A stretch of 64,000 nt of DNA from Lachnospiraceae bacterium FE2018 (lineage in GTDB: Bacteria; Bacillota; Clostridia; Lachnospirales; Lachnospiraceae), in assembly GCA_000702845.1 (NCBI GenBank), contig JNKK01000002.1:62001-126000 (forward strand), given 5' to 3'. Each line of letters opens with the position of its first letter. Position 1 is the first letter of the stretch. The translations under genes and the position numbers were made by a program. The notes beneath the pieces were generated by a model, which worked only from the letters and a program-made list of their open reading frames with translations, was not told the origin of the DNA and did no database searches. Positions 1 to 64,000 of the stretch are shown one piece after another.

Positions 1-675
1 GAAGAGGAAGAAATTCTCGGACTCGACCGGACAGAACATGGTCTTCCGTCTGCATATGCCGGATTTAACATTGTCGATCTGTCAACCGGCATGGAGATCA
101 ATGAAAATACAGCCCTCGGCCAGAGCGACTATGATCTTGCGAGTCAGCTGATTCGTGATACGGCGGTACAGGTTGTCCGCACTGATACAGTCGGGCAGCT
201 GACCGCAGCAGGTGTCATGCCTGCAGAATCCGGCGGACAGGGTGCAGGAGTCCCGGCGGCAGCAGGAACCGGCCAGGCAGCGGTTGTTCCGGCAGAAGCC
301 ATCCAGGCTGCAGTTCATACCGGCATGTACAAAGTCTCTATCATCGCGAATCACTCACGGTATGAAATCCTCAGGGAGGCCCTCAATGATCTGGGCGTAA
401 CCGGCATGACCGTCACACAGGTGATGGGCTGCGGCATCCAGCATGGAGCGGGCGAGAAATACCGCGGTGTTGAACTCGATGCAAACGTACTTCCGAAGAT
501 GAAGGTAGAAGTAATCGTCGGTAATATCCCGGTTGATAAGGTGATCGAGGCAGCGAAGCGTGCCCTTTATACAGGCCATCTCGGCGATGGAAAGATCTTC
601 GTCTATGACGTTCAGCGCGTCATAAAGGTCAGAACAGGCGAGGAGGATCTGGAGGCCCTGAAGGATGTCGAATAA
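1..675 (+). CDS. amt: Ammonium transporter (Amt) with fused C-terminal P-II domain, 5'-partial
   Basis: The gene is cut by the window edge; 224 codons are visible in frame from base 1. The first residues (GLDRTEHGLPSAYAG) match the cytoplasmic tail found just after the last membrane helix of Amt/AmtB channels. A flexible Ala/Gly/Pro-rich linker (about 200-320) follows, then a complete P-II signalling domain (about 325-640) beginning MYKVSIIANHSR and carrying a T-loop-like segment GAGEKYRGVELD with a Tyr at the usual modified position. Free P-II proteins (GlnK) plug Amt channels when nitrogen is plentiful; here the sensor is covalently attached, so gating is probably intramolecular (inference). 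carAB, glnA, an ANTAR protein and pyrG follow on the same strand, a nitrogen and glutamine cluster. Fusion is sure from the sequence; regulation is not shown. Confidence 0.9.
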   Translation, partial: EEEEILGLDRTEHGLPSAYAGFNIVDLSTGMEINENTALGQSDYDLASQLIRDTAVQVVRTDTVGQLTAAGVMPAESGGQGAGVPAAAGTGQAAVVPAEAIQAAVHTGMYKVSIIANHSRYEILREALNDLGVTGMTVTQVMGCGIQHGAGEKYRGVELDANVLPKMKVEVIVGNIPVDKVIEAAKRALYTGHLGDGKIFVYDVQRVIKVRTGEEDLEALKDVE

Positions 676-725
676 AGTCAGAACTTGGATTGTATATCAA
701 TTTAATATAACAGAGGATTCAGATA

Positions 726-754
726 TTTACATTGGGTCTGATATGCGCTAAAAT
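726..754 (+). promoter_or_regulatory. Promoter for carAB
   Basis: TTTACA (726-731), a 17-bp spacer and TAAAAT (749-754). Transcription would start near 761, so the leader is about 80 nt and contains the hairpin at 781-825. Confidence 0.65.
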
Positions 755-780
755 CGTTAAGAAATACAGAAGAAACGATA

Positions 781-825
781 GAGGTGGCAAAGGGGTCAGT
801 TTTGATCTATTTGTCACCTCTTTTT
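781..825 (+). terminator. Intrinsic terminator in the carA leader
   Basis: GAGGTGGCAAA (781-791) pairs with TTTGTCACCTC (810-820) through one G-U, followed by five T. It lies after the carAB promoter and ends only about 6 nt before the GGAG ribosome site, so it can act either as the amt terminator or as an attenuator of carAB. Confidence 0.75.
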
Positions 826-842
826 GTATATGGAGAATCATT

Positions 843-2006
843 ATGGATGCCTTTTTAATACTTGCAGACGGAACAACATACCGGGGAAATGCGGTCGGTG
901 CCGTGAAGGAAGTGATCTCGGAAGTGGTTTTTAATACGTCGATGACAGGGTATCTGGAAGTCCTGACAGATCCTTCCTATGCGGGACAGGCAGTGACGAT
1001 GACTTATCCGCTGATCGGAAACTACGGAATCTGCCGGGCGGACATGGAATCATACAGAGCCTGGCCGGACGCATTTCTGGTAAGGGAGCTGGCGCAGATT
1101 CCGGGAAACTGGCGTTCGGAAAACACCATTCAGAATTTCCTGCGGCAGCAGGGGATTCCGGGAATCGCCGGACTGGATACGCGCGCGCTGACACGGCATC
1201 TGCGCAGAAGCGGCACGATGAACGGCTGCATCACGACGAAACAATACGCCGGGGATGAAAAAGAACAACTGCTGGAACAGATTCGCAGCTACTCCGTCCG
1301 CGGTGCCGTGAAGAAGACGACAGCTGTATCAATTTCTTCTTATGATCCGGAGACGGATCTGCGGATGCAGGAGAAATCCCGGTTTGCGGAACATGCCGGG
1401 CGGAAAACAGAAAAGGAGCTGCGCGGCAGAGAAAACTACCATGTCGCCCTGCTGGATGTCGGTGCAAAGCGAAGCATTCAGAAAGCGCTGCTGAAACTGG
1501 GGTGCCATGTAACGGTCTATCCGTCCGGTACGGCACCGGAACGGATTCTTGCCGACAAGCCTGACGGAATCCTGATATCGAACGGACCCGGCGATCCGAA
1601 GGAGGATCCGGAACTGATCCGGAATGTCCGGGTGCTCGGGGACTCCGGCGTACCGGTTTTTGCAATCTGTCTCGGCCACCAGCTGATGGCGCTTGCCATG
1701 GGTGGTGATACATTCCGTCTGAAATACGGTCATCGCGGCGGGAATCATCCGGTGAAGGATCTGGAGACGGGGCGTGTCTATATTACCGCACAGAATCACG
1801 GTTATGCCGTAAATCCGGACAGCATGGATCCGGCTGTCGCCGTGGAAGCTTTCCGCAATGTCAATGACGGCACAAACGAGGGCTGGCGGTATCTTGGCAG
1901 GCCGGTTATGACAGTACAGTTTCATCCGGAGGCAAGTCCCGGACCGTGTGATTCCGGATATCTGTTTCAGAAGTTTTTCGAAATGATGGAGGAGCATCAT
2001 GCGTGA
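843..2006 (+). CDS. carA: Carbamoyl-phosphate synthase, small (glutaminase) subunit
   Basis: CarA hydrolyses glutamine and channels ammonia to CarB for carbamoyl phosphate, the precursor of pyrimidines and arginine. The start at 843 (MDAFLILADGTTYRG) is preferred over the longer reading frame because it matches the family N-terminus and has GGAG upstream. The product is 387 residues, normal length. The C-terminal class I amidotransferase domain shows NGPGDP, the nucleophile motif AICLGHQ (Cys about 276) and FHPEASPGP (His about 361, Glu about 363), so the triad is complete. The stop overlaps the carB start by 8 bp, indicating translational coupling. Expression probably depends on the leader terminator at 781-825. 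No single CPS paralogue for arginine is seen nearby, so this enzyme may serve both pathways. Confidence 0.97.
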   Translation: MDAFLILADGTTYRGNAVGAVKEVISEVVFNTSMTGYLEVLTDPSYAGQAVTMTYPLIGNYGICRADMESYRAWPDAFLVRELAQIPGNWRSENTIQNFLRQQGIPGIAGLDTRALTRHLRRSGTMNGCITTKQYAGDEKEQLLEQIRSYSVRGAVKKTTAVSISSYDPETDLRMQEKSRFAEHAGRKTEKELRGRENYHVALLDVGAKRSIQKALLKLGCHVTVYPSGTAPERILADKPDGILISNGPGDPKEDPELIRNVRVLGDSGVPVFAICLGHQLMALAMGGDTFRLKYGHRGGNHPVKDLETGRVYITAQNHGYAVNPDSMDPAVAVEAFRNVNDGTNEGWRYLGRPVMTVQFHPEASPGPCDSGYLFQKFFEMMEEHHA

Positions 2007-5000
2007 CGCAGGCATACAGAAAGTTCTTGTAATCGGCTCCGGCCCGATTGTAATCGGACAGGCGGCAGAGTTTGACTACGCCGGTACGCAGGCATGCCGC
2101 GCACTGCGCGAGGAAGGGGTCGAAGTCGTTTTGCTGAATTCGAATCCGGCGACGATTATGACAGACGGAGATATTGCCGATCATGTCTATATTGAGCCGC
2201 TGACACCGGAGGTGCTCAAGGCGCTTGTCCGGAAAGAAAAGCCGGACGCGATTCTGCCGACGCTGGGGGGACAGGCCGGGCTGAATCTGGCGATGGCACT
2301 GGAAGAAGAGGGATTCCTGGAGAAACATCAGGTCCGGCTGGCCGGGACAACGGCGCAGACCATTAAGAAGGCGGAGGATCGTCTGCTGTTCAAAGAGACC
2401 ATGGAGAAAATCGGGGAGCCGGTTGCGGCTTCAGAAATCGTTCACTCCGTAGAAGAAGGGCTGTTTGCGGCAGAAAGAATCGGCTATCCGGTAGTCCTGC
2501 GTCCGGCCTATACACTGGGCGGATCCGGCGGCGGAATCGCGCATAACACGGACATGTGCCGGGAGATTCTGGAAAACGGTCTCAGGCTGTCCCGGGTGCA
2601 TGAAGTGCTGGTGGAACAGTCCATCGCCGGCTGGAAGGAAATCGAATATGAAGTCATGCGGGATCATGCCGGGAATGTGATCACTGTCTGCAACATGGAA
2701 AATCTGGATCCCGTCGGGATTCATACCGGGGATTCGATTGTCGTGGCTCCCTCGCAGACATTGTCGGATAAAGAATATCAGATGCTCCGGACTTCCGCGC
2801 TTTCTATTATTACGGCGCTTGAAATTACCGGCGGCTGCAATGTGCAGTTTGCGCTGAATCCGGAGAGTTTTCAGTATTGCGTCATCGAAGTCAACCCGCG
2901 TGTCTCCCGCTCGTCGGCGCTCGCGTCGAAGGCGACGGGCTATCCGATTGCGCGGGTGGCAGCCAAAATTGCGCTGGGCTATACGCTGGACGAGATCAAA
3001 AATGCAGTTACCGGAAAAACGACAGCCTGCTTTGAACCGGTGATTGATTACTGCGTCGTTAAGATGCCGCGGCTTCCGTTTGATAAATTCAACACAGCGG
3101 AACACCTGCTGGGTACCCAGATGAAGGCGACCGGCGAGGTGATGGCCGTCAGCGGAAATTTTGAGAGTGCGCTGATGAAAGCAATCCGTTCACTGGAGCA
3201 GCATGTAAACAGTCTGCTCTCCTATGATTACACATCTGTCGATGACCGGGAACTGCGGCAGATGCTTCTTCAGGCAGATGACAGGCGGATCTGGGTGATC
3301 GCCGAGGCACTGCGCAGGGGGTACAGTACGTCTGAGCTGCATGAACTGACGCTGATCGATACCTGGTTTATCGGCAAGCTGCAGAATCTGGTAGAAATGG
3401 AAAACCGCCTGCGGACAGAACCGCTGCAGATCCCGCAGACAGGGGCAGACAGTGACAGAGCCGACGCGTTAATTCCTGTCAACCAGCCGCTTCTGAAGGC
3501 GGCAAAGCAGGCAGGATTTCCGGATTGTGTGATCGGTCAACTGACAGGAATTCCGGAGGAGCAGGTGCGCAGGATGTGTCGGCAGACGGGGTTAACGGCG
3601 GTTTTTAAAATGGTAGATACCTGTGCCGCGGAATTCGACGCAGAGACCCCGTATTTCTATTCGGTTTACGGACTGGAGGACGAGGCGGCAGCGTATATCC
3701 GTGAACAGGCCGGAAAGAATCCGGCGGACAGCAGGACAGAACCAGTAAAAAAGGTGCTTGTCCTCGGATCCGGACCGATCCGGATCGGCCAGGGCATTGA
3801 GTTTGACTATTGCTCGGTCCACGCGGCCCGGGCATTCCGGCAGGCCGGATGGGAGACCATTATCATCAATAACAATCCGGAAACGGTATCGACCGATTTC
3901 GATATTGCGGACAGGCTGTATTTTGAACCGCTGACACCGGAAGACGTGAGAAATGTTGTGGAACTGGAACAACCGGTCGGTGCAGTGGTGCAGTTCGGCG
4001 GTCAGACAGCGATCGGACTGACAGAGGCACTGCTGAAGATGGGTGTCCCGGTTCTCGGAACGCAGCCGGATGACATTGACGCGGCGGAGGACCGCGAGCG
4101 ATTCGATGCGATTCTGCAGGAAACCGGGATCAGGCGGCCGCCGGGAAGGACGGTCTTTACGGCAGAGGAAGCAAAAGATGCTGCACGGGAACTGGGCTTT
4201 CCGGTGCTCGTCAGGCCCTCTTATGTGCTCGGCGGCCAGGGCATGCGGATTGCTGTCAATGAAGAGGACATCGATATATTTATGGGAGAGATCAATCAGA
4301 TTGTGCAGGAACATCCGATCCTGATCGACCGCTATATCCGCGGAACGGAACTGGAGGTAGACGCCATCTGTGACGGAACGGATATTCTGATCCCGGGAAT
4401 TATGGAACACATTGAGCGCACGGGGATTCATTCGGGAGATTCGATTTCTGTCTATCCGCCGCGGTCTCTGCCGGAGCAGGTAAAAGAGACCATTATCACC
4501 TGCACCGGGAAGCTGGCCGCAGCGCTGCATGTCAGCGGCATGATCAACATCCAGTTTATCGCCGACGGCACGGATGTCTATATCATTGAGGTAAATCCGC
4601 GCTCTTCGAGAACCGTACCATATATCTCTAAAGTGACGGGAATCCCTGTCATTCCGCTGGCGGCGGGTGTGATCTGCGGGAAGACGATCCGGGAAATGGG
4701 ATATCAGCCGGGACTTCAGGAAGAGTCGAAGCGGTTTGCGGTTAAAATGCCGGTTTTCTCGTTCGAAAAAATCACAGGCGCAGATATTGCGCTGGGACCG
4801 GAGATGAAATCAACCGGAGAGTGCCTCGGCGTTTCTGTAAATTTCCATGAAGCGCTGTACAAGGCATTTCAGGGAGCGGGTTATCGCCTGCCGCACTATA
4901 AAAATATGGTAATGAGTGTGCGGGACGCTGCAAAGGAAGAGATGATACCGGTCGCACAGCGGTTTGCCCGCATGGGATACCGGATTTTTGCAACGCGCGG

Positions 5001-5319
5001 GACATTTCAGGCGCTGCAGGAAGGCGGCGTACCCTGCCTGCAGGTGCGAAAAGCAGAACAGGAGTCGCCGAACATTCTGGATCTGGTGCTTGGACATGAA
5101 CTGGATCTGGTGATCGATATTCCGGAGGAAGGAGCAGAGGCTTCCAGAGACGGATTTCAGATCAGGCGCTGTGCAGTTGAAACGGGAGTTCATGTAATCA
5201 CGGCGGTTGATACGGCAAAGGCACTGGTTTTATCGCTGGAGGATGAAAAACCCGGAGACACAGGGGAACATGTGCGGGAACTGACAGATCTGGCAGCCGG
5301 CAGTTCTGGATCCGCCTGA
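1999..5319 (+). CDS. carB: Carbamoyl-phosphate synthase, large subunit
   Basis: The 1106-residue protein has the duplicated synthetase layout of CarB. Each half starts with the ATP-grasp fold signature (VLVIGSGPIVIGQAAEFDYAG near residue 10 and VLGSGPIRIGQGIEFDY near 590), and each has the glycine-rich ATP loop (TLGGSGGG, VLGGQGM) and the EVNPR metal/ATP motif. The C-terminal part (from about 940) is the MGS-like allosteric domain, which in relatives binds UMP or ornithine. It makes carbamoyl phosphate from bicarbonate, two ATP and ammonia supplied by CarA. It overlaps carA by 8 bp and is followed 30 bp later by a carbamate-kinase-like gene. Length and motifs are ordinary; nothing suggests damage. 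Confidence 0.98.
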   Translation: MRDAGIQKVLVIGSGPIVIGQAAEFDYAGTQACRALREEGVEVVLLNSNPATIMTDGDIADHVYIEPLTPEVLKALVRKEKPDAILPTLGGQAGLNLAMALEEEGFLEKHQVRLAGTTAQTIKKAEDRLLFKETMEKIGEPVAASEIVHSVEEGLFAAERIGYPVVLRPAYTLGGSGGGIAHNTDMCREILENGLRLSRVHEVLVEQSIAGWKEIEYEVMRDHAGNVITVCNMENLDPVGIHTGDSIVVAPSQTLSDKEYQMLRTSALSIITALEITGGCNVQFALNPESFQYCVIEVNPRVSRSSALASKATGYPIARVAAKIALGYTLDEIKNAVTGKTTACFEPVIDYCVVKMPRLPFDKFNTAEHLLGTQMKATGEVMAVSGNFESALMKAIRSLEQHVNSLLSYDYTSVDDRELRQMLLQADDRRIWVIAEALRRGYSTSELHELTLIDTWFIGKLQNLVEMENRLRTEPLQIPQTGADSDRADALIPVNQPLLKAAKQAGFPDCVIGQLTGIPEEQVRRMCRQTGLTAVFKMVDTCAAEFDAETPYFYSVYGLEDEAAAYIREQAGKNPADSRTEPVKKVLVLGSGPIRIGQGIEFDYCSVHAARAFRQAGWETIIINNNPETVSTDFDIADRLYFEPLTPEDVRNVVELEQPVGAVVQFGGQTAIGLTEALLKMGVPVLGTQPDDIDAAEDRERFDAILQETGIRRPPGRTVFTAEEAKDAARELGFPVLVRPSYVLGGQGMRIAVNEEDIDIFMGEINQIVQEHPILIDRYIRGTELEVDAICDGTDILIPGIMEHIERTGIHSGDSISVYPPRSLPEQVKETIITCTGKLAAALHVSGMINIQFIADGTDVYIIEVNPRSSRTVPYISKVTGIPVIPLAAGVICGKTIREMGYQPGLQEESKRFAVKMPVFSFEKITGADIALGPEMKSTGECLGVSVNFHEALYKAFQGAGYRLPHYKNMVMSVRDAAKEEMIPVAQRFARMGYRIFATRGTFQALQEGGVPCLQVRKAEQESPNILDLVLGHELDLVIDIPEEGAEASRDGFQIRRCAVETGVHVITAVDTAKALVLSLEDEKPGDTGEHVRELTDLAAGSSGSA

Positions 5320-5349
5320 AAGAAGATGGAACTTGAAGGAGAATGTGTC

Positions 5350-6288
5350 ATGCAGAAAAAACGAATGGTAATCGCACTGGGTCACAAAGATCTCGGTTTT
5401 AATCTGCCGGAGCAGTACCGGGCGGTGCAGAAAACCGCAAAATTGATCACAGAATTTGTCAAAAAGGGATATCAGATTGCGATCGTATTTTCAAATGCAC
5501 CGCAGGTCGGCATGATTCATACCGCGATGTCAGACCTTGCACGGAATTATCCGGAGCAGTATACGAAGACGCCCCTGGCGGTCTGTTCTGCAATGAGTCA
5601 GGGATTGATTGGCTATGATCTGCAGAATGCCCTGCAGGCAGAACTGACCGCGAACGGAATCAGCCGGACCGTTTCAACGATACTGACGCAGGTGCAGACA
5701 GATCCCTATGATGAACAGTTTTACGCGCCGTCCAAAAAGGTCGGAAAGCAGATGACACGGAAGGAGGCGGAAGAAGAGGAACAGAACGGCAATCTGGTAA
5801 CAGAAATCCGTCCCGGCGTTTTTATGCGTATCGTCCCGTCCCCGCTTCCACAGGCTATCATCGAAATCGACGCGATCCGCGCTCTTTTAAATCAGGACCA
5901 GATCGTGCTTGCGTGCGGCGGCGGCGGAATTCCGGTGATCCGGCAGGGCACACTGCTGCGGGGAGCTGCAGCAGTGATTGAGAAAGACCTGACAGCCGGA
6001 CTGCTGGCGCGGGAAGTGAACGCAGATCTCCTGCTGATCACGACAGCGGTAGAACAGGTTTCACTGCACTTCGGGGAACCGGATGCAGCGGCTCTTTCCC
6101 ACATGACAGCCGGGGAGGCCAGGCAGTACATCGATGAGGGTCATTTTGAATTCCGGTCTATGCTGCCGAAAGTGCAGGCAGCAGTGGATTTTGCAGAGGC
6201 GGGAATCGGCAGACGCGCGATCATCACGACGATGGAACAGGCACTGCGCGCGGAAGCGGGCGAAGCTGGCACAACCATTACCTGCTGA
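5350..6288 (+). CDS. Carbamate-kinase-like amino acid kinase with altered substrate loops
   Basis: A 312-residue amino-acid-kinase-fold protein, closest in layout to carbamate kinase (ArcC) and E. coli YqeA. The start at 5350 follows AAGGAG. Shared features are SQGLIGYDLQNAL, the lysine in APSKKVG, GGGGIPV, VIEKDL (Lys and Asp of VIDKD) and MLPKVQA. Two motifs differ from the textbook family: the N-terminal ALGGNA loop reads ALGHKD (residues 9-14) and GNGPQVG reads SNAPQVG (48-54). These loops normally hold the phosphate and carbamate, so activity cannot be assumed. Carbamate kinase usually makes ATP from carbamoyl phosphate in arginine, agmatine or purine degradation, but here the gene sits just after carAB and before glnA with no deiminase or carbamoyltransferase gene. 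It may bind carbamoyl phosphate or a related compound; that is inference. Confidence 0.8.
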   Translation: MQKKRMVIALGHKDLGFNLPEQYRAVQKTAKLITEFVKKGYQIAIVFSNAPQVGMIHTAMSDLARNYPEQYTKTPLAVCSAMSQGLIGYDLQNALQAELTANGISRTVSTILTQVQTDPYDEQFYAPSKKVGKQMTRKEAEEEEQNGNLVTEIRPGVFMRIVPSPLPQAIIEIDAIRALLNQDQIVLACGGGGIPVIRQGTLLRGAAAVIEKDLTAGLLAREVNADLLLITTAVEQVSLHFGEPDAAALSHMTAGEARQYIDEGHFEFRSMLPKVQAAVDFAEAGIGRRAIITTMEQALRAEAGEAGTTITC

Positions 6289-6346
6289 AAAACAGAAACA
6301 GAAAACATTTTTATTATGAAACCGGAGTGAAAGAGGGAGGAATATT

Positions 6347-7642
6347 ATGCCTGAATATACAGAAAACGATATCATGCGGATCGTCGAGGAAGAAGATATT
6401 AAATTCATCCGTCTGCAGTTCGTCGATTTTTTCGGGGATCTGAAAAACATCGCTGTCACAGCGGGGCAGCTTCCGAAGGCATTTGCAGGAAAATGCTGCA
6501 TTGACGGATTCCATATCCGCGGTATGGAAACGCTTGGCCGGAATAAAATCCATCTGGAGCCGGATCTTTCCACGTTTGCAATTCTGCCCTGGCGTCCGTC
6601 GCACGAAAGAGTGGCGCGGTTTTTGTGCCGGCTGACAGATGAAAACGGCCATCAGCTTCGGGAGAGTTCCCGTTATATCCTGCGCAGTGTCATGAAGCGC
6701 GCGGAAGAGCAGGGTTACACGTTTGATCTGAACCCGCGGTGTGAATTCTTCCTGTTTCGCAATGACGAAAACGGGAATCCGACGACCCATACAGGTGAAT
6801 GTGCCGGATATCTCGATGTGGCGCCGATGGATCACAGTGAAAATGTCCGCCGTGACGTAATCATGACGCTGGAGGAAATGGGTTTCGAAATAGAATCATC
6901 TTATCACGAAAATTCTCCCGGTCAGCATGCGGTTGAGTTTCGTCAGGCGGAGGGAATACGCGTGGCGGATCAGATCGTTACGTTCCGGACAACCGTCCGC
7001 ACGGTTGCGGAGCGTCATGGCATGCACGCGACGTTTATGCCGAAACCACGCACAGATCTGATGGGGTCGGCGATGTCACTTCGCATAACAGCTGCCAGAG
7101 ACGGGAAAGATATATTTACCGGATCTGATGCCGGGCTGGAGAGCTGGTACAGCCGGGAAGCCTCACAGTTTACAGCCGGTCTTATGGAACATCAGCGCGG
7201 AATTGCCGCATTCTCCAATCCGCTGATCAATTCCTACAAGCGGCTGAAGGCTTATTTCCACGCGCCGACAGAACTGTTCTGGTCCACATCGGATTATTAT
7301 GCGCCGGTCAGAATTCTGCGGGATGAGAGAGGCGGCGTACAGATTGAGTGGAAGCTGCCGGACGGCGCCGCCAACCCGTATCTCACTATCGCTATGGCAG
7401 TGGCGGCCGGAATGGACGGGATTAAACACGGCAGGATTCTGCCGGAAGAAGGAGTGCGGACCGGGAGTCTCCCGGCAACGCTGCGGGAATCTGTGCAGGC
7501 GTTTGAGCAGGATCTGTTTTTGCGCAGTGTTTGTACGAATTCGTTTGCAGAGATGTATGTTCATGAAAAACTGAAAGAATGGGAGCGGTATTCACAGGAA
7601 GTGACAGACTGGGAAATCAATGAATATCTGCGGAGAATCTGA
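6347..7642 (+). CDS. glnA: Glutamine synthetase, type I
   Basis: Condenses ammonium and glutamate to glutamine with ATP. The 431-residue length is that of the short GSI-alpha class. The N-terminal beta-grasp domain (about 1-105) includes FVDFFGDLKN and the substrate-binding segment DGFHIRGMETLGRNK. The catalytic domain has NPRCEFFLF, the conserved ESSYHENSPGQHAVEF metal-binding stretch, ATFMPKP and the NPLINSYKRL loop. A strong GAGGGAGGA ribosome site precedes the ATG at 6347. The immediate neighbour is an ANTAR protein, whose relatives act as antiterminators, so post-initiation control is plausible. In GSI-alpha enzymes control is by feedback inhibition rather than adenylylation (family knowledge). 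The gene connects ammonium import upstream to the glutamine-consuming CarA and PyrG. Confidence 0.97.
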   Translation: MPEYTENDIMRIVEEEDIKFIRLQFVDFFGDLKNIAVTAGQLPKAFAGKCCIDGFHIRGMETLGRNKIHLEPDLSTFAILPWRPSHERVARFLCRLTDENGHQLRESSRYILRSVMKRAEEQGYTFDLNPRCEFFLFRNDENGNPTTHTGECAGYLDVAPMDHSENVRRDVIMTLEEMGFEIESSYHENSPGQHAVEFRQAEGIRVADQIVTFRTTVRTVAERHGMHATFMPKPRTDLMGSAMSLRITAARDGKDIFTGSDAGLESWYSREASQFTAGLMEHQRGIAAFSNPLINSYKRLKAYFHAPTELFWSTSDYYAPVRILRDERGGVQIEWKLPDGAANPYLTIAMAVAAGMDGIKHGRILPEEGVRTGSLPATLRESVQAFEQDLFLRSVCTNSFAEMYVHEKLKEWERYSQEVTDWEINEYLRRI

Positions 7643-7661
7643 TGAACGCAGGAGGTGTAAG

Positions 7662-8240
7662 ATGGGCATTTTGATCATTGCCTTTCCCGATGCACGGCGG
7701 AAAACGGCCGAAAGGATTGAGGAGATCCTGATTCGTCACGGATTCCGGGAAATCATTCGTGTGAAGACAGGATCAGAAGCGCTGCGTAAAATGGGAAGAC
7801 TGAAAGGAGGAATTCTGATCTGTCCGAAACGTCTGTCGGATCTGTATTACACAGATCTGATAGAATACCTTCCGCCGCATTTTGAAATGCTGCTGCTGGT
7901 TACAGAAAAAGATCTGCAGGGAGACCCGTTATCCGGCCGGGATACAGACAGTATCGTCACAGTACAGATGCCGGTAAAAGTACATGTTTTTATTGAGACA
8001 GTGCGGATGATGGATGATTCGGCAGATACACACAGGATCGAGCGCTTCCGGCGGGACACCGGCAGAACCCGGGATCCGCGGGAGGAGAATTATATCCGGA
8101 ACGCCAAGGAAGTACTGAGGCAGCGGCACCACATGACAGAGGAAGAGGCACATAAATATTTACAGAAGAACAGTATGGATACCGGGCGGAAGCTGGTGGA
8201 ATCCGCGCAGATGATTCTTTTGATGGAAATCATGGATTGA
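7662..8240 (+). CDS. ANTAR-domain regulator with degenerate receiver
   Basis: A 192-residue protein starting at 7662 after AGGAGG, 19 bp past glnA. Residues 1-115 look like a response-regulator receiver (ILIIAFPDARRKTAERIEEIL; VKTGSEALR), but the strand that normally carries the phosphorylated Asp reads GGILICPKRLSD, with no Asp at that place, so it appears to be a pseudo-receiver. The C-terminal 55 residues (NAKEVLRQRHHMTEEEAHKYLQKNSMD) are an ANTAR three-helix RNA-binding domain. ANTAR proteins bind paired hexaloop hairpins and prevent terminator formation, often for nitrogen genes. Position next to glnA is typical of clostridia. Its targets are not proven here; no convincing dual hexaloop was found in the window. 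It may sense a ligand or partner instead of phosphorylation. Confidence 0.85.
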   Translation: MGILIIAFPDARRKTAERIEEILIRHGFREIIRVKTGSEALRKMGRLKGGILICPKRLSDLYYTDLIEYLPPHFEMLLLVTEKDLQGDPLSGRDTDSIVTVQMPVKVHVFIETVRMMDDSADTHRIERFRRDTGRTRDPREENYIRNAKEVLRQRHHMTEEEAHKYLQKNSMDTGRKLVESAQMILLMEIMD

Positions 8241-8334
8241 GAAGCGTTCCGCTGCGCCGGGTCTCCGGCAGATCACATGAAAGACTGAACAGAACAGATA
8301 ATTACGATAAGAAACAGATAAGGAACGGAAATAG

Positions 8335-9963
8335 ATGAAATATATATTTGTGACAGGTGGTGTTGTTTCGGGACTTGGAAAAGGAATTACGGCAGCTTCT
8401 CTCGGCCGGCTGCTGAAGGCACGCGGGTTTCGTGTGACAATGCAAAAGCTGGATCCGTATCTGAATATTGACCCGGGCACAATGAATCCGATTCAGCACG
8501 GGGAAGTGTTTGTGACGGATGACGGAACGGAGACCGATCTGGATCTGGGACATTATGAGCGGTTTATCGATGAGAATTTAAACCGGTATTCTAACGTGAC
8601 GTCAGGGAAAATATATGAAGCTGTTCTGCAAAAAGAGCGGGATGGCGGATACGGCGGCGGGACGGTTCAGGTGATTCCGCATGTGACAAATGAGATCATC
8701 AGCCGTTTTTACGGAGTTGACACGGCATTTTCACAGCTTTCCGCCCGGACAAAGACGGATCCGGAAAATGAGATAGCAATCATTGAGGTGGGCGGCACAG
8801 TCGGAGATATTGAGTCTCAGCCGTATCTGGAGGCGATTCGTCAGTTTCAGCACACAATGGGACATGAAAATGTCATGCTGATTCTGGTGTCTCTGGTTCC
8901 GTATCTGAAATGTTCGCAGGAACTGAAGACAAAACCGACACAGGCAGCGGTTAAGACGATGCAGGGCATGGGTCTGCAGCCGGATGTGATCGTGTGCCGG
9001 ACCGAGACCGAACTGCCCCGGGACGTACGGGATAAAATTGCGCTCTTCTGTAATGTGGACAGGCGGTTTGTCATGGAGAACCGTGATCTGAACTATCTGT
9101 ATGAAGCACCGCTTGCTCTGGAAGCGGAACATCTTGCGGAAGCAGTATGTGAGATACTCAGAATGCCGTGTCCGGAGGCAGATCTTGCAGACTGGCGCAG
9201 GATGGTTGAAGCACTGCATCATCCGGATCAGTCTGTCAGAATTGCACTGGTTGGAAAATATACGAAGCTCCATGATGCTTATCTGAGTGTTGTGGAGGCG
9301 CTGAAACACGCCGGGACGGCAAACCGCGCAGAGGTCACAATTCTGTGGATCGAGGCGGAGGATCTGGAAGAAACACCTGCGGAAGAACTGCTTCGGGATG
9401 CGGATGGCATCATTGTGCCGGGCGGATTCGGAGAACGCGGGATTCCGGGGATTATCCGGGCAATTCAATACGCCAGAGAAAACAAGATTCCATTTTTGGG
9501 AATTTGTCTGGGCATGCAGCTCGCCTGTATCGAATATGCGAGAAATGTCGCAGGTTTTCCTATGGCAGATTCGCTGGAATTTGCGCCGGATACACCGGAT
9601 CCGGTGATTCATCTGCTGCCGGATCAGACTGGAGCACTGCCGATTGGCGGTACGCTGCGGCTCGGAAGTTATCCCTGCGTTCTGGCGGAAGGGTCTCTGC
9701 TGCACCATCTTTACGGAGAGAAATCGATTACGGAAAGACACCGGCACAGATATGAAGTGAATAACGAATATCGCGCGGTGCTGGAACAGAAGGGTCTGTT
9801 TTTCAGCGGTCTGTCTCCGGACGGAACCATTGCGGAAATGCTGGAGCTGCCTGACCATCCTTATTTTGCGGCCACACAGGCGCATCCGGAATTTAAATCC
9901 CGTCCGAACCGTCCTCATCCGCTATTTGACGGACTGATACGCGCAGCAGTTTCCGGCACCTGA
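8335..9963 (+). CDS. pyrG: CTP synthase
   Basis: Makes CTP from UTP, ATP and glutamine. The 542-residue protein begins [24 protein letters not shown], the hallmark synthetase domain with its P-loop, followed by [15 protein letters not shown] and DLGHYERF. The C-terminal glutaminase domain (about 290-540) has [19 protein letters not shown] (catalytic Cys) and THPEFKSRP (His, Glu). The start has GGAACGGA 7-14 bases upstream. It lies 94 bp after the ANTAR gene and ends the cluster of three glutamine amidotransferase or glutamine-making activities. Nothing unusual is seen in the active sites. Confidence 0.98.
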
Positions 9964-9970
9964 TGTCTGC

Positions 9971-10588
9971 TCAGAGCCAGCACTGTGTCTCTGTGATTTT
10001 CCGGGCAAAAATGCGTCCCTGGTCGGCGGGATCTTTTGCCTGGTGATATTTAAACAGCATGGTGTCTTCGCCGCGCATGCCGAGGATCTCGATTTTTCCG
10101 GTGACATGCGACATCATAAACCGGAAGTTTTTCCCGGGACCGTTTTGCAGATTCATGGTATCCTGTATAATCCGGTATCCGGTCCGGAGCGGAATCTGAA
10201 AATGATTCATCACGCCGATAACCGGACGGCACTGGAACACGTAGTAGGGAATAATGCCCGCTGCCGTTAAATTTCTCAGCAGGCAGGACAGGGTTTCCGG
10301 ATTGTCATTGATCCCTTTTAACAGTACCGTCTGGTTGCGAACCGGGATTCCCAGTCCGTTCAGTTCTGCGATCGCCTGTCTTGCCTCGGCAGTGAGTTCG
10401 CGCGGATGATTAAACTGTGTTACGACATAGATCTGTTTCTGTTCTGCGTATTTTGCCAGAATCCCTTTTAATTCGCCGTCGGTTGTGATTCTCTGCGGAA
10501 GAACAACCGGCGTTCTTGTTCCAATAAAATGGCAGACCAGTGTTCCATGTTTGATACCTTTTTTAAACAGCAAAACAAAAAGATACAA
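9971..10588 (-). pseudogene. KamA-family radical SAM aminomutase, 5'-truncated remnant
   Basis: The minus-strand frame matches only the C-terminal half of lysine 2,3-aminomutase-like proteins: IGTRTPVVLPQRIT, FNHPRELTAEARQAI, GIPVRNQTVLLKGIND and the PYYVFQC segment are all family landmarks. The N-terminal half, including the CxxxCxxC cluster that binds the iron-sulfur centre and SAM, is absent, and no remnant was found in 10589-10949. Without it no radical chemistry is possible. Homology begins around base 10540 and runs to the stop; the first about 17 codons are not family-like. It faces the 3' end of pyrG, 7 bp away. Most likely a deletion relic; a short functional derivative cannot be fully excluded. 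Confidence 0.8.
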
Positions 10589-10949
10589 AGATGTCGCATA
10601 TGTGGTTCCGTGTCCCGCCTGTATGTAAAGTAGTTTCGGAGTAAGTATCAGAGATGTGAACCGTGTCAGATGACAGTCCCTTAACCGGATGATCGCAGAA
10701 ATGTGAGAGATAGGATATAAACTGCCAAAACAAAAGCAACATAAATATTATTACATTCATAGAAGAAATTGTCAACTTTTCGTCAGAGGTCTGCCGCGCC
10801 GTTTCATTCGCCAAAGAAGGAAAATGATGCTATAATGAACGCGAAAGTGTTTTACCGCGCATGGGACGTAAAACAGGAGTCAGATTTCGTGAAAGAGAAG
10901 GATTGTGCGGTAAATGAATTAAACCAGATATGAATCAAGGAGGCACTTC
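10589..10949. other. Intergenic region with promoter and 5'-UTR hairpin
   Basis: No coding sequence is supported. A plus-strand promoter is visible: TCGCCA (10808-10813), 17 bp, TATAAT (10831-10836) preceded by TGC. The transcript would begin with a hairpin TGTTTTAC (10848-10855) / GTAAAACA (10868-10875) and then a 75-nt leader to the gene at 10950. Confidence 0.6.
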
Positions 10950-11858
10950 ATGGGACAGAACATTTTTACAAATGATATCATTATTTCCTGGCTGCAGTAC
11001 TTTGCGCAGAATACAACGATTGATCTGGAGCGCGTCAAGATGCTTGACATCACGCGGAAGAATAAGAATGTAATACCGACGGTTGAAGCAAACAAGGCGA
11101 CTCTGGTATTCACAGAAGCCGGCGACAAGGATATTTTCTACCGCATGTGGAACGCGGGACTGGGCGAGTGCGAGGTCTGGTACAACGAGGGATCAGATCC
11201 GGAGGGCCCGATCAAGCATGATCATTTAAAAGATATGATCGACCGCGGCATCAATGCATCAGCAGGCATGCTGATTCTCAATGAAAATGCGCGCAACACC
11301 TACAAAATCGGCATGGACAACGACAGTTTCCGGCGCGGTTCCGTGCGCTATGTCGGCAGCGAGATCAGGTCGGTTATTCTGAACAAGATACAGGTCGGCC
11401 AGCAGGATGAGATCATGGTCATCAGCGGCGAGAGTATTGCCATTGAGGCGGCGCTGATCGCGACGGAGGGTACCATCATTGCCGTTGAATACAATGGTGA
11501 TGACAGGGCCACCATGGAAGAGAACATCGATCATTTCGGCCTGCATAACATTGAGGTGATCGATCACGTTGATGAGGAGAGCATGAAGGATCTTCCGGTT
11601 CCGTCGCTTGTCTTTATGGTGGCATCCGCAAGCATGGAGCAGGAGCTGGATCTGCTGACAAAACTGAATCCGAATATCAGCGTTGTCGTCTATACGCTGG
11701 ACTTCAGCGTCGCAGCCAACATGGATTCCGTCTTTGAAAAGTACGGGATCAGGGACAAAGAAGTAATTCAGGTAGCCGTTTCCAAGCTGAATGCAAAGAA
11801 TGCGTTTGAGCAGCAGCCGGCGCCGTGGATTATTTCCGGCAAGGCGGCAAGAGCATAA
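10950..11858 (+). CDS. CbiT-like methyltransferase-fold protein with degenerate SAM motif
   Basis: A 302-residue protein starting at 10950 after AAGGAGG. Residues about 135-300 follow the plan of CbiT, the decarboxylating precorrin/cobalt-precorrin methyltransferase: VGSEIRSVILNKIQV, then SIAIEAALIATEGTIIAVEYN, then FGLHNIEVID. In true CbiT the strand before this is an Asp-Ile-Gly-x-Gly-(T/S)-Gly loop that binds SAM; here it reads VISGESIAIEAAL (157-169), without the glycine-rich loop. The N-terminal 130 residues are weakly CbiE-like at best. No other corrin gene is nearby. It may be a non-catalytic or differently tuned relative; function unknown. It has its own promoter and is followed by the hairpin at 11882-11955. 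Confidence 0.6.
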   Translation: MGQNIFTNDIIISWLQYFAQNTTIDLERVKMLDITRKNKNVIPTVEANKATLVFTEAGDKDIFYRMWNAGLGECEVWYNEGSDPEGPIKHDHLKDMIDRGINASAGMLILNENARNTYKIGMDNDSFRRGSVRYVGSEIRSVILNKIQVGQQDEIMVISGESIAIEAALIATEGTIIAVEYNGDDRATMEENIDHFGLHNIEVIDHVDEESMKDLPVPSLVFMVASASMEQELDLLTKLNPNISVVVYTLDFSVAANMDSVFEKYGIRDKEVIQVAVSKLNAKNAFEQQPAPWIISGKAARA

Positions 11859-11881
11859 ACTTATTTATCATTGTTTTTTGT

Positions 11882-11955
11882 GAGGGGCCGCTGATTGATA
11901 ATTGTCTTCCTGCTCAGGTGGAATTCGCAGAAGACAATTATCAATCCCCGGCCTC
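11882..11955 (+). repeat. Conserved-core hairpin element, copy 1
   Basis: A perfect 17-bp stem GATTGATAATTGTCTTC (11893-11909) / GAAGACAATTATCAATC (11930-11946) surrounds the core GCTCAGGTGGAATTCGC (11912-11928). The stem may continue outward with GAGG..CCG against CGGCCTC. No T-run follows, so it is not an ordinary terminator. It lies in the same orientation as the flanking genes, 35 bp before the barnase-type gene. Related copies are at 12726-12775 and 26503-26562. Confidence 0.85.
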
Positions 11956-11989
11956 GCGAAGACAGCGCAGGAGAAAACGATAAGAAAAT

Positions 11990-12709
11990 ATGGAAATGAA
12001 ACAACGCAGCGTATGGTTTAGAAGATTTGCAGGACTGCTTCTGGCAGTTCTGCTTTTGCTGGGAATGATTCCGCTGGCAGGATGCGGCGGAAGCAGGGAT
12101 CAATCCGGCGCGCAGAGTACGGCTGCAGTGGAAAGCACAGCTGATGCAGAAAGCACAGCGCCCGAAGAAAGTGCGGCAGATGGACCTGATGTGTCTTTGT
12201 CTGAAATTGCCGCGGGGACACGGAGTGCGGTTTCCGGTTCTGGTTCTGAGGCAGAAACTGAGACGTCAGATGCGCCAGATGCCGGGGCAGCGGATGAAAC
12301 AGATCCGGAAGAAGCGGACGGCAATGAAGATGCACTGACTCTGGCTGATTCAGACGGGTCCGGTGAAATCGACGAGCACGGCTCCTATACATCCAAGGAG
12401 GAAGTAGCCCTCTATCTGCACACGTACGGACATCTTCCGGAGAATTATATTACCAAGAAGCAGGCGGAGAAGCTCGGCTGGAACAACCGCGCCGGCAACC
12501 TGCAGGACGTGGCGCCCGGCAAGAGTATCGGCGGCAGCCGGTTCGGCAATTATGAGGGACTGCTTCCGGACGCAAAAGGGCGGAACTACTACGAGTGTGA
12601 CATCAATTACGAAGGCGGATACCGCGGTCCTGAGCGGATCATCTACTCCGATGACGGACTGATTTTCTATACCGCGGATCACTATAAGAGTTTTGAGCAA
12701 TTATACTGA
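11990..12709 (+). CDS. Barnase-type guanyl-specific ribonuclease lipoprotein
   Basis: A 239-residue exported protein. Residues 1-32 are a lipoprotein signal ending LAGC (Cys32). Residues about 35-125 are a low-complexity Ser/Ala/Glu/Asp linker. Residues about 130-239 match barnase closely: YLHTYGHLPENYITKKQAEKLGW, NLQDVAPGKSIGG, CDINYEGGYR and DHYKSF. Barnase Lys27, Glu73 (general base), Arg83, Arg87 and His102 (general acid) correspond to Lys156, Glu202, Arg212, Arg216 and His231. Arg59 of barnase, which contacts guanine and barstar, is Tyr188 here. It would be anchored outside the membrane and could degrade RNA in the wall space or act as a toxin. The next gene carries a barstar domain. Both sides are bordered by the conserved-core hairpin. 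The ribosome site is weak (AGGAG 16 bp away); ATG at 11996 is an alternative start. Confidence 0.9.
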   Translation: MEMKQRSVWFRRFAGLLLAVLLLLGMIPLAGCGGSRDQSGAQSTAAVESTADAESTAPEESAADGPDVSLSEIAAGTRSAVSGSGSEAETETSDAPDAGAADETDPEEADGNEDALTLADSDGSGEIDEHGSYTSKEEVALYLHTYGHLPENYITKKQAEKLGWNNRAGNLQDVAPGKSIGGSRFGNYEGLLPDAKGRNYYECDINYEGGYRGPERIIYSDDGLIFYTADHYKSFEQLY

Positions 12710-12725
12710 GCAGAGGAGCCGGATA

Positions 12726-12775
12726 CGGATAGTTGTCTTCTTGCTCAGGTGGAATTCGCAGAAGACAAATATCCG
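12726..12775 (+). repeat. Conserved-core hairpin element, copy 2
   Basis: CGGATAGTTGTCTTC (12726-12740) pairs with GAAGACAAATATCCG (12761-12775) with one mismatch, around the identical core GCTCAGGTGGAATTCGC (12743-12759). The outer stem differs from copy 1 yet stays paired. It sits between the barnase-type and the barstar-fusion genes. Confidence 0.85.
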
Positions 12776-12813
12776 CCCCCGATTCTGATTTAATCGTTAA
12801 TTACAGGTAAAAT

Positions 12814-13638
12814 ATGAAAAGAATAGAATTAGATTTTACAGAAGTGTTTACGCCGGAACAGGCGCATGTGATGATCGCGGAAGAGCTGGATTTTCCTTTC
12901 TACTACGGACGGAATCTGGATGCGCTGTATGACTGTCTGACGGATCTGCAGGAGGATGTGCATCTGGTTCTCGTGCCGCCGTCAGAGACAGCGGCACTTG
13001 GCGGGTGGTTTCAGAAAGCATGCCGGGTTTTTGAGGATGCCGAAGCGGAAAATTCGCATCTGAAGATTGAACTGCAGGAGCATGAAAAACCAAAGCTGGC
13101 CGTTTTGTTTCCGGGAATCGGTTATACATGTGACCGGTCACTGTTATATTTTTCAGGAAAACTGGCGCAGACGGCCGGTTATGAGATCCGTGTGGTTCCG
13201 TACAAAGATTTTCCATCCGGCGTGAAGGGGAACCGCAGCAAGATGGAAGCGAGCTTCTATTCCGCCATGGAGCAGACGGAGACATTGCTGGCAGACGTTG
13301 ACTGGGCGGCGTACGGTGAGCTGTTGTTTATCGGGAAAAGCATCGGTACGATTGTCGCATCCGCATATGCAAAACAGCACGGCCTGCAGGTCCGGTCGGT
13401 TCTGTTCACGCCGCTCGCTGATACGTTTCAGTTTCTGGATGCGGAATCGGACGCTGCTGCATTTCACGGCACAGCTGACCCGTGGGCGAATACAGACGAG
13501 ATCTCTAAGATGTGCGAAGAGCTGCAGATCCCGCTGTATCTGACGGATCGTGCCAATCATTCGCTGGAGACAGGGGATGTGGAGACGGATCTGAATACGC
13601 TGACGGAAACAATGCGGATCGTAAAAGCGTTTTTGTAA
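12814..13638 (+). CDS. Barstar domain fused to an alpha/beta hydrolase
   Basis: A 274-residue cytoplasmic protein without signal sequence. Residues 1-88 are barstar-like: the block YYGRNLDALYDCLTDL (30-45) matches barstar YYGENLDALWDCLT, keeping the two aspartates (36 and 40, barstar Asp35 and Asp39) that plug the barnase active site; barstar Trp38 is Tyr39. From about residue 93 a second domain starts (KLAVLFPGIGYTCDRSLLYF) with the nucleophile elbow GKSIGT (Ser176), TADPWA (Asp222) and ANHSLE (His249), a full serine-hydrolase triad. The upstream neighbour encodes the barnase-type enzyme, so the barstar part is presumably its cytoplasmic inhibitor protecting the producer. The role of the hydrolase is unknown. 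A fusion is unusual, because barstar is normally a free 90-residue protein. Confidence 0.88.
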   Translation: MKRIELDFTEVFTPEQAHVMIAEELDFPFYYGRNLDALYDCLTDLQEDVHLVLVPPSETAALGGWFQKACRVFEDAEAENSHLKIELQEHEKPKLAVLFPGIGYTCDRSLLYFSGKLAQTAGYEIRVVPYKDFPSGVKGNRSKMEASFYSAMEQTETLLADVDWAAYGELLFIGKSIGTIVASAYAKQHGLQVRSVLFTPLADTFQFLDAESDAAAFHGTADPWANTDEISKMCEELQIPLYLTDRANHSLETGDVETDLNTLTETMRIVKAFL

Positions 13639-13661
13639 ATAAGTTAAGGCAGGGACCGGTT

Positions 13662-14756
13662 ATGAACAAAAGAGTATTCGGAACTCTGAAAAGCGGTGAA
13701 ACGGCATTTCTCTATACCATTCAGTCTGAAACACTGAGGGCGGATATCACGGATTATGGCGCAGCCCCGGCAGCGCTGCTGGTGAGAGATCCCGCCGGCG
13801 GGAACATGACGGATGTTATGCTCGGGTATGATGAAGTGTCCGGCTATGAGGCGGGCACGAGTTATATGTCTGCCCTGATCGGACGGTTCGCCTCCCGGAT
13901 TGAGGGCGCATGTTTTGCCCTGAACGGAAAAACATATCATACGGTTCAAAATGAAGGATGCAATACGCTGCACAGCGGAAATTATGGTTATTCAAAACGG
14001 CTGTGGCGTGTTGATGAGAAAACAGCATCGGACCGGCAGATCACCTTTTTGCTGAACAGCCCGGACGGAGACCAGGGATTTCCCGGAAACGCAGAACTGT
14101 CTGTTACATACAGTGTAACGGACAGCGGGGAATTCCATATTGTTTATGAAGCGGTCTGCGATCAGGATACGCCGTTGAATCTGACAAGCCACGCGTATTT
14201 CAATCTGAACGGACATAATGCAGGTGACGTGCTGTCTCACAGCGTCAGGATTCCCGCGGAGTTATTTACTCCGGTTCGGGCTGACTGTATTCCGACCGGA
14301 GAGATCCGGTCCGTGAAAGGAACGGCATTTGATTTTACAGAAGAAAAGGAAATCGGCCGGGATCTGGATCTGCAGACAGGAGAAGAACAGATTCGTCTGA
14401 CGGGCGGCTACGATCACAATTACTGCCTTGCCGTTTTGTCGGATGCGGGCGCGGCGATACATTCCGGACAGGCGGATTCATCCCGAGAAGGAGGGCTTGC
14501 GACTGTACTGGAGGCCCGGGGAGACCGGAGCGGAATCTGCATGACTGTCAAAACTAGTCAGCCGGGATTTTTGTTCTACACAGGCAACAATCTGGAGCAA
14601 GAAGCCGGTAAGGGCGGAGCTGTCTATCCGCGCTGGGGCGGTTTCTGTGTGGAGACAGGGCATTATCCGAACAGCATCAGCCAGCCGGGATTTCCATCTC
14701 CCGTTCTGCGTGCCGGGGCGAGATACCGCGCAGAAACGGTGTTATGTTTTAGATGA
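13662..14756 (+). CDS. galM: Aldose 1-epimerase (galactose mutarotase)
   Basis: Interconverts alpha and beta anomers of galactose and glucose in the cytoplasm. The ATG at 13662 (MNKRVFGTLKSGETAFLYTI) is chosen over the longer frame because the upstream part lies inside the preceding gene and AGGCAGGGA precedes this start. The product is 364 residues. Family motifs include SALIGRFASRI, NTLHSGNYGYSKRLW (substrate-binding His), NLTSHAYFNLNG (catalytic His) and the C-terminal GFCVETGHYPNSI with the catalytic Glu. It starts 23 bp after the barstar-fusion gene and may be cotranscribed with it, although a functional link is not obvious. No Leloir pathway genes are adjacent. Confidence 0.95.
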   Translation: MNKRVFGTLKSGETAFLYTIQSETLRADITDYGAAPAALLVRDPAGGNMTDVMLGYDEVSGYEAGTSYMSALIGRFASRIEGACFALNGKTYHTVQNEGCNTLHSGNYGYSKRLWRVDEKTASDRQITFLLNSPDGDQGFPGNAELSVTYSVTDSGEFHIVYEAVCDQDTPLNLTSHAYFNLNGHNAGDVLSHSVRIPAELFTPVRADCIPTGEIRSVKGTAFDFTEEKEIGRDLDLQTGEEQIRLTGGYDHNYCLAVLSDAGAAIHSGQADSSREGGLATVLEARGDRSGICMTVKTSQPGFLFYTGNNLEQEAGKGGAVYPRWGGFCVETGHYPNSISQPGFPSPVLRAGARYRAETVLCFR

Positions 14757-14784
14757 TAAAGGAAAAGCCTCGTTCCTTTTTGGG

Positions 14785-14830
14785 AAAAAGCGAAGGAAGA
14801 CATGAATTTGTCTGATCCTTCGCTTTTTTT
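14785..14830 (+). terminator. Intrinsic terminator after galM
   Basis: AAAGCGAAGGA (14788-14798) pairs with TCCTTCGCTTT (14816-14826), followed by further T. Confidence 0.88.
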
Positions 14831-14916
14831 GATCCGGCGCGATCTCCGATTAAGCAGACGTTTTTAAAGTACATCTTAGGTTACGCCGGTATGATACGAC
14901 CAAAAGGAGGTATCCT

Positions 14917-16134
14917 ATGAAACAGGTTATTATCATACCGGCGCTGAATCCGGACGAAAAGATGATCCGGCTGATCCGGAATTTAAAAGAATATGGATTT
15001 GAGAGAATCATCGTTGTAGATGATGGAAGTGAAGCGGTTTATCACGAATGGTTTGATGAAGCACAGACGGCAGGGTGTCTGGTCATCCGGCATGAACGGA
15101 ACCGGGGCAAGGGCGCGGCTCTGCGCACAGCCATCCGCACCGCACAGGAAATGTACGGGGATGTTTCTTATATTACAGTTGACGCGGACGGCCAGCATCT
15201 GCCGGAGGATATCCGGCACGTCGCAGAGGCAATGGTACAGTACCCGGAGTCCCTGGTGCTGGGTACCCGGGATTTCTCAGGCGAAGATGTGCCGAAAAAA
15301 AGTCTGCTGGGCAACCGGATCACGGCAAAGGTGTTCCGGCTGACAACAGGCATTGACTGCCCGGACACCCAGACGGGTCTGCGCGGCATCCCGTCCTGTC
15401 TGGCGGATCTGGCCTGTGAGACCACAGGAAACCGTTATGAATATGAGATGAATTTTCTTATGGATGCATCGCAGCGGGTGCCGTTTGTGACGGTGCCAAT
15501 CACGACGGTTTATGAGGATGGAAATAAATGTTCACATTTCCGCCCGGTACGCGACTCCGTTCTGGTGTATAAACGGCCGCTGCGGTTTATTGCTTCTTCC
15601 CTGACCGGGGCAGTCTGCGATGTTCTTCTGTTTGCCTTTCTGCTGTATTTCCTGACGGGAGAGTGGAATGTGACAGCACAGCAGAGTCTCAGCAGCGGTT
15701 TTACACAGCAGGGAACTGGCGGAACAGCAGGACTTCAGACATTTGCATCCGGCGCGCATGTGATTCTGTTTGCGACCATTGCAGCCAGAATCGGATCAGG
15801 AATCGTGAACTTTCTGATGAACAAGTACTGGAGTTTTGAAAGCCGGGCCTCCGGGCGCCGGGAGATGATGCGGTATGCGATTCTGTTCGTCGGACAGATG
15901 TTTGCAAGTGCGGGGCTGGCAATGCTGCTGTCACTGGTGATCCCGTCAGTTGCCGGCAAGATGATTGCCGACACAAGTTTGTTTATTATAAGTTACGTCA
16001 TTCAGCAGCGCTGGGTGTTCTCCGGGAGAAAGAACAGGAGTCTGACCGGAGATTGTTCTTTGCGGGAAAAACCTGCAATGACAGCTGTTGTAAAGAAGAA
16101 AGAAGCGAAGAAAGCAGGGAAGAATTATGTTTGA
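14917..16134 (+). CDS. Family 2 glycosyltransferase fused to a GtrA-like membrane domain
   Basis: A 405-residue protein with an AAGGAGG ribosome site. The N-terminal 215 residues are a GT2 domain of the dolichyl-phosphate-mannose-synthase type: VIIIPALNPDE, RIIVVDDGS, ERNRGKGAALRTAI, the DADGQH metal motif and PDTQTGLRGI. From about residue 220 there are four hydrophobic helices, including NFLMNKYWSFE and YVIQQRWVFS, typical of GtrA proteins that help move polyprenyl-linked sugars across the membrane. The protein likely loads a sugar onto undecaprenyl phosphate and flips or presents it for envelope glycosylation. The C-terminal Lys-rich tail overlaps the next gene by 8 bp, so the two are probably translated together. 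Confidence 0.92.
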   Translation: MKQVIIIPALNPDEKMIRLIRNLKEYGFERIIVVDDGSEAVYHEWFDEAQTAGCLVIRHERNRGKGAALRTAIRTAQEMYGDVSYITVDADGQHLPEDIRHVAEAMVQYPESLVLGTRDFSGEDVPKKSLLGNRITAKVFRLTTGIDCPDTQTGLRGIPSCLADLACETTGNRYEYEMNFLMDASQRVPFVTVPITTVYEDGNKCSHFRPVRDSVLVYKRPLRFIASSLTGAVCDVLLFAFLLYFLTGEWNVTAQQSLSSGFTQQGTGGTAGLQTFASGAHVILFATIAARIGSGIVNFLMNKYWSFESRASGRREMMRYAILFVGQMFASAGLAMLLSLVIPSVAGKMIADTSLFIISYVIQQRWVFSGRKNRSLTGDCSLREKPAMTAVVKKKEAKKAGKNYV

Positions 16135-17404
16135 TAATAATAAAGAAGAAAGAAATGTGCCGGAGAATTTGTCCGGGCAGAAGAGAAAACGGATCCGGAT
16201 CCGGCCTGTTCTGCTGGCGGCAGCGTTGACAGGCTGTTCGGTTTTCACATTGCTGGATGCCTTTGTCATACCACGGGATGTCGTGACGCTGGAATCGGTA
16301 CAGGCTGCAGCGGCAAATGATACGGCTGCTGAAGACAGAGCAGCGGCGGCAGACAATGCTGCAGCGGCAGAAGATGCGGCAGCGAATACACAGGAATCGG
16401 AAACAGAAGATCAGTCCGGCGCAGCGAATGCCGGAGATGAAAGCGGAACAAAGCATAAACATAAGCCGGGCGGGAAAGGAAACGGTTCCGGCAGACCGGG
16501 TTCAGGAAAAGGGAAACCGGGAAAGAAGGGAAGCGGATCATCGGAAAGCGGTTCATCTGACGAACAGAAGGAAAGCAGGAATCAATCCGAAAGCAGCCTT
16601 GAAGACAATGCGGACAGTGCAGATGCCGGCAGCCAGGAGAATCAGTCCGGCGAAACCGCAGAGGCAGCGGTTGTCACATCCGACAGCTATCAGGCCGACG
16701 GCGTATCGGTTACACTGACCGAAGAACGCGTATATGATACAGAAGTCTATATCGCGGACATTCAGCTGGATGATCCCACAAAGCTGCTGTCCGGTCTTGC
16801 GGATAACAGTTTCGGGCGGAATCTCAGTCAGAAGACGTCAGAGATGGCTTCCTCGCTGGGTGCAGTTCTGGCAATCAACGGCGATTATTACGGGTTCCGG
16901 GACACAGGGTATGTCATGCGGAACGGCTATCTGTACCGCAGCACGGCGCGAAGCGGCAGCGGCAATGAAGATCTTGTAATCTATGACGACGGTACCATGG
17001 AGATCATCGATGAATCAGAGGTGACGGCGGAAGAACTGTCCGAAAAGGGAGCGGTTCAGATTTATTCATTCGGACCCGGCCTGATCAGCAGCGGAACGGT
17101 GACGGTCACGGAGGGTGACGAAGTAGATCAGTCGATGCGGAGCAACCCGAGGACAGCGATCGGCATGGTTGAACCGGGACACTATGTTATGGTTGTCTCG
17201 GACGGCAGAACAGATGAGAGCGCAGGCTTGTCGCTGGCGCAGCTTGCAGAAGTGATGCAGAACGCAGGCTGTACAGAGGCGTACAATCTGGACGGCGGCG
17301 GTTCCACGACGATGTGGTTTAACGGAGAAATCGTAAACAATCCGACGGGCGGAAGAGGATCAAATGAAAGGGCGGTGAGTGATATTGTATACATCGAAAA
17401 ATAA
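16127..17404 (+). CDS. Exported phosphodiester glycosidase (NAGPA-like) domain protein
   Basis: A 425-residue protein. A cytoplasmic basic N-terminus is followed by one hydrophobic segment (about 26-46), then a long disordered region rich in Ala, Asp, Gly, Lys and Ser (about 60-185), then a phosphodiester-glycosidase domain of the NAGPA/DUF2233 type: VLAINGDYYGFRDTGYVMRNG, VQIYSFGPGLI, RTAIGMVEPGHYVMVVSDGR and EAYNLDGGGSTTMWFNGEIVN. Relatives remove a GlcNAc-phosphodiester cap or act on wall and exopolysaccharide components. It overlaps the GT2-GtrA gene by 8 bp, suggesting that both work on the same surface glycan. The anchor is most likely a membrane helix and not a cleaved signal, because no clear cleavage site is seen. 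Confidence 0.88.
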   Translation: MFDNNKEERNVPENLSGQKRKRIRIRPVLLAAALTGCSVFTLLDAFVIPRDVVTLESVQAAAANDTAAEDRAAAADNAAAAEDAAANTQESETEDQSGAANAGDESGTKHKHKPGGKGNGSGRPGSGKGKPGKKGSGSSESGSSDEQKESRNQSESSLEDNADSADAGSQENQSGETAEAAVVTSDSYQADGVSVTLTEERVYDTEVYIADIQLDDPTKLLSGLADNSFGRNLSQKTSEMASSLGAVLAINGDYYGFRDTGYVMRNGYLYRSTARSGSGNEDLVIYDDGTMEIIDESEVTAEELSEKGAVQIYSFGPGLISSGTVTVTEGDEVDQSMRSNPRTAIGMVEPGHYVMVVSDGRTDESAGLSLAQLAEVMQNAGCTEAYNLDGGGSTTMWFNGEIVNNPTGGRGSNERAVSDIVYIEK

Positions 17405-17789
17405 TACGGCAATCCGTACAATGAAAATTTATGCAGGGATTACCGTATTCTGTGCAGTTGTATTTCTTGTTTATGATCAGTTTTCCCACGGCGTCCGGTC
17501 TCCCTATATGACCTGGCTGTTCGCCTGGCCGCTGGTGTTCGGATGCGGACCGGCGCTGATCCGGCTGGCCGCAAAGCTGCCGGATCCGGATCTGCTGACA
17601 AAGGATATCTATCACACCGGCGTGATGGCAATGATGCTTTCCAGCCTGCTGCGCGGGGTTTTTGAGATCGCAGGGACTGCGTCGGATTACCAGAAAATTC
17701 TGATGAGCGCAGGGATTGCGCTGGCAGCGGCCGGCCTGCTGCTGTATGGATACAGGAGTTTTGTGGGCGGCAAAGCAGGGAGTCTGTAG
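17379..17789 (+). CDS. Small integral membrane protein, unknown function
   Basis: A 136-residue protein with three or four hydrophobic segments (about 15-33, 45-62, 82-98 and 107-125). The GTG at 17379 overlaps the previous gene by 26 bp and has a GGGCGG-like site; an ATG at 17421 (MKIYAGITVFC) is an alternative. No family was recognised. Position as the third gene of the glycosyltransferase/phosphodiester-glycosidase set suggests a role in the same envelope process. It ends 15 bp from the convergent gene at 17805. Confidence 0.7.
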   Translation: MILYTSKNNTAIRTMKIYAGITVFCAVVFLVYDQFSHGVRSPYMTWLFAWPLVFGCGPALIRLAAKLPDPDLLTKDIYHTGVMAMMLSSLLRGVFEIAGTASDYQKILMSAGIALAAAGLLLYGYRSFVGGKAGSL

Positions 17790-17804
17790 AAGTTACCGCA
17801 GCTT

Positions 17805-18449
17805 TTACAGCATCTGCCGCGCCTGGTTCAGCAGGCGGAAATAGATGAGTCCCGCGACCAGTGAAACAATGACTGCCAGGAAATTAACAATAGTACCGGC
17901 TGCAAACGCCTGTTTCGCAGATAAGACGGTCGCAAGCACATCCAGAACAAGAATGACGGCGTAAAAGATCAGAATCAGTTTCAGTGTGGCAAGTCCGGTC
18001 ACCTGCACGTCCCGGTCGTGTACGGCTCTGGCGAGATTGAGCGTTCCGCTTACGACATAGTATGTGACAAGGAATTCACAAAATGTTCCGACGAAGATGA
18101 ACAGTCCTTCAACAAGCGCGCCTCTGCCGGTTACAGCACTTTGTGCAATATTGGCAATGATGCTGACAAACAGTGCAGCCATGGCATTTTTAAAATTGGT
18201 TTCATCTTTTGAAGCGTTTGAAATACCGACAATTGTAAGGATAAATGCGGCAAGCGCGATTGCTGAGGAGAGGAAAAACAGTCCGCCGGAAGAAGTATTT
18301 GCGCTGACAAAGGAAGCCGCTGAATTCAGCGGACGCCCTTTCACGAACATGTGAATCATGGCAATGACAGCTGTAATGATAGAAATCAGTGCCAGAATTT
18401 CACCGATAAAAATTCTCCGAATGCCTTTTTTTGCATTTGCATAATCCAT
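17805..18449 (-). CDS. Integral membrane protein, unknown function
   Basis: A 214-residue protein with about five or six hydrophobic helices and few charged residues (for example IGEILALISIITAVIAMIHM and ALAAFILTIVGISNAS). GGGAGG precedes the ATG at 18449. No family was recognised with confidence. The fold resembles small uncharacterised clostridial membrane proteins. It is a single-gene unit: a good minus-strand promoter lies at 18491-18519 and the downstream neighbour is convergent. Confidence 0.75.
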   Translation of the reverse strand: MDYANAKKGIRRIFIGEILALISIITAVIAMIHMFVKGRPLNSAASFVSANTSSGGLFFLSSAIALAAFILTIVGISNASKDETNFKNAMAALFVSIIANIAQSAVTGRGALVEGLFIFVGTFCEFLVTYYVVSGTLNLARAVHDRDVQVTGLATLKLILIFYAVILVLDVLATVLSAKQAFAAGTIVNFLAVIVSLVAGLIYFRLLNQARQML

Positions 18450-18490
18450 GGAATAACCTCCCGATTTGTATAATACTTGAGCTGATTTTC

Positions 18491-18519
18491 ATTATCCACA
18501 GAATGGAAACCAATGTCAA
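18491..18519 (-). promoter_or_regulatory. Promoter for the membrane protein gene at 17805-18449
   Basis: On the minus strand TTGACA (18519-18514), 17 bp, GATAAT (18496-18491). The A-rich leader is about 35 nt. Confidence 0.7.
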
Positions 18520-18601
18520 CTCAGATGGGGCGATCTGAGATCGTGATTGAAACAGAACGATAAACGAAAAACGGGTAAACCCGGCAGAAACGACGATTTT
18601 C

Positions 18602-18630
18602 TTGACAATTCAGCAGGCACTCGATAAATT
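18602..18630 (+). promoter_or_regulatory. Promoter before the MoxR/CoxE genes
   Basis: TTGACA (18602-18607), 17 bp, TAAATT (18625-18630). The expected start lies inside or at the foot of the hairpin at 18633-18659. Confidence 0.6.
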
Positions 18631-18632
18631 AG

Positions 18633-18659
18633 GGAGACAGAGGACACTGTCTCCTTTTT
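18633..18659 (+). terminator. Hairpin with T-run directly after a promoter
   Basis: GGAGACAG (18633-18640), six-base loop, CTGTCTCC (18647-18654), five T. It has terminator form but lies about 85 bp before the MoxR gene and right at the predicted transcription start. Confidence 0.7.
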
Positions 18660-18742
18660 ATCTGTACAGTTACAGATCTATCTGCAGAGGAGAGGGATGT
18701 CCGGTCTGAGTTGATCAAATGAAAAACAGAAAAGGAATCGTT

Positions 18743-19561
18743 ATGAAACAGCTTTCATTTAACCGCGACACACAATACGTTGCTTCCGCAGATTTGATGA
18801 ATACCGTAAATATTGCCATCGCGCTGCAAAAGCCGCTGCTGGTAAAAGGCGAGCCGGGCACCGGAAAGACGATGCTGGCGCAGGCTGTTGCCGACGCACT
18901 GGGAAAGAAACTGATTATCTGGAATATCAAGTCCACAACGAAAGCGCAGGACGGACTCTATGTTTATGATGTTGTTCAGAGACTTTACGACAGCCAGTTC
19001 GGCAATGCCGGCGTGGATGATATCGCCAGCTATATTAAATTCGGAAAGCTCGGCGAGGCATTTCAGTCCGACGAACAGGTTGTCCTTCTGATTGATGAAA
19101 TCGACAAGGCAGACCTCGAATTTCCAAACGACCTGCTGTGGGAACTTGATCAGATGGAATTCTATATTCCGGAGACGAAGGAGACAATCCGCGCAAAGCA
19201 GCGTCCGATTGTAATCATCACATCCAACGCGGAAAAAGAACTGCCGGATGCATTTCTGCGCCGGTGTATTTTCCATTACATTGAATTCCCGGATCCGGAA
19301 CAGATGGAAGATATTATCAACGTACACTTTGACCGCCTGGAAGACAAGCTGGTCTCGCAGGCAATTACTGCGTTCTATCAGGTCCGCCAGATGCGCGGCA
19401 TCGAGAAAAAGCCAAGTACATCCGAGCTGATCGACTGGCTCCGCGCCCTGACCGTCAGCGGCGTCAATCCGAAAAAGATAACAGGAACGATTCCCCTCGC
19501 CGGTGTCCTTCTGAAGAAGGACAAGGATCTGGCGGTACTGAACCGGAATCTGCGGCGTTAA
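18743..19561 (+). CDS. MoxR-family AAA+ ATPase
   Basis: A 272-residue AAA+ protein. The ATG at 18743 is preferred because AAAGGA lies 9 bp upstream. Walker A GEPGTGKT (36-43), Walker B LLIDEIDKAD (Asp118, Glu119), sensor IIITSN and the arginine finger region DAFLRRCIF are all present, followed by a C-terminal lid. MoxR ATPases work as chaperones that remodel or metallate partner enzymes, together with a VWA protein. Here the CoxE-like VWA gene follows 68 bp downstream, the canonical pairing. The substrate complex is not encoded nearby, so the client is unknown. Confidence 0.93.
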   Translation: MKQLSFNRDTQYVASADLMNTVNIAIALQKPLLVKGEPGTGKTMLAQAVADALGKKLIIWNIKSTTKAQDGLYVYDVVQRLYDSQFGNAGVDDIASYIKFGKLGEAFQSDEQVVLLIDEIDKADLEFPNDLLWELDQMEFYIPETKETIRAKQRPIVIITSNAEKELPDAFLRRCIFHYIEFPDPEQMEDIINVHFDRLEDKLVSQAITAFYQVRQMRGIEKKPSTSELIDWLRALTVSGVNPKKITGTIPLAGVLLKKDKDLAVLNRNLRR

Positions 19562-19629
19562 AGTCGTTTCCGGCCGGTATTAGATAGGATGAATGTATAA
19601 GAATGCACGCATTCCGAAAGGAAGAAAAA

Positions 19630-20826
19630 ATGTTCATAGAATACTTCTACCTGATGAGAAAGCGCGGCCTGGATGTGGCGCCGAATGAGTGGATGTCGCT
19701 TCTGGAGGCGCTGGAAAAAGGTCTGCACGGATCTACGCTGACAGGGTTTTATCATGTGGCCCGGGCGATTCTGGTAAAGAATGAGACGGAGTTCGACCGT
19801 TTTGATCAGATTTTTCTGGAATATTTTCAGGGGGTTCCGTTTCAGGGAGAGATTCCGGATGAACTGATGGACTGGCTGAATCATCCGTCGGAGAATCTGT
19901 TCCGGGAACTGGAGGAGCTGAAGGCGGCCGGTGTCCTGGATGAGACGCTGGAAGAATTGCTGAAACGGCTGGAGGAGCGGCTTGCGGAGCAGACAGAAGA
20001 GCACAACGGCGGCAATTACTGGGTCGGCACACAGGGGCGTTCCGCTTTTGGCAACAACGGCTGGCATCCCGGCGGGATCCGTGTCGGCGGGAAATCAATG
20101 CACCGCTCGGCGGTGGCAGTCGCGAGTCAGCGTGTTTACCGGGATTTCCGCAAAGACAATAAGCTGGATACCCGTCAGTTTCAGATGGCTTTCCGGCTGC
20201 TGCGGAATCTGTCCGCCCAAAGTAATGAAGAAGAGTTTGACGTGGATGCAACGATCCACGATACTTGCGAGAATGCAGGGACACTGCAGGTGCGCTATAA
20301 AAAAGCGCGGCGGAATACCATCAAGGTTCTGATGCTGATGGACAGCGGCGGTTCTATGGACTATTATGCCGGACTCTGCAGCCAGCTGTTTCAGGCGGCA
20401 GTTTCATCCCGGCATTTCAAGGAACTTCACACGTATTATTTTCACAATTGTATCGGATCCAATGTCTATACGGATCCGCGGATGAATTTTGACAGCGCTG
20501 TACCGTTTGAAAAGTTTCTGGCACAGTATGACAAGAGTTACCGCGTGATTCTGGTCGGAGACGCGGCGATGAATCCTTATGAACTGGATCATCCGCAGTA
20601 TAATTTCCAGACCCATTCGTACGGGCTGTCCGGGATTGAGTGTTTCCGGCAGATGAAACGGCATTTTCCGCATATCATCTGGCTGAATCCGGAGTCGATG
20701 CCGACGTACGATAACTACTGGACACGCACCCATCTGCAGTTGGCAGAGCTGTTCAATATGTTCGATCTCTCTGTGGACGGACTGGAGAGCGGTATGAAGC
20801 AGCTTCTGGTGCGGCGCGCAGGATAA
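19630..20826 (+). CDS. CoxE-like VWA-domain protein
   Basis: A 398-residue protein; the start at 19630 follows AAAGGA. The N-terminal half (1-130) is helical and acidic. The C-terminal half (about 215-398) is a von Willebrand A domain with the metal-site segment [15 protein letters not shown] and, later, [15 protein letters not shown]. It is the usual partner of the MoxR ATPase encoded just upstream; such pairs insert metals or activate enzymes. The MIDAS motif reads Asp-Ser-Gly-Gly-Ser rather than Asp-x-Ser-x-Ser. It is cytoplasmic, with no signal or membrane helix. Confidence 0.9.
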
Positions 20827-20905
20827 AAACAGAAATGTAATCAGATCGACAACCGTTTCGCGGGATGACAGGCGGAATATCTGCCGGGAAGGTAAAAAAA
20901 TTGCG

Positions 20906-21265
20906 ATGAAAAACTCGAGCAGCTTTTTCGAAAACAGGGAATGCCGGTATTTTCCGTGCCATGAAGGGCAGGAGCCGTTTAACTGTCTGTTTTGTTACTG
21001 TCCTTTTTATCTGGAAGAGCGCTGTCCGGGCAATCCGGCATGGCTGAAAATCAAGAAGAAAACCGGTACGGACAACCCGGAAGCAGAGGCGTCAGGAATC
21101 CCGGGCGGGGATGAGGGCAACAGGTATAAAATCATCAAGGATTGCACGAACTGTACCTTCCCGCACATGCCGGAAAGCTATGAAGTGATCATTGACTGGA
21201 TCCGGAAGGCGAATGAAAGCCGGAAGTTCAGTGAAGAAATCTGGGAAAAGGCGGTTGAAATCTGA
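20906..21265 (+). CDS. Cysteine-rich small-domain protein
   Basis: A 119-residue soluble protein with a compact Cys/His pattern: [24 protein letters not shown] (five Cys and one His near 13-33), RCPGN, then CTNCTFPH near 85. This is the layout of the family named cysteine-rich small domain, probably a metal-binding fold; relatives sometimes lie near corrinoid genes, but their role is not settled. An acidic stretch of about 25 residues ([20 protein letters not shown]) separates the two Cys groups. It starts 79 bp after the CoxE-like gene and 64 bp before a Cof phosphatase, on the same strand. Confidence 0.8.
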
Positions 21266-21329
21266 GTTCGGCATCCGGCAGTCTGCCGATGTGATTCTGA
21301 TAAAACAGATATTATTATAAAGGAGCAGT

Positions 21330-22181
21330 ATGGGAAAAAAACTGATATTTCTGGATCTGGACGGTACGGCACTGACGGATGACAAGAAGCTTCCCTCGGG
21401 AAACCGGAAAGCGATTGATGAGGCGATGGCAGCGGGTCATAAAATTGTTGTCACGACCGGGCGTCCGCTGGCGAGTGCCCGGAAGCAGGCATTACGGCAT
21501 GGTCTCGCAGGCCCCGGGAGCTACATTGTTGCCTACAACGGGGGTCTGATTTATGATGCGGAGCATGAAAAAGTGATTTTTCAGCAGACCATTGATCTTG
21601 AGACAGTCCGTGCGGTGTTTGCCGAGGCGGCAAGGCGCGGCGTGCATATTCAGGCTTACCGGGGCGACAAGGTTCTGGTGGATCCGCGCAATGAGGATGC
21701 AGAGCTGCGCAGCTACTGCAGCCTGATTGAGATTGATTATGAAGTGATTCCGGATATCGCGCAGCTTACGGACGAGCCGGTGAAGCTGCATTCCAGTACG
21801 CTCGCGCTGCAGCCGGGGGGAAGTGATTCGGAAGCAGTTGAACCGGATGCGGGTCTTGTCGCGCTGCGCGACTGGATCAACACCGAATATCCGGAAAAGC
21901 TGGATGCATTTCTTTCGGCGCCGGTCTATCTGGAGATTGTTTCTCACGGGATGAATAAGGGAATTGCAGTGCACAAAATGGCGGAACTGCTTGACTGCTC
22001 GATTGAAGATACGATTGCAATCGGAGATGAGGCAAATGACATCCCGATGATCCGCGAGGCGGGAATCGGAGCGGCGATGTGCAACGGACTCGCCGAAGCA
22101 AAAGATGCGGCGGATTACGTCACGGAAGCGGATAACAATCACAATGGCGTGGCAGAAGTTATCCGGAAGTTTGTTTTGTGA
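21330..22181 (+). CDS. Cof-type HAD phosphatase
   Basis: A 283-residue haloacid-dehalogenase-superfamily hydrolase. Motif I is FLDLDGTALTDDK (catalytic Asp near residue 9), motif II VVTTGRPLA, and motif IV IAIGDEANDIPMI near 230. The large cap domain between residues 85 and 200 is of the Cof/C2 type, which acts on sugar phosphates, FMN or related small phosphates. AAGGAG precedes the ATG. Substrate cannot be told from sequence. It closes the plus-strand group that begins with MoxR. Confidence 0.92.
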   Translation: MGKKLIFLDLDGTALTDDKKLPSGNRKAIDEAMAAGHKIVVTTGRPLASARKQALRHGLAGPGSYIVAYNGGLIYDAEHEKVIFQQTIDLETVRAVFAEAARRGVHIQAYRGDKVLVDPRNEDAELRSYCSLIEIDYEVIPDIAQLTDEPVKLHSSTLALQPGGSDSEAVEPDAGLVALRDWINTEYPEKLDAFLSAPVYLEIVSHGMNKGIAVHKMAELLDCSIEDTIAIGDEANDIPMIREAGIGAAMCNGLAEAKDAADYVTEADNNHNGVAEVIRKFVL

Positions 22182-22279
22182 TTAATAAATAAACCGCGCT
22201 GGATTTCTCCAACGCAGTCTGCTATGATAAAAATGTCTATATGGGGAGCGGCGGCAGGTCCGCCCTCCCTGTTCTCTTG

Positions 22280-22432
22280 TTAGGCCTCAATGTCTTTTTG
22301 GGTGTCCTCAATCAACTCATTGACCAGAAGCTTTGCCTGTTCGATGTCATTTTTTTCCAATGTCTCTTTGAGTTTCATAAGACTGCGAAGAAGTTTTCTG
22401 CTGTAAGCTACGAATTCTTTCATGTCCTCCAT
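22280..22432 (-). CDS. Small helical protein, 50 residues, unknown function
   Basis: A minus-strand reading frame of 50 codons with an excellent ribosome site (AAGGAGAGG, 4 bp before the ATG at 22432). The protein starts MEDMKEFVAYSRKLLRSLMK and ends LIEDTQKDIEA; it is strongly charged with heptad-like Leu/Ile spacing, so it is probably one or two amphipathic helices. After the stop there is a GC-rich hairpin (about 22241-22265). The plus-strand frame here has no ribosome site and is rejected. No family was recognised. It lies between convergent and codirectional genes with its own leader. Confidence 0.7.
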   Translation of the reverse strand: MEDMKEFVAYSRKLLRSLMKLKETLEKNDIEQAKLLVNELIEDTQKDIEA

Positions 22433-22516
22433 TTTTACCTCTCCTTATTTCAGTGATCCTGCCCTCGCCTGATTATTATAGTATAAAATAGAAGGGGCGA
22501 ATAGTCAACATAAAAA

Positions 22517-23467
22517 TTATCCGACGGTTTCTGTTTCGCTCAGCTGATGTGAGGCGGAAGTATTTGACTGCCTGTTCTGCCGGAACAGAGACGGCAGAAC
22601 ATCTGCCAGTATAACTGCGGCAAACATCAGGCTGCATCCGAACAGTTCCCGCGCGGACATTGCCTGCTGAAGAATCAGCCAGCCGGAGATGACGCTGATG
22701 CAGGATTCCATGCTCATCAGCAGAGACGCGACAGCCGGATGGATTCCTTTCTGTGCCACGATCTGCAGGGTGTAAGCGATTCCGCAGGAAAAGATTCCCG
22801 CATATCCGAGCGGAATCCATGCCGCAAAGAGCGCCTGGAAATCCGGCCGCACGAACAGGATCATCAGAACAATGGAGATAACACTTACGGTCAGAAACTG
22901 AATGCAGGACAGCGCGATGCCGTCAACCCTGTCTACGTAGTGATCAATTGCCAGAATGTGAAACGCGAAGACAAATGCGCAGATCAGTGTGTAAAAATCT
23001 CCCTTGTTCACGGAGAAAGATCCGTTGATGCAGATCAGATATAGTCCGGCGACCGCTAACAGGATCGCAAACCAGATGATACGGGATACTTTTTTTCCGA
23101 ACATCAGGGCAAATACAGGTACCAGAACGACATAGAATGAAGTAATAAATCCGGATTTTCCCGCAGTTGTGTATTTGATTCCATAGGATTGGATCGTGCT
23201 TGCGGCAAAAAGCAGAGTCCCGCAGAGAATGCCGCCGGTCAGATGAAGCTTCCGGTTTTCCTGGATCTGTATGCGCAGTTCCGGTTTCTTCGCCATGCGG
23301 ATCAGCATGACAATCAGAAGAAAGAAGAATGCCATAACTGAGCGCATGCCGTTGAAAACCAGCGGGTTAACTGTTTCCATGCCGACGCTCTGCGCCACAA
23401 AAGAGGTTCCCCAGATGGTCGCGGTCAGCAGGAGCAGGAGTGAATTACGAAATGTGTGTTGCTGCAT
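22517..23467 (-). CDS. EamA/DMT-family transporter
   Basis: A 316-residue membrane protein with about ten helices in two homologous EamA repeats. It starts LLLLTATIWGTSFVAQSVGM, and the second repeat includes GYAGIFSCGIAYTLQIVAQK and ASLLMSMESCISVISGWLIL, the PaStM-like segment of drug/metabolite exporters. AGGAA precedes the ATG at 23467. DMT proteins export amino acids, nucleosides or other small metabolites. It follows trpA by about 160 bp in the same direction, so it might export an indole or aromatic compound, but that is only positional. Confidence 0.92.
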   Translation of the reverse strand: MQQHTFRNSLLLLLTATIWGTSFVAQSVGMETVNPLVFNGMRSVMAFFFLLIVMLIRMAKKPELRIQIQENRKLHLTGGILCGTLLFAASTIQSYGIKYTTAGKSGFITSFYVVLVPVFALMFGKKVSRIIWFAILLAVAGLYLICINGSFSVNKGDFYTLICAFVFAFHILAIDHYVDRVDGIALSCIQFLTVSVISIVLMILFVRPDFQALFAAWIPLGYAGIFSCGIAYTLQIVAQKGIHPAVASLLMSMESCISVISGWLILQQAMSARELFGCSLMFAAVILADVLPSLFRQNRQSNTSASHQLSETETVG

Positions 23468-23626
23468 AGTGATAGATTCCTGATAATAGCAGCCGGATCA
23501 GTTTCCGTCTTGATCGGAACTATGATTCCGGATGTTTATGCTGAAACGCTACTATCTTAGCAGAATCGGGATGATCGGACAAGTATTACTTCAGTCCGGA
23601 CCGAAGCGAAGCGCAGACATCGCGGT
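23468..23626. other. Intergenic region with a degenerate repeat end
   Basis: No gene is seen. The stretch 23600-23632 (CCGAAGCGAAGC...CATCGCGGTTTAC) resembles the 3' end of the dispersed multi-hairpin repeat found at 25618-25806 and 62893-63075. Confidence 0.35.
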
Positions 23627-24397
23627 TTACAGGACCGCCTGTTTCATTTCATGTACATATGCGCCCACATATCCGGGTGCCTCCGTTCCGTGCAGTGCCA
23701 GCTGTTTGATGATGGCAGAGCCTACGATGACGCCGTCAGCAATGGCGGCCATTTTTTCTGCCTGTTCCGGTGTGGATATTCCGAAACCGATGGCACATGG
23801 AATATCCGTATTTTGCCGGACTATTTCAATGATGGATTTGAGATCGGTTTTGATTTCGCTGCGGGTGCCTGTCACGCCCAGACTGGACACGATGTATAAA
23901 AAGCCCTCCGCCTCTTTTGCAATCATTGCAATGCGGTTCTCGGAGGTCGGCGCGATCATGGAGATCAGATCAACGCCGTATTTCCGGCACAGCGGAAGAA
24001 ATTCTTCCTTCTCCTCGAACGGAAGATCCGGCAGGATCAGCCCGTCGACGGAGAGATCTTTGCAGGTGGAAATAAACCGTTCCGACCCGTAGGAGAATAC
24101 CACATTTGCATAAGTCATGAAAACCAGCGGGACGGTGACATCTTTCCTTAGCTCTGCGACAAAGGCGAAGATCTTATCTGTCGTGACACCGCCCTGCAGT
24201 GCCCGCAAATTGGCAGCCTGAATGACCGGCCCTTCTGCAGTCGGGTCAGAGAACGGAATCCCTAATTCAATGAGATCCGCGCCGTTTTCGACGGCTGTAC
24301 GGATGACGTTTCCCGTTGTTTCCAGATCCGGGTCACCGCAGGTGATAAAGGGGATAAATGCCTTGCCGTTCAGAAATGCTTTCTTAATATTACTCAT
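23627..24397 (-). CDS. trpA: Tryptophan synthase alpha subunit
   Basis: Cleaves indole-3-glycerol phosphate to indole and glyceraldehyde 3-phosphate; indole passes to TrpB. The ATG at 24397 ([21 protein letters not shown]) follows GGGGAGGA and overlaps the trpB stop by 8 bp. The product is 256 residues. Catalytic landmarks are [19 protein letters not shown] (Glu of the ELG motif), [10 protein letters not shown] (the catalytic Asp region) and GFGISTPEQ. Last gene of the trpEGDCFBA operon. Confidence 0.97.
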
Positions 24398-25574
24398 GGA
24401 GATCCTCCCCTCTGTAGCGCGCAATAGCCGCGACGTCTTTGTCACCTCTGCCGGAAATGGTTATGACGATGATCTGATCCGGACGCATCTGCGGGGCAAT
24501 TTTCATGGCGTGGGCAACTGCGTGTGATGACTCAATAGCCGGTATGATCCCCTCGGTCCGGGAAAGATATTCAAATGCACAGACTGCCTCTTCGTCGGTG
24601 ACGGCGACATATTCGGCGCGGCCGGTGTCATGCAGATATGCGTGTTCCGGTCCGATGCCGGGATAATCCAGTCCGGCGGAGATGGAGTAGACCGGCGCGA
24701 TCTGTCCGTATTGATCCTGACAGAAATACGATTTCATACCGTGAAAAATCCCGGGTCTTCCGGTTGCGATGGTCGCGGCGGTTTCAAAGGTATCAATGCC
24801 CCTGCCTGCTGCCTCGCAGCCGATCAGCTGAACGTCTTTGTTTTCAATAAAATGGTAGAAACTGCCGATCGCGTTGGAGCCGCCCCCGACACAGGCGAGG
24901 ACTGCATCCGGAAGCCGGCCCTCTTTCTCCATGATCTGTTCTTTGATTTCACGCGAAATGACAGCCTGAAAATCCCGCACGATTGTCGGAAATGGATGCG
25001 GACCCATGACTGATCCCAGACAATAGTGGGTATCATCGATCCGGGAGGTCCATTCGCGCATTGCCTCAGACACTGCGTCCTTGAGAGTCGCCGTGCCGGT
25101 TTTTACAGGCACAACTTCTGCGCCCAGCAGGCGCATGCGGTAAACATTCAGTGCCTGCCGGACCGTATCTTCCTCACCCATAAACACGACACATTCCATA
25201 TCCAGGAGCGCCGCCGCAGTCGCTGTCGCGACGCCGTGCTGTCCGGCGCCGGTTTCCGCGATGAGGCGCGTCTTCCCCATCTTTTTCGCAAGCAGCGCCT
25301 GCCCGAGCACGTTGTTGATTTTATGTGCGCCGGTATGATTCAGGTCTTCACGTTTGAGATAAATCTTTGCGCCGCCCAGATCACGCGTCATTTTTTCTGC
25401 AAAATACAGACGCGACGGTCTGCCGGCATATTCGTTGAAGAGCGTCTGCAGTTCCTGCTGAAAGGCAGGATCGTCTTTGAAGTGATTGTATGCTTTTTCC
25501 AGCTCGATGACGGCGTTCATCAGGGTTTCCGGAATATATTGTCCGCCGTGGGAGCCAAATCGTCCTTTACGCAT
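24390..25574 (-). CDS. trpB: Tryptophan synthase beta subunit
   Basis: PLP enzyme that joins indole and serine into tryptophan. The start at 25574 ([19 protein letters not shown]) follows AAAGGA; the longer frame has no ribosome site. The product is 394 residues. [22 protein letters not shown] carries the PLP lysine, [16 protein letters not shown] the ammonia/serine site, and [10 protein letters not shown] binds the PLP phosphate. It is separated from trpF by 253 bp that hold the dispersed multi-hairpin repeat, the largest gap in the operon. Confidence 0.98.
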
Positions 25575-25617
25575 GGGTTTTCCTTTCTTTATATATAAGC
25601 GTATCTGCCTGCCGCGG

Positions 25618-25806
25618 CATTCCAATCTTCAACACAGGATTCTCGTGACTTCAGTCGTGAGAGGAATGTGCAAAATCAAATTCGTCTTCAACATGGGTTA
25701 AAAGCCCGTGTTGAAGATTGAGCCTCCGGCGGATCGCAGAGCTGCGCAAAGGAAGACGCACTTCGTGCGTTGCGCAGCTCGCGCGCGATCGAAGATCGCG
25801 ATTTAC
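25618..25806 (+). repeat. Dispersed multi-hairpin repeat, copy A
   Basis: About 189 bp nearly shared with 62893-63075. As read on the plus strand it contains four hairpins: CTCGTGAC/GTCGTGAG; CTTCAACATGGG/CCCGTGTTGAAG; GCTGCGCA/TGCGCAGC with inner GACGCAC/GTGCGT; and GCGATC/GATCGC. It lies between trpF and trpB, in antisense orientation relative to them. Short open frames inside it (PPADRRAAQRKTH) are an artefact of the repeat. Confidence 0.85.
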
Positions 25807-25827
25807 AAGCAGGATGCGCCGGAGGTT

Positions 25828-26430
25828 TCAGGAAGCATGTGCTGCTGCAACTGCAGCAAGTATTTTCTTCCGATCTTTGTATCCGGCAGTTTCGACGCCG
25901 GAGGAGAGGTCTAGAAGTGCGGGTCGGAGCGTACGAACAGCTTCAGAAATGTTTTCAGGCGTCAGCCCGCCCGCGAGATAAAACGGCCGGTTAAAGTTGT
26001 CTGCCAGAGACCAGTCAAATGGTTTTCCGGTTCCGTATCCGTTGTCCAGGAGGACCGCATCGGCATCGGGTTTTGCCGCGTCTTCCAGATCGGATGCTGT
26101 ACGGATCCGGAATGCTTTCCAGACCGGCAGTCCGGATTGTTTCCGGATTTCCCGGATATATGAATTATCTTCATGCCCGTGGAGCTGGATGACATTCAGG
26201 CCGGCCTTTTTTGCGGCCGTGAGAACTGATCCGGCAGACTGATCGACAAATACACCTGCCGCCTGAATTCCGGGAGCAAGCTGCCGCCGGAGAGCTGCAG
26301 CGGCATCCGGGTTGAGATTACGCCTGCTTTTGGGAAAGAGCAGGATAAATCCGGCATAATCAGGCATTGCTTCATTCACAAACATAATGTCCTGCGCCCG
26401 CGTGAGGCCGCAGATTTTGATTTTCGTCAT
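25828..26430 (-). CDS. trpF: Phosphoribosylanthranilate isomerase
   Basis: Third step of the tryptophan branch, an Amadori rearrangement in a TIM barrel. AAGGAG stands 5 bp before the ATG at 26430 (MTKIKICGLTRAQDI); the adjacent ATG at 26433 would be too close. About 200 residues. KICGLTR contains the catalytic Cys, VFVDQSA and VIQLHGHED are family blocks, and LLDNGYGTGKPFDW includes the catalytic Asp; LAGGLTPENI binds phosphate. It is separated from trpC by the conserved-core hairpin at 26503-26562. Confidence 0.96.
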   Translation of the reverse strand: MTKIKICGLTRAQDIMFVNEAMPDYAGFILLFPKSRRNLNPDAAAALRRQLAPGIQAAGVFVDQSAGSVLTAAKKAGLNVIQLHGHEDNSYIREIRKQSGLPVWKAFRIRTASDLEDAAKPDADAVLLDNGYGTGKPFDWSLADNFNRPFYLAGGLTPENISEAVRTLRPALLDLSSGVETAGYKDRKKILAAVAAAHAS

Positions 26431-26502
26431 CATTTCTCCTTTTTCCCGCCGGCAAGATACATGAAGCACATGCAGAATGCACGCGGCGGGGTCCCTCAGC
26501 AG

Positions 26503-26562
26503 GGGGATGATACATGTCTCGCCGGCGAATTCCACCTGAGCCGGGAGACATGTATCATCCCC
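26503..26562 (-). repeat. Conserved-core hairpin element, copy 3
   Basis: On the minus strand GGGGATGATACATGTCTC (26562-26545) pairs perfectly over 18 bp with GAGACATGTATCATCCCC (26520-26503). Inside, CCG/CGG extends the stem and the core GCTCAGGTGGAATTCGC (26541-26525) is identical to copies 1 and 2. It lies between trpC and trpF, in the sense of transcription. Confidence 0.85.
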
Positions 26563-26596
26563 GGACTCCGGATGTCATTGACAAGAATCATGTATC

Positions 26597-27385
26597 TTAC
26601 CGGCACTTCTCACGCATGGCCGTCAGCAGCTCCCCTTTATTATCTGCCCGCATCAGTGCCTCGCCGATCAGGACGGCATCTGCACCGGCCGCATGCAGCG
26701 CAGCGACATCTTCCGGTGTCTGCACGCCGCTTTCAGCCACATAGAGGCATTCGGCAGGGATGAGATCCCGCAGGCGTGAAGCATTAGAGAAATCCACTGA
26801 AAAATCCTTTAAATTTCTGTTATTCACGCCGATGATATTTGCACCTGCGCTGACGGCGGAGGCGATTTCATCTGCATCGTGCGCTTCCGTCAGGACTGCC
26901 AGCCCCAGATCGGATGCGATCTGCAGATACCGGGCAAGGGTATCTGTGGGCAGCAGCGCGCAGATCAGCAGGATACAGTTTGCGCCCATCAGCTTTGTCT
27001 GGTAGATCTGATATTCATCCACAATAAAGTCCTTGCGCAGCATGGGTGTGCGGACCAGTGCGCGGATTTCCCGGAAAATAGCATCGGATCCCAGAAACCA
27101 GTTCGGCTCGGTCAGGCAGGAGATACAGTCGGCACCTGCATTTTCATAGGAGGCGGCAATTTCCGGATAATGAAAAACGGGATCGATCAGACCTTTTGAA
27201 GGCGAAGCTTTTTTCACCTCACAGATAAACCGCATGCCGGGTTTTGCAAGCGCATTGTAAAAAGCGATGCCATCTGCCGGTCCGCCGCTTCGGGCAAGGG
27301 CCCGGATTTCATCCGTACTGATGCGCTCTTTGTCTTTTGCGACGCGTTCTTTCGCGTGCGCCGCGATCTGATTCAGGATACTCAT
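26597..27385 (-). CDS. trpC: Indole-3-glycerol-phosphate synthase
   Basis: Closes the indole ring from CdRP. 262 residues, starting at 27385 after GGAGGAAA and overlapping trpD by 4 bp. Conserved blocks are [15 protein letters not shown] (catalytic Lys), [14 protein letters not shown] (second Lys), [28 protein letters not shown] and [13 protein letters not shown]. All expected catalytic residues are visible. It is free-standing, not fused to trpF. Confidence 0.97.
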
Positions 27386-28416
27386 ACGGTTTCCTCCGGA
27401 CGGTTGCTGACAGCGATAAACTTCTCCAGTGTCTCCAGTGCTTTTCCGGTATCGATCAGACCGGCCGCCATGGACACACCGTACTGGAGTTTATTTGTCT
27501 TACCGCCGAGATACAGCGCCGCGCCTGCATTCAGAAGAACAGCGCTGCGCATCGGACCTCTTTCTTCGCCGCTGAGGATTGCGCGTGTGATGGCAGCGTT
27601 TTCCTCCGGTGTACCGCCGACCAGCTCTTCTTTGGCGCAGCGGGCAAATCCGAAATCTTCCGGCTTGATGACATAGGTTTTATACCATCCGTCCCGGATC
27701 TCACAGATTCTGGTGGGTGCGCTCATGGAGATCTCATCCAGCTTATCCTGTCCGTATACGACCATGCCTCGTTTTACCCCCAGGCTGATCAGAACCTGTG
27801 CCAGCGGTTCGACAAGATAGTCATCATACACGCCCAGAAGCTGCATGGTAGGACTGCCGGGGTTTGTCAGAGGTCCGAGAATGTTGAATACAGTCCGGAA
27901 ACCCAGTTCCCTGCGGATTGCGCCGACGTATTTCATGGAGGTGTGATACTTCTGCGCGAAGAAAAAGCACATGCCGACCTCATTCAGCAGTTCGATACAC
28001 CGCGCGGGACTCTGGTGAATGTTGACGCCCAGCGCCTCAAGGCAGTCGGCCGTTCCGCTTCTGGAGGATGCCGCCCGGTTTCCGTGTTTGGCAACCTTCA
28101 TGCCGCCGGCCGCCGCGACAATCGCAGATGTCGTGGAAATATTAAAGCTCTGCGCGTTGTCTCCGCCGGTGCCTACAATCTCAAACAGATCCATGCCGGT
28201 CTCTACTTTTGTTGCATGATCCCGCATGGCCGCCGCGCATCCTGCGATTTCGTCGGTCGTCTCGGCCCGGGCGCTTTTTGTGGAAAGGGCAGCCAGAAAA
28301 GCAGCATTCTGCGTCGCAGTCGTTTCGCCGCTCATGATTTCATTCATGACGGTGTAAGCCTCGTTATAGGTCAGGTCTTCTTTGCTTACGATTTTTACAA
28401 TTGCTTCTTTAATCAT
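27382..28416 (-). CDS. trpD: Anthranilate phosphoribosyltransferase
   Basis: Transfers phosphoribose from PRPP to anthranilate. 344 residues, starting [20 protein letters not shown] at 28416. The PRPP-binding loop [41 protein letters not shown] and [14 protein letters not shown] are diagnostic. It is separate from TrpG. The stop overlaps trpC by 4 bp and the start lies 40 bp after trpG. Confidence 0.98.
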
Positions 28417-28456
28417 TGTTGAAACTCCTTTTCATAATAAAAGACAGATGGTTCAT

Positions 28457-29038
28457 TCATGAATGGAACAAAGGCATCGTTATAAAATTCCGCAGCATCG
28501 TTTTCCCCGCGGGGGTCATGATGGATTCGGGATGAAACTGGACGCCGAAAACAGGATATGCTTTATGCTGAACGGCCATGATTTCGCCATCTTCTGTCCG
28601 GGCGGTAATCAGGAGTTCGTCCGGAATCGTTGTGCTGTCTGCTGTGAGGGAATGATACCTGGCAACCGGCGTTTCTGCCGGGCAGCCCGCAAACAGCGGG
28701 CAGTCCTGATTCAGGTACGCGGTGGACTGCTTTCCGTGCATCAGTTCTTTTGCATAGGTGATCACCGCCCCATATGCGGCGCAGATGGCCTGATGACCCA
28801 GACACACACCGAGGATCGGTATTTCCGGTCCGAGCTTCTGTACTGCTTCTATGATGATGCCGGCATCTTCCGGCCGGCCGGGTCCGGGTGAGAGGATAAT
28901 CCGGTCCGGCATCAGCGCGCGGATATCTTTCGTTGTCACCTCGTCGTTGCGGATAACGCGGATATCCGGATTAATCGCACCGATCAGCTGATAGAGGTTG
29001 TAAGAGAAGCTGTCGTAATTATCGATTAAAAGAATCAT
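28457..29038 (-). CDS. trpG: Anthranilate synthase, glutaminase component
   Basis: Provides ammonia to TrpE. 193 residues: MILLIDNYDSFSYNLYQLIG, SPGPGRPEDAG, the nucleophile GVCLGHQAI and FGVQFHPESIMT complete the class I amidotransferase triad. A 4-bp overlap with trpE indicates coupling. In some bacteria this subunit is shared with PabB for folate; no pabB is seen nearby. Confidence 0.97.
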   Translation of the reverse strand: MILLIDNYDSFSYNLYQLIGAINPDIRVIRNDEVTTKDIRALMPDRIILSPGPGRPEDAGIIIEAVQKLGPEIPILGVCLGHQAICAAYGAVITYAKELMHGKQSTAYLNQDCPLFAGCPAETPVARYHSLTADSTTIPDELLITARTEDGEIMAVQHKAYPVFGVQFHPESIMTPAGKTMLRNFITMPLFHS

Positions 29039-30501
29039 AGGTCCGCCTCCTGTGCCAGTTCCAGTGCCTTAAGGGAAGCGCGGGCTTTGTTCAGGCATTC
29101 CTGGTATTCTTTCTCCGGAACGGAGTCTGCTACGATTCCGGCTCCGCTTCTGACGAATACATTTCCGTTTTTCTTATAGACGATCCGGATGGCAATGCAG
29201 GTATCCATATTGCCTGTAAAGTCGATATAACCGATTGCGCCTCCGTAAATGCCGCGCTTGTCATTTTCCAGTTCGGCAATCAGCTGGCACGCCCGGATCT
29301 TTGGTGCGCCTGAGAGTGTACCGGCCGGCAGAACGGCTTCTATGGCGTCCAGTGCGTCTTTGTCCTGCCGGATCTGACCGCGGACCGTGGAGCCGATATG
29401 CATCACGTGGGAGAACCGCTCGATGCTGTGCAGCTTTTCCACCTGCACGGTGCCGAACCGGCTGATTTTTCCGAGATCATTCCGCCCCAGATCTACCAGC
29501 ATATTGTGCTCTGCCAGTTCTTTTTCGTCCGCCAGGAGATCCTGTTCCAGAGCGAGATCTTCGGCCTCTGTTCTGCCGCGCGGCCGTGTGCCGGCGAGCG
29601 GAAAGGTATGAAGAATTCCGTCTTCCAGACGGACCAGCGTCTCCGGTGATGCGCCGGCCACTTCCACATCCGTTCCTGAAAAATAGAACATGTAAGGAGA
29701 AGGATTTATTGTGCGCAGCATCCGGTAGGTATTCAGCAGACTGCCTTCGAACGGCGCCGACAGCCGGTTGGAAAGTACGATCTGGAAAATGTCTCCCTCA
29801 AATATGTGTTTTTTTGCTTTTGCGACCATATCGCAGAACTGCTCCCGGTTAAAGAGGGGTGTGACTTCACCGGTCAGCCGTCCGCCGGGCTCCTCCCGCT
29901 TCGCGCCCGTCCGCAGGAGTGCTGCGAGCTGTTTCAGCTCCAGGACTGCTTTGTTGTAACCTTCTTCGCCGTCGGAAAGACGCATATTCGCGATCAGAAT
30001 AATTTTCTGCCGCAGATTGTCGAAGGCGATTACCTTGTCAAACAGCATCAGATCTACGTCCTTGAACGCTTCGGTGTCATCTGCGCCGCACCGCACGGAC
30101 GGCTCGCTGTAGCCGAGATAATCAAAGGCAAAGTATCCGACGAGACCGCCTGTAAAGGGAGGAAGATGTTCAAAGCGGGGACTCCGGTAACCGGAGAGGA
30201 TCTGCCGCAGTACGTCGGAGGGATTGCCGGTATGTATGCGGATATCTCCGGCGCGCATCTTTCCGTCAACACATGTCACTTCCATAATCGGGTCATAACC
30301 CAGAAAGGTGTAACGTCCCCATGTTTCATTCGCCTGCGCGGATTCCAGCATGTAGCAGTGTCTGGATACATTTTTCAGAATCCGCATGGTTTCAATCGGC
30401 GTGGTAAAATCGGAAAGAATTTCACAGCTGACCGGCAGGACATCATAGTTTCCTGTCCCGGCGTAATATCTGACGTCGGTCAGATCCGGTGTAATACGCA
30501 T
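29035..30501 (-). CDS. trpE: Anthranilate synthase component I
   Basis: Makes anthranilate from chorismate. The start at 30501 (MRITPDLTDVRYYAGTG) follows AGAGGTGAT; the longer frame runs into the T-box terminator and is rejected. 488 residues. The N-terminal feedback site shows the LLES-like segment CYMLESAQ for tryptophan binding. The C-terminal chorismate-binding domain has PSPYMFYF, LAGTRPRGRTEAED, LVDLGRNDLGK, PAGTLSGAPKIRA and GGAIGYIDF. First gene of the operon, controlled by the T-box leader upstream. Confidence 0.98.
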   Translation of the reverse strand: MRITPDLTDVRYYAGTGNYDVLPVSCEILSDFTTPIETMRILKNVSRHCYMLESAQANETWGRYTFLGYDPIMEVTCVDGKMRAGDIRIHTGNPSDVLRQILSGYRSPRFEHLPPFTGGLVGYFAFDYLGYSEPSVRCGADDTEAFKDVDLMLFDKVIAFDNLRQKIILIANMRLSDGEEGYNKAVLELKQLAALLRTGAKREEPGGRLTGEVTPLFNREQFCDMVAKAKKHIFEGDIFQIVLSNRLSAPFEGSLLNTYRMLRTINPSPYMFYFSGTDVEVAGASPETLVRLEDGILHTFPLAGTRPRGRTEAEDLALEQDLLADEKELAEHNMLVDLGRNDLGKISRFGTVQVEKLHSIERFSHVMHIGSTVRGQIRQDKDALDAIEAVLPAGTLSGAPKIRACQLIAELENDKRGIYGGAIGYIDFTGNMDTCIAIRIVYKKNGNVFVRSGAGIVADSVPEKEYQECLNKARASLKALELAQEADL

Positions 30502-30524
30502 AGGATCACCTCTTTCTGTAAATA

Positions 30525-30850
30525 AACAAAGCCCCTGACAGAACAAATGCTCTGTCAGGGGCGAATCAGCAAAATCCGCGGTGCCACCCTGATTCACGGG
30601 TTTCCCCGTGCGCTTTGCGGGATACCATCATATCCCCGGCAACTGACGTATGCCTGCACGTTGCAGAATACTCTGTGATCCACCGGCAGGACAATCTGTT
30701 AAAACGATGTCCTTAAATGGGGATTCACATTTGACTGCACCCTCTGCGGTCCATTTGACAGGTTGTTTCCCGCCTGATTCTCAGCATCTCAGGCTCTCTG
30801 TGGGGGCATTGCTGCCGTTATCTCCGCTTCAACGGTTTAAGGTTATATTA
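30525..30850 (-). promoter_or_regulatory. Tryptophan T-box leader
   Basis: On the minus strand the invariant T-box AGGGTGGCACCGCGG lies at 30590-30576, followed by the terminator GCCCCTGACAGA (30562-30551 strand) / TCTGTCAGGGGC (30542-30531) and a T-rich tail. Stem I includes the AGAGAGCC block. A UGG codon in the context AAATGGACCGC (30753-30751) fits the specifier for tRNA-Trp. Uncharged tRNA-Trp should promote readthrough into trpE. Confidence 0.93.
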
Positions 30851-30868
30851 AAGTTATAAATTGGTAGC

Positions 30869-30897
30869 ATTGTAGCATGGTAAATTAATGGTGTCAA
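30869..30897 (-). promoter_or_regulatory. Promoter of the trp operon
   Basis: Minus-strand TTGACA (30897-30892), 17 bp, TACAAT (30874-30869). A divergent promoter for the VanX-like gene begins only 14 bp away. Confidence 0.85.
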
Positions 30898-30911
30898 TAA
30901 TCATTCTGCAG

Positions 30912-30940
30912 TTTACAAAAAAAATAAAGTGGCTTATGAT
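30912..30940 (+). promoter_or_regulatory. Promoter for the VanX-like gene
   Basis: TTTACA (30912-30917), 17 bp, TATGAT (30935-30940), back to back with the trp promoter. Confidence 0.7.
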
Positions 30941-31025
30941 GATACCTGAGTCGGATTTGATTTTTACCCGATGCCCGGATTACGGATCCGCAAAGAGGTA
31001 AATCGGAAAGATGGGGGATCATTGG

Positions 31026-31898
31026 ATGACACTGAAAAGACATATCGCGGGCGCATCCCTTCTGATACTGCTGATGGCAGGCTTGCTGGTATTGCCTGCG
31101 TGCGGCAGAGAGAAAAATGCAGCAGATAAGACAGAGGCAGCGGAGCGTGTGCCGGAAACTTCCGCGGCGGATGAATCGGAAGTGACGGAGCGCTTCGGGG
31201 ATGAAACTCCTGCGGGCAGCGGAGGTCAGACTGCTCCGGCGCCGGAAGATGCGGAAGAGAATGCCGGGGATGCTGCACAGATGGCTGCGGATTCAGAGCG
31301 CGAACCGCAGGCTGAAAATGCACTCAAGCCGGTTGCCGCGGAACCGGAAGATGATGACCTGGTCCGCGTGCGGGATTATATTCCGGATATTCTGGTAGAT
31401 CTCAAGTACGCGACAGAGGACAATTTTACCGGACAGATCATCTATGATTTCAAGGATGCCTATCTGCGGTACGGCACGGTAAAACGTCTTCAATATGTGG
31501 AAGATGTAATGAAGGAGCAGGGGCTCACGCTGAAGATCTGGGACGCTTTCCGGCCGCTCTGGGCGCAGCAGGCACTCTGGGACGCATATCCGGACACCAC
31601 ATATGTTTCCAATCCGGAGGAACGCGGATATACATCGCATAATTTCGGCAATACCGTGGATATCACGGTCGTGCGGGAGGATGGAACAGAGATTCCCATG
31701 CCGACCGGATTTGATGATTTTTCACTGAGAGCCGACCGTGATTACGATGACTGCACGGAGGAAGAAGCGGAAAACGCCTGGATGCTGGATCAGACCATGT
31801 CGGATGCCGGATTTGAAGGCTACTGGGGCGAGTGGTGGCATTATCAGGATATTGATGAATATCCCGGCGAGGATCTGGAAGGAGCCGTTCTGCAATAA
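31026..31898 (+). CDS. VanX-like D-Ala-D-Ala dipeptidase lipoprotein
   Basis: About 290 residues. The start at 31026 (MTLKRHIAGASLLIL) follows a GGGGGA site; the signal ends LPAC, a lipobox. After an acidic Ala/Glu-rich linker (about 25-110), the domain VRDYIPDILVDLKYATEDNFTG begins the M15D peptidase. Zinc and catalytic features of VanX are visible: DAFRPLWAQQAL (Arg), TSHNFGNTVDI (His and Asp) and GEWWHYQ (Glu and His). Cytoplasmic VanX confers vancomycin resistance by destroying D-Ala-D-Ala; this lipid-anchored version with no vanH/vanA neighbours more likely salvages or trims peptidoglycan dipeptides outside the membrane. A DacA-like carboxypeptidase follows. Confidence 0.9.
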   Translation: MTLKRHIAGASLLILLMAGLLVLPACGREKNAADKTEAAERVPETSAADESEVTERFGDETPAGSGGQTAPAPEDAEENAGDAAQMAADSEREPQAENALKPVAAEPEDDDLVRVRDYIPDILVDLKYATEDNFTGQIIYDFKDAYLRYGTVKRLQYVEDVMKEQGLTLKIWDAFRPLWAQQALWDAYPDTTYVSNPEERGYTSHNFGNTVDITVVREDGTEIPMPTGFDDFSLRADRDYDDCTEEEAENAWMLDQTMSDAGFEGYWGEWWHYQDIDEYPGEDLEGAVLQ

Positions 31899-31928
31899 AA
31901 AAAGACAGGTATGTATGGTCTGACTGTT

Positions 31929-31957
31929 TTGACAACGATTTATGCAGATGGTATCAT
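31929..31957 (+). promoter_or_regulatory. Promoter for the carboxypeptidase gene
   Basis: TTGACA (31929-31934), 17 bp, TATCAT (31952-31957). Confidence 0.7.
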
Positions 31958-32077
31958 CATATTGCTGTATGTGGGAGGAAACAGCTCAAGTGCGCTGTAC
32001 AGACCCGCATGCGTTCAGAAATTGTGATTTACTTTTAGCATGCTTTATGAATGAAAAGGACAGGGGAGCAGAATAAC

Positions 32078-33181
32078 ATGGCTGAAAAGAAGAAAAAGAA
32101 AAAGAAGAAATCCGGCAAAGTCGGGATGATACTGACGATTATCATCATTGTCCTGCTGGTGGGAATCCTTGCGGCACTGGTGCTGCAGCGCGGGTTCGGA
32201 AATGCGTCATCCGGAGAAATCTCGGAGGTCTCCGGCAGTTCTGCGGATGAATTTAAGATGCACTACGTCGGCGACAACAAGGTTGAGATGCCGCAGCTTG
32301 CTTCTGCAGAGGAAGAAGCGGCAGCGGAAGCCGAGGCAAAGGCGCAGGCGGCAAAAAATGTGAAGAAGCTTTCGGGTGAAGGCGTGTACAGCGATTATGC
32401 GCGGATGGTCCGGCTGTCGGACGGCGCCGTATTTTTCACCAAAGCATCCAAAGAGAAAATGTATCCTGCTTCTATGACGAAAATCATGACCTGCATTCTC
32501 GGCATCGAAAATGTTGATAATCTGGACGGCGAAGTGACGATCAAGCAGGAATATATTGATGCGCACTACGCTGAGCAGGCGAGCCGCGCAGGGTTTGAGG
32601 CCGGTGAGAAGGTCACGTTCCGCGATGTTCTGTACGGCGTCATGCTGCCGTCCGGCGCGGAAGCATGCATGGCGGTGTGCGACAAGATTGCAGGATCGGA
32701 GTCGGCTTTTGTAGAACTGATGAATCAGAAGGCCGGGGAACTGGGGATGAAAAACACCCATTTTACCAATTCCATCGGACTTCACAACGAAGATCACTAT
32801 ACGACATGCAAGGACTTTATCAAACTGGAGAAATATGCGCTGAAGAATGATATCTTCAAACAGATTTTTACCGCCCGCAGCTATACGACATCCCAGACAG
32901 ATGTGCATCCGGCAGGCATTCCGTTCACGAATAACAGTTACATGCACATTGATACAGTCAATCTGCCGAACGGCGCGGTCTACATGGGCGGAAAGACCGG
33001 CTACACGGATGAAGCGATGCATACGCTGGCAAGCATCTGCCGCTATGAAGGTGAAGAATATATCATGGTAACAGGACATGCCGGCGGTGTGGAACACGCT
33101 AATATTGTAGATGCAGTTACGCTGTACAGCCGGCTTGGATCAACAGATGAAGATGAAGAAACCACAGAAGAAGGATCCTGA
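32078..33181 (+). CDS. D-alanyl-D-alanine carboxypeptidase (PBP5-like)
   Basis: A 367-residue envelope enzyme. The ATG at 32078 follows AGGGGAG. A run of lysines (3-11) precedes one membrane helix (about 17-38), so the protein is an N-terminally anchored rather than a cleaved-signal type. The S11 serine peptidase domain starts near 100: SxxK is YPASMTKIM, KTG is GGKTGYTDEA. The position of the usual SxN motif reads LPSGAEAC, with Ala where Asn is expected, a point worth checking. It removes the terminal D-Ala of peptidoglycan stem peptides. The end overlaps the next gene. Confidence 0.92.
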   Translation: MAEKKKKKKKKSGKVGMILTIIIIVLLVGILAALVLQRGFGNASSGEISEVSGSSADEFKMHYVGDNKVEMPQLASAEEEAAAEAEAKAQAAKNVKKLSGEGVYSDYARMVRLSDGAVFFTKASKEKMYPASMTKIMTCILGIENVDNLDGEVTIKQEYIDAHYAEQASRAGFEAGEKVTFRDVLYGVMLPSGAEACMAVCDKIAGSESAFVELMNQKAGELGMKNTHFTNSIGLHNEDHYTTCKDFIKLEKYALKNDIFKQIFTARSYTTSQTDVHPAGIPFTNNSYMHIDTVNLPNGAVYMGGKTGYTDEAMHTLASICRYEGEEYIMVTGHAGGVEHANIVDAVTLYSRLGSTDEDEETTEEGS

Positions 33182-33461
33182 CACAGCGCAGCATAAGGAT
33201 ATCGCAGAACAGAAGCGCAGATACTATACATACATGGTCCGGTGCAGTGACGGCAGTTATTACACAGGTTATACCACGGATCTGGAAAAGCGTGTGGCCA
33301 GCCACAATGCAGGATCCGGCGCAAAGTATACAAAGAGCCGCCGGCCGGTACAGCTGATTTATTCCGAGACCTATGAGACAAAACATGACGCGATGTCCCG
33401 GGAAGCGAAGATCAAGCAGCTGTCGCACCGGGAAAAAGAACAGCTGATCACAGGAATTTAA
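33147..33461 (+). CDS. GIY-YIG domain protein (YhbQ/UPF0213 type)
   Basis: About 104 residues. The family domain begins YYTYMVRCSDGSYYTGYTTDLEKRV, with the GIY-YIG-type pairs YTYM and YTGY, the catalytic Arg in LEKRV and a Glu in MSREAKIKQL. Small free-standing members are thought to act in DNA repair or recombination. The start is uncertain: ATG at 33147 or 33153 lies inside the carboxypeptidase gene and the ribosome site is weak, implying coupling. Confidence 0.85.
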   Translation: MKMKKPQKKDPDTAQHKDIAEQKRRYYTYMVRCSDGSYYTGYTTDLEKRVASHNAGSGAKYTKSRRPVQLIYSETYETKHDAMSREAKIKQLSHREKEQLITGI

Positions 33462-33479
33462 TATTGTTTATAATGAGGG

Positions 33480-33516
33480 CATCCCCTGTCACCGTCTGGT
33501 GGCAGGGGATGTTTTT
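33480..33516 (+). terminator. Intrinsic terminator between convergent genes
   Basis: CATCCCCTGTCACC (33480-33493) / GGTGGCAGGGGATG (33498-33511) then TTTTT. The last codons of the minus-strand LacI fusion gene lie inside this hairpin. Confidence 0.88.
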
Positions 33517-35840
33517 CTTACGGGATATCCATATTGGCGGTACAGCTGCTCGGCCTGCTCCTGTGCCCGGATGAGCGCTTCTTCCGGCGTCACTGATCCG
33601 TCGGCAGCCGCGCGGAACGCGTCACAGAGGATCGACATCACATCTCCGGTCGGGATCACACGCTGCCCTCTGCGGTGCGGAATGTAACGGGGAACAGAAG
33701 GCGCGATACTCTGTTCTGACCACACAAGCCAGGGATAGAGTTTCTGCAGCTTGAAATTGTGGTACGGCTCTGTAAATGGCGAAGCACCGTTCAGAACGGT
33801 CAGATAGAAGCTGGTATCACGCCTGCAGAACCAGTTCAGATATTCATATGCTTCCCGCTGTTTCGCCGAGCGCGGGTTCACACCGAAACTGAAACCGCCG
33901 CGGACGGGCTTGTTTCCGGGAATCCGGAAAGAACCGATCTGCGCCTGCAGGTTCTCACGGAGCAGACGGCTGATCATATGCGCGTGGTCACTGAAGGAAA
34001 TCAGCATCGCCGTCTTTCCGCTGCAGAAGTCTTCGATGCTCTGGTCAATATCTGTTTCTGTATAGTCGGACGGGACATACTGCAGGGTTGCCAGCGCGGC
34101 GTCAAAGGCGCGCACATTGGCGGAGGAATAAAAGGTCGGATGATTGTATGCGTCCCAGAGTGATCCGCCGTAGGAAGACAGACGGATCAGAAGTTCGGGG
34201 CCGAGAAATTCATTGCTGCGTGCGGTAAAAGAGGTCCCGTATTCTGTCGGAGAATCCGGATTAAAAGACCGCGTAAAAAAGGCGGCAATGTTATTAAACT
34301 CTGTCCAGGTCCGCGGCGGGCGCAGCGAGAGCGTGTTATTTGAACTGAACGCCTTCTGGTATGCGGGATCCTGAAAAAAATCACTGCGGTAAAATAAAAT
34401 CTGACTTGCCGCGGTAAAAGGAATTCCCTGCACTTTTCCGTCAACGATACAATTGTCAAGTGTCTGGCGGAAGAACCGGTCTGTATGGATATTGTACTGA
34501 CTGATAAAATCCGAAAGATCTGTCAGACAGCCATTCTCCGCCATCAGATCACGCCAGGGAGAATTATACGTATACAGGTCATAGGTTTCAAGAATCGACT
34601 GATAGTCTTCCCGCATCTTTTCATGCAGTTCTTCCTGCCGGCATACATCATAGTTGACAGGAATACCTGTCCGGTCCGTAAAATGACGCGTCAGCGAAAT
34701 GATCGGCTGGGTCGCAGTGGTGTCAACAATGAGAATCCGAAGCCCGGTGCGCTCCTGCGCGGCAGATGGTTCCGGAAGGACCGGGCGCTTCTGCAGCGTT
34801 TCGGCGGCCGGGAAATCCAGCGCATCATCCGCAGTCGTATCTTCCAGTTCGAGGTAGACCAGATCGTTTAATTCGGGCTGTTCGATGCTTCGGATCAGTG
34901 TCTGTGCAGCCAGGTCGCCCAGCTGCATAGCAGGACGGGAAATCTGATGAAGACCGACCCCTGCCTGGATGTTATTCCAGGATTCTTCACCAAATGTGAT
35001 AATCATGAGATCTTCCGGAATACGAAGTCCGCAGTACCGGATCGCGGCAGTTATTCCTTTTTCGATTTCACGGCTGGTACAGATGACAGCTTCCGGCCCG
35101 ATGCCTGCATACTGCTCAAGATAGTCACGAAATGCGTCCTCTTTGTTCATGCTCACAGAGAAGATGAGAGACTCGGGTGCGGGCATTCCGCTCTGTCCGG
35201 CCTGTCCTCCTTCTCCGGCAAAGGAAGCAAGTGCGTCCTGATATCCCTGCAGACAGTTCCGCTCAGGAGAAAAATTCAGCGGTCCGCAGGCAAGTAGAAT
35301 TCTGCGGTAACCTTTTTCCAGCAAATGTGTCATGAGCCGGTAGGTTGCCTGATACGAGTTAAAACCGATGAAGTTTGTGGCAAAGGAAGTCGGGGCGCGC
35401 TCGATAAAAACGGTCGGCACGCCGACATCTGCCACGCGCTGCTGGAAGAAATCGGTCCTTTCCGGCTGACAGGTGATCAGCAGAAGACCGTCAATATTCA
35501 TTGCGACCAGTTCATTGATGCTGCTCTGTTCCTGTTCCGGTATGTCATTGGAAAAGGCAACGCGGGGAATGTAGCCGTGACTTTGTAAATAAGAAGACAG
35601 ACTGGTAAAGATACTGGCATACAGAGCGTCCTGGATATTCGGCAGAATGATTCCGATTGATTTTGTGGAGGTCACCCGCAGATTGCGCGCGGATGCATTC
35701 GGAACATAGCCGAGTGCCTGCGCTGCTTCCAGTACGCGGTCACGCGTATCCGGCCTGACCGGCCGGGAATTGTTTAATACATAAGAAACAGTTGCGACAG
35801 AGACGCCGGCCTTTGCGGCAACTTCTTTAATGGTACTCAT
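33489..35840 (-). CDS. LacI-type regulator fused to an extracellular-type solute-binding domain
   Basis: 783 residues, far longer than the usual 330-350 of LacI proteins. Residues 1-55 are a LacI helix-turn-helix (TIKEVAAKAGVSVATVSYVLN) with hinge, 60-345 a periplasmic-binding-protein-like sensor (SIGIILPNIQDALYASIF; FIGFNSYQATYRL). From about 370 a second ligand-binding domain follows that resembles ABC-transporter family 1 sugar-binding proteins: VDTTATQPIISLTRHFTD, DLYTYNSPWRDLM, VQGIPFTAASQILFYRSDFF and GGFSFGVNPRSAKQREAYEYL. No signal peptide is present, so this binding domain must work in the cytoplasm, presumably as a second effector site. AGGAAAGGA precedes the ATG. The gene diverges from the oxidoreductase/isomerase genes, which are the likely targets. 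Confidence 0.9.
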   Translation of the reverse strand: MSTIKEVAAKAGVSVATVSYVLNNSRPVRPDTRDRVLEAAQALGYVPNASARNLRVTSTKSIGIILPNIQDALYASIFTSLSSYLQSHGYIPRVAFSNDIPEQEQSSINELVAMNIDGLLLITCQPERTDFFQQRVADVGVPTVFIERAPTSFATNFIGFNSYQATYRLMTHLLEKGYRRILLACGPLNFSPERNCLQGYQDALASFAGEGGQAGQSGMPAPESLIFSVSMNKEDAFRDYLEQYAGIGPEAVICTSREIEKGITAAIRYCGLRIPEDLMIITFGEESWNNIQAGVGLHQISRPAMQLGDLAAQTLIRSIEQPELNDLVYLELEDTTADDALDFPAAETLQKRPVLPEPSAAQERTGLRILIVDTTATQPIISLTRHFTDRTGIPVNYDVCRQEELHEKMREDYQSILETYDLYTYNSPWRDLMAENGCLTDLSDFISQYNIHTDRFFRQTLDNCIVDGKVQGIPFTAASQILFYRSDFFQDPAYQKAFSSNNTLSLRPPRTWTEFNNIAAFFTRSFNPDSPTEYGTSFTARSNEFLGPELLIRLSSYGGSLWDAYNHPTFYSSANVRAFDAALATLQYVPSDYTETDIDQSIEDFCSGKTAMLISFSDHAHMISRLLRENLQAQIGSFRIPGNKPVRGGFSFGVNPRSAKQREAYEYLNWFCRRDTSFYLTVLNGASPFTEPYHNFKLQKLYPWLVWSEQSIAPSVPRYIPHRRGQRVIPTGDVMSILCDAFRAAADGSVTPEEALIRAQEQAEQLYRQYGYPVRKTSPATRR

Positions 35841-35924
35841 GTGAAAAGTCCTTTCCTGATTAACAGAGTAAACAGTTTCCTAAAGTATAAAACAGAATGC
35901 GGATAAAGTAAAGGTGAAATTAAC

Positions 35925-35936
35925 TTAAACGATTAA
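35925..35936. promoter_or_regulatory. Candidate LacI-family operator
   Basis: TTAAACGATTAA is a near palindrome with a central CG, the typical form of LacI/GalR sites, between the divergent LacI fusion gene and the oxidoreductase gene and 22 bp before the -35 box at 35958. A related AAACGTTT palindrome is near 48029. Confidence 0.45.
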
Positions 35937-35957
35937 CCAATTATATTTAAAAACCTG

Positions 35958-35986
35958 TTGAAATTCAAAAAAAGGCATTGTATTAT
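35958..35986 (+). promoter_or_regulatory. Promoter for the oxidoreductase gene at 36149
   Basis: TTGAAA (35958-35963), 17 bp, TATTAT (35981-35986). The leader is about 155 nt, very A-rich and apparently unstructured. Confidence 0.75.
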
Positions 35987-36148
35987 AAACTCAACAAGCG
36001 GGACAACAAACCGCAGAGAACAAACGAGATGAAAAAGAAACCCGTCGGCAAATCAATTAAAAAAGAAAAGCAGCACTTAAATAAATCACAATCAGAACAA
36101 TAATCAGTCATTCAGAACAACAATCAAAAAAGAAAAGGAGAAATCAAA

Positions 36149-37327
36149 ATGAACATCGGCGAAAAGAAAATTGCAAGACCTTTCAGATGGGGAATCGTAG
36201 GCGGCGGACGTACAAGCCAGGTTGGATACAAGCATCGTCTTGGCGCGCGTATGGACAACACAAACTTTGATCTGCAGGCAGCAGCATTCGACATCGACGC
36301 TGACCGCTGCGTAGATTTCGGTAAGGCTCTGAACATGGATCCGGAGCGTCTGTACCCGGACTACAAGACCATGTTCGCAAAAGAGGCTGAGCGCGAAGAC
36401 GGCATCGAAGTTGTTGACATCGCTACCCCGAACTTCCAGCATTACGAAGTCTGCAAGGCTGCTCTTGAGGCAGGACTGCATGTTATCTGCGAAAAGCCGC
36501 TGTTCTTCGAAGTTGAGCAGGGTCTCGAGATCAAGAAGCTCGCTGAAGAAAAAGGCAAAGTTGTCTGCGTAACATACGGATTCTCCGGATTCCCGATGCT
36601 TCTGCAGATGCGCGCAATGGTTCAGAGCGGCATGCTCGGAAAGATCAACATGGTTGACCTGCGCTATGCACACGGATTCGGATGCAACGCTGAGGCAGAC
36701 GTCAAGGCAGAAGGCCAGAAGTGGCGTGTTGACCCGGCAAAGGTCGGAAAATCCTTCGTACTCGGAGATCTGTCCACACATACTTTCTACATGTCCCAGC
36801 TGATCTGCCCGGATCTGAAGCTGAAACAGGTTCTGTGTGACCGTCAGGCATTTGTCGGTTCCAGATATCCGCTCGAGGACAATGCATACTGCCTGATGCG
36901 CTATGAGAGCGGTGCTGTCGGCCGTATGTGGGCATCCGCAGTCAATGCAGGCGATATGAGCTCCCAGCACATCCGCATCGTCGGCTCCAAGGCTTCCCTG
37001 GAGTGGAACGACCAGACATGCGATCAGCTTCGCTACGAAGTACAGGGCCAGCCGGCACAGATCCTGACCCGCGGCATGGATTACCTTGACGGACTTGCAC
37101 AGGAAGACGAGCGCCTGGGCGCACTTCATTACGAAGGACTTCCGGAGAGCTGGGCAAACCTGTACACCAGATTCGCACAGGTCATCGACGCTAAGAACCG
37201 CGGCGACGAAGAGACTGTCAACAGCATCATCTATCCGGATCTTGACCACGGCATCGACGGCATCCGCTGGATCAACAGCTGTGCAAAATCCGCTGACGAA
37301 GGCGCTGTCTGGGTTGACTTCGAATAA
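36149..37327 (+). CDS. Gfo/Idh/MocA-family oxidoreductase
   Basis: 392 residues with AAAAGGAG before the ATG. The Rossmann NAD(P)-binding loop is WGIVGGGRTSQVG (14-26), the signature ICEKPLFF contains the conserved Lys116, and the C-terminal alpha/beta domain includes DLSTHTFYM. The N-terminal form GxxKHRLGARMD resembles the subgroup of about 390 residues that oxidises hydroxyls of sugars, anhydrosugars or cyclitols. Together with the TIM-barrel protein downstream it could start an oxidation and elimination or isomerisation route. Codon choice is strongly biased to a small set, unlike the genes upstream of 33 kb, suggesting high expression. Substrate unknown. Confidence 0.9.
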   Translation: MNIGEKKIARPFRWGIVGGGRTSQVGYKHRLGARMDNTNFDLQAAAFDIDADRCVDFGKALNMDPERLYPDYKTMFAKEAEREDGIEVVDIATPNFQHYEVCKAALEAGLHVICEKPLFFEVEQGLEIKKLAEEKGKVVCVTYGFSGFPMLLQMRAMVQSGMLGKINMVDLRYAHGFGCNAEADVKAEGQKWRVDPAKVGKSFVLGDLSTHTFYMSQLICPDLKLKQVLCDRQAFVGSRYPLEDNAYCLMRYESGAVGRMWASAVNAGDMSSQHIRIVGSKASLEWNDQTCDQLRYEVQGQPAQILTRGMDYLDGLAQEDERLGALHYEGLPESWANLYTRFAQVIDAKNRGDEETVNSIIYPDLDHGIDGIRWINSCAKSADEGAVWVDFE

Positions 37328-37680
37328 TAAAACCGAATAAGAACGTGTAAACCGGAATCATGCGGCAGATCAGACGGAACACCGGCATCTGCCGCATGTC
37401 CGGGTTTATCAGGAACAGGGTGTTCCCGTGAATGTGCAGGCCGCACAAAGCCTGAAATGCAGGAATTCTATGATTTGATTTTATGCGCGGGACTGGAAAA
37501 GTGCTTATTTCTACTGTTTCCTGAGAAGTTCCGAAAGAATACGGAATATTATTTGCAATAATCATATGGTACAGAGCATCTGTATCATCTATACTGAATA
37601 TAAGATAAAAAGGGCGCTGCATACAGAGGGCTGAGAAGGTACTTTCTGATATGCAAAACGGATGGATAAGGAGGAAGCAA
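37328..37680 (+). other. Intercistronic region with long hairpin
   Basis: No gene is seen. CATGCGGCAGAT (37359-37370) and ATCTGCCGCATG (37387-37398) pair perfectly, and AAACCGGA/TCCGGGTTT extends the stem outward. A second small hairpin GGAACAGGGTGTTCC follows near 37411. There is no T-run, so this looks like an RNA-stabilising or processing structure. Confidence 0.6.
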
Positions 37681-38649
37681 ATGAAACTTTCAATCTGCAC
37701 AGATGTATTTGGACCGATCCCGTTCACAGAGATGCTTGACAAAGTTGTCGCATACGGTATTCCGGCAATCGAACTGACCGCAGGCGGCTGGGGCGGATGT
37801 CATTTTATTCCGTCCGCGGAAGAACTGATCAACAACCCGGATAAGCTCGCTGCTTTCAAGGCAGAGATCGACAAGAGAGGTCTTGAGATTTCCGCACTGA
37901 ACTGCTCCGGCAATCCGCTGATCGATACACCGATGGGCAAGGCACACAGCAAGACCCAGCACGACACACTGAAGCTGGCAGGCCTTCTGGGCGTTAAGAC
38001 AATCGTCACCATGTCCGGCCTTCCGGCAGGAGCACCTGGCGACAAGACGCCGAACTGGATTGTTTCTACAATTTCATGGCCGGAGTATGACGGCTTCAAT
38101 TACATGGCAGAAGCTGTGAAATACCAGTGGGAAGTTGCTGCAGAGTGGTGGAAAGAGTTCTGCCAGTGCGCAAAGGACAATGGCGTGGAGAAGATCGCGA
38201 TCGAGGAGTTCCCGGGCGCGCTTGTTCATAACGTCCGCACATTCAATAAGCTTGTCGAAGTAGTCGGACCGGAGCTGTCTGATGTTCTCGGGCTGAACCT
38301 GGATCCGTCCCACCTGATGATCCAGGGCGCAGAGCCGATTGCCGCTGCACGCGCACTTGGCGATAAGATTTACTATGTACACGGCAAAGATGCCCGTCCG
38401 GAACAGTACAATGTTGACATTGACGGACTGCTTGAGAACCTTCCTGTCACAGAGACAAAAGACCGCACATGGAACTATGTCGCAGTCGGCTGCGGCAAAG
38501 ACCTGAAGTGGTGGAAAGAATTCTTCTCTGTTTGCTCCATGATGGGATATAACGGATATGTTTCCCTCGAGATGGAAGATCTCACCATGTCCGTTGAAGC
38601 CGGTCTGCAGACATCTATCGATGCGCTGAAGATGACAATCAGCCAGTAA
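37681..38649 (+). CDS. TIM-barrel sugar phosphate isomerase/epimerase-like protein
   Basis: 322 residues; start at 37681 (MKLSICTDVFGPIPFTEML) with AAGGAGGAAG. Xylose-isomerase-like/AP-endonuclease-2 fold: likely metal ligands are in IAIEEFPG (Glu), GLNLDPSHL (Asp, His), YYVHGKDA (His) and VSLEMED (Glu). Relatives include xylulose, ketose and inosose isomerases and lyases that act on 3-keto sugars. It is paired with the Gfo/Idh/MocA gene upstream. Conserved NCSGNPL and HGKD blocks mark a subgroup that I cannot assign to one substrate. Followed by a strong terminator. Confidence 0.88.
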   Translation: MKLSICTDVFGPIPFTEMLDKVVAYGIPAIELTAGGWGGCHFIPSAEELINNPDKLAAFKAEIDKRGLEISALNCSGNPLIDTPMGKAHSKTQHDTLKLAGLLGVKTIVTMSGLPAGAPGDKTPNWIVSTISWPEYDGFNYMAEAVKYQWEVAAEWWKEFCQCAKDNGVEKIAIEEFPGALVHNVRTFNKLVEVVGPELSDVLGLNLDPSHLMIQGAEPIAAARALGDKIYYVHGKDARPEQYNVDIDGLLENLPVTETKDRTWNYVAVGCGKDLKWWKEFFSVCSMMGYNGYVSLEMEDLTMSVEAGLQTSIDALKMTISQ

Positions 38650-38656
38650 TTCTGAT

Positions 38657-38700
38657 TGAAAAAGGCTGTCTTCTGATTGATCGGGAAAGACAGCCTTTTT
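38657..38700 (+). terminator. Intrinsic terminator after the isomerase-like gene
   Basis: AAAAAGGCTGTCTT and AAAGACAGCCTTTTTT form a stem of about 13 bp with a T-run. Confidence 0.9.
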
Positions 38701-39041
38701 TCAGTGCCTGTCAATGCCTTTGGTTACCCTGGACCTGCTGTGCGGCGGCAGGCGGACCTTTCGGAATTTATAATTTGTTTATTGTTTAACAATGTGAACG
38801 AATGATGAATAAATTATTAACGAAATATTCGAAATGTCCAAGTAATAAATCATTTTGTGCTACTTTCAATTATGCAAAAAGTGATAAAATGAATTTTGTC
38901 CAAGTGTATAAGTAATTTGCCCTTTTTTTTAGGCGGTTTGTACAAATATTCGGCTTAGATTTGTGCAGGTTGCTGAGTTGAAACAGGGAGACGGTTACTT
39001 TAGGGGGGACGCAGCGATTAATTTGGTAAAGGAGGGATAGA
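38701..39041. other. Long AT-rich regulatory region before the ABC genes
   Basis: No gene is seen. The segment TGTCCAAGT followed by TAA-rich sequence occurs twice (about 38835 and 38897), a possible operator pair. A clear promoter was not chosen among several AT-rich candidates. Confidence 0.4.
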
Positions 39042-40544
39042 GTGGCGGAAAAAAAGGTTGCTATCGAGCTGAAAAACATTTCCAAGTCTTTTCCGGGTGT
39101 AAAAGCGCTGGATAATGTCAGCTTCACAGTAAACGAAGGCGAATGTCACGTTCTGGTAGGCGAGAATGGCGCCGGAAAATCGACACTGATCAAATGTATC
39201 AATGGTATGTACACGGCCGATGAGGGCGAGGTATATGTCTTCGGAGAGAAAATTACGACTCACAATCCGAGATACATGAAGGAAAAAGGTGTTGCGACAA
39301 TCCATCAGGAGCTGAACCCGGTTCCGGATCTGACAATCGCAGAGAACATTTTCCTTGGAAGACTGCCGCAGAACAAGTTCAAGATGATCAACAAGAAGTA
39401 TATGTTCAGCGAGGCACAGCGCCTCATCGATGAACTCGGCTTCAAGTATGACGCAAAAGCGCTGATGCGTTCACTGACCGTATCAGATACGCAGATCATC
39501 GAGATCATCAAGGCAATCTCAGTTAACGCAAAAATCATTATCATGGATGAGCCGACATCCTCAATCACAGAGGCAGAGGTAGCAGTCCTTCACGAGCAGG
39601 TTATGCGCCTGAAGAAGATGGGCATCGCTATTATCTACATTTCCCATAAGCTGGACGAGCTGAAGGTCGTCGGCGACAGACTGACCGTTCTTCGAGACGG
39701 ACACAGTATTTCTTCGCACGACATCAATGACCTGACGCAGGATGAGATCATTGCGAAGATGGTCGGACGTAAGATGGACAATGTCTATCCGGAGAAGACC
39801 AATAAGGTCGGCGAGCCGCTGTTCGAAGTCAAAGATCTTTCCGGTGAGAAATTCCACAACGTCAATTTCACACTTCACAAAGGCGAGATCCTTGGTATGG
39901 CAGGACTGGTCGGCGCAGGCCGTACAGAGACATGCCGCGGAATCTTCGGTCTGGACCCGATCACAGGCGGAACCATGCTGCTGAACGGCAAAGAAGTCAA
40001 GGTTTCCAAGGTTAAAGACGCAATCGACAACGGTATTATTTACCTGTCTGAGGACCGTAAACTGGAAGGTCTTGTCCTGATTCGCTCCATCTGTGAGAAT
40101 ATCGGACTGCCGAACCTGAAGAAATACAAAGGCGTATTCCTGAACAAGATCGCAGAGCGCAAGGATGCTGAGGAGATGAAGACAAAACTCCGCATCAAGA
40201 CCCCGACGGTCGACACACCTGCAATGAGCCTTTCCGGTGGTAACCAGCAGAAGGTCGTCATTGCGAAATGGCTGTGCAAGAACTGCGACATCCTGATTTT
40301 CGACGAGCCGACCAGAGGTATCGACGTCGGTGCGAAGTATGAGATCTACAAGATCATGATCGACCTCGCAGAACAGGGCGCAGGTGTTATCATGATCTCC
40401 TCAGAACTTCCGGAGATCATCGGTGTCTGCGACAGAACACTGGTCATGGCAGAAGGACGTGTTACAGGCGAAGTTATGAGAGAGGACTTCTCTCAGGAAG
40501 CGATTATGAGTTTTGCATTAGGAGGAAGTGCGGCTAATGGCTAA
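39042..40544 (+). CDS. Sugar ABC transporter, duplicated ATP-binding subunit (RbsA/MglA type)
   Basis: 500 residues; GTG start with AAAGGAGGGA. Two nucleotide-binding domains in tandem: the first has Walker A GENGAGKST and Walker B IIIMDEPTSS, the second has the signature LSGGNQQKVVIAKW and Walker B ILIFDEPTRGIDVG. This layout belongs to carbohydrate-uptake class 2 (ribose, galactose, inositol-like, autoinducer-2). The permease gene overlaps its end, and the binding lipoprotein follows. Likely energises import of the substrate processed by the oxidoreductases and isomerases around it. Confidence 0.95.
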   Translation: MAEKKVAIELKNISKSFPGVKALDNVSFTVNEGECHVLVGENGAGKSTLIKCINGMYTADEGEVYVFGEKITTHNPRYMKEKGVATIHQELNPVPDLTIAENIFLGRLPQNKFKMINKKYMFSEAQRLIDELGFKYDAKALMRSLTVSDTQIIEIIKAISVNAKIIIMDEPTSSITEAEVAVLHEQVMRLKKMGIAIIYISHKLDELKVVGDRLTVLRDGHSISSHDINDLTQDEIIAKMVGRKMDNVYPEKTNKVGEPLFEVKDLSGEKFHNVNFTLHKGEILGMAGLVGAGRTETCRGIFGLDPITGGTMLLNGKEVKVSKVKDAIDNGIIYLSEDRKLEGLVLIRSICENIGLPNLKKYKGVFLNKIAERKDAEEMKTKLRIKTPTVDTPAMSLSGGNQQKVVIAKWLCKNCDILIFDEPTRGIDVGAKYEIYKIMIDLAEQGAGVIMISSELPEIIGVCDRTLVMAEGRVTGEVMREDFSQEAIMSFALGGSAANG

Positions 40545-41502
40545 AGCAGAGAAAAAAGAATTTAATTTTGGTGAATTTTATAGTAAATATGGTATTTTCC
40601 TGATTTTCATTCTGATGTTCATCATCTTCGCAGTTGTTAACCACAACTTCCTTTCCGGAATGAACATCAGAAATATCCTGAGACAGGTCGTTGTTATCAC
40701 CCTGCTTGCCTGCGGTGAGCAGTTCATGATCATCTGCGGCATGATCGACCTGGGTGCTTCCCGAGTCCTTGCCTGCGCAGGTACCCTTTCAGCATACTGC
40801 ATGCTGACAACACACAATCTGTTTCTTGCAATTATCGTAGCACTGTTCGTAGGACTTTGCTTCGGCGCATTCGCGGGATTCTTCATCACAAAATTTGACA
40901 TTCCGCCTTTCATCGCAACACTGGCAACCATGATGGTCGCTGAAGGTTTCATCATGACCTTCACAGGCGGACAGAACTACTCCAACCTCGGTGATGCATA
41001 CACATTCATCGGCCAGGGCTACATCGGAATCATTCCGTTCCCGGTTATCCTGATGATCATCATCCTGCTGATCACCTACTACATCCTGTCCTGGACTCCG
41101 ATCGGACGCGGCATGTATGCAGTCGGCGGCAACCAGAACGCAGCAAAAGCTTCCGGTATCAACGTCGGCATGGTTAAGTTCTTCGCAGCAATCTACTCCG
41201 GACTGATGTCAGCATGCGCAGGTATCGTCCTGATGGCACGTATGAATTCCGGACAGCCGGCAGCAGCGCTCACCTACGAGATGGACGCAATCGCAGCCGT
41301 TGTCATGGGTGGTACATCCATGGCAGGTGGTACTGGTACAGTTGTTAACACCATCATCGGTTCTCTGATCATCGGTATCATCCGTAACTTCATGAACCTG
41401 CAGAACATCACAGCATCCCTGCAGAAACTCGTTCTTGGTCTTCTCGTACTTCTCGCAGTTATCATCGATACTGTCGTACGTAACTCCAGAACAAAAGGCT
41501 GA
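40537..41502 (+). CDS. Sugar ABC transporter permease (RbsC type)
   Basis: About 321 residues; ATG at 40537 after GGAGGAAG, overlapping the ATPase gene by 8 bp. Eight to ten membrane helices; LACGEQFMIICGMIDLGAS and AYTFIGQGYIGIIPFPV are typical of the RbsC/AraH family, and the cytoplasmic EAA-like coupling stretch is GRGMYAVGGNQNAAKASGINV. A single permease gene is present, so it probably forms a homodimer. Confidence 0.95.
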   Translation: MAKAEKKEFNFGEFYSKYGIFLIFILMFIIFAVVNHNFLSGMNIRNILRQVVVITLLACGEQFMIICGMIDLGASRVLACAGTLSAYCMLTTHNLFLAIIVALFVGLCFGAFAGFFITKFDIPPFIATLATMMVAEGFIMTFTGGQNYSNLGDAYTFIGQGYIGIIPFPVILMIIILLITYYILSWTPIGRGMYAVGGNQNAAKASGINVGMVKFFAAIYSGLMSACAGIVLMARMNSGQPAAALTYEMDAIAAVVMGGTSMAGGTGTVVNTIIGSLIIGIIRNFMNLQNITASLQKLVLGLLVLLAVIIDTVVRNSRTKG

Positions 41503-41660
41503 TTCTTATCGCTTTTTAATAATGTGCGTAAGCGGATTCCGGGCGGGAGCTGCCCGTCCGGATCCCTGCAATTCTTATGGTTAATATATGCAGTGCCGCA
41601 GACGGCATGTGTATATTAATAGATAAATCTTTTTCATTTTTCATTAAGGGAGGAAAACAA

Positions 41661-42824
41661 ATGAAAAAAAAGATTCTTGCATCGATTCTTGCAGCAGGTA
41701 TGGTAGCTAGCCTCGCAGCATGCGGCGGCGGCGCAGCTTCTTCAGGCGGAGACAGCGCAGCAGCAAGCAGTGCAGCAGAAGCAACATCTGAGGCAGCAGC
41801 AGAAGATGCAGCAGCTGATGACGCAGCAGCAGAGGATGCTGGATCAGAAGATTCTGAGACAGATATCATGTACACAAAGGCAGACATCGAGGCAGCAGGC
41901 GATGGACTCGGCGACTGGGAAGCAGACTATGATATGCCTACAGCTGGTGACGAAGCGTTCACATGGGGCTACATCGACATGGGCTTCAAAGATACCTTCA
42001 CAACCAAGATCCGTAACACATTCAAATATTACTGCGAACTGAACTTCCCGAATGTCAAGATCAATGAAGGCGACGGCGAGATGGACCCGAACAGACAGCT
42101 TCAGCTGGCTGAGAACTTCATCACACAGGGCGTTGATGCAATCATCCTTGACCCGACAGATGCTGACGGATGCCTTGGTATCGTAGAGCTCTGCCAGGAA
42201 GCTAAGATGCCGCTCGTTCTGGTAAACGCTATTGTTCACACAGACGCTATGAACAACGGTATTGGTTTCGTTGGTTCTGATAACTACTATGCAGGACAGC
42301 TTGAGGCTGAATGGATCATTGCAAACGTTGATGACTCTGAGACAGTTAACATGTGCTACCAGAGAGGTCAGGAAGGTTACGACCACACTGAGCTCCGTCA
42401 GAAAGGTGTCTTCGAGACACTCGACAAGGCTGGATTCAACTATGATCTGAAGGCAGTTCTTATCTCTGACTACATGCGTGACAAAGCTATGAACAACGCA
42501 GAAGACTGGACAAACAGCTTCGGCGAAGACATCAAGGTTATTCCGTGCTGCAACGACGAGTCCGCAATGGGTACTCTGCAGGCATACCAGGCAGCAGGTC
42601 TTGCTGATGGTGTTGATATCCTTGGTATCGATGCAAACCAGGATGCTCTTCAGGAAGTTAAGAAAGGCAACCTTGCTTGCACAGTCTTCCAGAATGGTCT
42701 TGCACAGGCTAAATGGGCAGCAGCTTCCGCATACGACGCTTGCGTAAACGGCACAGTTGAGACTAAGGGCGTTGACGTTCCGTTCGAGCTGGTTGATGCT
42801 ACAAACATTGACGATTATCTCTAA
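41661..42824 (+). CDS. Sugar-binding lipoprotein of the ABC transporter
   Basis: 387 residues; ATG at 41661 after AGGGAGG. The signal MKKKILASILAAGMVASLAAC ends in a lipobox. A Ser/Ala/Glu/Asp linker leads to a periplasmic-binding domain of the ribose type: NFITQGVDAIILDPTDADG, VLVNAIVHTDAM, GFVGSDNYYAGQLEAEWI and NDESAMGTLQAYQAAG. It gathers the substrate for the RbsA/RbsC-type pair. Codon use is strongly biased (GCA, ATC, GAC), consistent with the high expression usual for binding proteins. Confidence 0.95.
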   Translation: MKKKILASILAAGMVASLAACGGGAASSGGDSAAASSAAEATSEAAAEDAAADDAAAEDAGSEDSETDIMYTKADIEAAGDGLGDWEADYDMPTAGDEAFTWGYIDMGFKDTFTTKIRNTFKYYCELNFPNVKINEGDGEMDPNRQLQLAENFITQGVDAIILDPTDADGCLGIVELCQEAKMPLVLVNAIVHTDAMNNGIGFVGSDNYYAGQLEAEWIIANVDDSETVNMCYQRGQEGYDHTELRQKGVFETLDKAGFNYDLKAVLISDYMRDKAMNNAEDWTNSFGEDIKVIPCCNDESAMGTLQAYQAAGLADGVDILGIDANQDALQEVKKGNLACTVFQNGLAQAKWAAASAYDACVNGTVETKGVDVPFELVDATNIDDYL

Positions 42825-42935
42825 TTCCTGAAAACTGATTCCGACAGCAATGTTGTCCGGTATCAACAGGGAAAACTTCTGAAAAAGAAGAAACTTGAGA
42901 CAATTGCATAACGTGAATAAAGGGGTCTGTCGTGG

Positions 42936-42966
42936 CATAGAAAGCCGCGGCGGGCTTCTTTTTTGT
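42936..42966 (+). terminator. Intrinsic terminator after the binding-protein gene
   Basis: GAAAGCC, GC-rich loop, GGGCTTC, six T. Confidence 0.85.
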
Positions 42967-42977
42967 CTGCCGCTTTG

Positions 42978-43006
42978 TTGCCAGAAAGAAATGTCTCTGC
43001 TATAAT
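42978..43006 (+). promoter_or_regulatory. Promoter for the AraC-type gene
   Basis: TTGCCA (42978-42983), 17 bp, TATAAT (43001-43006) with TGC extension. Confidence 0.8.
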
Positions 43007-43088
43007 CTTCCCGAGCGGGATTTAAACGCGATGGAAACGGATCAAATGCTGCGAGGGATTGCGGCGATGCAGTACCGGAGGGACACAG

Positions 43089-44111
43089 ATGGAACAAAAC
43101 CGGAAAATAGATCTGCAATTTATCGGAGATGAAAACGGATGGGGACTGCCTATCTATGACGGTTATCTGGAATTTCCACGGCAGGATAATTCCGGAATTG
43201 CTGTTTTAAATCAGGAACATGCGGTTACTGTAATGCCGCACAAACATTTATATCATGAAATGGCGCTGATTATTCGCGGGCGCGGAACACACTCTTATCA
43301 GGGAGAAGATCCGGTACCGCTTCTGCCGGGTGATGTGCTGCTGATAGAACCGAATGTTGAACACGGTTATTATGTTGAGTCACAGATGACAATCATAAAC
43401 TGCCAGTTCTTTACGCGCAAACTGAATATGGATTTTAACCGGATGGTGAAAAAAAACTACAGGCATCTGGAAACGATTTACGAGGAGTCAAATGTACTGC
43501 AGCGCTGGGATGAGCTGCGGCGCGAGACAGATATTCTCTGGGAAAAAAAGAATCAGTCAGGCGAAGAATATGGCTTGAATGAATCATCTGTGCGAAGGCG
43601 CGGTATTATCGGGCTCACCATGACAGAACGGGCGACAATGGAACGGATCTGTATGGATATGATCAGTGAACAGGAGCTGCAGGACCGCGACAGTTCATCC
43701 ATGAAATCACTGCAGCTGCAGTACCTGCTTACCTGGCTGAAAAGGATTGCCCGGCGGCAGAATGCAGTCAATGCGAATCAGCGCGTGGATAACAGACAGG
43801 CAAAGGTGCAGAAGGCGATCACATATATAGAAGAACACCTGGCAGAAAATATTGAAGTAGGAGATCTCGCGTCACAGGTTTTCTGGAGTGAGGGATATTT
43901 TCGTAATGTCTTCAAAGAAATCACAGGATTTACGCCGATCCAGTACATCAATCGGAAAAAGATCATGAAATCCATTGATTATATTGAAAAAAGCAACATG
44001 AACGTGCAGGAGGCAGCAGAGAGAGTCGGGATTTACGATCCTTCTTATTACAGCCGCCTGTTTAAACAGCATATGGGGTATTCACCGCGTGAAATCAGCA
44101 GAATCAGCTGA
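43089..44111 (+). CDS. AraC-family transcriptional regulator
   Basis: 340 residues; the ATG at 43089 follows GGAGGG. The N-terminal part is a cupin-like sensor (AVTVMPHKHLYHEMALIIRGRG; LLPGDVLLIEPNVEHGY). The C-terminal 100 residues have the two helix-turn-helix units of AraC proteins: AENIEVGDLASQVFWSEGYFRN..FKEITGFTP and VQEAAERVGIYDPSYYSRLFKQ. It follows the ABC uptake genes and is likely to control sugar genes in this region; its own site was not identified. Confidence 0.93.
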   Translation: MEQNRKIDLQFIGDENGWGLPIYDGYLEFPRQDNSGIAVLNQEHAVTVMPHKHLYHEMALIIRGRGTHSYQGEDPVPLLPGDVLLIEPNVEHGYYVESQMTIINCQFFTRKLNMDFNRMVKKNYRHLETIYEESNVLQRWDELRRETDILWEKKNQSGEEYGLNESSVRRRGIIGLTMTERATMERICMDMISEQELQDRDSSSMKSLQLQYLLTWLKRIARRQNAVNANQRVDNRQAKVQKAITYIEEHLAENIEVGDLASQVFWSEGYFRNVFKEITGFTPIQYINRKKIMKSIDYIEKSNMNVQEAAERVGIYDPSYYSRLFKQHMGYSPREISRIS

Positions 44112-44186
44112 TGGTACGAAACAGATGAAACCCGGAGGTTGTATCTGGATTTTGTAAACAATATACGGAGAGAGGAGTGCATCATT

Positions 44187-44537
44187 ATGGAAACCGGAGG
44201 CATGTTTTTAATACTGGACATTATCATTGCAGTGTATGGCGCATATCTGATATACAATGCATGGAATCTCAGAAAAAACGGAGAGATCGGGGGAGGGATC
44301 TGGAGCAAAGATCTTCCCATGCGGAAATGCAGGGATAAAGAGGGATTTTCCGGATTTATGGTTCCGCGGCTGCTGGTATGCGGGATTCTTGTACTGGCCG
44401 ACGGAATCCTCGGAATTCTGGATGACAAAATAACGGATCTTCCGCTGGCGGTTTCACTGCTTCCGATGATTATCATTCTGATTGTTGTAATCTGGTATAT
44501 TGTTTTTTCCAGAAAGGCACAGAGGCTGTTCTTCTAA
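44187..44537 (+). CDS. Small membrane protein, unknown function
   Basis: About 116 residues; the ATG at 44187 follows GAGAGAGGAG. Three helices: MFLILDIIIAVYGAYLIYNA at the N-terminus, LLVCGILVLADGILGIL near the middle and LPMIIILIVVIWYIVF at the end, with a conserved-looking soluble loop containing CRDKEGF. Possibly a DUF3784-type protein, but the assignment is weak. It lies between the two regulator genes. Confidence 0.7.
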   Translation: METGGMFLILDIIIAVYGAYLIYNAWNLRKNGEIGGGIWSKDLPMRKCRDKEGFSGFMVPRLLVCGILVLADGILGILDDKITDLPLAVSLLPMIIILIVVIWYIVFSRKAQRLFF

Positions 44538-44613
44538 AAAGCGCATTCGAATGGTGAAACTGCGAAAGCATTTGTTCACAAAAATAAGTTCGGAAAATTG
44601 GCGAAAATGACAA

Positions 44614-44633
44614 TTGCGTACACGCGCACGCAA
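44614..44633. promoter_or_regulatory. LacI-type operator upstream of the second LacI gene
   Basis: A 20-bp site of the form TTGCGTnnnCGnnnACGCAA with perfect arms and a central CG. The same pattern occurs at 45853-45872. Its first six bases can serve as the -35 box, with GATAAG or ATAAGA 16-17 bp later. Confidence 0.8.
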
Positions 44634-44669
44634 ATGATAAGATTTCATCAGGCAACCCTGATCAAATAC

Positions 44670-44711
44670 GCCTGCCGATGGCTGTTCAAGCTGCCGGCGG
44701 GCTTTTGTTTT
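44670..44711 (+). terminator. Leader terminator before the second LacI gene
   Basis: GCCTGCCG (44670-44677) pairs with CGGCGGGC (44695-44702), then TTTTGTTTTG. It lies between the operator/promoter and the start codon at 44771. Confidence 0.7.
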
Positions 44712-44770
44712 GTTCTTATCTCAAAAAACTAGTCCTGAAAAACTTGTCCAAAAAACGAGGTGACAAATCT

Positions 44771-45820
44771 ATGGCTGTAACAATCAAAGAAATTGCAGAT
44801 GCCTGCGGTGTATCGAGAGGGACTGTGGACCGGGCGCTTCACAACCGCGGACGCGTTCAGCCGGAGGTGGCAGAACGTATTAAAAAAGTCGCCAATGAAC
44901 TGGGGTATACAATTAATGTCAGCGGAAGAGCGCTGGCTATGACCGGTAAAAACATAGCGATTGGTGTGATTCTGCAGTTTGCCGAAACCCCTTTTATGCA
45001 GAAGGTTCGCGAGGGAATCCTCGAGGCAGAGAGTGAGATCAGCCAGTTCGGATGTCATGTTGAACTCTGTGAGATCAATGGGATTGATATACAGAAAACA
45101 ATCCGTCAGATGGAAAAGCTGCGGAAAATGAAAGTCCGGTCGATTGCAGTTGTGGCAGCTGAAGATTCGCGGATGCGTGAGGAGATCAGCAGATGTGAAG
45201 CGGACGGAATCAGTATTATTACACTGAATTCGGATCTCACGGAATCGGAAAGGAAATGCTTCGTCGGTCAGGATGCTGAAAAGAGCGGAAGCATGGCAGC
45301 CGGCATTATGGGAGATATTCTGCAGGGTACCGGAAATGTGATTCTGTTTTACGGAATCGATGAAACCAGTCAGGGTGCCAGAATCCGCGGTTTCCGCAAT
45401 GTAATGAAAAGCGATTATCCGGATATCCGGATTGCAGCGGAATATAAAACAGATAATAGTCCGGAAAAACTTGCTGAGCAGCTGCAGACATTTTTGAAAG
45501 AGGAGAAGAAACCGGACGGAATCTATCTTTGTGCTGAGGGGGCCGTGGAACTGGCGCGCTGTCTGCGCAAAAACGGCTGCGAATCGGAAATCCGTGTGAT
45601 TGTTCATGATCTGGCCGGCTGCAATCCCGATGATATTGCGGACCGAACGATTGACTATGTAATTGATGATGACGGACACAGGCAGGGGTATCTGGCGATC
45701 CGTCTGTTGTTCTGGTGGTTCTACCATCAGAAAGAGCCGCAGGATGAATTTTACGCTACGGATATCCGGGCGATCAGCAAATATAACATGCACCGCGAAG
45801 AATTCGTGAATGTGCAATAA
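44771..45820 (+). CDS. LacI-family transcriptional regulator
   Basis: 349 residues; the ATG at 44771 follows GAGGTGA. The helix-turn-helix is TIKEIADACGVSRGTVDRAL, then a ribose-binding-like sensor (IAIGVILQFAETPFMQKV; GQDAEKSGSMAAGIM; DGIYLCAEGAVELARCL). It has an operator in its own promoter and an identical type of operator before the downstream oxidoreductase gene, so it likely represses itself and the operon starting at 45963 until a sugar or cyclitol binds. The sensor is of the D-ribose/inositol-binding class. Confidence 0.93.
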   Translation: MAVTIKEIADACGVSRGTVDRALHNRGRVQPEVAERIKKVANELGYTINVSGRALAMTGKNIAIGVILQFAETPFMQKVREGILEAESEISQFGCHVELCEINGIDIQKTIRQMEKLRKMKVRSIAVVAAEDSRMREEISRCEADGISIITLNSDLTESERKCFVGQDAEKSGSMAAGIMGDILQGTGNVILFYGIDETSQGARIRGFRNVMKSDYPDIRIAAEYKTDNSPEKLAEQLQTFLKEEKKPDGIYLCAEGAVELARCLRKNGCESEIRVIVHDLAGCNPDDIADRTIDYVIDDDGHRQGYLAIRLLFWWFYHQKEPQDEFYATDIRAISKYNMHREEFVNVQ

Positions 45821-45852
45821 AAACGGAACGATAATTTATGTAGTTTTACCAG

Positions 45853-45881
45853 TTGCGTGTGCGTGCACGCAATGATATAAT
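45853..45881 (+). promoter_or_regulatory. Operator and promoter of the second oxidoreductase operon
   Basis: The operator TTGCGTnnnCGnnnACGCAA (45853-45872) supplies the -35 box TTGCGT; 17 bp later comes a perfect TATAAT (45876-45881). A bound repressor would cover the whole promoter. Confidence 0.85.
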
Positions 45882-45962
45882 AAGACTATCTTAAGAAACA
45901 GAAAAGACAGGAAAAAAGGAAGCAGTAAACAAATATACAGTTATAATTTAAGGAGGAAAGTT

Positions 45963-46970
45963 ATGTTACGTGTTGGTGTTATCGGATGCGGCGGAATGGG
46001 AAGAAGTCATATTGAGAGAATCACAAACCGCACACAGGGCGCAAAAGTTGTTGCAGTTTCTGACGTTTTCGAAGAAGGCGCTAAGAAGGGTGCTGAGATC
46101 GCCGGCGAAGGCTGCAAGGTTTACACAGACAGCAAACAGCTGATCAATGATCCGGATGTTGACGCGATCGTAATCGTTTCTCCTGGATTTGCACACTGCG
46201 AAGACCTGCTTGAGGCAATTAAAGTCGGAAAACGCGTATTCTGTGAGAAGCCGCTCTGCACAACAGCTGATGACTGCAAGAAGGTTATGGATGCTGAGGC
46301 AGCTGCCGGCAAGCACCTGATCCAGCTTGGATTCATGCGCCGTTATCATAAGGGTTACATCCAGATCAAGGATGCGATCAAGACCGGCGAATACGGCGAT
46401 CCGCTCATCATGCACTGCACACACAGAAATCCGGAAGTTCCGGAAAGCTACAACACACCGATGGCAGTTCATGACACAGTTATTCATGAGATCGATCTCT
46501 GCCACTGGATGGTAGATGATGACTATGACAGCGTTCAGGTAATCATGCCGAAGCAGACACGTTACATCCATAAGAACTGCAAAGATCCGCAGATCATGAT
46601 TATGCGCACAAAGAGCGGTATCACAATCGACGTAGAGTGCTTCGTAAACTGCCTGTTCGGTTATGATATCAACTGTGAAGTCGTCTGCGAGAAGGCTTCC
46701 CTGAAGATGGGAACACCGATCGCTCCGTTCATCAAGAAAGACGCTACACTTTCCACAGAAGTATCCACAGACTGCTTCGTACTGTTCAAAGAGGCATATG
46801 ACGAAGAAATCCAGAACTGGGTTGACTGCGCAGACAAGGGCGTTATCGAAGGCCCGAACACATGGGACGGATATCTCGCAGCTGTTACTGCTGACGCACT
46901 TGTAAAGGCACAGGAAAGCGGACAGATCGAGAAAGTTGTCACAGTTGAAAAGCCTGAGTTCTACAAATAA
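45963..46970 (+). CDS. Gfo/Idh/MocA-family oxidoreductase, inositol-dehydrogenase-like
   Basis: 335 residues, the usual length of inositol 2-dehydrogenase (IolG); AAGGAGGAAAG precedes the ATG. The NAD-binding loop is VGVIGCGGMGRSH (4-16), FCEKPLCTT holds the conserved Lys96, and the catalytic region includes HDTVIHEIDLCHWMVDDDYD, matching the Asp..His pair of IolG. It probably oxidises a ring hydroxyl of an inositol or hexose derivative. Two TIM-barrel genes follow, one IolH-like, supporting a cyclitol route, though iolB, iolC and iolD are not seen here. Confidence 0.92.
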   Translation: MLRVGVIGCGGMGRSHIERITNRTQGAKVVAVSDVFEEGAKKGAEIAGEGCKVYTDSKQLINDPDVDAIVIVSPGFAHCEDLLEAIKVGKRVFCEKPLCTTADDCKKVMDAEAAAGKHLIQLGFMRRYHKGYIQIKDAIKTGEYGDPLIMHCTHRNPEVPESYNTPMAVHDTVIHEIDLCHWMVDDDYDSVQVIMPKQTRYIHKNCKDPQIMIMRTKSGITIDVECFVNCLFGYDINCEVVCEKASLKMGTPIAPFIKKDATLSTEVSTDCFVLFKEAYDEEIQNWVDCADKGVIEGPNTWDGYLAAVTADALVKAQESGQIEKVVTVEKPEFYK

Positions 46971-47078
46971 GAAGAATTAAGAAGAATTCTGATTCAGAAA
47001 ACAGATTGTTTTGTGTGCGCCGCACCGCAGTGCACCGGGGGTTATCATTTACAGTTTCAAAAATAAGGAGAAAGCAGA

Positions 47079-47942
47079 ATGAAATTAGGTTTTAACGAAG
47101 CGAACAGCAAAGGTTGTGCAGGACATACCGTCATGAAAGATCTGGAACTCTGCGATAAGTACGGATTCGATCTGATCGACATCCAGTCTGAGTGTCTGGA
47201 CAGAGATCTGGAGGCAGGAATTGTTACACTTGAGGAGATCGGTGAGTTCTTCAAGACCCATCATCTGAAAATGTCCTCCTACAACGCACTGATTTTCTTC
47301 AACATGAAGAAGACACAGGAAGAGAAGGATGCTGTTCTTGACGAGCTTCGTGAGATCGTCCGCCGCTGCAAAATCTTCGACTGCAAGATGATCGTTGTTG
47401 TTCCGTCTATGGATCTTGATGTTCCGGCAACACGTCCGGAGATCCGCAAGGATGCTGTTGAAGTGATCAAGTCCATGCTTCCGATCGTAGAGCCGGAAGG
47501 CATCAAGCTTTCAATTGAGTTCTGCGCAAGCCCGACGATGTCAATCAACCGTTTTGATGACGCATATGCAATCATCAAGGAAGTTGATCATCCGCTTGTA
47601 GGTCTTACCTGTGACCAGTATCATTTCCGCACCATGGGATCATCCTGGGAAGAGCTGGAGAAGGCTGACGGCTCCAAGATCTTCGTATGGCACCTCAATG
47701 GTTCCGAAGATATGCCGCTGGGCGCTTCCTACAACACCGACGCTGTCCGCGTATGGCCGGATGATGAGAAAGACTGCCTGGATCAGAAGCGCTTTGCTGA
47801 CACCTTCAAGAAGATCGGCTACAGCAATGACAACTGCATCATCGAGATCTTCCGTCCGGAGTACTGGGAGATGAGCCAGGAAGAGAACGTAAAGAAATCC
47901 TTTGAAGTTACAAAGGCTCACGTTGAGAAATACTGGAACTGA
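47079..47942 (+). CDS. TIM-barrel isomerase/epimerase-like protein
   Basis: 287 residues; ATG after AAGGAGAAAG. Xylose-isomerase-like fold: ligand candidates are in LSIEFCASP (Glu), GLTCDQYHF (Asp, His), VWHLNGSED (His) and CIIEIFRPEY (Glu). Broadly like inosose dehydratases (IolE) or hexulose isomerases, but not close enough by eye to name. Second gene of the LacI-controlled operon, 108 bp after the oxidoreductase. Its highly biased codon use matches its neighbours. Confidence 0.88.
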   Translation: MKLGFNEANSKGCAGHTVMKDLELCDKYGFDLIDIQSECLDRDLEAGIVTLEEIGEFFKTHHLKMSSYNALIFFNMKKTQEEKDAVLDELREIVRRCKIFDCKMIVVVPSMDLDVPATRPEIRKDAVEVIKSMLPIVEPEGIKLSIEFCASPTMSINRFDDAYAIIKEVDHPLVGLTCDQYHFRTMGSSWEELEKADGSKIFVWHLNGSEDMPLGASYNTDAVRVWPDDEKDCLDQKRFADTFKKIGYSNDNCIIEIFRPEYWEMSQEENVKKSFEVTKAHVEKYWN

Positions 47943-48028
47943 TCAGGAACAGTAATGATCAGAACCTGACATGATCAGGACAGAACGTGCACAGAACCGG
48001 AAAACCCGGAGAAAGCGGCAGTATAAGT

Positions 48029-48040
48029 TAAACGTTTCCG
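48029..48040. promoter_or_regulatory. Possible LacI-family half-palindrome site
   Basis: An AAACGTTT palindrome within TTAAACGTTTCC, resembling the site at 35925. It precedes the extended -10 promoter near 48094. Confidence 0.35.
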
Positions 48041-48090
48041 CAAAATTCTGTGTCAAAGCAGGTATTTATATCAGGAAATGCTTGTAAATA

Positions 48091-48099
48091 TGCTATAAT
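48091..48099 (+). promoter_or_regulatory. Extended -10 promoter before the iolH-like gene
   Basis: TGCTATAAT (48091-48099); no good -35 box. Transcription would begin at the foot of the next hairpin. Confidence 0.6.
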
Positions 48100-48101
48100 A
48101 T

Positions 48102-48148
48102 TGTACAGGCGGGTGCAGTAGAAGCTGTGCTGCGCCTGTACAGTTTTT
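48102..48148 (+). terminator. Hairpin with T-run directly after a promoter
   Basis: TGTACAGGCG and CGCCTGTACA form a perfect 10-bp stem with further pairing inside (GTGCAG/CTGTGC), then GTTTTTA. Either the terminator of the preceding gene or a leader attenuator for the gene at 48312. Confidence 0.75.
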
Positions 48149-48311
48149 ATCGGAAAATGCAGTTTTGCTGAATCGTCAGGACGTGAATCAATATGGACCG
48201 GCAGGTCATAAATCGAAATAGACCGGCATAATTGGGCAGGGATTGACATGAATCTGAATGAATCAGGCTGCAGGTTTCCGGGGGGATCTCAAAAGAGAAA
48301 GGAGTTCTTAC

Positions 48312-49232
48312 ATGAAAATTGCTTTTGATGTAGATGTATTGGCAAAGCAGTATGACATCAACACAATGGTGCATAAGGTTGCTGACTGGGGCTATAAATA
48401 TATTGAGCAGTCTCCGCATCCGCGCATCAATCCGTTTTACAAACATCCGCTGTTCTCAAAGGAGTGCGAGGCAGAGTACCGTCAGGCACTGAAAGAGACA
48501 GGCGTTGAGATTTCTTCCTTCATCGTTGTTTACCGCTGGTCAGGTCCGACTGAGGAACAGCGCAAGATGGCAGTTGCAAACTGGAAGAAGATCATCGAGA
48601 TCGCAGTTAACATGGGCGTTCCGGTAATCAACACCGAGCTCTCAGGCGATCCGAATCAGCAGGAGATCTGCAACGGCATGTGGTTCCGTTCCATGGAAGA
48701 ACTGCTTCCGATTATTGAGCGCGAAGGCCTTCGTGTTGAGATTCAGTCTCATCCGTATGACTTCTGTGAGCTGAATGACGAGACCTGTGACCTGGTCAAA
48801 TCCTTCCGTTCCCCGAACCTCGGCTACGTATATTCAGCATCTCATGGATTCTTCTATGATCAGGGCAAGGGCGACGTCCGCCATATGCTGAAATATGCAG
48901 GCGATGAGCTGACCCATGTACTCTTCGCAGACACCTGGAACCAGACCAAGGACTGCCGTTACATCCTGAATCCGCCGTGGCTGAATGCACGCGGAGCTGC
49001 TGATGTTACCATTCACCAGCATACCGCTATGGGTGAAGGCGAAGTTGACTTCCCGGGTATCTTCGAGACACTGCGCGAGATGGACTTCGCAAACAAACAG
49101 CTGAAGCCGGACGCTCCGAAGGTCGGCGGCGACAACATCGCATGCGTATCCTACTTTGGATTCCCGGAGAAGATGGAACAGCAGGCACCGGAAGCACGCG
49201 AGATCATCGAGCGGGAGCTTCTTGGAAAGTAA
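48312..49232 (+). CDS. IolH-like TIM-barrel protein
   Basis: 306 residues; ATG at 48312 after AAAGGAG. The N-terminus MKIAFDVDVLAKQ, the segment YKYIEQSPHPRINPFYKHP and the YRWSGPTEEQR block are characteristic of IolH of Bacillus inositol operons, whose exact reaction is unsettled. Metal-ligand candidates are in VEIQSHPYDF and FADTWNQ. It is the third gene of the island segment that begins with the inositol-dehydrogenase-like gene, but has its own promoter and leader hairpin. Supports a role in inositol or related cyclitol breakdown (inference). Confidence 0.88.
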   Translation: MKIAFDVDVLAKQYDINTMVHKVADWGYKYIEQSPHPRINPFYKHPLFSKECEAEYRQALKETGVEISSFIVVYRWSGPTEEQRKMAVANWKKIIEIAVNMGVPVINTELSGDPNQQEICNGMWFRSMEELLPIIEREGLRVEIQSHPYDFCELNDETCDLVKSFRSPNLGYVYSASHGFFYDQGKGDVRHMLKYAGDELTHVLFADTWNQTKDCRYILNPPWLNARGAADVTIHQHTAMGEGEVDFPGIFETLREMDFANKQLKPDAPKVGGDNIACVSYFGFPEKMEQQAPEAREIIERELLGK

Positions 49233-49249
49233 ATATTACTGGATTGTTC

Positions 49250-49284
49250 AGAGATGCAGGGTTTAATCCTGCATCTCTTTTTTC
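49250..49284 (+). terminator. Intrinsic terminator after the iolH-like gene
   Basis: AGAGATGCAGG (49250-49260) / CCTGCATCTCT (49268-49278), then T-run. Confidence 0.9.
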
Positions 49285-49308
49285 GTATATAAAACTAGTA
49301 TAAAACTA

Positions 49309-49500
49309 TATAATGGGATTTGCCGGTCGGAGAATCGGACTGGGCATCCGCAAAGGTGCAGTCGGGAAGGATGCGGATGCCCAGAAGCCGAAGACCAGCG
49401 CCAGCCGGAGGAATCAAAGCAAGATGCACAAGTGCGCAGGGCAGCATGCGCGCGACCGGAGATCGCAATTTGAAGCGCAATTTGCAGAATAGAGAAAGAA
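49309..49500 (+). repeat. Structured non-coding region with a degenerate dispersed repeat
   Basis: TGGGCATCCGCA (49341-49352) pairs with TGCGGATGCCCA (49372-49383). The part 49412-49475 resembles the 3' half of the multi-hairpin repeat (GATGCACAAGTGCGC, GCGCGACCGGAGATCGCAATTT). A TATAAT is present at 49309. No protein is supported here. Confidence 0.55.
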
Positions 49501-49502
49501 TA

Positions 49503-49536
49503 AACCCCGGGAACAGCATGTGTTCCCGGGGTTTGT
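49503..49536. terminator. Terminator hairpin between convergent units
   Basis: AAACCCCGGGAACA and TGTTCCCGGGGTTT form a perfect stem; it likely ends the minus-strand S1-domain gene. Confidence 0.75.
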
Positions 49537-49570
49537 TAAAACCTCATTCAAACTGCAGAAATCAGGCCGG

Positions 49571-50311
49571 TCAGTCCAGCTTGATTCCCTTCAGCAGGTC
49601 ACCAAAGCTTGTGGTAAGCTCTTCGCTCTTCGGAAGCTTGTAGTCTTTCGGCATTGCTCCCTCGTCATCACGGCGTTCGCGGCGTTCACGCTGCGGCTTA
49701 TCAGCACCTTCCGGACGCTCAAGAAGCGCTTTGATGGACAGGCTGAGTTTGCCGTCTTTGACATTAAGGACTTTAACCTTGACTTCTTCGCCGATCTTCA
49801 GTACATCGGCCGGATCATTGACACGCTTGAAAGCGATCTGAGAGACGTGTACCAGTCCGGAGATGCGGTCGCCAAGATCGATAAATGCGCCATAAGGCTG
49901 CAGGCTCTCAACTTTGCCGTCCAGAACTGTACCCGGCTCGATTGCCTCGATCTTCGCCTTGCGTGCTTCATCTGCCTGTGCGCGAAGTACTGCACGGCAG
50001 GAAAGCAGGAGACGATTCTTTGCCTCTTCTGCTTCAAGCACCTGAACCTGGATCTCTTTTCCGACATAGGCATTCAGATCATCCACGTGTGTCAGTGCCA
50101 GATGGGAAGCCGGAATAAATCCGCGAATGCCTTCAAGATGTGTTACAACACCCTTGTTGACAACTTCCTCAACTGTGACAGTGATTACTGTCTTTTCAGC
50201 AAGGTACTGGTTGATCTGTTCCCAGTTTGCGGCGCCCTCGTCCTTGAATGTATCAAAGGATTCGTCCACTGCGTTTGAAAGATCATCCATGGTCATGTTT
50301 TCTTCTGACAT
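49571..50311 (-). CDS. S1 RNA-binding domain protein
   Basis: 246 residues; ATG at 50311 after GAGGTGG. Two S1 domains: residues about 40-110 (ITVTVEEVVNKGVVTHLEGIRGFIPASHL) and about 125-198 (GTVLDGKVESLQPYGAFIDLGDRISGLVHVSQI), then a basic/acidic tail (RERRERRDDEG). It is much shorter than ribosomal protein S1 of proteobacteria but of the type annotated as S1-like in Clostridia, binding mRNA at the ribosome. Monocistronic, with its own promoter. Confidence 0.93.
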   Translation of the reverse strand: MSEENMTMDDLSNAVDESFDTFKDEGAANWEQINQYLAEKTVITVTVEEVVNKGVVTHLEGIRGFIPASHLALTHVDDLNAYVGKEIQVQVLEAEEAKNRLLLSCRAVLRAQADEARKAKIEAIEPGTVLDGKVESLQPYGAFIDLGDRISGLVHVSQIAFKRVNDPADVLKIGEEVKVKVLNVKDGKLSLSIKALLERPEGADKPQRERRERRDDEGAMPKDYKLPKSEELTTSFGDLLKGIKLD

Positions 50312-50372
50312 AGTTCCACCTCATTTTTAATACATAAATTTAATGCTGCATTTCGCAGACACCTCAGCAACG

Positions 50373-50401
50373 ATTATAACACATACATTGTCTGTGTTAA
50401 A
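50373..50401 (-). promoter_or_regulatory. Promoter of the S1-domain gene
   Basis: Minus-strand TTTAAC (50401-50396), 17 bp, TATAAT (50378-50373). Confidence 0.75.
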
Positions 50402-50571
50402 GCGGAATTATAAGATTTTTCGCATATTTTCAAGGGTTTTTAAGGGGGGTTAAGTATTTGTATACACTAATAGCTCTTTGATTTGCCATATCTGTATCAT
50501 ATAGACGCATATCATCATGAGATAAATAATCCGACAATTAACAAAAAATAGAAAAAATTTCAAAAATCTTG

Positions 50572-51974
<1,403 letters not shown>

Positions 51975-52042
51975 CCGGGCATCATCTGATACGGGGAGTG
52001 TTTCATATATTAATGAAATAATAATCAAATAATAATCAGATC

Positions 52043-52076
52043 AATCCGCCGCAGTCTCTGGCTGCGGCGGATTTTT
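52043..52076 (+). terminator. Intrinsic terminator after gdhA
   Basis: AATCCGCCGCAG / CTGCGGCGGATT with T-run. Confidence 0.92.
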
Positions 52077-52172
52077 CGTACGATTTGTTACCGGAATTCT
52101 GGTCAAGTGTTAAAAAAACGACAAATCAGTAGACCATAATTGTTAAGTAATCTTCACATTGTTTTCTTTTTC

Positions 52173-52201
52173 TTTACAAACTCCCGTGTATGCGATAATA
52201 T
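52173..52201 (+). promoter_or_regulatory. Promoter of murA
   Basis: TTTACA (52173-52178), 17 bp, TAATAT (52196-52201). The leader is about 115 nt with no evident structure. Confidence 0.65.
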
Positions 52202-52321
52202 GACACTATATTAGTTTACAAAGGATACTCTGATTGATAAAAGCGCATCTGTTCGTGCGCGTGTATCAGGAAGATGTAAACTGATATAACAGGGAGATAA
52301 AAAGAATAATCGAGGTGGAGA

Positions 52322-53614
52322 ATGGACAAGTATGTCATCAAAGGGGGCAATCCTCTCGTTGGTGAAGTGGAAATTGGGGGAGCCAAGAACGCCGCGCTTG
52401 CAATTCTGACAGCTGCCATTATGACAGATGAACCTGTCACAGTGGATAATATTCCGGATGTCAGTGATATCAATGTGCTGCTTGAGGCAATTTCCGTCAT
52501 CGGCGCAACAGTAGAGCGTCTTGACCGCCACACGGCCCGCATCAATGGGGTAACGATCGGGTCTGTCAGCGTGGATTACGCCTATATTAAGAAAATTCGT
52601 GCATCTTATTATCTGCTCGGCGCACTGCTTGGCAAGTACAAGCGCGCAGAAGTACCGCTCCCGGGCGGCTGCAATATCGGCAGCAGACCGATTGACCAGC
52701 ACCTGAAAGGATTCCGGGCGCTCGGTGCGAAGGTTGAGATTAAGAACGGTAATATTATAACTTCCGCCGAACGGCTTCACGGAGCCCATATCTTCATGGA
52801 TATGGTTTCTGTTGGTGCGACCATTAATATCATGATGGCTGCGGCTCTGGCAGAGGGCAATACAATTATTGAAAATGCAGCGAGAGAGCCGCACGTGGTA
52901 GACGTTGCGAACTTCCTGAACTGCATGGGTGCCAACATCAAAGGTGCGGGCACGGATGTTGTCCGGATCAGGGGCGTTCAGCAGCTGCACAGAACTTCCT
53001 ATACAATTGTCCCGGATATGATTGAAGCAGGCACCTATATGTTCGCTGCCGCAGCGACAAAGGGTGATGTGCTGATCAAGGATATCATCCCGAAACATCT
53101 TGAGGCGATGACGGCGAAGCTTCAGGAGATCGGATGCGAAGTGGAAGAATTTGATGACGCAGTTCGCGTCTGCGCAAAGACCCGTCTTGGCAAGACACAG
53201 GTCAAGACACTGCCGTATCCAGGCTTCCCGACAGATATGCAGCCGCAGATGGGCGTCGTTCTTTCACTTGCAAACGGCACAAGTATTGTGACAGAGAGCA
53301 TCTTTGAGAACCGCTTTAAATATGCGGATGAACTGATGCGCATGGGCGCTAATGTCAAGATCGAAGGCAATACGGCGATTATCGACGGTGTTCCGGAACT
53401 GACCGGCGCACGCATCAGCGCACCGGATCTGAGAGCCGGCGCGGCGCTTGTTATTGCAGGTCTCGCAGCTGAAGGTGTGACCGTCGTTGATGATATCGTG
53501 TATATCCAGCGCGGCTATGAGAATTTTGCCGGAAAGCTGCGCAGTCTCGGTGCTGAAATCGAACAGGTACGCGAGGAACGTGAGATTATGAAATTCCGTC
53601 TGCGCGTCGGCTGA
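52322..53614 (+). CDS. murA: UDP-N-acetylglucosamine 1-carboxyvinyltransferase
   Basis: First committed step of peptidoglycan synthesis: adds enolpyruvate to UDP-GlcNAc. 430 residues; CGAGGTGGAG precedes the ATG. The N-terminal KGGNPLVGEVEIGGAKNAAL holds the catalytic Lys, and VPLPGGCNIGSRPIDQHL the active-site Cys117, the residue alkylated by fosfomycin. GFPTDMQPQM and the DLRAGAALVIAGL block are also typical. Firmicutes commonly have two MurA paralogues; only one is in the window. Confidence 0.97.
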   Translation: MDKYVIKGGNPLVGEVEIGGAKNAALAILTAAIMTDEPVTVDNIPDVSDINVLLEAISVIGATVERLDRHTARINGVTIGSVSVDYAYIKKIRASYYLLGALLGKYKRAEVPLPGGCNIGSRPIDQHLKGFRALGAKVEIKNGNIITSAERLHGAHIFMDMVSVGATINIMMAAALAEGNTIIENAAREPHVVDVANFLNCMGANIKGAGTDVVRIRGVQQLHRTSYTIVPDMIEAGTYMFAAAATKGDVLIKDIIPKHLEAMTAKLQEIGCEVEEFDDAVRVCAKTRLGKTQVKTLPYPGFPTDMQPQMGVVLSLANGTSIVTESIFENRFKYADELMRMGANVKIEGNTAIIDGVPELTGARISAPDLRAGAALVIAGLAAEGVTVVDDIVYIQRGYENFAGKLRSLGAEIEQVREEREIMKFRLRVG

Positions 53615-53683
53615 CTTCAACGTTTTGGCATGCCGGAAAGAAGCCCCGTGACTTACAGGGCGGAGCGTTATTATTAGAGAGAA

Positions 53684-53732
53684 GAATTCGTGGGACAATT
53701 TTATAAATGTGTCCCACGAATTTTGTTTTTTT
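53684..53732 (+). terminator. Intrinsic terminator after murA
   Basis: GAATTCGTGGGACA (53684-53697) pairs with TGTCCCACGAATT (53710-53722), followed by a T-rich run that abuts the metK -35 box at 53734. Confidence 0.88.
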
Positions 53733-53733
53733 C

Positions 53734-53762
53734 TTGACGATTATTTGGAAACGCGCTATTGT
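53734..53762 (+). promoter_or_regulatory. Promoter of metK
   Basis: TTGACG (53734-53739), 17 bp, TATTGT (53757-53762). Confidence 0.75.
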
Positions 53763-53832
53763 ATGTATGTTATTGAGCCCGGACTGCAGAGAATGTGTTT
53801 CTGTAAAGGACCGGAACCAAACAGAATAGAAA

Positions 53833-53990
53833 CTCTTATTCAGAGTGGTGGAGGTACAGAGGACCTGTGAAGCCACGGCAACCCCGCTGAGCGGAAGGTG
53901 CCAGCCTGAGCGAGCAATTCGAACAATAAGAGGATGATAGAAGATCCGTCTTATTTTCAGAATCAATAAGATGGTTTTTTTTATTATAAA
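53833..53990 (+). promoter_or_regulatory. SAM-I (S-box) riboswitch with terminator
   Basis: The aptamer (53833-53932) has P1 CTCTTATT/AATAAGAG, the conserved AGAGTGGTGGAGG, TGAAGCCACGGCAACC and AAGGTGCCA blocks. The expression platform is the terminator CCGTCTTATT (53946-53955) / AATAAGATGG (53965-53974) plus eight T. SAM binding should end transcription before metK, giving feedback control. Confidence 0.96.
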
Positions 53991-54047
53991 GGTATTTAAA
54001 GATACTATTTACTACTTTACAATTTTTCACAGGAGATATAAAAGCAT

Positions 54048-55235
54048 ATGGAAAAATTACTCTTCACATCCGAGTCAGTTACTGAGGGACATCCGGATAA
54101 AATCTGTGACGCCATTTCTGATGCCGTGCTCGACGCATGCATGGAACAGGATCCGATGAGCCGCGTTGCCTGCGAGACATCAACAACAACCGGTCTTGTA
54201 CTCGTTATGGGTGAAATCACAACCAAGGCGAATCTGGACATTCAGAAGATTGTCCGCGACACCGTTACGGAAATCGGCTATACACGCGGAAAATATGGAT
54301 TCGACGCGGAAAACTGCGCGGTCATCGTGGCGCTTGACAAGCAGTCGACTGACATCGCGATGGGCGTTGACAAAGCCCTTGAGGCAAAGGAATCCGAGAT
54401 GTCCGATGAAGATATCGAGGCAATCGGTGCCGGAGATCAGGGTATGATGTTCGGATATGCCTGCAATGAGACAGAAGAACTGATGCCGTATCCGATTTCT
54501 CTGGCACATAAGCTGGCAAAACGCCTGACAGAAGTCCGCAAAAACGGAACACTTCCGTATCTGCGTCCGGACGGAAAGTCCCAGGTTACAGTTGAATACG
54601 ACGCAAATGGTGTTCCGAAACGTCTGGATGCTGTCGTCATTTCAACACAGCACGGTCCGGATATCACACAGAGCCAGATCCATGAGGAGATCAAGAAGTA
54701 CGTTCTGGATCCGGTACTGCCTAAAGAGCTCCTGGATGGCGGCACCAAATTCTACATCAACCCGACCGGCCGTTTTGTGATCGGCGGACCGCACGGGGAT
54801 TCCGGTCTGACCGGCCGCAAAATCATTGTAGACACCTACGGCGGATATGCACGTCACGGCGGCGGCGCATTCTCCGGCAAGGACTGCACGAAGGTCGACC
54901 GTTCTGCAGCGTACGCGGCGCGTTATGTTGCAAAGAATATCGTTGCTGCCGGACTGGCAGATAAGTGCGAGATTCAGCTGTCCTATGCAATCGGCGTTGC
55001 ACAGCCGACATCTGTACAGGTATTTACATTTGGCACAGGTAAGCTTGATGACGAAAAGCTGACAGATATTGTCCGCGAAAACTTTGACCTGCGCCCGGCA
55101 GGCATCATCAAGATGCTTGACCTCCGCCGTCCGATCTACCGCCAGACTGCAGCTTATGGTCATTTCGGAAGAACAGACATTGATCTTCCGTGGGAGAAGC
55201 TGGATAAGGTCGAGGTTCTGAAGCAGTACTTATAA
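54048..55235 (+). CDS. metK: S-adenosylmethionine synthetase
   Basis: Makes SAM from methionine and ATP. 395 residues; AGGAGAT lies upstream of the ATG. Signatures: [21 protein letters not shown] (ATP and metal His/Asp), [33 protein letters not shown] and [19 protein letters not shown]. It is controlled by the SAM riboswitch directly upstream. The 3' untranslated region holds a complex RNA fold at 55290-55396. Confidence 0.98.
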
Positions 55236-55289
55236 TATACAACTGAATCAGAAAGTTCCGTTAAAGGGGATTTGTAAGCACCGAAAAGA

Positions 55290-55396
55290 AAGAGGTTCTT
55301 AATCAATGCGAGCGAATTTGTCCAAAGGAGCCTGAAGACAGCGGCAGCTGGCTGAAGGGGACGACGACTGAGCGTGCATGATAAGAACCTCTTTTT
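55290..55396 (+). ncRNA. Structured RNA candidate in the metK 3' region
   Basis: AAGAGGTTCTTA (55290-55301) and TAAGAACCTCTT (55382-55393) pair perfectly across an 80-nt interior, followed by a T-run. Inside, ATGC/GCAT, TTGTCC/GGACGA (one G-U) and AGCC/GGCT nest with purine-rich internal loops (GAGCGAA opposite ACTGAGCG). Larger than a simple terminator. No known family recognised; no promoter of its own seen. Confidence 0.5.
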
Positions 55397-55464
55397 GCTG
55401 CAGGGGGAGCGAGTTTAGAAAGATTTCACATCACCGCGAAGAGGAGTGTGTTATACTGTAAACT

Positions 55465-56595
55465 ATGGGTGAAGAACAAGGCATGCGCCTGAAAAACCGA
55501 ATACGAATTGCATTTACTCTGGTGGTTCTGGTCCCGCTTGTGCTGACGGGCCTCATTTTTGTGCTGTTTTTGCAGCATGCGGAACCCATGTATCCCGTGG
55601 CAATGCTGCGCAGTGATATCTGGTTTACCGTCATTGTCGTGTTTGTCGGCATTCTGATTCTGACCAGTGTGATCGCAGCCGTCTGGATTTATCATCAGAT
55701 CGCTTCTCCGCTGGCAGAACTGAAGTGGGCAGCCCGCAATATCCGGGATGGCAATCTTGATTTTACCATTGATGCCATGAGCAATATCCGTGAGGTGAAT
55801 GAACTCAGTGAGGATTTCGAGGAGATGCGTCTGCGCCTGAAAGAATCTGCTGAAGAAAAGCTGGAGGGGGATAAGGAGAGCAAGGAACTGATCAGCAATA
55901 TCTCGCATGATCTGCGGACGCCGATCACGGCAATCAAGGGATATGCGCTCGGCCTGATTGACGGTGTGGCTTCTACACCGGAGAAAAGAGATCACTACAT
56001 CCATACCATATATAACAAAGCAAATGATATGGACAAACTGATTGACGAACTGACCATTTATTCCAGACTCGATACCAACCGGATTCCTTATACCTTCGCG
56101 CAGCTCAATGTATCAGACTATTTTGGGGACTGTATTGAAGATCTCCGGGTGGATCTGCAGGCACAGGATATCGGACTGGTTTATCAGAATGATGTAGCGG
56201 ATGATGTTCTGATGATCGCAGATGCCGAGCAGCTGAAGCGCGCGGTCAACAATGTGATCAGCAATGCCGTGAAATATATGGACAAACCCGCTGCAGTAAT
56301 TCAGGTGCGCCTGAAGGACGTGGGTGATTTTATCCAGGTAGAAATCGAGGACAACGGAAAAGGAATCGCCCAGCGGGATCTGGCGCGCATTTTTGACCGG
56401 TTTTACCGGACAGACGCTTCCCGCAACAGCCGCGTAGGGGGCAGCGGAATCGGATTATCGATCGTGCGGAAAATCATAGAGGATCATGAAGGAAAGGTCT
56501 GGGCAACCAGCAGAGAAGGCGCAGGGACGACCATTTATTTTGTACTGCGGAAGTATATTCCGTCGGAAGAAGTTTTCGCGCCGGAAGATGTGTGA
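55465..56595 (+). CDS. Sensor histidine kinase
   Basis: 376 residues. Two membrane helices (about 15-35 and 52-75) with a short outer loop, then a HAMP segment, then the H-box SNISHDLRTPITAIKGYALG (His148) and the ATPase domain with N-box NVISNAVKYM, G1 EIEDNGKGI, F-box IFDRFYR and G2 GGSGIGLSIV. The extracellular loop is only about 15 residues, so it likely senses membrane state or works with another protein. Start: a TATACT box at 55451-55456 would put transcription at about the ATG at 55465, so the mRNA may be leaderless; ATG 55483 is an alternative. The response regulator follows 57 bp later. Confidence 0.93.
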   Translation: MGEEQGMRLKNRIRIAFTLVVLVPLVLTGLIFVLFLQHAEPMYPVAMLRSDIWFTVIVVFVGILILTSVIAAVWIYHQIASPLAELKWAARNIRDGNLDFTIDAMSNIREVNELSEDFEEMRLRLKESAEEKLEGDKESKELISNISHDLRTPITAIKGYALGLIDGVASTPEKRDHYIHTIYNKANDMDKLIDELTIYSRLDTNRIPYTFAQLNVSDYFGDCIEDLRVDLQAQDIGLVYQNDVADDVLMIADAEQLKRAVNNVISNAVKYMDKPAAVIQVRLKDVGDFIQVEIEDNGKGIAQRDLARIFDRFYRTDASRNSRVGGSGIGLSIVRKIIEDHEGKVWATSREGAGTTIYFVLRKYIPSEEVFAPEDV

Positions 56596-56652
56596 AACGC
56601 GGCCGGAACCGGCGGTCATGGGCAGATATAGTTAAGCGGGAGGAAACTGCAG

Positions 56653-57339
56653 ATGAGTAAAATACTGATCATTGAAGACGAAGAAGCGATTGCAAATCTG
56701 GAAAAGGATTATCTGGAACTGTCGGATTTTGAAGTGGAAATTGCCGCCGACGGAACGACCGGGCTGGATCGGGCGCTGGAAGGGAATTTTGATCTGATCG
56801 TGCTGGATCTGATGCTGCCGGGCGTTGACGGATTTGCGATCTGCCAGCAGATCCGGGAGCAGCGTGATATCCCGGTGATTATTGTTTCCGCGCGAAAAGA
56901 CGATATCGATAAGATTCGTGGTCTCGGACTTGGAGCGGACGATTATATGACAAAGCCGTTTTCTCCCAGTGAAATGGTGGCGCGCGTAAAAGCGCATCTG
57001 GCGCGGTATGACCGGCTGGTCGGCATCAAGCCGGAAAATGATATCATCGAAATCCGCGGCATAAAGATTGATAAGACGGCACGCCGTGTCTGGGTCAACG
57101 GGGAGGAAAAGGCATTTACAAATAAGGAATTTGATCTTCTGACGTTCCTCGCGGAGAATCCGAATCACGTGTTTAAAAAAGAGGAATTGTTCCAGAAAAT
57201 CTGGAACATGGAGTCTTTTGGCGATATCGCGACGGTAACCGTTCATATCAAGAAGATTCGAGAGAAGATAGAGTTCAATTCTTCCAAGCCGCAGTATATC
57301 GAGACGATCTGGGGCGTGGGATACCGGTTTAAGATATGA
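56653..57339 (+). CDS. OmpR/PhoB-family response regulator
   Basis: 228 residues; GGGAGGAAA precedes the ATG. The receiver has the acidic pair Glu-Asp-Glu (8-10), phospho-acceptor Asp52 in VLDLMLPGVDG and Lys101 in MTKPFSP. The C-terminal winged helix (about 130-228) ends VTVHIKKIREKIE...TIWGVGYRFKI. Partner of the kinase upstream. Targets unknown. A terminator-like hairpin follows at 57390-57432. Confidence 0.95.
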   Translation: MSKILIIEDEEAIANLEKDYLELSDFEVEIAADGTTGLDRALEGNFDLIVLDLMLPGVDGFAICQQIREQRDIPVIIVSARKDDIDKIRGLGLGADDYMTKPFSPSEMVARVKAHLARYDRLVGIKPENDIIEIRGIKIDKTARRVWVNGEEKAFTNKEFDLLTFLAENPNHVFKKEELFQKIWNMESFGDIATVTVHIKKIREKIEFNSSKPQYIETIWGVGYRFKI

Positions 57340-57389
57340 GTGCGCGAAACACGGAGCAATCCGTATATCACGAAGCGTTTATGAGCGTG

Positions 57390-57432
57390 TTGCAAAGAGC
57401 GGCCAGGTAAAAAAACCAGGCCGCTTTCTATT
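57390..57432 (+). terminator. Hairpin after the response regulator
   Basis: GAGCGGCCAGG and CCAGGCCGCTTTC pair with an A-rich loop; the T-run is weak. Confidence 0.6.
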
Positions 57433-57449
57433 AATACAAAGTAAGAACC

Positions 57450-57478
57450 TTGTACTTTTTTCCGGCGTAGGTTATAAT
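57450..57478 (+). promoter_or_regulatory. Promoter for the secreted repeat protein
   Basis: TTGTAC (57450-57455), 17 bp, TATAAT (57473-57478). A second possible -10 (TATAGT, about 57543) lies just before the hairpin at 57556. Confidence 0.75.
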
Positions 57479-57555
57479 AATTTTTACAGTATTATTAACA
57501 AGAATGAATAGGAAAAATTCTTCTGTTATGTGATTCGCCTTATATAGTACAGACA

Positions 57556-57599
57556 GACATGCTTTACAGGGGAGAAGAACATGTAAGGTGTGTCTTTTT
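57556..57599 (+). terminator. Leader terminator before the secreted repeat protein
   Basis: GACATGCTTTAC (57556-57567) pairs over 12 positions (several G-U) with GTAAGGTGTGTC (57583-57594), then five T, only about 6 nt before the AAGGAGG ribosome site. Confidence 0.75.
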
Positions 57600-57618
57600 A
57601 TTTAAGGAGGTTATATCT

Positions 57619-59607
57619 ATGCGATCTGAAAAGCTGAAAAGGTTCTGTGCGGTGCTTCTCTCGGTGCTGATACTCTTTACGATGATGCCGTCTCTCGCAC
57701 TGGCAGATGATCCCGTTATGTATGCAATCACAGTTGATACCGGGATTTCATACGGAGGAACAGTGAACGTTCAGGCAGAGGCTGCAGAAGGAGATATTGT
57801 CACATTTACTTTGATGCCGGATGAAGGCTATACTTATAAGAAAGAAAAAGTGACTGTAACAGGGAATGATGGAGAAGTGTCTGTGACGGGCGAAGGCCCT
57901 GAATTCACATTTGAAATGCCTGCTTCTGCTGTCACGATTACGGCGGAATTTGTGCGCGAAAGTACCATTGAGGTAAAAACGGCAGAGCATGGAAATGTTC
58001 AGGCTGATAAAGAAAAAGCGTGCACGGGAGATACTGTCACATTTACTGCAGTACCTGAAGAAGGTTATGAGAGAGTAAGTGTAACTGTAAGTGGAAGTGA
58101 TGGGGAAGTATCTGTGACGGACGAAGGCTCGGATACATTCTCATTTGAGATGCCTGCTTCTGTTGTCACGATTACGGCTGCATTTACACCGATTGAGAGT
58201 GACGTTGTGGTAGAAACGGCAGAGCATGGCAGTATCGAGAGTAATAAAGAAACAGCTTGCACTGGCGATACTGTTACACTCACAGTTAAACCGGATAATT
58301 ACTATAAATTAAAGTCGCTGCATTATGTAGTGGAAGGAAAAGCTCCGGTAGAGATTACGGATCATCCTTCTGATAATACGTATACGTTTACAATGCCGGG
58401 TGCAAAGGTCACAGTTGTTCCGGAGTTTGAGGATATCATTTACACGATCAGTGCCGATCCGGATATGAAGAATGGTTCTGTCACGTTTACAGATGACAGT
58501 GGAAATCCAGTAATAGGCGCCAAGTATTTTGGCAGAGTCAACGTAAATGTCGATCCGGATTCGGGCTATCTGCTTGAAACAATCCACGCAGAAGGCGGCG
58601 GCAGACGATACGACGATATTTTCAGCGAATCCAGCGGCAGATATTATATCAGCGCAATGCCTGCTGTTGACCTGACGGTATACGCGACATTTAAAACACA
58701 TACACACGCGCTGGTGCATACTGCGGCAGCGTCGCCTTCATGCGAAACGAGCGGAAATGTCGAGTACTGGCACTGTGAGGAGTGCAGCTCATATTTTACT
58801 GATGCCGAAGCTACGAATAAGATCAGAAGAGCCGATCTTATTCTCCCTGCAATCGGACACAGCTGGGGTGCCTGGACTGTGACGAAACAGCCGACTGCAA
58901 CCAAAGCAGGCGAAAAGAAGCGCGTTTGCAAACATGACAGTTCTCATATTGAGACTGAGAAGATTCCGGCAACCGGAAAGAAGGAAACGCCGACACCCAC
59001 ACCGGAAAAAAAGAAACCGGAAAAATCCACTAAAAAAGAGGTTTTAGTTGCAAAAGCAAAGACGGGAACAAATCAGGTGACACTGTCCTGGAATAAAATC
59101 AAAGATGCGGACAGATATGTCATTATGTTCAGCAAGTGCAATGACAGCGAAAAAGACTATAAAGTAAAGAAGATTAAAACTGTAAAGGCAAATGTTCTTA
59201 AGTATACAGTTAAAAAGCTTGAAAACGGCAGATGCTATAAATACAAGATTATTGCACAGAAGAAGAAGAAAGGGAACTATAAAAATCTCGCAAAAACATT
59301 CCTGAGTCATACGATTATCGGAAACGAAAGCAGTCATGAGGCGGTGCCGAAGAGTCTGAAACTGAACAAAAAAGCAGTTACGCTCACGGCGGGCAAGACG
59401 GTTAAGCTGAAAGGAAAGATTAAACTGTATAATTCAGAGAGAGAAATCATGTCACATGCCCCGGCCCTCAGATTTGCCACCAGTGATCCGGGTGTTGCGA
59501 CTGTGAGCACGGCTGGAAAAATCACAGCAAAAAAGAAGGGGACATGTACGGTCTATGCGCAGACCATCAACGGAATCTGCCAGAAATGCAAGGTGACGGT
59601 TAATTAA
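57619..59607 (+). CDS. Secreted multidomain surface protein (InlB-B-like repeats, FN3, BIG2)
   Basis: 662 residues; the ATG at 57619 follows AAGGAGG. Signal peptide 1-30 (VLLSVLILFTMMPSLALA). Residues about 35-270 hold three to four divergent InlB B-type repeats, each with TVxTAEHG or similar, GDTVTFTxxPxEGY and SFEMPASxVTITAxF. Near 385-450 is a Cys-containing segment (SCETSGNVEYWHCEECSSYF) common in clostridial surface proteins, then a Pro/Lys linker, a fibronectin-III-like domain (VTLSWNKIKDADRYVIMFS) and a C-terminal BIG2-type domain (FATSDPGVATVSTAGKITAKKKGTCTVYAQ). No sortase motif or membrane anchor, so it is released or held by non-covalent contacts. Probably adhesion or wall scaffold. 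Controlled by a leader with a terminator. Confidence 0.9.
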   Translation: MRSEKLKRFCAVLLSVLILFTMMPSLALADDPVMYAITVDTGISYGGTVNVQAEAAEGDIVTFTLMPDEGYTYKKEKVTVTGNDGEVSVTGEGPEFTFEMPASAVTITAEFVRESTIEVKTAEHGNVQADKEKACTGDTVTFTAVPEEGYERVSVTVSGSDGEVSVTDEGSDTFSFEMPASVVTITAAFTPIESDVVVETAEHGSIESNKETACTGDTVTLTVKPDNYYKLKSLHYVVEGKAPVEITDHPSDNTYTFTMPGAKVTVVPEFEDIIYTISADPDMKNGSVTFTDDSGNPVIGAKYFGRVNVNVDPDSGYLLETIHAEGGGRRYDDIFSESSGRYYISAMPAVDLTVYATFKTHTHALVHTAAASPSCETSGNVEYWHCEECSSYFTDAEATNKIRRADLILPAIGHSWGAWTVTKQPTATKAGEKKRVCKHDSSHIETEKIPATGKKETPTPTPEKKKPEKSTKKEVLVAKAKTGTNQVTLSWNKIKDADRYVIMFSKCNDSEKDYKVKKIKTVKANVLKYTVKKLENGRCYKYKIIAQKKKKGNYKNLAKTFLSHTIIGNESSHEAVPKSLKLNKKAVTLTAGKTVKLKGKIKLYNSEREIMSHAPALRFATSDPGVATVSTAGKITAKKKGTCTVYAQTINGICQKCKVTVN

Positions 59608-59651
59608 GTTAAGTGATCCATGAACTTTTGGTGAAGTCCTGACAGACTGTA

Positions 59652-59680
59652 TTGGAATACCACGGCATGTATGATATGAT
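59652..59680 (+). promoter_or_regulatory. Promoter before the GG-motif peptide
   Basis: TTGGAA (59652-59657), 17 bp, TATGAT (59675-59680). Confidence 0.6.
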
Positions 59681-59711
59681 ATAGCCACTTTCGGAAAGGT
59701 GTGTGAATAAT

Positions 59712-59933
59712 ATGGGAAATATGTCTGAAAAAGAAATAGCTGCAAAGGGCAGGATCAAAGGAAAACTTGAAGAATTGATGCCGAAGGGCTCTGTGGTGGA
59801 TGATGCACTGCTTGATAAGGTTGCAGGCGGTCTGTCAGAGGAGGCGTTTCTCTCACAGATTTCGAATATTGAACTGATCATGGCAGATGCAAAACCCTAT
59901 CCGGGAGGACTTGGAGGAACTAAGAAAAAATAA
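59712..59933 (+). CDS. Small peptide with double-glycine-type leader
   Basis: 73 residues from the ATG at 59712 (GTG at 59703 is an alternative; GGAAAGG lies upstream). The first 38 residues form a charged helix-like leader ending LLDKVAGG (33-40), the form of bacteriocin and RiPP leaders cut by C39 peptidase transporters. The 33-residue remainder LSEEAFLSQISNIELIMADA then KPYPGGLGGTKKK has no Cys and few Ser/Thr, so it is not a classic lantibiotic core. No modifying enzyme or ABC exporter is adjacent; instead a membrane SpoIIE-type phosphatase starts 20 bp later, so both are probably cotranscribed. Function unknown: secreted signal, atypical RiPP, or a cytoplasmic partner. Confidence 0.7.
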   Translation: MGNMSEKEIAAKGRIKGKLEELMPKGSVVDDALLDKVAGGLSEEAFLSQISNIELIMADAKPYPGGLGGTKKK

Positions 59934-59953
59934 ACTGGAGTCCTTAAGAGCAG

Positions 59954-61714
59954 ATGAAACAAAGCAGTAAAAAAAATATTTCACTGAAAACAAAAGCGTT
60001 CCGTGTCATAGTGGCCGGGACGCTGTTGTTGATTTTTATGATCAGTGCGGCCAGCTTCGGGCTGTATTCTTTTGAATCACTTCGGAATTATCACGACGAG
60101 GCATCCAACCTTATGGACTACGCGATGTCCATGGAGGACATGACGTATATCGAAAAGATTTTCCGGAAAACGAAGGATATTTATTTTGCGCTGCCGGATG
60201 ACGTGCGGCGTGAACCATCCTCAGAGGAATTCATGGATGCGTTCCGTCCGCTGGTTGACGATGATTTCTATCAGGCGCGCGATATACTGGTCCGGTGCTG
60301 GGAGCAGACAGAGAACCGCAATGTATTTCTGATGTTCACAGATCCGGAACTGAGCGCCATTGTCTATGTGGTTGACGGTGATCAGATCGAATGGGCGTAC
60401 CTCCCGGGACAGTGGCTGGAATCTGATCTGAATCAGATTGAAGAGATTTCCCGGTCATCCTGGAAGCTGCGCATCACACATACAGACGAATATGGATGGG
60501 TCGGAACAGACTATCAGCCGATTACGGCGGAAGACGGCAGTCAGATCGGGTATATCGTCATCGATGTTGATATCAATGATTTCTTTAACAAGATCAGACG
60601 CTTTCTGATCATTATGATACCGGCGGCAGTCCTCATGATAGATCTGACAGCGCTGCTGGCATCCAGACTGCTGCGGAAGCACGTGATTCTTCACGTGACG
60701 GATCTGGCAGCTGCGGCGAAATCCTACACGGAACGGGACAAGCTGGAAAATCTGAATGAAACGACATCACACTTTGCGCAGCTGCAGATCAATACCCGGG
60801 ACGAACTGGAAGATCTCTGGCGGACCATGACAGACATGGAAAATGACATCAGCGATACGATGCGGCGGCTCGTAAAAGTGACAGCTGATCAGGAGCACCT
60901 TAACGCGGAGCTATCAATCGCTACCGAGATTCAGGTTGGTACACTGCCGCATACATTTCCCGCGTTTCCGGAGCGTCATGAGTTTGATATTTACGCATCT
61001 ATGGTACCGGCAAAAGAAGTCGGCGGCGACTTCTATGACTTTTTCCTGATAGATGAAGATCATCTGGCACTTGTCATTGCGGATGTGTCCGGCAAGGGAA
61101 TCTCTGCGGCGCTGTTTATGATTAATGCGAAGGCGGCCATTCAGAATCAGACACAGCAGGGAACAAGGGAGATATCGGAAATATTCGCAAATGTGAATGA
61201 ATATTTGTGTGCGCAGAATAAGGCAGAGATGTTCGTTACGGCATGGCTCGGGATTCTTGAACTTTCGACCGGGCGTGTACAATACGCAAATGCCGGACAT
61301 GAGTATCCTGCAGTCCGGAGATGCTGCGGCAGCGGTACAGAAACCGATACCGGATTATTCCGGATCGAGAAGGATGTGCACAGTATGCCGCTTGCCGCAA
61401 TGGAAGGCATGCGGTTCCGGTCGGCAGAATTCTTCCTGGATCCCGGAGATACTTTATTTGTCTATACAGACGGTGTGACGGAAGCAAACAATGCAGAAAA
61501 TGAGTTGTTTGGAACTGAACGGATGCTGCAGGCACTGAACCGGGAACCGGACGGAAGTCCGCAGCAGCTGGACGAAACTGTCAGGGAAGCCGTTGCGGCG
61601 TTTGCCTCTGGCGCGCCGCAGTTTGATGATATGACAATTCTCTGTCTGAAATACTTTGGCAGCGGAGAGAATCAGAAGAATACAGATGGGCATCTGACGG
61701 ATGCGAAAGGTTGA
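59954..61714 (+). CDS. Membrane-bound SpoIIE/RsbU-type protein phosphatase
   Basis: 586 residues. A helix at 14-36, an extracytoplasmic sensor of about 180 residues (up to VIDVDINDFFNK), a second helix at about 217-238, a HAMP-like segment, a coiled coil (about 285-320) and a PP2C-type SpoIIE domain (about 330-570): EIQVGTLPHTFP, AKEVGGDFYDFF (metal Asp), VIADVSGKGISAALFM (metal Asp/Gly), NAGHEYP, FVYTDGVTEA and PQFDDMTILCL. Such proteins dephosphorylate anti-anti-sigma factors or similar phosphoproteins in response to outside signals. No sigma/anti-sigma genes are nearby. The start is weak, AGAGCAG only. It follows the GG-motif peptide by 20 bp. Confidence 0.93.
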   Translation: MKQSSKKNISLKTKAFRVIVAGTLLLIFMISAASFGLYSFESLRNYHDEASNLMDYAMSMEDMTYIEKIFRKTKDIYFALPDDVRREPSSEEFMDAFRPLVDDDFYQARDILVRCWEQTENRNVFLMFTDPELSAIVYVVDGDQIEWAYLPGQWLESDLNQIEEISRSSWKLRITHTDEYGWVGTDYQPITAEDGSQIGYIVIDVDINDFFNKIRRFLIIMIPAAVLMIDLTALLASRLLRKHVILHVTDLAAAAKSYTERDKLENLNETTSHFAQLQINTRDELEDLWRTMTDMENDISDTMRRLVKVTADQEHLNAELSIATEIQVGTLPHTFPAFPERHEFDIYASMVPAKEVGGDFYDFFLIDEDHLALVIADVSGKGISAALFMINAKAAIQNQTQQGTREISEIFANVNEYLCAQNKAEMFVTAWLGILELSTGRVQYANAGHEYPAVRRCCGSGTETDTGLFRIEKDVHSMPLAAMEGMRFRSAEFFLDPGDTLFVYTDGVTEANNAENELFGTERMLQALNREPDGSPQQLDETVREAVAAFASGAPQFDDMTILCLKYFGSGENQKNTDGHLTDAKG

Positions 61715-61718
61715 AAAC

Positions 61719-62918
61719 GTGAAAATACAATTTGACACCAGGGCAATCAAACCAAAGCTATATCATCTGATCATTCTTGCGGTGCTGACAGTGGTAACGC
61801 AGCTGATTCTGCTGTCCGGGGAAGATCCCGCGCGGCAGCGCGGTGCCGTAATCATACTGGTACTGTACTTTCTGGCTATGATTATCTGCCTGTGGGACGC
61901 GTTCTTCAAACAGCTGCAGTACAATCCATATTCATATAACACGATTATTTATGCAGGATTTGGACTGTTCTGCGTGTTTCTGCTGGTGACGCATATCTAT
62001 CTTACCGTGCAGAGCATCACCGATCCGCAGGGGATGCTGCGGGAACGTATCTTATACGTCCTGTACAATTCCGCAAAAAACTATATGCTGATTACAGCGC
62101 CGTTTCTGGTCGTGTTTTCAGTACTGCTGTTCATCTCCAACATCTCCCTGATCCGGCATGAGGGCAGACGGTTCGTAAATCTGCTCGGTATCCTGCTCTC
62201 GGTTTTCCTTGTAGCAGGAGAGATCCTTGTGTTTGCCCTGGACCGGTATCTGGGCGGAAGTACACTGCTTACGAACCTGATTGCTGTTCTTTATCTCTAT
62301 TTTGAGTGCATGATCATCGGCACCATTATTGCGGACAGCATTGCTGCGAAATATGTGCCGGAGCGGAATAAGGATTTTCTGATTGTGCTCGGATGCGGCA
62401 TCCGGAAGGACGGAACGCCGACACCGCTGCTTCGGGGAAGAGTGGATCTGGCACGGAAGTTCCGGGAACGGCAGATGCGAGAGACCGGAAAACAGGCTGT
62501 ATTTGTTCTTTCCGGCGGACAGGGACCGAATGAGGTGCAGTCTGAGGCGGCTTCCATGCGGGACTATCTGATTGCGCAGGGGGTGGCACAGGAAGATATC
62601 ATTGTGGAAGATCAGTCTGAGAGCACAGCGGAAAACATGCGTTTTTCAAAAGAGAAAATCGATGCGGTCAATCCGGATGGAAAAGTCGCGTATTTTACGA
62701 CCAACTACCATGTATTCCGGGCCGGTCTGAAAGCCCGTCGTGTGAAAATGCGCGCGCAGGGCATGGGTGCAAAGACAAAATGGTATTTCTGGCCGAATGC
62801 GGCGGTGCGGGAATTTGTCGGACTGATCACGGAGCACCGCCTGAAACAGGGGCTGCTGCTGGGCGGACTGCTGCTGGGGTATGTATTGCTTTCATTCTTC
62901 AACGCAGGATACTTGTGA
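61719..62918 (+). CDS. YdcF-like (DUF218) membrane protein
   Basis: About 399 residues; the GTG at 61719 has AAAGG at good spacing, whereas the ATG at 61701 lies inside the previous gene. Five or six N-terminal helices (to about 215) are followed by a DUF218 domain: DFLIVLGCGIRKDGTPTPLLRGRVDLA, FVLSGGQGPNEVQSEAASM, VEDQSESTAENMRFSKEKI and YFTTNYHVFRAGLKARR, then a final helix. Relatives such as SanA and ElyC act in envelope integrity or vancomycin tolerance. The last codons (FFNAGYL) are encoded within the dispersed repeat that begins at 62893, so the C-terminus may have been reshaped by its insertion. Confidence 0.92.
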   Translation: MKIQFDTRAIKPKLYHLIILAVLTVVTQLILLSGEDPARQRGAVIILVLYFLAMIICLWDAFFKQLQYNPYSYNTIIYAGFGLFCVFLLVTHIYLTVQSITDPQGMLRERILYVLYNSAKNYMLITAPFLVVFSVLLFISNISLIRHEGRRFVNLLGILLSVFLVAGEILVFALDRYLGGSTLLTNLIAVLYLYFECMIIGTIIADSIAAKYVPERNKDFLIVLGCGIRKDGTPTPLLRGRVDLARKFRERQMRETGKQAVFVLSGGQGPNEVQSEAASMRDYLIAQGVAQEDIIVEDQSESTAENMRFSKEKIDAVNPDGKVAYFTTNYHVFRAGLKARRVKMRAQGMGAKTKWYFWPNAAVREFVGLITEHRLKQGLLLGGLLLGYVLLSFFNAGYL

Positions 62919-63075
62919 CTTAAGTCATGAGAGGAATGCGCAAAATCAAACTCGTCTTCAACATGGGTTTAAAGCCCGCGTTGAAGAATGAGCCTCCGGC
63001 GGATCGCAGAGCTGCGCAGAGGAAGACGCACAAGTGCGTCGCGCAGCTCGCGCGCGATCAGAGATCGCGATTTAC
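62893..63075 (+). repeat. Dispersed multi-hairpin repeat, copy B
   Basis: Matches 25618-25806 nearly throughout. Hairpins: CTTGTGAC/GTCATGAG, CTTCAACATGGG/CCCGCGTTGAAG, GCTGCGCA/..CGCAGC with GACGCAC/GTGCGTC, GCGATC/GATCGC. Several differences from copy A keep pairing. It overlaps the stop codon of the YdcF-like gene. Confidence 0.88.
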
Positions 63076-63166
63076 TCCAGGTGTGATGTGTATGCCGGGC
63101 AGGACAGCCCTGTATCTGCTTAACAGGGTGAATTGACCGTACCTGCCGGCCGAAGCAAAGCACATA

Positions 63167-63240
63167 CATCGCAGAGCTGCGCAAAGGAAGACACACAAGT
63201 GTGTCGCGCAGCTCGCGCGCGATCGGAGATCGCGATTTAC
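63167..63240 (+). repeat. Dispersed multi-hairpin repeat, partial copy C
   Basis: Repeats only the last two hairpins of copies A and B. The inner stem GACACAC/GTGTGTC replaces GACGCAC/GTGCGTC with a paired change. It ends in the same GCGATTTAC 21 bp before the CobW-type gene. Confidence 0.85.
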
Positions 63241-63260
63241 ATCAGAAAGGATAGAGAAGT

Positions 63261-64000
63261 ATGGTTCAGGTCGATTTGATTACGGGTTTCCTTGGAAGCG
63301 GGAAGACAACCTTTATCCACCGGTATGCGGAATATCTTTCGCGCTCGGGCAAGAAGTACATGATCATTGAAAATGAATTCGGCTCCATCAGCGTGGATCC
63401 GATGCTGCTGAATGATCTGAATGTCCCGATCAAAGATCTGGCCGGCAGATGCATGTGCTGCAGTGGATTTGATCAGTTCCGCGGCATGCTGATTTCGGGC
63501 GCGGAGAGTGGATGCGACAGGATTCTGGTAGAACCTTCCGGAATATATGATGTGGATGAGTTTTTTACGATGATGAATCTGCCGGCGGTCCGGGAATGCT
63601 GTGAGATCGGGTCGATCATCACGATCGAGGCACCGGATTGTAAAGCGGGAAGTGACGAAGTGGATTATCTGATGTTTTCCCAGCTGCTGGCGGCAGGCAG
63701 TGTCGTGGTGAGCAAGACACAGCTGTATCCGGAAAACGAGGTGGAAGAGACGGTCAGCCGTCTGCAGAAAGCGCTGCAGCGGCGCGGCGCGGAGCCGTTT
63801 CCGGAAGAGCGGATCATTCGAAAAGCGTGGGATGATTTCACGGATGAAGATTTTGCCTGGCTCGCGCAGTGCGGATATCATATTGCGGAGCATGCGCGGG
63901 AAGAATTGAATCATCAGGAACTGTTTACGACCAGCATGATCGTCGTGCAGGGGACAGAGCCGGAACGGCTGCGGAAACAGACAGAGCAGCTGTTTGCGGA
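63261..64000 (+). CDS. CobW/P47K-family metal-chaperone GTPase, 3'-partial
   Basis: Runs off the window end; about 246 codons are visible. The ATG at 63261 has AAAGGA 11-17 bp upstream. The P-loop GFLGSGKTT (9-17) is followed by IENEFGSISVD, and the metal-binding CxCC motif of this G3E GTPase family is RCMCC (Cys64, 66, 67). LVEPSGIYDVDEF is the Walker B/switch region and VVVSKTQL corresponds to the guanine-specificity NKxD region, here SKTQ. These proteins deliver zinc, cobalt or nickel to enzymes. SKTQ instead of NKTD is common in clostridial relatives with reduced guanine preference (uncertain). The repeat cluster directly upstream replaces a normal promoter region. Confidence 0.88.
   Translation, partial: MVQVDLITGFLGSGKTTFIHRYAEYLSRSGKKYMIIENEFGSISVDPMLLNDLNVPIKDLAGRCMCCSGFDQFRGMLISGAESGCDRILVEPSGIYDVDEFFTMMNLPAVRECCEIGSIITIEAPDCKAGSDEVDYLMFSQLLAAGSVVVSKTQLYPENEVEETVSRLQKALQRRGAEPFPEERIIRKAWDDFTDEDFAWLAQCGYHIAEHAREELNHQELFTTSMIVVQGTEPERLRKQTEQLFA

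Follow-up and report, generated by a model that had tools for sequence, protein, structure and literature searches.

The peptide gene, the phosphatase and their neighbours

The window, by which we mean the whole stretch of 64,000 nucleotides analysed here, carries a gene for a small peptide immediately in front of a gene for a membrane phosphatase, both on the forward strand. The peptide gene (59712..59933; ATG at 59712, TAA at 59933) encodes 73 residues: residues 1-40, MGNMSEKEIAAKGRIKGKLEELMPKGSVVDDALLDKVAGG, constitute the leader and residues 41-73 the predicted 33-residue product, LSEEAFLSQISNIELIMADAKPYPGGLGGTKKK, which is free of cysteine, weighs 3507 Da unmodified and has a net charge of 0 when K/R and D/E are counted. 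The leader ends in the GG-type recognition stretch VVDDALLDKVAGG (59793..59831, + strand), placed in the sequence by the rule given in PMC6363468 and PMC7018657, with V-12, L-7, V-4, A-3, G-2 and G-1; cleavage is predicted after codon 40, Gly40 (59829-59831). Just before the start codon, GGAAAGG (59693..59699, + strand) is the likely ribosome-binding site, and its GAAAGG is kept in both relatives that possess the pair. Throughout, G000 denotes the genome of the window, G001 and G003 these two relatives, and G002 and G004 the other genomes of the genus.

The substitution pattern shows that the peptide ORF is a real protein-coding gene under purifying selection, since dN is far below dS: dN and dS are 0.132 and 1.30 against one of the two relatives and 0.131 and 1.58 against the other, and G003 compared with G001 gives a dN of 0.031 and a dS of 0.57, so that in all three pairwise comparisons nonsynonymous changes per site lie far below synonymous ones. 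Compared with the window, dN is about 0.09 in the leader half and 0.18-0.19 in the product half, the latter changing roughly twice as fast. For the phosphatase gene, comparison with the window gives figures of the same order (dN 0.15-0.16, dS 1.4-1.5).

The phosphatase gene (59954..61714, + strand, ATG at 59954) encodes 586 residues with a Pfam SpoIIE match of 162.8 bits. Hydrophobic segments are found at about residues 18-36 and 217-235 (n=2) and the catalytic SpoIIE domain at 367-567; residues 40-214, approximately, would thus form an extracytoplasmic domain. The motifs GGDFYD, DVSGKG, YTDG and FDDMT are all present, and their Asp residues, which we take to be metal-binding, are invariant across seven aligned proteins. 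The best structural matches of the phosphatase model are the PPM phosphatases Rv1364c, RssB, SiaA and SpoIIE domains. The full-length model has a mean pLDDT of 68.0, with residues 145-184 below 50, and the isolated sensor, built from two sequences, reaches 43.6. Values this low make the modelled sensor unfit for recognising a peptide site, and for this reason we claim no ligand class for the sensor. To our knowledge, few of the signals read by extracytoplasmic RsbU/SpoIIE-type phosphatases have been identified. The earlier note was right on the anatomy of the locus: a 73-residue ORF whose first 40 residues end in VVDDALLDKVAGG and leave 33 lies 20 bp before the sensor phosphatase (59933 to the ATG at 59954), and the SpoIIE score together with the two hydrophobic segments identifies the latter as a membrane SpoIIE-type enzyme.

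Upstream lies a gene for an InlB-B-repeat/Big_2/fn3-like surface protein (57559..59607, + strand); by eye, a protein resembling its C-terminus occupies the same place in both relatives. The phosphatase is followed in the window by a DUF218 membrane protein (61701-62918) that stands between it and a CobW-type gene, whereas in G001 and G003 the CobW-type gene comes directly, without DUF218. At another locus, L032, a DUF218-like gene also follows a phosphatase.

The earlier note had credited the peptide with a promoter of its own, and this did not hold up. The promoter-like TTGGAA-17-TATGAT (59652..59680, + strand) does not exceed chance (2 promoter-like matches found, against 0.9, sd 1.0, in shuffles), and it sits in a gap between the upstream ORF and the peptide of 104 nt in the window (59608-59711) versus 27 nt in both relatives, which lack the 77 extra bases. 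At chance level and in a gap that is not conserved, it was rejected as a feature of the peptide-phosphatase pair. Because the peptide starts just 27 nt past the upstream ORF in the relatives, transcription of the unit probably continues there from the preceding gene.

Leader type and exporter

According to PMC6363468 (eLife), on the Lachnospiraceae protease LahT, C39 recognition involves hydrophobic residues at -4, -7 and -12 plus GG (or GA/GS). V-4, L-7, V-12, G-2 and G-1 are common to all three orthologs, in agreement with a GG leader, and the GG site proposed in the earlier note is invariant in all of them. An additional leader position, -15, is named in PMC7018657; here the peptide departs from that description, with a Gly.

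Two matrices were used to score the leader. With one made from 18 leaders of the genus, the peptide itself left out, the peptide ranks first of 645 ORFs of the window, and when its residues are shuffled 20,000 times its score is reached in 5 cases; HMMER with the same leaders also ranks it first, with a weak E of 0.073. This test is not fully independent, because the search that yielded the 18 leaders relied in part on a pattern and a profile derived from the peptide. The second matrix was made from two exporter-side leaders only, found by their place beside the exporter, and again puts the peptide first of the 645 ORFs: it scores 14.8, the nearest runner-up, which lacks GG, 12.4, and 39 of 20,000 shuffles reach the score.

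A seven-row leader profile that includes the peptide itself yields 18 candidate precursors in G000, six each in G001 and G003, and 0 in both G002 and G004. On our own reading the 18 comprise the peptide, the exporter-side peptide, one zinc-ribbon-like protein, one other and 14 SH3-like proteins; the count is uncertain, as several of them sit on short contig ends. A degenerate leader pattern matches nine times in G000 against once for the reversed control, eight of the nine lying in leader-like ORFs. In 15 other genomes it matches six times, as does the control; four of these six matches are in G001 and G003, all leader-like, and two fall in long unrelated frames.

The small SH3-type proteins of G000 are a group in themselves: about 14 short proteins (for example L082:7576-7848, L144, L157 and L161) combine a leader resembling MTDMNK(L/I)NA..LE.V.GG with an SH3-like domain behind it; of two that were scanned, one passes the SH3_3 cut-off of Pfam and the other falls short of it. 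They are apparently exported by the C39 system. The zinc-ribbon-like protein, with two Cys pairs by eye and a GG-type leader, occurs in G000 (L084:5978-6361), G003 (L146) and G001 (L152).

Membership of the peptide in the Nif11, NHLP, bacteriocin or lanthipeptide families was considered and rejected: no Pfam and no NCBIfam family matches at E <= 10, and the Nif11/NHLP leader models TIGR03798 and TIGR03793 give no match.

A C39-type transporter, for which the earlier note had suggested a search, does exist. The NHLM-type exporter of G000 includes a C39 peptidase and lies above the cut-offs of both TIGR03796 (908.1 bits, cut-off 853.3) and TIGR03797 (733.9, cut-off 709.4); PMC2887384 describes three NHLM exporter families. 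For the HlyD-like subunit, TIGR03794 finds a 160-residue protein with 31.9 bits against a cut-off of 156.2. Beside the exporter, a 93-residue ORF carries KLNDDQLDAISGG, whose leader grammar is shared with VVDDALLDKVAGG of the window peptide. A C39 domain is present in G000, G001 and G003. From these sequence features we consider it very probable that the peptide is exported as a 33-residue product after C39 cleavage at GG.

Conservation of the pair and distant relatives

The peptide was found in three of the five genus genomes; the copies in G001 and G003 are 78% identical and have the same length of 73 residues. In both, surface protein, peptide and phosphatase follow one another as in the window, and the gap between peptide and phosphatase is 16 nt (with a TTG start assigned) against 20 nt in the window. 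Neither a peptide nor a phosphatase sensor, C39 domain, STAS domain or leader-profile match was found in G002 and G004. Across the five genomes the presence of the peptide therefore follows that of the exporter, a correlation of weak statistical weight at n=5 and with G002 and G004 smaller and 85-90% complete. The pairing put forward in the earlier note is conserved: in each of the 3 genus genomes that have a phosphatase ortholog, VAGG is invariant and the peptide precedes the phosphatase, so that neither of the outcomes named there as refuting occurred. The pair is seen in this one genus only.

No credible peptide ortholog was found in the other 192 of 195 genomes, nor in the other 396 of 397 family genomes searched with a three-row profile; G001 and G003 do not figure among the hits of the latter search and were evidently outside its sample. 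At E <= 1, 112 of the 397 genomes have a match, the window's own included. A single match outside the genus is convincing (G236, E = 2e-4), the remaining ones starting at E = 0.005. Several were rejected individually: in G119 the match is inside a 226-residue protein, in G466 it is antisense in a tRNA-synthetase-like frame, in G459 it is inside a 515-residue frame, and in G355 the frame has no GG leader. The other family-genome matches, with E from 0.005, were dropped on score alone. In 392 genomes of the order, a GG-product profile gave, besides the window, three matches with E of 0.008-0.018 in frames of 335-420 residues, which were dismissed as chance; G236 was not among its hits. Plasmids, phages and viral contigs contained no distant homologue of the peptide.

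The G236 peptide, read as 97 residues, has a leader with a sub-threshold Nif11 match (20.3 of 32.3 bits) that ends at GG. Its product starts with INSMAFLSQIKN and that of the window with LSEEAFLSQISN, GG-xxx-AFLSQI being common to both. By eye, its short contig has no phosphatase and carries two more GG peptides. At the sequence level this match supports the assignment of the window peptide as a GG precursor; on the phosphatase it has no bearing. Counted together, the GG peptides of this contig (locus L165, G236:C45) are three in tandem with Nif11-like leaders (two were scanned, both below cut-off), and protein-kinase-like and response-regulator-like genes are seen there by eye.

On the side of the phosphatase, 25 loci with related sensor stretches were compared: three have the pair, and no GG peptide was found at the 22 others, where inspection by eye shows a STAS or RsbW-type gene next door in at least six cases. 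Among 60 family genomes there were 78 SpoIIE hits, and none of the 77 loci examined besides the window's, some of them cut by contig ends, has a GG peptide gene immediately in front of that for the phosphatase. Of 3182 small ORFs near these loci, one scores above the window peptide. It belongs to another genus (G062, L278:4821-13719), where a gene pair for an RsbW-type protein and a SpoIIE phosphatase is separated by one PAP2 gene from an oppositely oriented NHLM cluster, with 921.4 bits for TIGR03796 (above cut-off) and 697.4 for TIGR03797 (just under). The cluster's own GG peptide is below cut-off for NHLP and Nif11; the gene of this candidate runs opposite to that of the phosphatase and does not immediately precede it. 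Noticed post hoc, the arrangement is a single instance among 77 loci and could be due to chance.

As for targets, there is no STAS or anti-sigma gene beside the phosphatase of the window; elsewhere G000 has three STAS domains, and its SpoIIE domains at E <= 1e-15 number five. One STAS gene, on contig C8, shares its contig with no SpoIIE hit, and no PPM motifs were found around it or around its counterparts in G001 and G003 (11-13 kb each). Because no SpoIIE/PPM phosphatase was found near it, we take the C8 STAS gene as a first guess for the target.

Possible roles of the peptide and known systems

The sequence data support a real gene, a leader motif, an exporter, a conserved pairing and a phosphatase signature. 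From there we tentatively propose that the 33-residue peptide may be sensed by the extracytoplasmic domain of the phosphatase. The precursor would be recognised through its GG leader by the cell's NHLM-type exporter, which would cut after Gly40 and release the 33-residue peptide. The phosphatase, probably encoded on the same message, would most likely read the peptide with its two-TM extracytoplasmic domain, either directly or via an effect of the peptide at the cell surface, and a change in its activity towards a phosphorylated STAS protein, exerted by the cytoplasmic PPM domain, would follow; phosphatases of such PPM kind act on STAS proteins, as stated in PMC11418112. In this way the bacterium would keep a partner-switching pathway informed of its own density or of its export activity.

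Almost as likely as sensing is plain co-transcription, with no contact between peptide and phosphatase. The peptide would then be an exported GG peptide, bacteriocin-like or another public good, whose gene merely shares an operon with the phosphatase, for example because the latter governs a state in which both are needed. This would fit the scattering of other GG precursors of the genus over many contigs, the related sensor phosphatases that stand without a GG peptide and the restriction of the pair to one genus. It sits less easily with the neutral charge of the predicted product, with the lack of any known immunity family among four neighbouring genes scanned with Pfam, and with an adjacency kept in 3 of 3 genomes in spite of a change in what comes behind the phosphatase (DUF218 versus CobW-type).

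That the peptide stays in the cytoplasm and regulates the phosphatase or its target, the GG stretch being incidental, seems improbable to us. Purifying selection on leader and product parts alike (dN as above) would suit such a role, as would the failure of every Pfam and NCBIfam leader family to match; against it, leader models made without the peptide rank it first of 645, its leader grammar is that of the exporter-side peptide (VVDDALLDKVAGG / KLNDDQLDAISGG), and among the five genus genomes it occurs in those that have the exporter. Finally, the small size of the ORF and its place just before the phosphatase start might suggest a chance ORF or a leader-type regulatory element of the phosphatase message, a notion hardly credible and in practice refuted by the substitution pattern of the three comparisons and by the length of 73 kept in three genomes.

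Returning to sensing by the phosphatase, a more specific version would be a quorum-type circuit: the NHLM-exported GG peptide would be the ligand of a transmembrane PPM phosphatase and relay cell density to a STAS/anti-sigma partner switch rather than to a two-component system, with the NHLM cluster beside the RsbW-SpoIIE pair of G062 as a second instance of the same coupling. We regard this version as rather unlikely. Be that as it may, a self-encoded peptide of exported type in front of a sensor phosphatase is a concrete candidate ligand.

ComC and BlpC are GG peptides of peptidase-containing ABC transporters (PCAT). Like these, and like the Lah and Rtg precursors, the window peptide has a V-A-G-G end and hydrophobic residues at -4, -7 and -12, and in both cases the product is short and the genome encodes a C39 exporter. 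The window leader differs in its 40 residues and in the Gly at -15; moreover, the next gene here encodes a PPM phosphatase rather than a histidine kinase, an immunity protein or a RiPP enzyme.

With the NHLM systems and their NHLP/Nif11 leader peptides, as described in PMC2887384, the genome shares TIGR03796 and TIGR03797 matches over the cut-offs, and the peptide of another genus that shares the product start (G236) has a weak Nif11 match. In contrast to those systems, the window peptide matches neither leader model and has no Cys in its product, no modification enzyme was found among the five genes scanned, and the HlyD-like part is short and sub-threshold. The phosphatase has the catalytic domain and Asp motifs of the partner-switching enzymes of RsbU/SpoIIE/SiaA type; it differs from them in having a peptide gene in front and no STAS or anti-sigma gene beside it.

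We found no report in the open-licence literature of a GG peptide coupled with a SpoIIE/RsbU/PP2C phosphatase. Taken singly, the GG peptide, the NHLM exporter and the sensor phosphatase belong to known kinds, and we did not find them coupled in that literature; the arrangement would be new if sensing is right, and otherwise an ordinary exported peptide in an operon. The ComCDE type is a peptide pheromone-receptor operon, and it likewise has a small precursor of exported type directly before a membrane sensor, sensing being putative in our case. Unlike in ComCDE, the receptor output here would be a phosphatase; if this is true, Gram-positive peptide signalling would gain another kind of membrane receptor output besides histidine kinases.
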